Of a stretch of 30,983 nt of DNA, positions 1 to 30,983 are shown in pieces. The position numbers and the translations under genes are program-made. Below the pieces are notes generated by a model. The model made no database searches. It was not told where the DNA came from and was given only the letters and a program-made list of their open reading frames with translations. This stretch comes from a virus: IMG/VR virus record IMGVR_UViG_3300030329_004822, positions 1-30,983 of that record. One strand, 5' to 3'. The stretch's first letter is position 1, and each line of letters opens with the position of its first letter.

Positions 1-2118
1 AGTAAAAAAATCTAAATTATTATCAATAAGGCTACTATCTTCTCCAATTATATAAAGTTCAGGGTCTAATTCTTCTGTGAACATATGATGCTTTCTTCCC
101 TCTATTGAAGCATATATTTTCTGACTTCTTATGTCTTCAATTTTAACAGAATGCAAGAAGGCAACATTATTCATTTGTAATGTTGAAATATAACTTAAAG
201 AAGCCCCTCCATTTTGTTCATCTTTCCAATATGGTGGGAAATATTCATATAATATAATATTATTATGAACATCAGGGCTTTCTCCAACTAGGATGTCTTG
301 GTTATCAGGTGTCTTGGCCCCAAAATATAATCCATTGATGCCTGTATAATCAGAAGAATAGGATAGTCCATTATTACCACCTGATGACCCCCAATATCTT
401 TTGTCTCCTTTTGCTTCTGAATTAAGAGCATATATACATGCATTTTCATAAAAATCATTAATAGGACACAAGAACTCTTGAAACTCCATAGGATTTTGTG
501 CAATATCATCTAATTGAGTTGATGTTTCTGCAATAAGAGCATTAGCATATGCTTGATAAGCATAAATTGCTTCATTGCTATTAATTGCATCAAAATTTAA
601 AACATCAGCAATTTGATTTATTGCTGACAAAACATCAGCGCTTAATGGTGCAACAAAAATTCCTAATCCTTCTTGGGCAAAACTTCCATCATTATCACTT
701 GGCCCTAATTCAGCAGCAGTTCCTGAATATTTATAATCGCTTAACATGAAAGTGTTTCCTGCAAATACATTATCAATATGAATATTCATCAGTTCATTAC
801 TAACACCATCTTCTAAAATAAGCACTATATATCTTCCATCACCTTTTTGTGTCAGTTGAGAATGATAAGTTGTGTTCATATTAAAATTTGTAGAAGAATC
901 ACCTGATTGGACCCCTTCTCCTGCCCTATACCACCTTTTTTCAAAACCATTATTATTACTTATAGATTCTGCATTTAACATATCATCATTGCTTAGATTT
1001 GACATTTGAGCATTAGGTAGGCTTATAATGCTTCCAGTTACTGGATAAGAAGCCTTTACCATTCTCTGTTGAAATCCAACTATGTCATATAGTCTAAAGT
1101 CGGTTTCATCTTCCTCCCCTAGAACTACTGGTAATAGATTGTCTGATGGCACCCCTGCCCCTGTTAAAAATAATAAAGACCTTGAATATTTGCTAGACTG
1201 GAAATTTGTAGTTCCTTGAAAATGGTCTAATATTAAATAATCTGTTCCTGATTTTACATATAAATAATATGGGTTCCCTGATGGTAGATTTTTACCTGAA
1301 AAAAAAGATGGTACCTTAGACGTTTTGAAAGTTGATGATGTTGGACAAAAATCAAAAAGAAGATTTAGGTTTCTAGGATTTGTACTATCTACATAAGGAA
1401 GAACAGGAGATTTATCAACTTTCCCAAAGACCATTGGAACAACAGCATCTTTGCCTTTATATTCATCAGAAATATTTGAACTAATATTTTCAGGCAGCCT
1501 ATCAATGGACATATATGGAACATTTTTCTTTGCAATTTGTCTTTGTGTTTTATCTTCTACTGTTATAGATATAATGTCATCATTAGTTGTTACTCTGCTA
1601 ATTTCACCCCTATACATTAAAGCACAATCATAATCACCTTCCTGTGCTTCTTCATTAGGGTATAGATTCAACCTATATGTTGATGGAGATTGGTAAAATA
1701 AATATACATCATGATTGATTAAGTTATCATTTATATATTCAGATAGTTTTTCATTAGAATCATAATGATTATACAATGTAAATCTTAAAGTATTTATTTT
1801 TAATGTTTTCTTATCATAATCATTTGAAACTTTTATGCTAGAAACATTCTTTATACAACTTATAGTATCACATTTTCTATTATCATAAGCAGATATTTGT
1901 CCTGAGTTTAAAATGGCATTAGTGTACTCTAAATATTCATTGTTTGATGTTAGGAAGAACTTTGGATTTGCAACATATTCTCCCTTTCCATTATGATATT
2001 GCCCATCTAAATAATAAGGAAATTCAGCCTGTTTTTGTTTTGCTATAACTATTATAGGTTTTAATGTTTGTCCTGAAACAACAATATCATTCTTGAAATA
2101 TTTTGATAGTTTTAACAT
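1..2118 (-). CDS. Tail hub/tip-like structural protein, N-terminal 706 codons (gene continues across the sequence end)
   Basis: A frame with no stop runs from an ATG at 2118 to base 1 (I checked every codon). It starts 3 bases after the tape-measure stop, where siphophages usually encode tail hub or tip proteins. Around residues 175-235 it has an alternating hydrophobic stretch that includes GEISRV, TVEDKTQR, the tract RLPENISSNI and VFGKVDKSP. This resembles the N-terminal region of phage tail hub proteins, but I cannot assign a named family. There is no obvious transmembrane segment. The frame at base 1 is continuous with the frame entering at base 30983, so the complete protein is probably 916 aa with a dockerin-like C-terminus. 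The Shine-Dalgarno signal is poor and translation may be coupled to the tape measure. The hub role comes mainly from gene order. Confidence 0.8.
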   Translation of the reverse strand, partial: MLKLSKYFKNDIVVSGQTLKPIIVIAKQKQAEFPYYLDGQYHNGKGEYVANPKFFLTSNNEYLEYTNAILNSGQISAYDNRKCDTISCIKNVSSIKVSNDYDKKTLKINTLRFTLYNHYDSNEKLSEYINDNLINHDVYLFYQSPSTYRLNLYPNEEAQEGDYDCALMYRGEISRVTTNDDIISITVEDKTQRQIAKKNVPYMSIDRLPENISSNISDEYKGKDAVVPMVFGKVDKSPVLPYVDSTNPRNLNLLFDFCPTSSTFKTSKVPSFFSGKNLPSGNPYYLYVKSGTDYLILDHFQGTTNFQSSKYSRSLLFLTGAGVPSDNLLPVVLGEEDETDFRLYDIVGFQQRMVKASYPVTGSIISLPNAQMSNLSNDDMLNAESISNNNGFEKRWYRAGEGVQSGDSSTNFNMNTTYHSQLTQKGDGRYIVLILEDGVSNELMNIHIDNVFAGNTFMLSDYKYSGTAAELGPSDNDGSFAQEGLGIFVAPLSADVLSAINQIADVLNFDAINSNEAIYAYQAYANALIAETSTQLDDIAQNPMEFQEFLCPINDFYENACIYALNSEAKGDKRYWGSSGGNNGLSYSSDYTGINGLYFGAKTPDNQDILVGESPDVHNNIILYEYFPPYWKDEQNGGASLSYISTLQMNNVAFLHSVKIEDIRSQKIYASIEGRKHHMFTEELDPELYIIGEDSSLIDNNLDFFT

Positions 2119-2121
2119 TAA

Positions 2122-3894
2122 TTAAATTTGGCCCCATTCATCTTGTCCAAGATTATTTCCTAATCTAATTCCCTCTCTTATTCTTGGTATGATTTCACTT
2201 TCAACCATATCTTCTGTCATCATAGGATTATTAAGATTAATAGTTATATTTCCATTTTGTGGACCACTGACATTAGGGTCATCTGCAAGAGGAGTGATTT
2301 GTACATGCTCCTTCCCACTAGGGTTATCCCCTACCATTATCATTTGTGGACCATCTGTAACAAAGTCACCACCTGTTGCAAACTTGGTAACTTGATTTGC
2401 TAATGCTGTTGCTGCTGCAAAGGCTGTTGCACCTGCAATGGCACCTACAACAGGACCCCCTCTTTCAACCCCCCATTTATATGCTTTAACTGCTGATGCT
2501 GCTGCTGCCCTAAATGCTTCTTTATAATCTTCAAGTTTTTTTGCTTCTGCACTATCTTGGAGTGAATTTATTAATTTTTTTTGTGCTTTAGCCCCTTCTT
2601 CTAATAATTTTTTCTGTTTTTTTTGTGATTCAGTAGTTGCATCTTCACCATCTTTAGTTGCATCAGTTTGCCCTGTAATTAACTTAGTTCTTTGTAATTC
2701 CAGCCCATTAATTTTTGCAAGTATGACTGAGATGTTTAGTAGTGCTTCTTCTTCTGTACTTAGATTGTCTAATTGCCCTTCTTGAGAAATACCTAATTCA
2801 TCATTAATTTGTTTTTTTCTTTCTTGCATCTCATTGTGTACATGCAACATATAGTTTGCATCTCCTGCAAGACCCACAGTCATATTCCCTTGTTCAATCT
2901 GTATTTTTTCTAACTCAAGAGATTTCCTTCTCTCATCTGTCATGCCAAGTTCTATGGCTCCAATTTCTTCACCTAATTTTTTTCTTTCTTTGGATATTTC
3001 TACTAATCTATCTTCAATAGCCTGTGCATCAAGTCCTGTTTTATTAACATCTTTTAATTCCTTATTTAGAATTTTAATATCTCTATCAAGTTGTAAGTTT
3101 TTCAATCTTAATAATGATTCGCCTTCTACCCCTAGATTCTCTAATTCTCTTATAGTTGTTTCTAAATCTGTTTCTGTGAGTTCCCTGAAAAAATTACTTG
3201 CATTTTCTGCTGCTTCCTTTAAGAATCCTGCAACACTTGTAACGGCAGGTGATAAAATTTCTCCAAAAGATTCACCTGCATCCCCAATAGCATTCTTCAT
3301 CTGTGCTAATGCTCCAGCCATAGTATCAGTCTGCTCTTTTGCCTGTCCTCCAAATATATCTGCTATGCTTCCTGTTAATGATTCAAGTCTCTCTGTGGAA
3401 CCAACAGCACCTTCCACCTGAATACCATACCTTGATAAAGCATTTGTAGATGAACCTAATGTTTTAGACACCAAGTCTGCTGATGCAACTAAATCAAAAC
3501 CTTTTGCTGCTGCTAAATCTAATGTTGCTTCTGTTGCTGCCTTTATTGCTTCTTCATCTTTAACAAAAGCAGCAATAAGTGCCTGTGCTTCCATAACAGT
3601 CTCATCACCAAACATTGTAACTTGCTGTAATGCTTTTGCTTGATTTAAAAGTTCTTTTGATGTTTTTCCAAGTGCTGCTTCTAACTTTTTCTCTGCAAGT
3701 TCTTGTTGTCCAAATAAATCAATAGAAGATTTTATTGCCCCTAGTAATGCTCTTGCACCAAAATAAGCACCTGCTGCCATAGCAGCAGATTTAGCCATAT
3801 CTTTCAAGCCATTACTAACACCTTTAAGTTGTCTTTTGGCCTTCTGTGCGCCTGTGGCCTTAACTTCTATTAGTTGTCTATTTGTGTCTGTCAT
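2122..3894 (-). CDS. Tail tape measure protein
   Basis: The 590-aa protein sets tail length and is carried inside the tail tube. It is rich in Ala, Lys and Glu with long predicted helices and coiled coil. A small hydrophobic segment sits near residues 35-65 (AAMAAGAYFGARALLGAI) and a second near 480-500 (GAIAGATAFAAATALA), as is usual for tape measures. At about 1.5 angstrom per residue the tail would be roughly 90 nm, short for a siphovirus (rule of thumb from known phages). The start overlaps the frameshifted chaperone by 17 bases. The preceding tail tube and chaperones and the following hub gene support the call. Confidence 0.88.
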   Translation of the reverse strand: MTDTNRQLIEVKATGAQKAKRQLKGVSNGLKDMAKSAAMAAGAYFGARALLGAIKSSIDLFGQQELAEKKLEAALGKTSKELLNQAKALQQVTMFGDETVMEAQALIAAFVKDEEAIKAATEATLDLAAAKGFDLVASADLVSKTLGSSTNALSRYGIQVEGAVGSTERLESLTGSIADIFGGQAKEQTDTMAGALAQMKNAIGDAGESFGEILSPAVTSVAGFLKEAAENASNFFRELTETDLETTIRELENLGVEGESLLRLKNLQLDRDIKILNKELKDVNKTGLDAQAIEDRLVEISKERKKLGEEIGAIELGMTDERRKSLELEKIQIEQGNMTVGLAGDANYMLHVHNEMQERKKQINDELGISQEGQLDNLSTEEEALLNISVILAKINGLELQRTKLITGQTDATKDGEDATTESQKKQKKLLEEGAKAQKKLINSLQDSAEAKKLEDYKEAFRAAAASAVKAYKWGVERGGPVVGAIAGATAFAAATALANQVTKFATGGDFVTDGPQMIMVGDNPSGKEHVQITPLADDPNVSGPQNGNITINLNNPMMTEDMVESEIIPRIREGIRLGNNLGQDEWGQI

Positions 3895-4548
3895 TTTGTT
3901 CTTTCTTAATGTTGTTCATTATATATTCTATTTCTAAGAAATCATCTACTACTCTTGCAGGAGTATCATTAAGTGATGGATAGGGGGGAACAGAAAAGGA
4001 CTTGCAGAAGTTATATTCCTTGATTCTTTGTTGCATTTTAGAATCTATTAATTCTGATGTATTACAAAAGAAGAAGTGTTCAACATATAATTGCTCAGAC
4101 CCATTTTTTATACCTTTATTTTGAATGTCTTGATAGCAATTTAATAATTCTCCATATACATCATCTATTGTAATAAAGTCTTTAACTTTTCCATCTAAAG
4201 GTGACCTTGCCTTATATGGATATTCAAAGCCATTATTGCCATCACCTTTTAATCCTTTGATAGAGACCCAAACATTGATATAAAAAACTATTTCTTCAAT
4301 TTTTTTTTATTCATCTCAACAATAACTCTAGCACCAATAGCATACAATTCTTCATTTGAGTATTCATGAATATCATCATCACTTAAATAAGTTCCTGCTC
4401 TTATAATGTGAAGCCAAAAACTAAAGTTCTTTTCTGTGCTGTCATCATATATCAAGTCATTAAGTTCTGCTCTTTGTGTTAAATTTAATTCCTTAAATTC
4501 AACTTCAAAGGATTTCAATCCCTTCCCTTCTACTTTACACTTTTTCAT
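3878..4548 (-). CDS. Tail assembly chaperone, frameshifted long product (gpGT-like)
   Basis: This is a two-part gene. The first 83 codons are shared with the 86-aa chaperone and end at a run of nine A (minus strand; window 4300-4308). A -1 slip there reads ATT GAA GAA and stays open for 140 codons to a TAG at 3878-3880, giving about 223 aa. The second frame has no start codon near its beginning. Its first ATG comes about 88 codons in, so frameshifting is the natural way to express it. The position between tail tube and tape measure is exactly where lambda G/GT and its equivalents lie in siphophages. The long form would bind the tape measure and recruit tube subunits. Frameshift efficiency cannot be read from sequence. 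Confidence 0.85.
4288..4548 (-). CDS. Tail assembly chaperone, short product (gpG-like)
   Basis: The 86-aa protein (MKKCKVEGKG...) is the unshifted product. It is acidic in the middle with a very basic tail (NKKKLKK) encoded by the slippery A run. In siphophages the short chaperone coats the tape measure before tube polymerisation and is absent from the virion. The start has AGAGG and GGAAAGG upstream. A small inverted repeat lies just before it (TCAGT at 4563-4567, ACTGA at 4574-4578) in the only gap between this gene and the tail tube. The family is assigned by position and the frameshift, not by sequence resemblance. Confidence 0.78.
   Translation of the reverse strand: MKKCKVEGKGLKSFEVEFKELNLTQRAELNDLIYDDSTEKNFSFWLHIIRAGTYLSDDDIHEYSNEELYAIGARVIVEMNKKKLKK
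4300..4308 (-). promoter_or_regulatory. A9 slippery site for programmed -1 frameshift
   Basis: The minus strand reads ATG AAT AAA AAA AAA TTG AAG AAA TAG in the zero frame. Nine consecutive A allow tRNA-Lys to re-pair after slipping one base back. The zero frame stops 4 codons after the run while the -1 frame is open for 140 codons. RNA polymerase slippage on the A run is an alternative mechanism with the same outcome. Confidence 0.82.
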
Positions 4549-4585
4549 TCCTCTACCTTTCCTCAGTCGCCAAACTGATTATTGT

Positions 4586-5569
4586 TTATGCTTGTGTATT
4601 AATGTTTACAACAGGATTATCACCACTTGCTGAATCATAAGTAAATCTCAATGGTATTGTTTGTTTCCAACCATCATCATCATAACTTATACCTGCTTCA
4701 TCTACAAATACTTTTTCACCTGTAATTTGAAATACTGTTGTATCTAAATTAAGAGCAACACCACTTGTAGTACCTATTGCTGCTAAACTTGCAGCATCTC
4801 TCTTGCATGTCAATGAACCTGTTACTTCATAAGGCATAATACCATATCCAACTGGTTTATAATCATTAGCCTTAACAAACCCTATTTTGTTAACTGGTCT
4901 TGATATATTCAATTCAAATCCATATAGAATCAAATCTTGTGCATTTAATTGAGTTGTTGCTAAATCATGCATAGCAAACAAAGTATTCTGTGCAGCCAAT
5001 GTTGTTTCAGTACCACCTGAAAAAGTCTTAGTAGCCTCTGATGGAACATATCCTGTTTGAAATGTAGCAGTGCATAAAACCACAGAACCATTACTTGATA
5101 TATCACCTGTCATAGTTAGCCCTGTACACATACAAGATGTGAATGATATATCTGTATTAAGTCCTGCATGTGCGCCATTTTCAAACCAAATAGTTACAGG
5201 CACAGCATTTGTAACAGCATCACTATATGATGTAACAGTAGGACTGCTTCCCAATAAAGCATTAGCCCCATCTCCATCACCAAATAAAGCCTTGCAAACT
5301 CTATTAATTGATTGTGCTGTTGCATGGAATGTAAGTGATATATCAAACATCCTGTCATGCTCTTGCCACTTAACCATATCATTACTCATATTATATGAAC
5401 CTGCCCCAACTCTTGCAGGTGCCATACTAAGTGAATGCTTTTTGACATCTGAAAAAGAATAATCTGTAACAGGCATAACAATTCTTGTAGCATCATTTGT
5501 TGCTATTGTTCCCATTGTTACTTCTGTTGCTATAACTACCGTAGAATTTTGTTTTGTTTGATAACTCAT
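4586..5569 (-). CDS. Major tail tube protein
   Basis: A 327-aa protein beginning MSYQTKQNSTVVIATE, the usual style of a tail tube N-terminus that binds its neighbour. It is rich in beta-strand, Thr, Ser and Gly with no membrane segment. It includes a stretch on target values and strand repeats (GLTMTGDISSNGSVVLC near residue 150) typical of major tail proteins. It follows the tail terminator and precedes the chaperones, the standard siphophage order. The start overlaps the previous stop as ATGA, with GGGGGTAAG upstream as the ribosome site. Family assignment rests on order, length and composition. Confidence 0.78.
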   Translation of the reverse strand: MSYQTKQNSTVVIATEVTMGTIATNDATRIVMPVTDYSFSDVKKHSLSMAPARVGAGSYNMSNDMVKWQEHDRMFDISLTFHATAQSINRVCKALFGDGDGANALLGSSPTVTSYSDAVTNAVPVTIWFENGAHAGLNTDISFTSCMCTGLTMTGDISSNGSVVLCTATFQTGYVPSEATKTFSGGTETTLAAQNTLFAMHDLATTQLNAQDLILYGFELNISRPVNKIGFVKANDYKPVGYGIMPYEVTGSLTCKRDAASLAAIGTTSGVALNLDTTVFQITGEKVFVDEAGISYDDDGWKQTIPLRFTYDSASGDNPVVNINTQA

Positions 5570-5757
5570 TTTGTCTTACCCCCTTTGGTATTTTTTTTAA
5601 TTTCTGTTAAATGTTCTTTCAGGCTATCAGGAATAGGACCTTTAATCTCAACTTCCTTTCCTGAAATAAGCCAAATATGTTTAGATGAAGAACCTAATCC
5701 TATGTAATTTTCATTATCATCTAAATCCTTATAACTTTTCTTCGCTTTTACTTTCAT
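5566..5757 (-). CDS. Small protein of unknown function in the tail module
   Basis: 63 aa, charged, with a lysine-rich start (MKVKAKKSYKD) and a lysine-rich tail (KKNTKGGKTK). The centre has a short beta-like stretch (HIWLISGKEVEIKGPIP). It overlaps the tail tube start by 4 bases (ATGA), so it is translationally coupled. Small head-tail joining proteins are common at this place, but I recognise no family. Confidence 0.7.
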   Translation of the reverse strand: MKVKAKKSYKDLDDNENYIGLGSSSKHIWLISGKEVEIKGPIPDSLKEHLTEIKKNTKGGKTK

Positions 5758-5764
5758 ATTTCTC

Positions 5765-6205
5765 CTAACCTAAGTTGCTTAAATGTTCACAGGATAAATC
5801 CCACCCTACAATAAAATAATCTTCATATTCCTCATTGTCACTGTCCATATTGAGTTCTAAGTCTCCTATCATAACATTATATGCAGTTGTTGAATCTGAT
5901 AATGACAATGTTGGATTATCATGTACCAATGCTTCTAATATGCTCACTTGATTTAGAACATAGTTCTGAAATTGTTTATTATTTCTATTTAAGAAGTAAT
6001 ATCTTACTTCCATATTAAATGTTCTGTGTTCAGAATTTTTTGTCACATCTCCTTGTTCTGAACTTACAGGAACAACACTTATAAATTGATTTGCCTTAAC
6101 ATCATCATACCAATCACTATATACAGGACATTTCATCTCAGCCATAATTTTACTCTTTAAAGCCTTTAATATATTGGCCCAATTATTTGTATAGGTAACT
6201 GACAT
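5765..6205 (-). CDS. Putative tail terminator / tail completion protein
   Basis: A 146-aa protein of the size and layout of tail terminators. An N-terminal helix (NWANILKALKSKIMAEM) is followed by a beta-rich domain with paired strands (FISVVPVSSEQ, TFNMEVRYYFLN) and an acidic C-terminal part. It overlaps the upstream connector gene by one base and precedes the tail tube, where lambda U-like or HK97 gp10-like proteins occur. The role is inferred from position. Confidence 0.6.
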   Translation of the reverse strand: MSVTYTNNWANILKALKSKIMAEMKCPVYSDWYDDVKANQFISVVPVSSEQGDVTKNSEHRTFNMEVRYYFLNRNNKQFQNYVLNQVSILEALVHDNPTLSLSDSTTAYNVMIGDLELNMDSDNEEYEDYFIVGWDLSCEHLSNLG

Positions 6206-7194
6206 TATCTGCTCAATTCTATTGTTGCATTACTCTTATTTGTTTGTTTAATATGGCTACCATATACTTCTATTTCCCAAATATCACCATCAGTAGCACT
6301 TGCACCCTGAAATCTTACCCAAATACCACTACCACCTACAAGTTCTTGCAAACCCCCAGTGATTATATTGGAATCTGTTACTGCTCCAAATAATTTATCG
6401 TTTGCTAGATAGTGTGTTTTGTATGTTCCAACTCCATAGGCACCTGTATCTTCTATTTCAACTTTTAGTATATCATAATTGCCACCTGAATATTCTCCTG
6501 AAACTTCTACTATATCCATAGAGCCTGATACGTTCCTATATCTTATAGAACCCTTCTTATCATTAGCATCTACTTCACTAGATAGTTTATATACACCATC
6601 ATTTAATTTGTCCACTAAACCTGTTCTTTCAGGATTAGTTACTAAACTCATAAAATAATCTGCTTCTTCACTTGGGCCTTCTTTTGCTCTAATAATATTA
6701 GATGTTGCAATATAACATACTGCTTTAATAATAATTGGGTCATATTCTTCTGATGTAGAAATTGCTGCTGTATCAATATCAACTTGTTTTATTTTTTCTA
6801 ATGGTGTTGAATATCTTGCATCTAAATAATTATGTAATTCTAAACTAGCATCTACCAATGTTTGATTTAAAAAATCTGTAAAATCTTGTCCTACTTCAAA
6901 TACTTGTTCATTTATAGTAGTAGATGAATAATTGCTATTATAATATTCTACTTGATTTGTTGCACTTGCATAAAACCATTCACCATTACTATCAACAGCA
7001 CCTGATGTTGATTGTGCTGCTGCTAACTCCTCACCATTTACAAACAATTTATCAACATATCCACAATCTCTAAATAAATGAAGATTACCTGATGTTAATG
7101 TAGGGAAGATTTGAACCTTTGAATCAAAATCTGAAACACGATTGAAGTATTTAGTTAAGTCTGAAATTCCTGCATATGTAAAGTTTGTTGCCAT
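6205..7194 (-). CDS. Putative head-tail connector/adaptor protein with extra C-terminal domain
   Basis: 329 aa. The opening ISDLTKYFNRVSDFD and the later helical stretch LELHNYLDARYSTPLEKI, followed by IIIKAVCYIATSNIIR, match the layout of DUF1320/Gp36-like adaptors that dock below the portal. The usual adaptor is about 140 aa. Here an insertion of about 70 residues lies between the two parts, and about 120 beta-rich residues follow from about residue 210 (YRNVSGSMDIVEVSGEYSGG and GIWVRFQGASATDGDIWEIE). That extra domain may be a decoration or a carbohydrate-binding-like fold (inference). Confidence 0.6.
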   Translation of the reverse strand: MATNFTYAGISDLTKYFNRVSDFDSKVQIFPTLTSGNLHLFRDCGYVDKLFVNGEELAAAQSTSGAVDSNGEWFYASATNQVEYYNSNYSSTTINEQVFEVGQDFTDFLNQTLVDASLELHNYLDARYSTPLEKIKQVDIDTAAISTSEEYDPIIIKAVCYIATSNIIRAKEGPSEEADYFMSLVTNPERTGLVDKLNDGVYKLSSEVDANDKKGSIRYRNVSGSMDIVEVSGEYSGGNYDILKVEIEDTGAYGVGTYKTHYLANDKLFGAVTDSNIITGGLQELVGGSGIWVRFQGASATDGDIWEIEVYGSHIKQTNKSNATIELSR

Positions 7195-7201
7195 AATTCT
7201 C

Positions 7202-8974
7202 CTATCCTAGTAATAACATTTCTATCTTGCTATCTGCTTTTGGATTCATGCTTCTAGCACTTATTTTTGTAATTGTATTATATGCTGATGTTGAATATTT
7301 AGCACCCCCTGAATGTGCTGACAATGATTCTGCATGTATTTTAAATTCAGCATATGCATAATTGCTTGAAAATTTTGTGTGTCCTGTAACATATGAAATG
7401 CTACCGACAATAGCCCCATCATGTACCAAATTTCCATTTCCATCATCAAGGATAAATGCTGATAAATTCTGTTTTTCTTTCCCTGTAATAGGGTCAACTA
7501 TTGTTTCAGGTTCTAAATATGATTTAGGACCATATACAATAACATGTGCTGCATCATTTAATGGAGCAGGACCTGTTGGTGTTCCTTTTAAAATTGGTAT
7601 TGATGAGCCATCTTTTGAAGGGAATCTACCTACACCAAATGGTGTAGTGCCTGTTGTATTGCCTAGTCCTACCACTGTTCCAGTATGATTAGAATGTGAT
7701 GTTATTCTTACATCCCCATTTACAAGTCCTATTGTCACTTTCTTATTGTATAATCCTGATGAAACATCATAAAACTTTTCATCAAAAATAGCCTGTATCT
7801 TAGGCAATACTGCGTTGCCTGAACCTGAGAAACTGACATCATTTGCATCCGTTGTGAAGGCTATTGTTTGTGCTGCTCCAGTAGCACTCCAACCACCTGC
7901 TTGATAGTCGTCAACAACAACGGTGAACGTGTACTGGGTACTAGAATTTAAACCTGTGGAATCAGATGCTTTTATACCTGTTAATCCCCAATCTAAATAA
8001 CCTCCCCCACTATAAAATGGCCCTATTGCAACACTACCTGCAACTATTCCATCTGCTGTATTTCCTGTTGCTCCTGATGTCCTCGCATAAGAAAAAAATG
8101 CTCCTCTTTGAGAGAAGTTTCCATTAGCATCTGTCATACATCTTCCAACATCATATTTCAAATATTCATTCCCAAAGAAAAACTTTAAATCTTCATTATC
8201 TACTATTGCTGCTGCTGTTGAACCTAACAAGCCTCTTGTAACTGTTAACTCATTAGCAGTTTTAGAAACAACGGATATTACTTCTGAGCCAAGCATAATT
8301 AAATCACCTGCTTCAAAAAAATCACCATCATCAACAGTTATAGTAGTATCAGTAATTCCAAGACCACTTGGTTCATTTACCTGAACATCTGCACCACTAT
8401 TATATGTGCTTCCTGCAAATAAATGCAAATCTATATATTCATTGCCACTATTAATATCTTTAGGCTCTATTGATATTGCCCCTGCTGCTGCTTTTGCTGC
8501 TGATTCAAGTGTTGTGTCTAACAAAGCATAACTTAACATTCTATTGTTTGGGAGATATATAAACTCACCTGCTGGTAAAATCATACTGATAGTTCTGACT
8601 GCTGTTGCACCAGCACCTACATCTTCAGCATTAATATCAATAGCATTATGCAGGTCCATTGTTGTTCCTGATGTATGTGAATCATTCCTCCAATCCCAAA
8701 TACTAATCATAATCTCTTGGCATATATTACTTACATTCTTTAATACTACTACTTTAGCACTCTGAACTGTTAAAGCATTTAATCCCTTATCAAAAGATGA
8801 AAGAGTTATAAAGGCATCAGAATTATCTAAATCCTGTGTAATGCTTGATTTTTCTGTATATAATTTACTAGATTCACACAAGTAGTCTCCATCATTTGTC
8901 TCAATGTTGAGATTTATTTTAGCAGAACCACTAAGCCTTCTTCTTCCTGCTGTTGTTAAATTTGTATATGCCAT
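7202..8974 (-). CDS. Large virion structural protein (fibre- or neck-associated)
   Basis: 590 aa, rich in Gly, Ser, Thr, Asn and Asp with beta-sandwich-like segments and no membrane region. Residues about 215-265 (ITDTTITVDDGDFFEAGDLI ... VISVVSKTANELTVTRG) form a compact repeat common in phage structural proteins that carry a short beta barrel with a turn on each strand. It lies between the fibre-like 261-aa protein and the connectors, so it is probably in the virion at the neck or as a fibre. I do not recognise an enzyme. It has its own ribosome site (AGGAAAGG). Confidence 0.6.
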   Translation of the reverse strand: MAYTNLTTAGRRRLSGSAKINLNIETNDGDYLCESSKLYTEKSSITQDLDNSDAFITLSSFDKGLNALTVQSAKVVVLKNVSNICQEIMISIWDWRNDSHTSGTTMDLHNAIDINAEDVGAGATAVRTISMILPAGEFIYLPNNRMLSYALLDTTLESAAKAAAGAISIEPKDINSGNEYIDLHLFAGSTYNSGADVQVNEPSGLGITDTTITVDDGDFFEAGDLIMLGSEVISVVSKTANELTVTRGLLGSTAAAIVDNEDLKFFFGNEYLKYDVGRCMTDANGNFSQRGAFFSYARTSGATGNTADGIVAGSVAIGPFYSGGGYLDWGLTGIKASDSTGLNSSTQYTFTVVVDDYQAGGWSATGAAQTIAFTTDANDVSFSGSGNAVLPKIQAIFDEKFYDVSSGLYNKKVTIGLVNGDVRITSHSNHTGTVVGLGNTTGTTPFGVGRFPSKDGSSIPILKGTPTGPAPLNDAAHVIVYGPKSYLEPETIVDPITGKEKQNLSAFILDDGNGNLVHDGAIVGSISYVTGHTKFSSNYAYAEFKIHAESLSAHSGGAKYSTSAYNTITKISARSMNPKADSKIEMLLLG

Positions 8975-8988
8975 AAATTTTTCCTTTC

Positions 8989-9774
8989 CTAAGTTAAATG
9001 ATATTTCACAACAACTTGCAATGAATAATCTGAATTTATTGAATCACTCCTAAACATAGCCATTATTACTCTACCTGCTACAACATCTGCACTATCTACT
9101 GTCCAAGTTGATAAGTATGATTGCTCTCCACCATCATTTGTAACATCATCATTATGTGCTAACACTGTTCCACTTATTAATGCTGCTGTATTTCCTGAAG
9201 TAAACCTGTAACTCATTAAGTGCATTCTAGTTGTGTCACCTGTTGCTGCATCTGCACCTTCTAAAGAATAAACACCATCTATTGAAATATTATCAGGAAC
9301 ATACCATAAGCAAGGCACTAAATCAGCACCTCTGCTTGATGCTGAATCTGATGTTGTAAAAGATGTTGCAGGGTCTGTTAATGTTCCAAATGAAGGCCCA
9401 TTCCCCAATGTTCCATAATTTGCATTTCCAAAAGTTAATGCCTGATGTGTATTTGCAGCAAAAGCAGTTGATTCTGTGTTCCCAACTGAGAATGTTGCAT
9501 ATTGTGTATTTACATTATGTCCTAATGCTTTAACTTGGCTATTTGTAGTATCTACATAAAATTTAGTTGAATCTGAAGCATCATTAATAGCAAGTGTCCT
9601 TACATTATTTACTGAAGATTTTACCTGTAAGGCTCTATTAGATACACTTATAGACGTTGAAGAACCATTACCTGTATTAACGGAACGTAATGTGCTGTCA
9701 ACTCCGTTGTTGCTATTCTCAATAGTTAATAAATCCTTGTAAGTTCCTGCTGGTGATTTGCCTGTCAAAGCCAT
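8989..9774 (-). CDS. Fibre-like or head-decoration structural protein
   Basis: 261 aa. The first half is a repetitive Ser/Thr/Asn region (GNGSSTSISVSNRALQVKSS) typical of trimeric fibre shafts. The second half is a probable beta-rich head domain ending in SLQVVVKYHLT. The end of the 590-aa protein at 9971-11743 is similar in style: both end in a domain with a water-soluble multi-strand pattern (FRSDSINSDYSLQVVV versus WINGAIEVEYS). It has a ribosome site GGAG 8 bases before the ATG and its own candidate promoter upstream. Receptor binding is an inference. Confidence 0.6.
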   Translation of the reverse strand: MALTGKSPAGTYKDLLTIENSNNGVDSTLRSVNTGNGSSTSISVSNRALQVKSSVNNVRTLAINDASDSTKFYVDTTNSQVKALGHNVNTQYATFSVGNTESTAFAANTHQALTFGNANYGTLGNGPSFGTLTDPATSFTTSDSASSRGADLVPCLWYVPDNISIDGVYSLEGADAATGDTTRMHLMSYRFTSGNTAALISGTVLAHNDDVTNDGGEQSYLSTWTVDSADVVAGRVIMAMFRSDSINSDYSLQVVVKYHLT

Positions 9775-9797
9775 ATATTTACTCCATTATTGTCTTT

Positions 9798-9830
9798 ATA
9801 ATATAACATAATATTTAAACTTTTAAACAT
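9798..9830 (-). promoter_or_regulatory. Candidate late promoter before the 261-aa structural gene
   Basis: The minus strand carries the 15-mer TATTATGTTATATTA (9799-9813), with TGTTTAAAAGTTT upstream. The same 15-mer occurs before the small terminase gene, and 26 of 33 aligned bases match. TATATT would be the -10. Both copies lie immediately upstream of a gene. The genome is very AT-rich, so this needs a transcript map. Confidence 0.5.
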
Positions 9831-9835
9831 ATATT

Positions 9836-9961
9836 TTATTGATTGTTAATCCATTCTATAATTTCATTAATCTTTTCTATCAAGTCATCTATGTAGTCAC
9901 TCTGTAATCTTACAGGGCCACTACCATCATCTATATCTTTTACTATTTTTTCTATTGCCAT
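9836..9961 (-). CDS. 41-aa small protein between two fibre-like genes
   Basis: The ORF begins MAIEKIVKDIDDGSGPVRLQ and ends EIIEWINNQ. The start has a good AGGAG 6 bases upstream, and the gene begins 9 bases after the stop of the 590-aa structural gene. It is acidic and helical. Small helical proteins near fibre genes can be trimerisation or assembly helpers, but no family is recognised. The ORF is short and its translation rests on the strong ribosome site and tight spacing. Confidence 0.6.
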   Translation of the reverse strand: MAIEKIVKDIDDGSGPVRLQSDYIDDLIEKINEIIEWINNQ

Positions 9962-9970
9962 AACAATCTC

Positions 9971-11743
9971 CTAACTATATTCAACTTCTATTGCTCCATT
10001 AATCCACCAATAAGTTCTATCTGAACCTATCCCTCCTGCACCTACTGTTCCTGCAACAATAATACAATCTCCTGCACTTAAAGATGCTCCACTTTCAAAT
10101 GATGTTATAGATTGAACTGCATGTAATGTGCTTGTATCTGCATTGGCAGTAAATTCAATCTCCCCTATGAAATCAACAGTAGCATTCCCTATATGGTTAG
10201 TATTTGCAGCAGGTGTCATTTTCCATAAACCCACTATAAAATCACAATCTGCTGTATTCTGATATGCTGAACAAGTAAACTTAGTTACGGTACAAGCATT
10301 AGCAACCACAACATCAACATAGTTAAAAGTTGCCCAAGCACTTGCTGCTGTGTCTGTATAGTTACTTCCTGTTTTTGCAGTGCTTAATCCCCATATCTCT
10401 GAGGATTTATAATAATCATTCATTCTACCTCCTACCCATTTATTGGTATCATTTTTTGGAGTGAATCTTGCATTGATGACAAAAGTTTCTTTTGCTGCTC
10501 CAGCATTATCATCTACATATTTCTTAGTTGCTACATGATAATCAGAAGAAGGTGTATAATTGCCCCCATTATCTTTTGCAGTTATATTACCAGTTGCAGC
10601 ATCTAAAGTTATATCACCATCTACATCTAAGGCTAAATCTGCTCCTGCTGCTCCACTATCATCAACAGTAGATATTGTTGTTTGACCTGATGCCAATACC
10701 TGTATTTTGCAATAATCACCATTATCAGCAGCACTTTCTATTAATATATAAGGGGCAGTACCTGCTACATAAGGCATTACATGTATTTTGCCATTAGTAG
10801 CCTCTGAACCATGAGTTGATGCAGTGAATTTAGTTAAGCCATGAATAAAATTGTTGGTAGAAGTACCTGCACCTAGATTCACCTGAACATTACTATAACC
10901 TGTGCCTATACCTGTTGCAGAAAGAAAAGATGTAGGATTATCAGAATCACTAAACTCATCTGTTAAAACCTTAAATACCATTTCTGCTTTTTCATCAGTA
11001 GAAGAAGCATCTAATACCCTTACATACAATGCTCCTGCTGTCATAATCTCAGGAGTTCCTTGGTCATCATATGCTTTCCATTGTATTCTACCTACATAAT
11101 CATTATCATCTATTGTAGTATCAGACCTTTGTTTTTGGAATACAAATTCAGGACCATTGGCATCATCAGATATTTTCTTGTGTATTATATCACCATCAAT
11201 AGAAAAAGTTAAATCTGCATTTTCTCCAGCCCCATCAACCGTAGATATTATTGTTGCCCCATGTTCTGATGTACTTATCTGAAAATAGTCAGTAGTGCTA
11301 TCACCACCTGCTTCATTTAATCTTAATGAACTATAATTGTTAGCCTCTGCTCCAAGTTCAAAGAAATTGTTAGACCCACCATCTACTATAACTTTAAATA
11401 AATCTTGTGCGCCATCAGCAGTTTGAATTAATAAATCATTTGATACAATTATCTTATCTAATGAGGATATAGTTAAATCACCACTAGAATAGGTTACATC
11501 TGATAATTCATCTAGGGCAGTAGCACCTGCATCAGTTCCTGTTTGCACAGAATCACCATTAACAGTTAAACTGCCCTGAATGTTTATTGTGTCATCTGAT
11601 ATTTGTATAGGTGTAGATTTATCACTAACCTTTAAGAACTTAAGATTTGGCTCCAAATTGCTATCATTTTCAAGTTGTATAGGATTCTTTTTCTTTTTCT
11701 CAAAGATACCTTTTAGGTTTTTTATAATATCAGATAATCGCAT
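9971..11743 (-). CDS. Tail-fibre-like structural protein
   Basis: 590 aa. Residues 1-40 are helical and basic (IFEKKKKNPIQ). There follows a long repetitive part in which ISTVDGAGENADLTFSIDGD and ISTVDDSGAAGADLALDVDG repeat a unit of about 20 residues (sequence T-I-S-T-V-D then D-L). It also has the pattern TGNITAKDNGG followed by ATKKYVDDN, which is typical of phage fibre proteins (the TKxYVD motif lies just before the distal domain). The last 170 residues form a separate beta domain. The virion location and adhesion role are inferred from this pattern. Confidence 0.68.
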   Translation of the reverse strand: MRLSDIIKNLKGIFEKKKKNPIQLENDSNLEPNLKFLKVSDKSTPIQISDDTINIQGSLTVNGDSVQTGTDAGATALDELSDVTYSSGDLTISSLDKIIVSNDLLIQTADGAQDLFKVIVDGGSNNFFELGAEANNYSSLRLNEAGGDSTTDYFQISTSEHGATIISTVDGAGENADLTFSIDGDIIHKKISDDANGPEFVFQKQRSDTTIDDNDYVGRIQWKAYDDQGTPEIMTAGALYVRVLDASSTDEKAEMVFKVLTDEFSDSDNPTSFLSATGIGTGYSNVQVNLGAGTSTNNFIHGLTKFTASTHGSEATNGKIHVMPYVAGTAPYILIESAADNGDYCKIQVLASGQTTISTVDDSGAAGADLALDVDGDITLDAATGNITAKDNGGNYTPSSDYHVATKKYVDDNAGAAKETFVINARFTPKNDTNKWVGGRMNDYYKSSEIWGLSTAKTGSNYTDTAASAWATFNYVDVVVANACTVTKFTCSAYQNTADCDFIVGLWKMTPAANTNHIGNATVDFIGEIEFTANADTSTLHAVQSITSFESGASLSAGDCIIVAGTVGAGGIGSDRTYWWINGAIEVEYS

Positions 11744-11746
11744 TTA

Positions 11747-12025
11747 TTACTTATCGCTTCTAAGCCCTTCTATGAATCCTTCTACTCCTGCTTCTACTGT
11801 ATTGGATAGCAAATCAATGAAATATGGCTCCACTGTTTTATTCCAAATAGAACGTGATATTTTCCATTTACCAAGCCCAAGAGTAATTACAGTTCCTGCC
11901 CAGTATGCTCCTGTTTTAACCCATGAATACAAATCATCATTAGGTATTCTTTTAAGTAACCATAGTGCAATCGCTGATGCACCACCACCTGCAAATAAGT
12001 TAACATTGTTTGTAAAAAATTCCAT
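11747..12025 (-). CDS. Small membrane protein, holin-like
   Basis: 92 aa with two short hydrophobic stretches, residues about 11-24 (LFAGGGASAIALWLL) and 39-54 (GAYWAGTVITLGLGKW), joined by a charged loop, and an amphipathic C-terminal helix. It lies 1 base from the upstream coiled-coil gene. The neighbourhood has lysozyme and an XhlA-like protein, so it may be a holin or pinholin. Segments of only 14-16 residues make this uncertain. Confidence 0.55.
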   Translation of the reverse strand: MEFFTNNVNLFAGGGASAIALWLLKRIPNDDLYSWVKTGAYWAGTVITLGLGKWKISRSIWNKTVEPYFIDLLSNTVEAGVEGFIEGLRSDK

Positions 12026-12026
12026 A

Positions 12027-12236
12027 TTATTGAATCTCCTTATTGTCTGTTGTTATAAGTTTTATATTATTATAGAATGCTTCAATTACTTGTAATCTAG
12101 CATCCATTTCATCATAACTATCTTGCTTGAATACAGGAGGATGTGAATCTCTTTCTAAGTTTGTAATCCTTTCTCCTAATTCATGGATAGATAGTTTTAT
12201 ATCATTTACTGCTTGTTTTAATTCTTTCCCAGTCAT
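12027..12236 (-). CDS. Small coiled-coil protein
   Basis: 69 aa, with heptad-like helices at residues 5-28 (LKQAVNDIKLSIHELGERI) and 42-58. No membrane segment is visible. It overlaps the upstream gene by 4 bases (ATGA). It resembles the soluble part of the XhlA-like neighbour in style and may act with it, but no family is recognised. Confidence 0.6.
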   Translation of the reverse strand: MTGKELKQAVNDIKLSIHELGERITNLERDSHPPVFKQDSYDEMDARLQVIEAFYNNIKLITTDNKEIQ

Positions 12237-12442
12237 TCCTTTATGCCTAAGTAAGTTAAGATAAAACCTACAAAAGTAGATATTGTTATTCCTACTGTTT
12301 TATGTGTAGTAATATCTCTTTCTGCTTTTTGTAATCTACCATTTATCTTTTCTAAATGAGCAATCACAACATCAATCTTCTCACTATGATGTTTAAGGTG
12401 TATAGTTACTTCCCTCCTGTAATTGTCCAATTCTTTACTCAT
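12233..12442 (-). CDS. XhlA-like membrane-anchored coiled-coil protein
   Basis: 69 aa. An N-terminal coiled coil (residues 5-48, including KIDVVIAHLEKINGRLQKAE) precedes one C-terminal transmembrane segment (residues 49-66, TVGITISTFVGFILTYLG). This is the layout of the XhlA family, which helps phage-encoded holins and lysozymes damage the cell envelope. It overlaps the upstream DUF2589-like gene by one base. Confidence 0.66.
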   Translation of the reverse strand: MSKELDNYRREVTIHLKHHSEKIDVVIAHLEKINGRLQKAERDITTHKTVGITISTFVGFILTYLGIKE

Positions 12443-13080
12443 TATAAGGATGCTTCTCCTGCTGCTGATGAAGTGTCAATAGGCTCTATAACGGATGATA
12501 ATATTTGAGTGAATCTAGCCATACCTTCAGCAGGTGGTAATTGTTTAGCAGTAGCATTTACATTATACTTAGCACTAAAATCAGATGTTCTTGTATTTTC
12601 TTTAGAAGAAGATACTGTGCCTGATACATTGTGATGTGCTTTTACTGATGCGCTACCCCAGCCCCAAGATGCACTAGCCTTAACCTCTGCACCACTATCT
12701 GTTGTTTTACTCTTAGATGAAGTTGATGTATTAGCAGAACTCTGCTTAACTTCCATAGTAAAATCAATCTCCATAGTGTCCATAGCAAAATTAGGTATAT
12801 TAACTAAAGATATTACAGGCATTTGAATTTTCTGATTAACGTGTGCTACCTCACCTGTTGTTGATGAGTTTGTTAATCTATCTAAACTAACATCAATTAT
12901 ATTTGCATTTTTAGAACCATCTTTATTGTCTTTACCTGTAAAAGCCAAATCTTCTACAAAACTTAATGTTTCTTGTGCTAATGCTCTTTGCCCTTTAGCA
13001 GCACCTATAATAGGATTACATATTAATTCTTCTATTGGTAGTCCTACAAATGCTTTAACTGTTGTATCTTGTTTTGCCAT
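12442..13080 (-). CDS. DUF2589-like protein, long paralogue
   Basis: 212 aa. It matches the layout I know for DUF2589: an N-terminal LPIEELI...A segment, a central strand MPVISLVNIPNFAMDTMEIDFTME, then a Ser-rich linker (residues 125-150) and a C-terminal YNVNATA...PAEGMARFTQIL. The function of this family is unknown. The neighbouring 152-aa gene shares the central and C-terminal patterns, so the two are tandem paralogues. A linker of this type suggests a structural or multimeric protein. A ribosome site GGAGAAAG precedes the ATG. Confidence 0.68.
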   Translation of the reverse strand: MAKQDTTVKAFVGLPIEELICNPIIGAAKGQRALAQETLSFVEDLAFTGKDNKDGSKNANIIDVSLDRLTNSSTTGEVAHVNQKIQMPVISLVNIPNFAMDTMEIDFTMEVKQSSANTSTSSKSKTTDSGAEVKASASWGWGSASVKAHHNVSGTVSSSKENTRTSDFSAKYNVNATAKQLPPAEGMARFTQILSSVIEPIDTSSAAGEASL

Positions 13081-13093
13081 TATCTTTCTCCGT

Positions 13094-13552
13094 TTAGTTA
13101 GGTATTATCTTAACAAGTGAATCTTTAATCCTAGCAAGTCCTTCAGGAGCATCTTGCCCATTAAACTTCACTTTTATCTTGGCCATTTCTCGGCCCTTAT
13201 TTCTTTTACTTAAATCTGTTAGGAATTTGTGAATCTTACTAGGCTTCTTTTTTGTTGCCTTACTTTTATTTATTTCTTCAGATTCTCCTTGAGATAATGC
13301 AACTTCCATTTCAATTTCTACTTCTTTAATTGCCATACCATTATGAGGTACTAATGTAATTACAGGTATATTAATTGTTTTTAATTCCCCATTATCACCA
13401 TTAGGTAGTTTAACAGGAAGCATATATGGATTACCATCTTTATCAAAGTAATCCTCTTTTACTTCACCTACATAATGTTGTTCTATTGTATTCTGTGCTT
13501 CTACTATTGATTTATAAATACCCTGAAACACATTATCTAAACTATCACCCAT
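13094..13552 (-). CDS. DUF2589-like protein, short paralogue
   Basis: 152 aa. The central strand reads INIPVITLVPHNGMAIKEVE and is followed by IEMEVAL, close to IDFTMEV in the longer neighbour. The C-terminus PEGLARIKDSLVKIIP corresponds to AEGMARFTQILSSVIEP. It lacks the Ser-rich linker and instead has a basic segment (KATKKKPSKIHK). The two probably form a heteromer (inference). The ORF lies between the holin-like gene and the longer paralogue, separated by under 15 bases on each side. No biochemical role is established for this family. Confidence 0.65.
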   Translation of the reverse strand: MGDSLDNVFQGIYKSIVEAQNTIEQHYVGEVKEDYFDKDGNPYMLPVKLPNGDNGELKTINIPVITLVPHNGMAIKEVEIEMEVALSQGESEEINKSKATKKKPSKIHKFLTDLSKRNKGREMAKIKVKFNGQDAPEGLARIKDSLVKIIPN

Positions 13553-13561
13553 TATATTCCT

Positions 13562-13816
13562 CTATCTATTCCATAGCCTTGTAATTATATCTACCAATGA
13601 TTTATAACTCTTAATCAAGCCTTCCTGCTTCATCTCCTGCTTCTTACTGTTATCAATCAACTTAATTATTATACTCTCTAACCTATTGAAAGATTCTCTT
13701 AGTTCTTTAGTTAGTTCATCTTGAATAAATTTTGTGCTTTTCCATATATAAAATGCCATCCCAATACTCATTAGAACAGCAATACCATATTTCTCTAATA
13801 TATCTAACCAATTCAC
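13562..13816 (-). CDS. Small one-segment membrane protein, BhlA/UviB-like holin candidate
   Basis: 84 aa. One transmembrane segment at residues 10-27 (YGIAVLMSIGMAFYIWKS) is followed by a charged coiled coil (residues 30-62). This is the layout of the BhlA/UviB holin family, and the gene sits near the phage lysozyme. It overlaps the upstream metallophosphoesterase gene by 4 bases (ATGA). The short hydrophobic N-terminus and cytoplasmic-type charged tail fit. The family call is by layout. Confidence 0.62.
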   Translation of the reverse strand: MNWLDILEKYGIAVLMSIGMAFYIWKSTKFIQDELTKELRESFNRLESIIIKLIDNSKKQEMKQEGLIKSYKSLVDIITRLWNR

Positions 13817-15009
13817 ACTACCACCTTAAATATAGTAGTGCCTTGATTAACCTTATCACTTGATTTAGCATTATAGGATTCCAATGATTTGTCAATATCG
13901 TACCCATCAGAATAATTTTGTAAATCAACCTTAATGCCATCTCTGTTTCCATTGTTATAAAATATGTAGCAGTTTTGTGATGCTCTACCTGCCAAGTTAA
14001 GCGCCTTCTCTGAATAATCATTTGCTCCTACCATACTACTGCTCCTAGAATAATTATCACCAACTCTTGCTGAATGAATATGTCCAAATATAACATAATC
14101 AATCTTTGTTCCTCTCATTCTGTATCTTCCAACCATTTGATTAATAGAAGATTCAATGCCTGTTCTTTTAATAGCACCATTACCATGTAATATTAACAGG
14201 TTTTGTCCTGCAACCTCAACTACTACTTCTGTTGGGTCACCATCAATAAAGTTTATATCACTATCTTTAAATAAATACTTTAATGTCTGAAATATTGTGT
14301 AATCATAGTTATCTGTTGCTATAAGTGTACTCCAACCCCAATCTTTCTTAACTCTGCTTTCATTACCTGTTACCATAGCCACAGAAACATTAAAATTGGT
14401 GTTTAAATGCAAGATTACTTGTTGTAGTATGTCAACTGCTAGGAACGTTGCTTTTGCTCTATTAGTAGCCATTTGTAGTAATTCATCTAATCTTCTATCT
14501 GAGTTTAGTAAATCACCTGACTGGACCATTAGTACATTAGTAACTCCCATAGCCTTGAAATATGTTATTGCTTTATCAACAAACAATTTACATCTTGCAG
14601 ATGCTACACTAAAATCATATTTATTATGTTCAAGGTTTACTAATTCATTAAAGTGAACATCAGAGAATTGTATTACACCAACACAAGAGTTATCTTCCTT
14701 ATGCTTCTTAACATATGTAGATAGTTTGTATTTTTCAAAAAGCCCAACTAAATTCTTGCTATACTCAGAAACAGCATTTTCAATTCTTGCATGTTCCCTG
14801 AAAGATTTTCTTTCTATCCTGTTTAAATCTTGTGCTGATTGCTTTTGTTTAGCAAGTTTAACATTCTCTATAACTAAATCAGCATCTTCTATGCCATGTA
14901 TTGTTCTGTGATTACAAACCTTACATTGATACCTCTGTCTGTCCTCAAACCATCCACTCTTTGTCATTCCAACATTATAACACTTAGGACAAACTATTTC
15001 ATTAGGCAT
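13813..15009 (-). CDS. Zinc-ribbon metallophosphoesterase
   Basis: 398 aa. Residues 7-32 form a zinc ribbon (C7, C10, C29, C32), followed by a helical linker to about residue 105. The rest is a calcineurin-like metallophosphoesterase: FSDVH (D117, H119), GDL (D166), GNES (N216), LHG (H275) and GHIH (H310, H312). In the third motif the usual GNH[DE] is GNE, so the proton-donor histidine is missing while the metal-binding residues are present. A nuclease or phosphatase role is likely. The zinc ribbon could bind DNA (inference). It lies between lysozyme and a holin-like gene, odd for a DNA-repair enzyme. Confidence 0.85.
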   Translation of the reverse strand: MPNEIVCPKCYNVGMTKSGWFEDRQRYQCKVCNHRTIHGIEDADLVIENVKLAKQKQSAQDLNRIERKSFREHARIENAVSEYSKNLVGLFEKYKLSTYVKKHKEDNSCVGVIQFSDVHFNELVNLEHNKYDFSVASARCKLFVDKAITYFKAMGVTNVLMVQSGDLLNSDRRLDELLQMATNRAKATFLAVDILQQVILHLNTNFNVSVAMVTGNESRVKKDWGWSTLIATDNYDYTIFQTLKYLFKDSDINFIDGDPTEVVVEVAGQNLLILHGNGAIKRTGIESSINQMVGRYRMRGTKIDYVIFGHIHSARVGDNYSRSSSMVGANDYSEKALNLAGRASQNCYIFYNNGNRDGIKVDLQNYSDGYDIDKSLESYNAKSSDKVNQGTTIFKVVV

Positions 15010-15010
15010 A

Positions 15011-15418
15011 TTATTCTATATTTTTCATTCTTTCACTTAATTCTAAGGCCCTAGAAGGTGTATCAATTCTAGCCCACTTACTATCTAACATCTCAACAGA
15101 AGCACCTTTATAATCTCTATTTGCTATTAAATATATAGTTTTACGAAAAAGACTAAAGGATTTTACCCCAAGTTGATATGCCATTTCTATAACAATATCT
15201 CTTACTTCTTGAGGGGCAGGTAAGAACCATTCATATTTATCTGCCATTACATACTTTAAATGTTCCACATCTTCTTTAAGCCATTCCTCTGCTTGTTCCT
15301 TGGTTACTTTAAGATACTTAACCCTTTTGCCATAGCCAATAGTCAATTTATCAGCAGTGCATTTATATACAACAGAACTGAAGCCTTCATGTTTCTTTAT
15401 ACTATCTATTAAGGACAT
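15011..15418 (-). CDS. GH24 lysozyme (endolysin, T4-type)
   Basis: 135 aa. The N-terminal region aligns with T4 lysozyme without gaps: catalytic E11 (KHEGF) and T26 (LTIGYG) match, and position 20, Asp in T4, is Cys (KC). Cleavage of peptidoglycan glycosidic bonds is the expected activity. Cys at this place is found in other GH24 enzymes and T4 D20C is known to keep activity, so it need not be inactive. The C-terminal part keeps the family RxLELSER-like helix. There is no signal peptide or SAR segment, so export depends on a holin. It ends 1 base before the metallophosphoesterase gene. Confidence 0.9.
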   Translation of the reverse strand: MSLIDSIKKHEGFSSVVYKCTADKLTIGYGKRVKYLKVTKEQAEEWLKEDVEHLKYVMADKYEWFLPAPQEVRDIVIEMAYQLGVKSFSLFRKTIYLIANRDYKGASVEMLDSKWARIDTPSRALELSERMKNIE

Positions 15419-15421
15419 TTA

Positions 15422-15631
15422 TTAACTATTATCATCTATAACTATTAATGTGAATATTTGGTTAGCACCATAAGGACAACAAGTGATATTCATATTTGAT
15501 GTGTTATCAATAGTACCACCATTTGCAGAAATCCAATCTTCCACATCTCTTGGTAAGAATCCTACTGCTGCTGTTTCATCTCCCAACAACTTACTATCAC
15601 TATGAATAAATGTTTTTGAAGTTATTGCCAT
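15422..15631 (-). CDS. Small head-module protein, unknown
   Basis: 69 aa (MAITSKTFIHSDSKLLGDET...), beta-rich C-terminus (QIFTLIVIDD), two adjacent Cys (TCCPYG). Its start overlaps the stop of the upstream 54-aa gene (TAATG), so the pair is coupled. A decoration or connector role is possible from position after the capsid gene, but no family is recognised. Confidence 0.65.
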   Translation of the reverse strand: MAITSKTFIHSDSKLLGDETAAVGFLPRDVEDWISANGGTIDNTSNMNITCCPYGANQIFTLIVIDDNS

Positions 15632-15795
15632 TATTTACCTGCCTTCTTTTTTGATTCTTTTTTAGATTTTTCTTTTTTTAATTCATTCCCATCAGAATCA
15701 CATTCAGTAAATCTTTCCATTAAATTTTCTAAATCATATTGTGGACCATATTTAATAATCACACCATTGCTTTTCTTGAAATATCTATCTTCCAT
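15631..15795 (-). CDS. 54-aa basic protein downstream of the capsid gene
   Basis: The ORF begins MEDRYFKKSNGVIIKYGPQYDLEN and ends in a lysine-rich tail (KKEKSKKESKKKAGK). The ATG has GGAG 7 bases upstream and the stop overlaps the next start as TAATG. It lies just beyond a terminator-like hairpin after the capsid gene. The short leading motif with GVIIKYG resembles small head-tail joining proteins seen after capsid genes in other phages, but that is a weak analogy. Confidence 0.72.
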   Translation of the reverse strand: MEDRYFKKSNGVIIKYGPQYDLENLMERFTECDSDGNELKKEKSKKESKKKAGK

Positions 15796-15818
15796 AAATT
15801 CTCCATTTTATAAAAGCA

Positions 15819-15841
15819 GGGGAGTAATCCGACTACTCCCC
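15819..15841 (-). terminator. Rho-independent terminator after the capsid gene
   Basis: The minus strand reads GGGGAGTA, loop of 7, TACTCCCC (8 perfect pairs), followed by a TGCTTTTAT tract. It lies 28 bases beyond the capsid stop. It may be leaky, limiting expression of downstream genes relative to the abundant capsid protein (inference). Confidence 0.8.
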
Positions 15842-15868
15842 CAACTTTATGATTATAAGTAACTATAA

Positions 15869-16747
15869 TTAAGAAACATCAGATGGCATATAAACTCCAA
15901 ATGTGTCTTTGATTTCACATTCACCCCAAAATCCAACAGCAACATATTCTGTTGTTCTGAAAGATGCATTTCTTTCTGTTTCTATTCTGATTAGTCCTTC
16001 AGGTCCAATACCACAACCAATAGCCCCTTTACTGAAGGCAAAACCTCTACCAGCATTTGCTGCTTCAGAGATTTGGTCACTCCAATAAACATTGAATCCT
16101 GCTATTGAGCCAACCCAACCATTTGTAATTGCTTCTTCACCTTTACTTCCAAGAAGTGACATAGGTTTTGCAACATTAGTTCCTGTTACTGCTGCATCAT
16201 TAGTTAATGCAAGTAATCCTTTACTGCCCCATACTTGTTTTGGTGATAATACCAAATTATATGGAAAAGGCGCACCTGCTGCTCTTAAATATCTCATTGC
16301 ACCAAAAATATGACTTAATGCCAATGTTGTTGATGTTGATGTATCTTGTTGAGCAAATGCTTCTCCTAAATAACATAAGTCTTTATCAAGTTTTGCTGCT
16401 ACTGCATTACCTAATATAGCGCCAACATTGCCTGTTAAATCTTCAGCATTACCCATTCTTGCTAAATCACTAACATCTGCTCTGATAACATGCTCACTAA
16501 TAGTAAGGCTTCTAGCATCTGTTGTTACTGATGTAACTGTTCCTTGGTCAACACCATCTGCTACTGCATCTACACTTCCTGATTCAACCTTTGTGTAGTC
16601 AGGGAATTGCACTGTAATTGCGCCCTTTACTGCTTGTTTTGATGTTACCAATGGAAGCATAACATTAGTATGGTTAAATGCTAAAACTGCATCACCTACT
16701 ATTTTACCTAATCCACCTTGAGCAACACCTGTATCTGTTTCTGCCAT
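15869..16747 (-). CDS. Major capsid protein
   Basis: 292 aa of HK97-fold type. The order is scaffold, a small protein, then this protein followed by a strong terminator, as for abundant capsid subunits. Landmarks: an N-arm (residues 1-35), SKQAVKGAITVQFPDYTKVE with a spine-like helix, SEHVIRADVSDLARMGNAED, YLRAAGAPFPYNLVLSP (a loop typical of marine phage capsid proteins), and a C-terminal AVGFWGECEIKDTFGVYM strand. The protein has no protease-type N-terminal domain, so a separate scaffold fits. The ribosome site AAGGAG is 7 bases before ATG. Confidence 0.85.
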   Translation of the reverse strand: MAETDTGVAQGGLGKIVGDAVLAFNHTNVMLPLVTSKQAVKGAITVQFPDYTKVESGSVDAVADGVDQGTVTSVTTDARSLTISEHVIRADVSDLARMGNAEDLTGNVGAILGNAVAAKLDKDLCYLGEAFAQQDTSTSTTLALSHIFGAMRYLRAAGAPFPYNLVLSPKQVWGSKGLLALTNDAAVTGTNVAKPMSLLGSKGEEAITNGWVGSIAGFNVYWSDQISEAANAGRGFAFSKGAIGCGIGPEGLIRIETERNASFRTTEYVAVGFWGECEIKDTFGVYMPSDVS

Positions 16748-16813
16748 GATACTACTCCTTATTTATACTCTTTCAACTGCACTAGGTGCCTTCATTTTGA
16801 GTATATATTTTAA

Positions 16814-17071
16814 TTATTCTTCATAAGGTTTCTTTAATGTTCCTTTTCCCCAGCCTCCAAATAATCCTAAAGAATTTGAAGTTAAGGATTTACCTTCCTG
16901 ATGTCTTGTGGCCCTTGATTCCATTTCATCAATATATTCATCAAATGTCATCTTCCCATCTTTATATCTAACATCAACATCACCATCCTCTTTTGGCTTT
17001 AACTCCATATCATTCTTTGGGTCATAGTCAACTCCAAGTAATTTGCTATGTTTCTTAACTCCCATAGCCAA
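16814..17071 (-). CDS. 85-aa protein between scaffold and capsid
   Basis: Charged and mostly disordered in look (YDPKNDMELKPKEDGDVDVR), with a helical middle (FDEYIDEMESRATRHQEG) and a Gly-rich end. It overlaps the scaffold stop by 17 bases. A small head-associated or decoration protein is plausible from position. No family is recognised. Confidence 0.68.
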   Translation of the reverse strand: MAMGVKKHSKLLGVDYDPKNDMELKPKEDGDVDVRYKDGKMTFDEYIDEMESRATRHQEGKSLTSNSLGLFGGWGKGTLKKPYEE

Positions 17072-17636
17072 TCTTTATACCTGTTCCTTTAAGACTATTA
17101 TTTGCTTGTTCATAACCTTCAGGGTCCTTCTCTGCCCATTCAGCATAAGAAGAATAGCCACCCATTTCACCTACTTTACCTGTTGTGGCTCTTGCTTTAG
17201 ATGTTGATGGAGCATTAACATTAACAACCTTATTAACATAAGTTTCTAGTTTATTCAAATCACTCAAACCTTCTGCAATAGATTTATCAGTATCATCAGT
17301 TAGTTTAGACATAAGAGATTCTCTTTTATCAGCCTGATATGTCGTCCATTGTTCAGATTGGCTTTTAAAAGTATCTCTTTCTTTAGTAATCAAATCAAGC
17401 GCTTCTTTCAATTTACCATCTTCAACCATCTTTGCTTCTGCTTTTGATTTGTTATCACTGTTCATCTTATCTATCTGTGCCTGAAGTTTCCCAAGTTGTG
17501 AAGCCATATCATTCTTAGACTGCACTACTTCTTGGAATCTATCATATGGTACATTTTTATCAACTTCAGTGTTGCCTTTATTATCGTTGTTTTGTTCAAC
17601 GGTAGTTTGAGTTTCTACTTTATTTTCTTCTGACAT
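17055..17636 (-). CDS. Scaffold protein (GP20-like)
   Basis: 193 aa, acidic and highly charged. The opening VDKNVPYDRFQEVVQSKND and a coiled coil at residues 35-105 (QLGKLQAQIDKMNS) match the minor structural GP20/scaffold family, which fills the procapsid core and leaves or is cleaved on maturation. It lies immediately before the 85-aa gene and the capsid gene. The ATG has AAGGAG 6-7 bases upstream, and a candidate promoter lies further upstream in the divergent intergenic region. Confidence 0.85.
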   Translation of the reverse strand: MSEENKVETQTTVEQNNDNKGNTEVDKNVPYDRFQEVVQSKNDMASQLGKLQAQIDKMNSDNKSKAEAKMVEDGKLKEALDLITKERDTFKSQSEQWTTYQADKRESLMSKLTDDTDKSIAEGLSDLNKLETYVNKVVNVNAPSTSKARATTGKVGEMGGYSSYAEWAEKDPEGYEQANNSLKGTGIKIGYGS

Positions 17637-17674
17637 TTTAACTCCTTTAGTGGATATTTATTGAAAATTTCTAT

Positions 17675-17696
17675 CTATAATATAATTTATTTTAAA
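17675..17696 (-). promoter_or_regulatory. Candidate late promoter before scaffold
   Basis: The minus strand reads TTTAAAATAAATTATATTAT, ending in the same TTATATTA element as the motifs before TerS and the 261-aa gene. It is the only plausible source of transcription for the second late block, because the strand upstream is occupied by the plus-strand pair. Low sequence complexity keeps confidence moderate. Confidence 0.42.
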
Positions 17697-17776
17697 TTAT
17701 ATAAAAGTAATTATTTAATTCCTCCTCTATAATATTCTATATACTTAAATAAATATTTAATATTTAAAATAATTGT

Positions 17777-17805
17777 TTGTTTATATATATATTATTTTGT
17801 AATAT
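17777..17805 (+). promoter_or_regulatory. Candidate promoter for the plus-strand gene pair
   Basis: TTGTTT (17777-17782), 17 bases, TAATAT (17800-17805). A start about 7-10 bases later would give a 5' UTR of about 40 bases with GGGAAAAC and AAGGAGTAACAA. The region around -10 (TTATTTT-TAATAT-ATAG) matches that before the 73-aa gene at 27143, on the other strand. Confidence 0.6.
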
Positions 17806-17818
17806 TATAGTGTTGTAA

Positions 17819-17851
17819 GGGAAAACAAAAAATAAACAAGGAGTAACAAAA
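17819..17851 (+). repeat. Shared leader, copy 1 (before the 126-aa gene)
   Basis: GGGAAAAC, an A-rich spacer, then AAGGAGTAACAA immediately before the ATG. Three further copies occur (18285-18315 plus; 26850-26880 and 27144-27170 minus). Likely a common translation-initiation and mRNA-end element of promoter-proximal genes. Confidence 0.72.
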
Positions 17852-18232
17852 ATGGAAACAGGTAACAAAAAAGAAATAACTTTAGGTTTAAATGAAGAAT
17901 TAACAGTTGTTATGCCTAATGGTGATAGAGTAGAATTAAGTTCAATAGATATGTCAAGTTATGGTATGAATCATTTAAGTAGAGTAGGTGTTCAATCTGA
18001 TTTTACAGGTGCTGATGTTTCAGATAGAGTTAAAGATAGAGGCATTGATGTTAATGATTTTGACAATAAGGCTAATGCAGTTAATATAACCAGTTCTGAA
18101 GGTATAAATACTGTATGGACACATGGTGTAAAAGGAAAAAGAACGGTGAAAAGAGACACTAATAAACAATATACTGGTGATGAGATAAGATATGGAGAAT
18201 ATGGAACAGAGTTTTTTAATTTCATAAAATAA
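17852..18232 (+). CDS. Unknown 126-aa protein, first gene of the plus-strand pair
   Basis: Starts METGNKKEITLGLNEELTVV. There is no membrane segment or recognisable catalytic motif. Residues 8-30 look like paired strands (ITLGLNEELTVVMPNGDRVE), the middle has Asp-rich loops (DVSDRVKDRGIDVNDFDNK), and the C-terminus is basic to aromatic (GEYGTEFFNFIK). It is on the opposite strand from all neighbours except the next gene and has its own promoter, so it behaves like a moron. Its mRNA should end at the ribozyme cleavage site 51 bases after the stop. The function is unknown. Confidence 0.82.
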   Translation: METGNKKEITLGLNEELTVVMPNGDRVELSSIDMSSYGMNHLSRVGVQSDFTGADVSDRVKDRGIDVNDFDNKANAVNITSSEGINTVWTHGVKGKRTVKRDTNKQYTGDEIRYGEYGTEFFNFIK

Positions 18233-18233
18233 A

Positions 18234-18288
18234 TCCCACTGATGAAGCACCTCTCTTTGAGGGGTGCAGAAACCCTATGGGTTTGGGA
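18234..18288 (+). ncRNA. Type I hammerhead self-cleaving ribozyme
   Basis: All core elements lie in order. Stem I 5' strand is TCCCA (18234-18238). CTGATGA follows (18239-18245). Stem II pairs GCACCTCTC (18247-18255) with GAGGGGTGC (18259-18267), loop TTT, one G-U pair. GAA is at 18269-18271. Stem III pairs ACCC (18272-18275) with GGGT (18279-18282), loop TAT. U at 18283 is H17. Stem I 3' strand is TGGGA (18284-18288). Stem I is the open stem, so this is type I. Cleavage is expected after 18283. The usual G10.1-C11.1 pair is instead A46/A68 (18246, 18268), an A-A mismatch, which may slow it. There is no other copy of CTGATGA with this layout in the window. Confidence 0.9.
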
Positions 18289-18315
18289 AAAACAAAAAAA
18301 TAAAAGGAGTGAGTA
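18285..18315 (+). repeat. Shared leader, copy 2 (downstream of the ribozyme)
   Basis: GGGAAAAAC, an A-rich spacer, then AAAAGGAGTGAGTA before ATG of the 108-aa gene. The 3' side of the ribozyme's stem I (TGGGA) is the start of this leader. Cleavage leaves an mRNA that begins UGGGAAAAAC, near-identical to the leaders of three promoter-driven genes. Confidence 0.72.
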
Positions 18316-18642
18316 ATGTCTTACATTGATAAAACTAAAAAAGAGATGCTTAGTAATTTGCAGGATATAAATTGGTATCTTGATGAATGGGGTCCTGAAG
18401 GTCATTTAAAAGTTATACCAATGACATGGTATGAAAAATGGAAACCATCTTCAGGCTATTATTCTACTGCATACAGGAATCCTAACAGAAAAGGATATAT
18501 GATTGTTTTTGATGGGGAGGTGATACAAGATAAATTATCACCCTATATGACCTACAAACTAATAGGATGGTTCGCCAGTGATGTTAGTAATGGATATGAC
18601 TTTAAAACAATTCGTGATATTCGCTTCAGGTTAATGAGATAA
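18316..18642 (+). CDS. Unknown 108-aa protein, second gene of the plus-strand pair
   Basis: Starts MSYIDKTKKEMLSNLQDINW and has an AGGAG ribosome site. It is aromatic-rich (WYLDEWGPEG, WYEKWKPSSGYYS) with a C-terminal RDIRFRLMR. No membrane segment or catalytic motif is evident. It starts 28 bases after the ribozyme's 3' stem and ends 22 bases before a bidirectional terminator. Translation may depend on ribozyme processing for a clean 5' end. Function unknown, but the pairing with the first gene suggests a joint accessory role (inference). Confidence 0.82.
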   Translation: MSYIDKTKKEMLSNLQDINWYLDEWGPEGHLKVIPMTWYEKWKPSSGYYSTAYRNPNRKGYMIVFDGEVIQDKLSPYMTYKLIGWFASDVSNGYDFKTIRDIRFRLMR

Positions 18643-18664
18643 TTAAAATAACCAAATAAGGAAC

Positions 18665-18691
18665 AAAAAGGGCCATTTAAGGCCCTTTTTT
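18665..18691. terminator. Bidirectional rho-independent terminator
   Basis: AAAAAGGGCC, loop ATTTAA, GGCCCTTTTTT. Ten pairs, with a T run on each strand. It lies between convergent genes: the plus-strand pair ends upstream at 18642 and the minus-strand gene ends at 18696. It stops transcription from both sides. Confidence 0.9.
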
Positions 18692-18695
18692 GTTT

Positions 18696-19172
18696 CTACT
18701 TACCAATCTTATGCCTTGTAGTTTTTCTAGGGATTATCTTCCTTTTTTCTTTTTTAATATATAGTTTTGCTTTAGCAAATAACTTCTTTAAAATCTTTTC
18801 AGGCAATGGTTGCTTAGAAGTTGTTAGTTCTCTCTTATTATCTTTTAGCCATCCTACCTTAGCCCCTTGAATATTCCAGCCTATAATAAATCCATTATTT
18901 GAAGTTTCAATCAAAGAATAATCATTTAACAAGTCACCTGTAAGAACAGGAGCAAATAAAGGATAGCCTCTGTTCTGTGTTTTAAATCCACCTGCTGCTT
19001 TCTTATTTTGGTATTTTTTAGATTTATATTGCTTAAATTTATTGCCATGCACATCTAGTGCTTTCCTGAATATATGGTCTCTATAATCATCTCTAGTATT
19101 AGCGCCTTCTTTTAAAAAGAATTTTTTATCTAGCATTTTTTTCCCTTTGTCCTTCCACTTTAGATTGTTCAC
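18696..19172 (-). CDS. Putative head-completion or tail-completion protein
   Basis: Up to 158 aa from a GTG start at 19172. An internal ATG at 19136 (MLDKKFFLKEG) gives 146 aa, overlaps the previous gene by only 11 bases, has AAAGGG upstream and is probably the real start. Basic, with a central FKQYKSKKYQ and the pattern VLTGDLLNDYSLIETSNNGF, resembling head or tail completion proteins of the gp10/gpG type, and a basic C-terminus. It ends next to the bidirectional terminator. Function rests on neighbours. Confidence 0.62.
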   Translation of the reverse strand: MNNLKWKDKGKKMLDKKFFLKEGANTRDDYRDHIFRKALDVHGNKFKQYKSKKYQNKKAAGGFKTQNRGYPLFAPVLTGDLLNDYSLIETSNNGFIIGWNIQGAKVGWLKDNKRELTTSKQPLPEKILKKLFAKAKLYIKKEKRKIIPRKTTRHKIGK

Positions 19173-19905
19173 TAAAACCCTTACCTTCAGTAGATGCTAT
19201 TTCCCACTTGTGTCTGCAATTAAATCCCCCACCATCTATCAGAGATGCAGACCATCCATTGCTTATTATTTCTGCTTCTGTTAATTCACCTGCACTTGCA
19301 TAATCTAAACACTCAATTCTTGTTCTATCATCAACAGGACCTATATAAACATATTTAGTATCAGCAGGAGCATTCTTCATCATTTGGTTTGTAATTGTTC
19401 TTGAATAAGTATTAAGTGTAGTCTTTACAAGTGTTTGCATTTGTGCATTAGATATAGATGATTGACTAACTCTTTCAATAATCATATCAGCAGTTAATCC
19501 TGCACTAACACCATTTACTAATTGATTCTTTAATTGTCCTGACATGACCCTTATAATTGAATTGTTAAATACTTCTTCATTTAAAGATACAAAAGATGAC
19601 AATGCCTTTGGGTTAATTTTACCAAATCCTATTGTTGTTTCAAGGACCCCTCTGTGAGCATCTGCATATATCTTTAATGCTTTTTGCAATTTATTCTTTA
19701 CTGTACCTTCTACATCAAAATCTAAAATAAAAGAAGTAAATGCTGGTATATCATCTGCAAGTCTCTTAAATGTTTTTACTCCTGTGGCAGGATTAATCTT
19801 TTGGTTTGCTAGTGCAAGAAGGTCTCTGACTAAATCATCCCTAGCACTATCTACCATTCTAGCAATTTGTTCAGAAGAACTATCTATTGCTTTTTGGTCT
19901 GCCAT
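19126..19905 (-). CDS. MuF/SPP1 gp7-like minor head protein
   Basis: 259 aa. Residues 160-250 have the family signature: NTYSRTITNQMM, GPVDDRTRIECLD and DGGGFNCRHKWEI, with Cys and His in the FNCRHKW motif that closes a small domain. In SPP1 the equivalent is associated with the portal and helps DNA entry. The N-terminal half is helical. It overlaps the portal gene by one base, the usual portal-MuF arrangement. I see no extra toxin domain, so this is the plain version. Confidence 0.85.
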   Translation of the reverse strand: MADQKAIDSSSEQIARMVDSARDDLVRDLLALANQKINPATGVKTFKRLADDIPAFTSFILDFDVEGTVKNKLQKALKIYADAHRGVLETTIGFGKINPKALSSFVSLNEEVFNNSIIRVMSGQLKNQLVNGVSAGLTADMIIERVSQSSISNAQMQTLVKTTLNTYSRTITNQMMKNAPADTKYVYIGPVDDRTRIECLDYASAGELTEAEIISNGWSASLIDGGGFNCRHKWEIASTEGKGFSEQSKVEGQREKNAR

Positions 19906-21236
19906 TATTCTACTGGTTTAGATAATGCTGCAAGTAATGTATTCTCAGGACCTTCATCAACTTCTTCTGTTGCAGGGGCTTTCTTCTCTGCTAATATTTC
20001 CTCTGCTTCTTCCCTAGTTAAATCAGGATTCTTAGCCATTAGTATATCTGCTAAGTCAATCAATCCTTTAGATAGTTCCCAATCCCATTTGGCCCTTTGT
20101 TCTTCATCAGACAATACTTCAACTGATTCAGTAAAATCAACATCTTCTAAATCACCTGCATCTTGGCCCATCTCTACTGCTATCATTAATCTTTCTAAAT
20201 CAAACAACTTATATTCAATATCTCTCCATCTAGTAACATCTGATTTTCTTTCATCAGTAAGTTCTATATTCCTCATCTTTAAAGCAACACCTGATGCAGC
20301 ACTTGTACCTTCAACAAAACTTATAGGTAGATGGTAATTCTGTGCCAACATCTTATAAGATGATTGTATGGATTCATCTAAGGCAGGTATCGCATTGGGA
20401 GGAGACACTATTGATATAGTACCATCTACCCCTAAGTAATTAATTTTGTCCTGTCCTATTTGCATAGTATCTTTATCTATTCCTGCACCATTAACAAATA
20501 AATATCCAAATGATTGAAACATAACATTAGCATTCTTATTAGTTTCTGCTACATTAATTGCAAGATTGGTAGATATTAAATCATTACTAGCATTAGTATC
20601 TAAATAACTAAATTCAGGTTTACCTTCCCTGAAACATTCAATAAATGGCAGTACACCATATGGATTAATCATATCAGGATTATCATCTTCTGCATACATT
20701 CTTCCATTATTATCAAATGTAAATGTGTTTTCAGCATCCCAATATGCCCATAATTCAGGAGTATTATCAAGCACTGTTGATTTAGAAGTTATAGGATATA
20801 TTATTGCTTCAGGATTAAGAGGGTCATCACCAAAGATAGGCTCATAATCAGATATAATATCATATTCAATACTCTCATTTCTCCAGCAAGGTTTAAGCAT
20901 TACAGCATCAAGCAGATTAGTAATACGTTCTAATCTTTGCATCTTTAAATCTTTCTCAAAAAACAAGGAATCAACATCTTCTCTTGTATATGTTCTAATA
21001 GGAGGTGTCATATATACCAAACTAATTCTATCTATTATTCTTTTAGTAATGCTAACATTACCAGCAACAATCTTCTTTAATGTGGTCTCACTAAAATATT
21101 TAGATGTATATTCAAATGTATTTCCATTATAGTAATCCATTGCTTCATATCTTGCTTGTTTCCACTGATTTTTTCTTATTTGATTTACATTCCATTTACT
21201 TATAAGGACTGCAAGTTCCCCTGTGTTTGGTATCAT
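19905..21236 (-). CDS. Portal protein (SPP1 gp6-like)
   Basis: 443 aa, the usual length for this class. Typical segments: an N-terminal helical part with QARYEAMDYYNGN, the wing (residues about 110-250) containing YWDAENTFTFDNNGRM, and a helical C-terminal half with PISFVEGTSAASGVALKMRN (clip and stem). The C-terminal region after residue 350 is acidic, as in SPP1-type portals (EEAEEILAEKK). It follows TerL after 12 bases and overlaps the MuF gene. Confidence 0.85.
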   Translation of the reverse strand: MIPNTGELAVLISKWNVNQIRKNQWKQARYEAMDYYNGNTFEYTSKYFSETTLKKIVAGNVSITKRIIDRISLVYMTPPIRTYTREDVDSLFFEKDLKMQRLERITNLLDAVMLKPCWRNESIEYDIISDYEPIFGDDPLNPEAIIYPITSKSTVLDNTPELWAYWDAENTFTFDNNGRMYAEDDNPDMINPYGVLPFIECFREGKPEFSYLDTNASNDLISTNLAINVAETNKNANVMFQSFGYLFVNGAGIDKDTMQIGQDKINYLGVDGTISIVSPPNAIPALDESIQSSYKMLAQNYHLPISFVEGTSAASGVALKMRNIELTDERKSDVTRWRDIEYKLFDLERLMIAVEMGQDAGDLEDVDFTESVEVLSDEEQRAKWDWELSKGLIDLADILMAKNPDLTREEAEEILAEKKAPATEEVDEGPENTLLAALSKPVE

Positions 21237-21248
21237 TGATTTCTCCTA

Positions 21249-22538
21249 TTATCTTTCACTTGTTCCTAAAGAAGGCTTTACTGTGGGCCATTTAAAATCT
21301 ACATAATAGCCTAAAGCATCACTGCTATGAGTTAATTCTTTATTAGTTGTTTTGTCTATATCTCTTGTTCCTTCCTTATGTACCACTTGCTCAAAATCTC
21401 TAATTAAATTCTTACATCTTGGGTCTATTACCATATTCCTTTTGCTTAGATTATTATTCATACTATTTAACCTATTAACAACTAAAGGATTAATATGCCT
21501 AACATGGACCATAAACCCATTCCTTCTTATAATTTCTATATCTGAAAATCTTGCAGAACTGTGTTTACTTGCACCAGTTGCATCAGGATATGCATAATAT
21601 TTATTGTTAGGATATTTCTGTTTAATAGTTTTGCACATCCTTTCTGTTAATACATCACCACTTCCATCAGTATCTAATTGTATCTCATCAATCACCTGTA
21701 TGTGAGGACTATGTTCTTGTTCTTGTACAATACAGACACATTGGGGCATGACGTTGAAATCCCAGCCCACATGGATTGGCTTATTTGGATTGTATGTACA
21801 TTCAGATATGTTTCTTTCTCTTGAGAAGCCATGATAACATTGTCCTTTCTGTAAATTAACAAATTTTCCCTCAAGATAAGCCTTTAATAGATTCTCATCA
21901 TAATTCTCTTTTAATGATTCTATATAAGACTTTGGTAGATAAGGGTTATCTTCTGTTCTACCATGCACTAAATATTTATTAGGAGATGCTTTATTAACAA
22001 GAAATTCATGAGCAAATTTAAAGCCTTCAGGTGTTGTTGTCATAAATAACTCAGCATCTTCACATCCTCTCAATCTTCCTAATGCTTTATTAACTGCCAT
22101 CTCAGCATTCTTTGTACTCTCTACATCTATCTCATCTATATAACAAAATGTATAATTACTACCAACAATCTTGTGGGCCTGATTGGTTACATATATTTTT
22201 ATGTCTCCAAATACTGTTTTAAATTTATGTGCTGCAATATTATAATCATAGGGAATATTAGCCCTTTCAAGAAGTTTGCTGAAAGGCTCAACAAATACTT
22301 CTTCTGCTAAAGAATAAGTTGGATATAATATTAAACCATTAGACTTACCTAGTGTAGGATTCTGAAGATTAACTAATGATAATAGACATTTACTTAATCC
22401 AATCTTAGTTTTTCCACAGCCAAAGCCTCCTACTAAAGCAGACACTCTTGCTTTAGGATTTCCTTTCTTTGTTAGAAAATCCCACTGGTGTGGAAAATAA
22501 TTCTCTTTTTTTAATATAGGATTATTAGATGTCCTCAA
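21249..22538 (-). CDS. Terminase large subunit
   Basis: 429 aa, motor and nuclease for packaging. ATPase: a Walker A at residues 37-44 (GGFGCGKT), Walker B with CYIDEID (D135, E136), and a TTTP coupling motif at 167-170. Nuclease: GWDFN (D260), IDEI (E285), YPDATG (D319) and HSSDALGY (D407), an RNase H-like set of acids. The start overlaps the small terminase by 14 bases. No motif is missing, so it should be active. Headful packaging fits the apparent circular permutation (inference). Confidence 0.92.
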   Translation of the reverse strand: MRTSNNPILKKENYFPHQWDFLTKKGNPKARVSALVGGFGCGKTKIGLSKCLLSLVNLQNPTLGKSNGLILYPTYSLAEEVFVEPFSKLLERANIPYDYNIAAHKFKTVFGDIKIYVTNQAHKIVGSNYTFCYIDEIDVESTKNAEMAVNKALGRLRGCEDAELFMTTTPEGFKFAHEFLVNKASPNKYLVHGRTEDNPYLPKSYIESLKENYDENLLKAYLEGKFVNLQKGQCYHGFSRERNISECTYNPNKPIHVGWDFNVMPQCVCIVQEQEHSPHIQVIDEIQLDTDGSGDVLTERMCKTIKQKYPNNKYYAYPDATGASKHSSARFSDIEIIRRNGFMVHVRHINPLVVNRLNSMNNNLSKRNMVIDPRCKNLIRDFEQVVHKEGTRDIDKTTNKELTHSSDALGYYVDFKWPTVKPSLGTSER

Positions 22539-22893
22539 GTTCTATCCTGTCAAAAGGTTTTACTATCTCTATTTGTTGCTTCTCATCATATCCTCTTTTC
22601 CTGCCCTTAGTTTTTAAGTGAAATATAATAGCAGTCAGGTTACCATTCTTTATAGCATCCATTAATTGAAATTCACTCTCATCAAGTAATGATTCTTCTG
22701 CATCCCTTACTGCTTCTTCAAACTCTTCATCTTCTAACCAATTATAATATGTTCTTCTACCAACCTTTAATTGCTCACAAGTTTTAGACACATTGCCTAA
22801 GTTCTCAGTAAGTTGTTTTACAAATTTTCTTTTTTTATCTGAAAGTGTGCCTTCTGTGCCATCAGTTTTAATATTTTGTGTATTTTTATCCAT
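22525..22893 (-). CDS. Terminase small subunit
   Basis: 122 aa. Residues about 20-55 form a helix-turn-helix (FVKQLTENLGNVSKTCEQLK, GRRTYYNWLEDEEFEEAV), followed by a helical region and RKRGYDEKQQIEI, a layout seen in TerS proteins that recognise packaging sites. It immediately precedes TerL. There is no clear ribosome site in the bases before the ATG, and a promoter-like motif lies only about 12 bases upstream, so the mRNA may be nearly leaderless. Confidence 0.8.
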   Translation of the reverse strand: MDKNTQNIKTDGTEGTLSDKKRKFVKQLTENLGNVSKTCEQLKVGRRTYYNWLEDEEFEEAVRDAEESLLDESEFQLMDAIKNGNLTAIIFHLKTKGRKRGYDEKQQIEIVKPFDRIELEDI

Positions 22894-22905
22894 ATATCAG
22901 TATTG

Positions 22906-22938
22906 TAATATAACATAATAAATGAATTTTAAAACACT
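22906..22938 (-). promoter_or_regulatory. Candidate late promoter before TerS
   Basis: Minus-strand 15-mer TATTATGTTATATTA (22907-22921) with TGTTTTAAAA upstream, 26 of 33 bases like the motif at 9798-9830. It overlaps the end of the resolvase gene by about 10 bases. Its place, at the switch from replication genes to packaging genes, fits a late promoter. Confidence 0.55.
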
Positions 22939-23288
22939 TGTTTTCTAATTATTGCTGTTTCATACTTCTTTGCTATATGTTGTTCTACCTTAAGATTTAA
23001 GTATTTTGGAGCATCATCCCATATTAATTCTTCATCAATACAAGCATCAAGTAATTGCTTAACACCACCATATAAATTATCAACATCAAGTAATTTCTTC
23101 CTATAACTAATAATAGTTAAACTAAACTTTTGTCCAGTACCTGCTTTCTTAATCTTCTTTAATCTCATCTGATTTCTAACAAATAAGGCCCATATCTTTT
23201 TTGCTTCTCTTTTAACTGCCCAGTGTTTCCTATCCAACACGTTCCTAGATTCTACTTTAATAGGTAATGTCAATATATCATCACTCAT
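22929..23288 (-). CDS. RusA-like Holliday junction resolvase
   Basis: 119 aa, the usual RusA length. The signature is seen at residues 66-92: LLDVDNLYGGVKQLLDACID and EELIWDD, which supply the acidic metal-binding residues (D68, D70, D91 or D92) and K77. It cuts four-way junctions, resolving branched phage DNA before packaging. It overlaps the upstream nuclease gene by 8 bases and precedes the terminase genes. Confidence 0.9.
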   Translation of the reverse strand: MSDDILTLPIKVESRNVLDRKHWAVKREAKKIWALFVRNQMRLKKIKKAGTGQKFSLTIISYRKKLLDVDNLYGGVKQLLDACIDEELIWDDAPKYLNLKVEQHIAKKYETAIIRKQVF

Positions 23289-23781
23289 TTATTCTCCTTC
23301 TATATACTTCTGTATATCTTGCTTTATGTTCTTCCCAGTTCCATACATCTTGTTTATTAAAAACTACTATATGTGCAACACAATTACTTTCTAAAACAAC
23401 AAAAAGATAGTGAGTTATTTTATTATACTTTTCTTTATTTTCATGCGCCTGTTTATTTATTAAATAATAACTTGAATTTTCTTTAACTGTTTTAATATCA
23501 AATTTAAAATTAGAAACATCACAATCAGAATCAACAACAGGAAATTCATCTACAATAGGATTAAAGGACCCTATAATCTCATCAATATAAAAAAAGTGTC
23601 TAACAATCAATTCCCCTAGAACACCAAGTGTTGATATGTTTTTTTCTTTATCTCCCCTAAACTTCTTTGTACCTTTCTTATATATTCCTGAACTAATAAG
23701 GCTTCTTGCTTTACCTATATCATATGCAAGACTTTTAAAATAATCAGGATATTTGAATTTTCTTGTTTTTCTTAAAACCAT
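23281..23781 (-). CDS. Putative PD-(D/E)XK-type nuclease
   Basis: 166 aa. The order of acids fits the fold: E57 in LGVLGELIVRHFF (helix), D86/D88 in DSDCDVS, and D95-I-K97 in FKFDIKTVKE, followed by a strand with hydrophobic residues (HYLFVVLESN). Substrate unknown. The neighbours (RusA, zinc-binding protein, replication initiator) suggest recombination or DNA degradation. No homologue is recognised, so the nuclease call is by motif. Confidence 0.6.
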   Translation of the reverse strand: MVLRKTRKFKYPDYFKSLAYDIGKARSLISSGIYKKGTKKFRGDKEKNISTLGVLGELIVRHFFYIDEIIGSFNPIVDEFPVVDSDCDVSNFKFDIKTVKENSSYYLINKQAHENKEKYNKITHYLFVVLESNCVAHIVVFNKQDVWNWEEHKARYTEVYRRRINE

Positions 23782-23969
23782 CTAGTGCCTTTTAATGCTT
23801 TTTTTCTTTTTTCATTATACTTGGCCACTTTCTTAGATAAACACTTCCTGCAATGTTTTTTAATAACACCTAATCTCTTAGACATATTATCTTTTGTGAG
23901 TAATACATTACAATCATCACAATGTGTAGGTACTTTCTTTGGTATTCTATGTGTTGGTGCATTATTCAT
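23772..23969 (-). CDS. Small zinc-binding protein
   Basis: 65 aa. A four-Cys knuckle (CDDC near residues 17-20 and CRKC near 40-43) is followed by a basic tail (KKVAKYNEKRKKALKG). This pattern is seen in small phage proteins near RusA or nuclease genes, possibly nucleic acid binding. It overlaps the nuclease gene by 10 bases. Confidence 0.7.
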   Translation of the reverse strand: MNNAPTHRIPKKVPTHCDDCNVLLTKDNMSKRLGVIKKHCRKCLSKKVAKYNEKRKKALKGTRWF

Positions 23970-24770
23970 TTATTCACTCCTCTCAGGTTTTATTTCTGCT
24001 GAACAACAAATACTGCTTCCTCTTAAATCATATTCTTTATAAAAACTAGAAACATTACAGGTAGCACAATATCCTATATAGTGTCCTGATGTACTTGTTT
24101 TAAAATTAACAGGAGGCTTCTTAGTATTAACATTCCAATCCTTCTGATTCTTTAACCATCTAGTTAATCTTCTTTCAATGGAGAATGTCTTTTGCATCTG
24201 AAATCTCATTTTATGTCCTGCCATATTCTTCTCAGTCCAATAATTACAGAAGTCATCTATAATATCATCAGGAACATCCTTATGTTTTTCTTCACAAACT
24301 TTTTTAACTAAATCTATAAATGATTGTTCTTTATTATCATTATTTTCATTATTAACATTATTCTCATTATTGTTTGTTTTCCCTATCAATTTACTATCAA
24401 TCTGTTTGCGCTTCATTATCGGTTTGTTATCAGTTTGCAAACCCTGTAACTCTGAATAATTGTTAATAGTTATCAACGTTGATATTGCATTAGAATTTAT
24501 TTCAATCATTTTATCTTCTTTGAGCAATTCTAAAAAATTTCTAAGCCTTGAAGTACCCCAATTAAACTCTAACATTAACTGCTTTTGTGATGTTATAAAA
24601 CTACCCTTATTAACCTTAATTAATTGATTGCCTATAAGGACCTTATTATCTTTATGATTAGCCTTTAAAAGCATATATACGAATGCTTCAAACCTGCTAT
24701 ATGTTTTAGACCTAGTTAATACAGGATTATCTAATATCTTCCTGTGTAATGAAATCCATCCTTTGCTCAT
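23970..24770 (-). CDS. Replication initiator-like protein with zinc-binding tail
   Basis: 266 aa. Residues 1-105 match the N-terminal domain of phage replisome-organiser/DnaD-like proteins (GWISLHRKILDNP, then FITSQKQLMLEFNW as an HTH). Residues 130-148 are an Asn-rich linker (NNNENNVNNENNDN). Residues 150-215 form a helical domain, and the end carries CATC (C235, C238) and CC (C255, C256) that could bind zinc. Loading of host helicase at the phage origin is the expected role (family knowledge). It starts 4 bases inside the small HTH gene. Confidence 0.75.
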   Translation of the reverse strand: MSKGWISLHRKILDNPVLTRSKTYSRFEAFVYMLLKANHKDNKVLIGNQLIKVNKGSFITSQKQLMLEFNWGTSRLRNFLELLKEDKMIEINSNAISTLITINNYSELQGLQTDNKPIMKRKQIDSKLIGKTNNNENNVNNENNDNKEQSFIDLVKKVCEEKHKDVPDDIIDDFCNYWTEKNMAGHKMRFQMQKTFSIERRLTRWLKNQKDWNVNTKKPPVNFKTSTSGHYIGYCATCNVSSFYKEYDLRGSSICCSAEIKPERSE

Positions 24771-24949
24771 AATTCTATACCTGTTATATCTGTAATCATT
24801 ATCCTATGTTTCTTTGATGGATGATGTTTTCTATCTAACCAACCTTTAACTGCTGCTGGTGATACATTACATTTTCTTGCTAACCAACTCATGCTTCTTT
24901 CATTATGATTAAGCCAATATTCTAATTCTATCATTTCATTATATTCCAT
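24767..24949 (-). CDS. Small HTH DNA-binding protein
   Basis: 60 aa. A helix-turn-helix is visible: SMSWLARKCNVSPAAVKGWL, with the recognition helix in PAAVKGWLDRK. It resembles Cro/excisionase-like small regulators. It lies just downstream of a structured intergenic element (24963-25030) and overlaps the initiator gene by 4 bases. It might bind that element, but this is untested. Ribosome site AGGAG. Confidence 0.75.
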   Translation of the reverse strand: MEYNEMIELEYWLNHNERSMSWLARKCNVSPAAVKGWLDRKHHPSKKHRIMITDITGIEL

Positions 24950-24962
24950 ATCTCTCCTAGTT

Positions 24963-25030
24963 AGGGAAGGAAGTGGCAGCCCATTTGAGTAACTTACTGT
25001 GTGTGTGTGTGGAGTAGGCTACCACTCCCT
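24963..25030. other. Structured intergenic element with inverted repeat, TG run and palindrome
   Basis: The outer stem pairs AGGGAAGGAAGTGGCAGCC (24963-24981) with GGCTACCACTCCCT (25017-25030), with one bulge and one mismatch. Inside lie AGTAACTTACT (24988-24998), a palindrome apart from the central base, and a (TG)7 run (24998-25011). An alternative hairpin GGAGT/ACTCC (25011-25028) competes with the outer stem. It lies between the Rad52-like and HTH genes. It may be an operator, RNA switch or origin-like site. Confidence 0.6.
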
Positions 25031-25046
25031 ATGTTATCATTCGCAC

Positions 25047-25847
25047 TTAAGAGGGCATACCCTCAAATTCATTTTCTTCTAAAGCAACTTCACTCATACC
25101 ACCTGATGCTCTGTTGGGCCTATTAGGAACATCACCATTCCTTCTATCAAGTTCCTGTTGTGCTGCACTTCTTTGCCAATCAAACTTACTATTCTTACAT
25201 ACCCAATTTATATAATCTTCAGGTACTTCACTCCAATCCTTACCATTGTGCTTTCCAAAATTGACTAAGTTCTTCATCACAGCACCATCAAACTTTTCTT
25301 TAACAGCCTCAATAGTAACATTAAGATTGTTATCTACTTTCATAGTTTGTTTAGGTTTAGGTTCCTGTTTAGGTTTAGGTTCCTGTTTATTTGTATCAGG
25401 TTTCCAGTCTCTAGGTAATGCCCATTTTATATGTTCATTTCCAAACTTATCTTTATAAGTTCCCTTATTTTCAAGATTAGCAAACAATGTTTCACAAGAA
25501 TACAAATCCCTTCCAATACCAAACATAACTGCTGCCCTTTTAAAGGCATCACTAGCCTCACCTTTTGCAGGTGCTATATCAGATTCAGTACCACAATCAG
25601 ATTTAGATATTTTATAATCACCTAAGTTAATAGAAATTTCACAAAACAAAGCACCTTTTGCTTCATAAAATCTGTTTTCCCAGTTTTCAGGTCCTACAAC
25701 ATCATCTAAAATGTCTTGAACATATCTTGCATCAACATAAGATAGTATTGTTGCCTTACCATTCTGTTTATCATAAACAGTACCAACTCTATATTTAATT
25801 TCTGATTTATCTGTTGGTTTTTTTAGTTTTTCTAATATTTCCTTCAT
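25047..25847 (-). CDS. Rad52-family single-strand annealing protein with ExoX-like C-terminus
   Basis: 266 aa. Residues 15-125 carry the Rad52/Sak pattern: VDARYVQDILDDVVGPENWE, then SDCGTE, the GEASDAFKRAAVMFGIGRDL helix and YSCET. A Pro/Lys/Gln linker (residues about 150-165) has an exact duplication. The C-terminal part, residues 190-225, reads FGKHNGKDWSEVPEDYINWV, which matches the ExoX-like/DUF3820 domain. The last residues, EENEFEGMPS, are acidic and SSB-tip-like. It anneals complementary strands in phage recombination. Translation is coupled to the 64-aa gene upstream (ATGA overlap). Confidence 0.85.
   Translation of the reverse strand: MKEILEKLKKPTDKSEIKYRVGTVYDKQNGKATILSYVDARYVQDILDDVVGPENWENRFYEAKGALFCEISINLGDYKISKSDCGTESDIAPAKGEASDAFKRAAVMFGIGRDLYSCETLFANLENKGTYKDKFGNEHIKWALPRDWKPDTNKQEPKPKQEPKPKQTMKVDNNLNVTIEAVKEKFDGAVMKNLVNFGKHNGKDWSEVPEDYINWVCKNSKFDWQRSAAQQELDRRNGDVPNRPNRASGGMSEVALEENEFEGMPS
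25349..25384 (-). repeat. Tandem 18-base repeat in the Rad52-like linker
   Basis: Two exact copies of GTTTAGGTTTAGGTTCCT (plus-strand view) at 25349-25366 and 25367-25384, encoding a repeated Lys/Pro/Gln/Glu six-residue hinge. It probably varies in copy number by slippage. Confidence 0.85.
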
Positions 25848-26038
25848 TTTCTACCTCTCTCAGGGATTATGGCCCTGTGTCTAGTTAAATCATGTGAAAT
25901 ATGAATAATTGTATCATCTATTGCTGCAATTAATTTTGTATCAGTTTTCACACAACCTTTGTATTTACTCATATCTAATCCTAAATCCTTCAAATACTTT
26001 TTAACACCATTTTTAAGTTTAATCATTTCCTGATTCAT
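25844..26038 (-). CDS. Small unknown protein, early block
   Basis: 64 aa, basic at both ends, a short helix at the N-terminus (EMIKLKNGVKKYLKDLG) and a beta-like centre (KLIAAIDDTIIHISHD). It is coupled to the Rad52-like gene through an ATGA overlap and to the 54-aa gene upstream through another ATGA. No family recognised. Confidence 0.68.
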   Translation of the reverse strand: MNQEMIKLKNGVKKYLKDLGLDMSKYKGCVKTDTKLIAAIDDTIIHISHDLTRHRAIIPERGRK

Positions 26039-26199
26039 TTGCTCTCCTTACATTTAATATTAGGAAGTTGTTTTTTGGTACTTGTTCGCCTTATTATTGT
26101 TGAGATAAGCCTATATATCAAAAACAATAAAACCCCTTGAAATACTATCTTCCATACCTCAGAAATGATATGTATGATTAAATAAGTTGCTTCTTCCAT
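26035..26199 (-). CDS. 54-aa small membrane protein, early block
   Basis: Starts MEEATYLIIHIISEVW and has a transmembrane stretch from about residue 6 to 36, including KIVFQGVLLFLIYRLIS, followed by a basic tail. The ribosome site AAGGAGG is strong. The start overlaps the previous stop (TAATG) and the stop overlaps the next start (ATGA). The early operon position suggests a host-takeover role at the membrane, but no function is recognised. Confidence 0.72.
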   Translation of the reverse strand: MEEATYLIIHIISEVWKIVFQGVLLFLIYRLISTIIRRTSTKKQLPNIKCKESK

Positions 26200-26849
26200 T
26201 ATTTAGCCTCCTTAAGTTTAGCCATTTCATAAAGTAATTCATCTTCAACACAACCATAGCCTCCTGCAATCTCCCCATTCATACCCATACCTAAATAATT
26301 ACTAATTGCTCCTTCAGGTAAATTTCTTGGAGAAGAAGAAGTGCTAACTGAATCTGAAAAATTATCTCCTCCAATCAAATGCTTTGGACATCCTTCAAAA
26401 GCCAATGCTATAACTGTTACATAATTAGGATTTCTTTTATCTGTATAATCTTGAAATCCATACACCTTAACATATTCAGGTAATAAAGAATTTATTTCAT
26501 CAATTATTTCCTGAAACCTTCTATTCTTTGGTGTATCATTCATTGCCTCAGTATAAGTATCTAATTTCTTCACTTTTTTAACCTCCTTATCAAGTTTAGA
26601 TAAGATAGATTTAAAATCTTTATAATCAACTGCCTCCTCTAAATTAATTCCATTGAAATTACAAATTCCAATAATATCAGCAATATCAACTTTTAAGAAC
26701 TCTCTGAACTTATCTACATCTTTTACTTCAATTCCTTTATTGCCATTTGCTGTATAAGTAAAAAGCAATCCAATTCCTAAGTGAGATAAATTATTTCCAC
26801 TTAGTGTTTTAAATTCTGATTCTGTTAATTTTAAAGTTATTTTTTTCAT
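26199..26849 (-). CDS. Unknown 216-aa early protein
   Basis: Starts MKKITLKLTESEFKTLSGNN. The middle is helical and charged (residues 45-115), and the end has a Gly/Ser region (GYGCVEDELLY). No catalytic motif or membrane segment is clear. The leader matches that of the plus-strand gene A. It is one of the first genes of the early block. Function unknown. Confidence 0.72.
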   Translation of the reverse strand: MKKITLKLTESEFKTLSGNNLSHLGIGLLFTYTANGNKGIEVKDVDKFREFLKVDIADIIGICNFNGINLEEAVDYKDFKSILSKLDKEVKKVKKLDTYTEAMNDTPKNRRFQEIIDEINSLLPEYVKVYGFQDYTDKRNPNYVTVIALAFEGCPKHLIGGDNFSDSVSTSSSPRNLPEGAISNYLGMGMNGEIAGGYGCVEDELLYEMAKLKEAK

Positions 26850-26880
26850 TGCTACTCCTTGTTTGTTTTTTGTTTTCCCT
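26850..26880 (-). repeat. Shared leader, copy 3
   Basis: Minus strand: AGGGAAAAC, an A-rich spacer, AAACAAGGAGTAGCA, then ATG of the 216-aa gene. It follows a hairpin (26886-26909), not a promoter, so it may be reached by readthrough or RNA processing. Confidence 0.7.
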
Positions 26881-26885
26881 AGTTA

Positions 26886-26909
26886 AAGGGTGGCTTTTAC
26901 ACCACCCTT
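26886..26909 (-). other. Hairpin between the 73-aa and 216-aa genes
   Basis: Minus strand AAGGGTGG, loop of 8, CCACCCTT, 8 perfect pairs, with a short TTT after it. A leaky terminator or an RNA-processing hairpin. CCCT could also pair with the AGGG of the leader that follows. Confidence 0.68.
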
Positions 26910-26921
26910 GTTATTCTTATT

Positions 26922-27143
26922 TTATTCTATAATCCACACTTTAAACAAATTACTCCATCTATACAGTGTATCTATATCTATATCATAAAATGCTAATTTG
27001 CAGTAACTATTTTTTATTTCTTTTAAGCCACATTCATTTTTAAAAATATCACAACCATCTTTTTTATTCACTCCTTTTAGATAAAGAAATGTTCTATCTC
27101 CTGCTGGGCCACCGATTGTTAATGTTTTTACTTTAAATTCCAT
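26922..27143 (-). CDS. Unknown 73-aa early protein, first gene of the minus-strand early block
   Basis: Starts MEFKVKTLTIGGPAGDRTFLYLKG. It has a beta-rich half with a Gly-loop, and three Cys (CDIFKNEC, YCKL). It has no recognised family. It is the most promoter-proximal gene of the early block. It has the shared leader and an own -10-like site, so it is probably expressed first after infection. Confidence 0.72.
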   Translation of the reverse strand: MEFKVKTLTIGGPAGDRTFLYLKGVNKKDGCDIFKNECGLKEIKNSYCKLAFYDIDIDTLYRWSNLFKVWIIE

Positions 27144-27170
27144 CTTGTTACTCCTTGTTTGTTTTTCCCT
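27144..27170 (-). repeat. Shared leader, copy 4
   Basis: Minus strand: AGGGAAAAAC, AAACAAGGAGTAACAAG, ATG. It matches copy 1 best. Together with the -10 region upstream it forms a promoter-leader cassette. Confidence 0.72.
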
Positions 27171-27181
27171 GTCACTCCTAT

Positions 27182-27211
27182 ATATTAAAAATAATAAATC
27201 ACAATACCTAA
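27182..27211 (-). promoter_or_regulatory. Candidate early promoter
   Basis: Minus strand TAATAT (27182-27187) with TTATTTT just upstream, similar to the plus-strand promoter before the 126-aa gene (TTATTTT then TAATAT and ATAG). The -35 is weak: TTAGGT at an 18-base spacing. It lies in the only gap before the early block. Confidence 0.5.
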
Positions 27212-27262
27212 TGTTTTCTTTAAGTTTTTTAAAATAATTTTAGTTATAGAGGAGAATTAGAT

Positions 27263-27291
27263 ACAAGAATCCCTATAAAAGAGATTCTTGT
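27263..27291 (-). terminator. Terminator-like hairpin after the last tail gene
   Basis: Minus strand ACAAGAATCTC, loop TTTTATA, GGGATTCTTGT: 11 pairs with one G-U. It is followed by ATCTAATTCTCC, which is only modestly T-rich. It divides the tail operon (ending 27321) from the early promoter. It may be a weak terminator or an insulator. Confidence 0.55.
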
Positions 27292-27320
27292 GGCTTATGA
27301 GTACATGAGGTAGAGGAAGT

Positions 27321-28628
27321 TTAAATCTGTTCTTCTAGTCTAAGTGTTACAGAATGAAGGTTCTCAGTTGTTCTTCTGATTTTATAGTCAGTCATTCTGA
27401 CTAAGACAAAATTATGAGGTGATGGGTCTGTTCTATTTAATTGCATTATCATTGGAAGTTCTCCCCCATTTGTACGGTGGACGATATTAGTATAGAAGTC
27501 TCTTGCATAATCAATATTATACATTGATTTATTATTCCCTGCTGTGTATTGACCATTATCCCAATTTTCTGCTGAATCTACTCCATTAGGTCCTACCCAG
27601 TGACCATTTTGATTTAACATTGGATTTTGGGGCATAATGTTAGTTGCAGGGATAGAATCAAAATTTATATCCCAAACCCTTAATCCTGTTTTTCTTCTAT
27701 GTGTTTGAGCATGGTCAAATAAATTGTGTTTTTGTCCAGCATTTATGTCTTGAACATTGTTATAAAGGCTATCTTTTAAACCAAAAGGCTCTGTTCCCAT
27801 ATCTCCTATTCCATAGGATTCACCAAGCCAAGAATCAGTCCTATTCCATTTTGATGCAGATATTGTTTCACCATATATATTTTTTGTAGTTTTTTTATCA
27901 TATTGATATGAAAGCCTAGTATTAATACTACATGAAGTTGTAAAAGGGAAGTCATAATATCTACCCCAAAGAATAGATGAAAATTTTGCATCAACATCTG
28001 ATTCCCAAAACTGACCACTTGCACTGAAAATTCTAAGGCCCATACCTAATGAATATTTATTTGCCATACTTCCAAGTTCAAATACACTAAAACCATTGTA
28101 GTCAAATCTTGCATTAGCAGGTGCATTTACAATGTTTCTATCAAAGGCATCTATTAAATCAGTTTGCTCCATTAATTCACTTTCATTTTTCACACCTCTT
28201 ATCTGATGAAATTCATATCTTTCAGGACATGTTGCAAAATTATGATTTAGAATCATTGCATAATTGAAATCCCATAAAGGGGTAGATGGCTCAGTATAAC
28301 CTATTGGTCCTGTGTGATTTACACTACCATCATCCTCTAATGTATATGTTGGCCTATCAACACATTGCCAACCAAGAAAAACCTCATTTGTGCCACTATT
28401 ATGGTCTGTGCTTATTGTGTGTATTTTACTATTATCATAAAATTTTATCATATCAAACATATCTTCTCTTGTAATATTATTATAAGGGCTATGTGTTAAC
28501 CCTTCATCATATCTTTCTTGAGGATATACATGATTTAATGCACCATTTGAGTATTGCCATAAAGGATATGATACATAAAGTCTAGGAGTGCTAGGAGTTT
28601 GATAAAATGATTGTTTAGGTGATGGCAT
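27321..28628 (-). CDS. Fibre-like virion protein, paralogue B
   Basis: 435 aa. Paralogous to the neighbouring 401-aa protein. Both begin with PRLYVSYPLWQYS, then share DFNYAMILNHN, GTEPFGL, a basic arm RRKTGLRVW versus RRKSGKRVW, the stretch QNPMLN, and close with DFYTNIVHRTNGG. Four or five aromatic-rich blocks, spaced by variable loops, suggest a rigid beta-structure with variable loops. It lies at the end of the tail operon. A virion location and receptor role are inferred. Confidence 0.7.
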   Translation of the reverse strand: MPSPKQSFYQTPSTPRLYVSYPLWQYSNGALNHVYPQERYDEGLTHSPYNNITREDMFDMIKFYDNSKIHTISTDHNSGTNEVFLGWQCVDRPTYTLEDDGSVNHTGPIGYTEPSTPLWDFNYAMILNHNFATCPERYEFHQIRGVKNESELMEQTDLIDAFDRNIVNAPANARFDYNGFSVFELGSMANKYSLGMGLRIFSASGQFWESDVDAKFSSILWGRYYDFPFTTSCSINTRLSYQYDKKTTKNIYGETISASKWNRTDSWLGESYGIGDMGTEPFGLKDSLYNNVQDINAGQKHNLFDHAQTHRRKTGLRVWDINFDSIPATNIMPQNPMLNQNGHWVGPNGVDSAENWDNGQYTAGNNKSMYNIDYARDFYTNIVHRTNGGELPMIMQLNRTDPSPHNFVLVRMTDYKIRRTTENLHSVTLRLEEQI

Positions 28629-28631
28629 TTT

Positions 28632-29837
28632 TTATTGTTCCCTAAGTGTTATTGTAAAAGAATACAAATTTGGTGTTTTTTGAATAATTGAGTAATCACT
28701 CATTTTTACTATTGCAAAGTTTTCAGGAGAAGGAACATCTTTAGATACCTGTAATACCATTGGAATTTGACCACCATTTGTACGGTGGATTACGTTGGTA
28801 TAGAAATCAACCCCTTTATCAATAGTAAAAGAACTGCTCCCATCAGCATCAGTCTCATAATTATTAAATTCATGATTTTGAAAAATACCTGAAGAATCAA
28901 AATGCATTTTTGACCAGCCAATTTCATTTAACATTGGGTTTTGATTCATAACATATTCAGGTGAAAAAGAATCAAATGAAATCTTCCAAACTCTTTTTCC
29001 TGATTTTCTTCTAAAATTATTAGCACTATCATCAGATGATAAATGAACATAAGTACCATCAGGATTAGTATATACTGCTGTCTGATTGTCTCTTAATCCA
29101 AAAGGCTCTGTTCCTCCTGTTGTTTCATTTGCCCAAGTTTTTACTCTAGTCCAAGTTTTCTTAGGAACATTTACTCCCCCAACTGTTTTCCTGTCAGAAA
29201 TCCCATATTCATAAGACACAGAAGATAACATTTCTGCATTAGAAGGAAAATCAAAATACTTACCCCACATTATTGTTCCTAGTTCAACATTTGTGTCAAC
29301 AAGATTTCCAGTTTCATGATACAAACCAAATCTTAAACAGGGATTTTCATAACTAGAAGGACCCTCATCAAGAGAAAATATAGAAAAACCATCATAACTT
29401 ATACTATTAAAATTAACTATACTGGAACTTGAAATATTGAATGCATTTGTTGCACTACCCTGCCTATTATCCTGCCTTATATAGGGCTGAATATCATTAG
29501 AACTATAACCTATGCAATGATGTAAATTATGATTCAAAATCATTGCATAATTGAAATCCCACACCTTATCATCCATAAAATCACCTGCTATTGATAAATC
29601 CTTCCTAGAGTGAAGGCCATATTTAAAAGCAAGATTGCTCCCCTGCTCCCAATTAAAAGAAACAGTATCACTTGGGTCCATATGCAATATTTTAATTAAA
29701 TCATTATCATCTATTGCTCCCCATGCACCATTAGAGTAGCCATCAATATGAGTTAATTGTCCTTGAGAATATTGCCACAAAGGATACGAAACATACAATC
29801 TAGGCTGTTCTATAATTTGTCTTGAATTATTTGGCAT
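28632..29837 (-). CDS. Fibre-like virion protein, paralogue A
   Basis: 401 aa. It shares its blocks with the next gene (see PRLYVSYPLWQYS, DFNYAMILNHN, GTEPFGL, RRKSGKRVW, QNPMLN, DFYTNVIHRTNGG). Loops between the blocks differ, so the duplication is old. The start overlaps the upstream gene by 11 bases. A heteromeric tip complex is an inference. Confidence 0.7.
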   Translation of the reverse strand: MPNNSRQIIEQPRLYVSYPLWQYSQGQLTHIDGYSNGAWGAIDDNDLIKILHMDPSDTVSFNWEQGSNLAFKYGLHSRKDLSIAGDFMDDKVWDFNYAMILNHNLHHCIGYSSNDIQPYIRQDNRQGSATNAFNISSSSIVNFNSISYDGFSIFSLDEGPSSYENPCLRFGLYHETGNLVDTNVELGTIMWGKYFDFPSNAEMLSSVSYEYGISDRKTVGGVNVPKKTWTRVKTWANETTGGTEPFGLRDNQTAVYTNPDGTYVHLSSDDSANNFRRKSGKRVWKISFDSFSPEYVMNQNPMLNEIGWSKMHFDSSGIFQNHEFNNYETDADGSSSFTIDKGVDFYTNVIHRTNGGQIPMVLQVSKDVPSPENFAIVKMSDYSIIQKTPNLYSFTITLREQ

Positions 29838-30339
29838 CTATTAAATTTCTTTTTTCTTTTATTGATACATATTTTTTTAACTCATTATCATATATTTTTT
29901 TTCTATACGTATAATATTGTCTTTCATTGTTCCCATTAAAATCTAAATCTTCCCATTTTTCACCTAAGTAAGCCCAATCTTTTTCTACTGAATTTGATTG
30001 CTCATCTGTTTTTGCAAGAGTGTTCCAAAGTTGTAAAGCACTTTTATTTATATGCAATTTAATTGTCTCTAATTCAGGTGTCACTATTTTACACTTTGTA
30101 ATTATAGCACTTCCTCTATATTTAAACAAGTCAGAAAAATGTTCTTTATTTTTATTAAATTTAACAACCAGTATTTTATTTTCTCCTGCTTTAACTATAT
30201 AATCATCAGGCAACAATGATTCTATTCTCATTTTTTTTTCTGTTTCTATTTCTATTGCAGCCCAATTATAGTTTGTATCTATTGATACTATTTTTTCACC
30301 TATATTCAATGAACCTTTAAATGTTTTTTCTTTTATCAT
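29827..30339 (-). CDS. Tail-module protein, unknown
   Basis: 170 aa. Begins MIKEKTFKGSLNIGEKIVSID. It is beta-rich in residues 1-100 (KMRIESLLPDDYIVKAGENK, KILVVKF) and has an aromatic C-terminal part (NNERQYYTYRKKIYDNE). No membrane segment. Located between the hub and the fibre-like pair. It may link hub and fibres. No family is recognised. Confidence 0.62.
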   Translation of the reverse strand: MIKEKTFKGSLNIGEKIVSIDTNYNWAAIEIETEKKMRIESLLPDDYIVKAGENKILVVKFNKNKEHFSDLFKYRGSAIITKCKIVTPELETIKLHINKSALQLWNTLAKTDEQSNSVEKDWAYLGEKWEDLDFNGNNERQYYTYRKKIYDNELKKYVSIKEKRNLIDAK

Positions 30340-30350
30340 ATTCTTTTATC

Positions 30351-30983
30351 CTAATCTAAATCAAGAACAATGTTTACCAATGAAACAATACATGTAACAT
30401 CAATATTCCCAGTGCCTTGCTGACCACTTGAATTATATGTAGTTAATATTTTTCTTTCTTGTTCACTTACACCAACAGGGTCTAATATGATGTTCACTGT
30501 GTGAACAATATCAACAACATTAATAACACCATCACCACTAACATCAAAATATGGAATCTTTGGGCCATATTGAATAGTTGCATTAGGGTCATAATTATAA
30601 TAAGGGATAGGCAGATTAGATGTTTCCTGATTTCCTGTGAACAAATATTCACTCCATTGCTCCTTGTTTCCATATACCTCTTGATATGGATAGCCAAAAG
30701 TATTAGCATTAAAAGCAGTATCCCCTAATTCATCACTGGTTAAATGATGTAATTGTATTGCTTTAATTTTAACCCTATCAAGCCCAACATCTTTTTCCAT
30801 AATAATCCATGCAGGGTATATATTTTGAGAATTAAGTGTTTGTAATTTGCTATAATCTATATTAAAAACCTTTTCTTCATTAATAAGAGGAAGATGAATA
30901 ATATCACCAACAGATAAATCAATATTATTTACATCTTTTACAAGATAAGTAGCTTTTGGATTTTTATAATGTCCATTTGAATT
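30351..30983 (-). CDS. C-terminal part of the hub gene with dockerin-like domain (continues from base 1 in a circular genome)
   Basis: An open frame of 211 codons (including the stop) runs from the right edge. An internal ATG at 30800 gives 149 aa, but the frame is open back to base 30983 without a stop, so the ATG is not the true start. Residues encoded at 30510-30545 read DVSGDGVINVVD, a full dockerin type I calcium loop (Asp at 1, 5, 12), followed by IVHTVNIIL. A second repeat near the end (GQQGTGNIDVTC, IVSLVNIVLD) keeps the helix but has lost the loop acids. The frame matches the one leaving base 1, giving a 916-aa joined protein. Host cohesin-like target unknown. Confidence 0.8.
   Translation of the reverse strand, partial: NSNGHYKNPKATYLVKDVNNIDLSVGDIIHLPLINEEKVFNIDYSKLQTLNSQNIYPAWIIMEKDVGLDRVKIKAIQLHHLTSDELGDTAFNANTFGYPYQEVYGNKEQWSEYLFTGNQETSNLPIPYYNYDPNATIQYGPKIPYFDVSGDGVINVVDIVHTVNIILDPVGVSEQERKILTTYNSSGQQGTGNIDVTCIVSLVNIVLDLD

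Follow-up and report, generated by a model that had tools for sequence, protein, structure and literature searches.

Genetic context and structure of the intercistronic element

The window, i.e. the whole stretch of 30,983 nt analysed here, is part of a 32.8-kb record of an uncultured virus whose capsid protein is distantly related (~30% alike) to those of Pelagibacter phages such as HTVC112P. Most of the larger ORFs are on the minus strand. Three of these minus-strand ORFs (2122-3894, 7202-8974 and 9971-11743) each encode exactly 590 aa with no likeness by eye, which is probably a coincidence. The order of the head genes is interrupted by plus-strand genes for proteins of 126 and 108 aa (Table 1), which occupy an accessory slot flanked by the next head gene and by a scaffold-like 193-aa gene that adjoins the capsid gene. 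A preliminary description of this DNA had regarded the genes as a moron-like pair, and their location in an accessory slot inside a minus-strand operon fits that setting. The slot consists of only ~170 nt in some near relatives, and in others contains a single accessory ORF whose strand matches that of the pair in the window. These one-ORF relatives carry a homologous promoter-like region at the slot, with positions 17764-17850 aligning at 71-73% with the region before the single accessory genes of contigs L129, L040 and L023. The accessory proteins of these three contigs are different, all starting with MEKQM behind a near-identical promoter region. No Pfam match and only weak PHROGs matches were obtained for the 126-aa protein, and both accessory proteins matched one near-identical contig only, with no match among phage records. 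As the promoter-like region and a terminator bracket the pair, a plus-strand transcript spanning both genes is plausible.

Table 1. Coordinates of the accessory unit and of the parts of the hammerhead element
Feature	Position	Strand	Details
Candidate promoter and leader region	17764-17851	+	AT-rich, sigma-70-like hexamers; putative promoter function
Upstream accessory gene, 126 aa	17852-18232	+	Stop codon UAA at 18230-18232
Hammerhead element	18234-18288	+	Intergenic, in an uncultured marine phage
Stem I 5' strand, UCCCA	18234-18238	+	Begins 1 nt past the stop codon
Core C3 U4 G5 A6 U7 G8 A9 (CUGAUGA)	18239-18245	+	Invariant among relatives
A10.1	18246	+	Unpaired with A11.1 (18268); same A.A mismatch in relatives
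Stem II, 9 pairs	18247-18255 with 18259-18267	+	UUU loop; in two pairs both bases vary between relatives
A11.1	18268	+	Invariant in aligned family
G12 A13 A14 (GAA)	18269-18271	+	Invariant in aligned family
Stem III, ACCC UAU GGGU	18272-18282	+	A15.1 (18272) to U16.1 (18282); closing three pairs invariant
H17 = U	18283	+	Predicted cut on the 3' side, placed by hammerhead consensus
Stem I 3' strand, UGGGA	18284-18288	+	First bases of the predicted downstream product
Predicted 32-nt leader of downstream mRNA	18284-18315	+	Ribosome-binding site AAGGAG at 18304-18309
Downstream accessory gene, 108 aa	18316-18642	+	From the ORF list
Two-way intrinsic terminator, end of accessory unit	18665-18690	+	Terminator-like on both strands

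The element between the two genes has a type I layout with stem I open, and a check of the sequence agreed with the coordinates, core and stems of 5, 9 and 4 pairs given in the preliminary description. Each of the single bases expected of a hammerhead core was present (i.e. C3 U4 G5 A6 N7 G8 A9, G12 A13 A14 and H17), as was the A15.1-U16.1 pair closing stem III (A18272-U18282), which was unvarying in nine family members. The earlier statement that all conserved core bases are present holds for these single bases but not for the basal 10.1-11.1 pair of stem II, which is usual though not absolute and ranks among the most conserved hammerhead features; A18246/A18268 take its place. As U.U exceptions have been published, the missing pair is not disqualifying. 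The predicted cut after 18283 agrees with the hammerhead consensus position. No stem I-loop II tertiary contact was obvious in the element, in which stem I has neither loop nor bulge and stem II has 9 pairs; many natural hammerheads are without recognisable tertiary contacts (Perreault et al. 2011, PMC3088659). In comparison to type I hammerheads (RF00163), including the phage and prophage examples (PMC3088659), the element has the three-way junction, CUGAUGA/GAA core, A15.1-U16.1 pair, open stem I, predicted cut after H17 and phage intergenic location in common, and differs in the unpaired A10.1/A11.1, the 9-pair stem II, the U at H17, the absence of a visible loop contact and a start 1 nt past the upstream stop.

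Relatives, covariation and the A10.1/A11.1 subfamily

The element was the sole strong match in the window for a type I descriptor. In 11,097 simulated Markov windows of the same dinucleotide make-up, 13 type I matches had at least this descriptor score, a rate of ~1 per 850 windows. Chance had been judged very low in the preliminary description; on these simulations the odds by themselves are not overwhelming, and it is the relatives, as judged from their sequences, that decide the matter. Descriptor scores of >=16 were obtained for 228 matches over all fetched loci, many of which had been chosen by hammerhead-like patterns, as compared to one match in the simulated loci. None of the 18 matches from a scan of genome contigs amounted to a full descriptor hit, and a loose pattern with the stem III of the window gave seven further matches that lacked the stems and were judged to be chance.

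An Rfam covariance search had been proposed as a check on the element; no hammerhead model matched the window at gathering or relaxed thresholds, even at E 10. Since canonical phage hammerheads in other contigs likewise scored below the Rfam cut-offs, this silence carries little weight, and many phage hammerheads are missed by these thresholds. Weak Rfam matches to STnc490, JPX_2 and a snoRNA were judged to be chance. A covariance model was built from eight relatives with the window left out and detected the window element at 70.1 bits (E 5e-21), and the same model also recovered canonical phage hammerheads (E 9e-6 to 9e-3). The element scored 12.7 bits (E 0.12) and ranked second in the window with a canonical phage type I model, which was made from an ungapped set of 15 after a 42-sequence alignment with unequal stem III lengths had been set aside.

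Ten related sites, having the A10.1/A11.1 mismatch, a long stem II or both in common with the window, were found in phage contigs. A viral-contig scan for the mismatch variant and the descriptor gave the family members in L172, L185, L192, L205, L258, L409, L410 and L412, in addition to the near-identical contig L006; these have in common the unpaired A10.1/A11.1 and the closing portion of stem II. All 16 pairs were kept in every sequence of nine aligned members (100% of cells), as compared to 33-55% for slid-pairing controls on the same members. Three pairs in stems I and II change on both sides with pairing intact (e.g. the fourth pair of stem I is C-G, A-U or U-A), and the stem III pairs are invariant. 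The ribozyme is 84% alike across the family and the flanks are mostly unrelated. The fold, the family and the covariation are thereby established at the level of sequence. Core, stems, family-model score and covariation together support the earlier view that the two plus-strand genes are separated by a ribozyme of the hammerhead family, type I, and the element is almost certainly a member of the hammerhead class.

Two of the ten sites were found by model. The element at L075:262-316, on a contig that is a portal-gene relative of the phage in the window, was recovered by the eight-relative model (R1) and not by pattern; GUA replaces GAA in its core, and it is either a natural core variant or a dead copy. 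The fetched loci of related phages had given no descriptor match at the site of the window element, and the L075 element lies elsewhere. The second site, L410:1813-1869 (-), is a second hammerhead in the L410 contig and has a different stem II beside an unpaired U.

Resemblance by chance, or some other structured element such as an IS200-type end or a terminator, is extremely improbable. The simulated matches and the STnc490 hit (E 0.069) speak for it; this hit reached 17.5 bits against a gathering threshold of 56, no transposase was identified among the ORFs, and neither hairpin is followed by the U-tract of an intrinsic terminator. Against it stand a family with covariation and the E value of 5e-21, and the L075 element, found by model, argues that the relatives are not artefacts of selection by pattern.

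Among 183 hammerheads at canonical-pattern loci, position 10.1/11.1 was G-C in 173, U.U in seven, G-U in two and A.A in one; smaller A.A hammerheads also exist, of both type I and type III. Core variation including U10.1-U11.1 is tolerated in natural hammerheads, and U-U is the best-tolerated mismatch as cited by Perreault et al. (PMC3088659). The window element resembles those U10.1-U11.1 hammerheads in an unpaired 10.1/11.1 within an otherwise complete core and differs in having A.A. On sequence grounds, the element represents a new subfamily, characterised by mismatched A10.1/A11.1 and a stem II that usually has 8 or 9 pairs, of a known ribozyme class, which broadens the range of natural hammerhead forms. 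The U at H17 is present and allowed, as had been described, but is rare. Position 17 is C in all eight aligned relatives, and U occurs in only two of 151 type I phage hammerheads (i.e. the phage of the window and L298) and in seven of 57 of type III.

Position of hammerheads relative to stop and start codons

The element followed the UAA of the preceding gene by 1-4 nt at each of the 11 family sites. The gap was 1 nt at nine sites, 2 nt for the second L410 element and 4 nt in L258. The upstream proteins fall into nine groups with no similarity between groups; one of them, in L185 and L409, is an ArdC-type anti-restriction protein (Pfam ArdcN, E 8e-33). The fixed stop-codon spacing of the family is established from these sequences, and the distance from the element to the next start varied from 13 to 91 nt where a start could be called.

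The wider collection of phage hammerheads was examined with mechanically called ORFs. The longest upstream ORF ended between -10 and +9 of C3 in 88 of 151 type I elements (78/117 when counted by upstream protein cluster) as compared to 68 of 784 non-hammerhead CUGANGA sites on the same contigs; the hits are partly related to one another and many contigs were picked by hammerhead patterns, and the counts describe these hammerheads and not phages at large. Type III elements differed, being ~30 nt past the stop. A start codon was present <=60 nt downstream of 169 of 210 phage hammerheads as compared to 34% of random same-strand positions, and the median cut-to-AUG distance was 27 nt for type I elements with a nearby start. 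For the class in which U4G5A6 is itself the stop codon, the excess over control went from ~3-fold at 45 aa to ~7-fold at 80 aa; this class is less certain than the others, since a frame that stays open up to CUGAUGA and meets it in that phase must terminate there. It is conceivable, if somewhat doubtful, that type I hammerheads of phages generally have an upstream stop on or directly before the core, and constitute a class in which termination gates the cutting of polycistronic mRNA and a ribozyme cap stays on the 3' end after each cut.

Arrays of hammerheads were present in some contigs. For example, L397 (2233-9483) contains ten and L346 (1336-6896) eight type I hammerheads; each array is confined to a single strand, with most members a few tens of nt upstream of a start. 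Four different ORFs upstream of reverse-strand hammerheads in L397 (starting at 6005, 7567, 10931 and 11671 in reverse-strand numbering) end in SN-stop, the stop being the core UGA (U4G5A6).

Intergenic phage hammerheads have been published for PaP3 and Bcep176, and the halovirus HF1/HF2 hammerhead (HHphage) precedes a start codon by 13 nt and has a mapped transcript 5' end within 3 nt of its cut (PMC3088659); the novelty that the preliminary description had suggested for a location between genes and a leader role is therefore not supported. HHphage is similarly a hammerhead variant with a core irregularity near a start codon, and its host virus is lytic. It differs from the window element in that the irregularity consists of insertions near C3 and not of a 10.1/11.1 mismatch, and in its association with an early helicase gene and described location upstream of the first of several genes (PMC3088659). 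Prokaryotic hammerheads were described in a review as occurring close together beside small ORFs, with an open role in prokaryotes and phages (PMC6155905). These resemble the present case in that several self-cleaving motifs cluster and flank small, poorly conserved ORFs, with a persistent link to phages; the stop-codon register is a feature of the window's family, with no mention for prokaryotic hammerheads in the portion of PMC6155905 available. A literature search, in which few subscription journals were covered and which is weak evidence, found no earlier description of hammerheads in register with a stop codon or of a subfamily with A.A at 10.1/11.1.

Proposed role of the element and competing explanations

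The role of the element is probably the cutting of a two-gene message, and we favour, with similar confidence, intercistronic cutting that is tied to translation termination and caps the upstream mRNA. Cleavage, the resulting termini, 3'-end protection and ribosome gating are what we infer from the arrangement. The RNA would fold once the polymerase has passed and then cut itself after U18283. In the upstream mRNA, the stop codon would be followed immediately by the folded ribozyme, whose hairpins, together with the cyclic phosphate, would protect the 3' end. The downstream mRNA would start with a 5'-OH 32 nt ahead of the AUG. A ribosome at a stop codon covers roughly a dozen nt past it. As a single nucleotide separates the stop from stem I, a ribosome terminating on the first gene would sit over stem I and part of the core, and cutting would be expected only in its absence or after its departure, such that splitting of the message would be coupled to translation of the first gene. 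Strict gating by termination is possible but doubtful. The UAA could also be retained as part of a moving element and not for function, which counts against the favoured explanation.

With the type I layout, the upstream message retains almost all of the ribozyme at its 3' end, and the long stem II and fixed stop spacing suggest that this 3' end is the selected one. A main job downstream, in which a clean short 5'-OH leader would allow the second gene to be translated from its own message, is quite improbable. This proposal agrees with the proximity of starts to phage hammerheads and with the HF1/HF2 precedent, but in the family it is the upstream stop that is at a fixed distance while the start distance varies, and most of a type I ribozyme remains on the upstream product. 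The weight that the preliminary description put on a clean downstream leader finds only partial support.

The state of this particular copy bears on whether it cuts at all. Mispairing at 10.1/11.1 normally reduces activity. The minimum free energy fold of the window copy favours an A14-U17 pair and one further pair (P ~0.91) that would spoil the core, and on this modelled fold the copy may be slow or in decay. It is unlikely, though to be taken seriously, that this copy is a decayed or near-inactive hammerhead that does not cut and has been kept because its stable hairpin shields the 3'-untranslated end of the upstream mRNA. The strong hairpins (z -3.7), the A10.1/A11.1 mismatch, the U at H17 that is absent from the eight aligned relatives and the core change in the L075 relative would suit such a history; the stem pairs of the catalytic fold have nevertheless been kept, three of them by compensatory change, and U17 is a legal cleavage base, GUU sites being cleavable in trans (PMC9217987). 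We consider self-cleavage by the window copy somewhat more probable than not.

The distribution of the family could also reflect a gene-swapping joint, in which the hammerhead spreads as a short homology for exchange of accessory genes between phages and cutting is a side effect. L185 and L409 have the upstream ArdC-type gene in common with different adjoining downstream DNA, L409 and L412 are alike in the ribozyme and in the first 115 nt beyond it but have different upstream genes, and the similarity of the ribozyme between mostly unrelated flanks is of the same kind. Mere homology would not need the core and stems to be kept, and we consider this explanation improbable on its own; it is compatible with intercistronic cutting and not exclusive of it.

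If intercistronic cutting is correct, some phages shape their mRNA ends by ribozymes and not by nucleases or terminators. The fixed position behind a stop codon, found at 11 sites of one subfamily and for most of the type I examples collected, makes the role of prokaryotic and phage hammerheads, described as open (PMC6155905), simply testable. Two further contigs contained other arrangements of self-cleaving motifs. A hammerhead-like match at L318:576-613 lies within a phage array of 11 tRNAs and may process the tRNA transcript, and L327 contains both a type-P5 twister ribozyme and a hammerhead (1199-1253 and 132-180).
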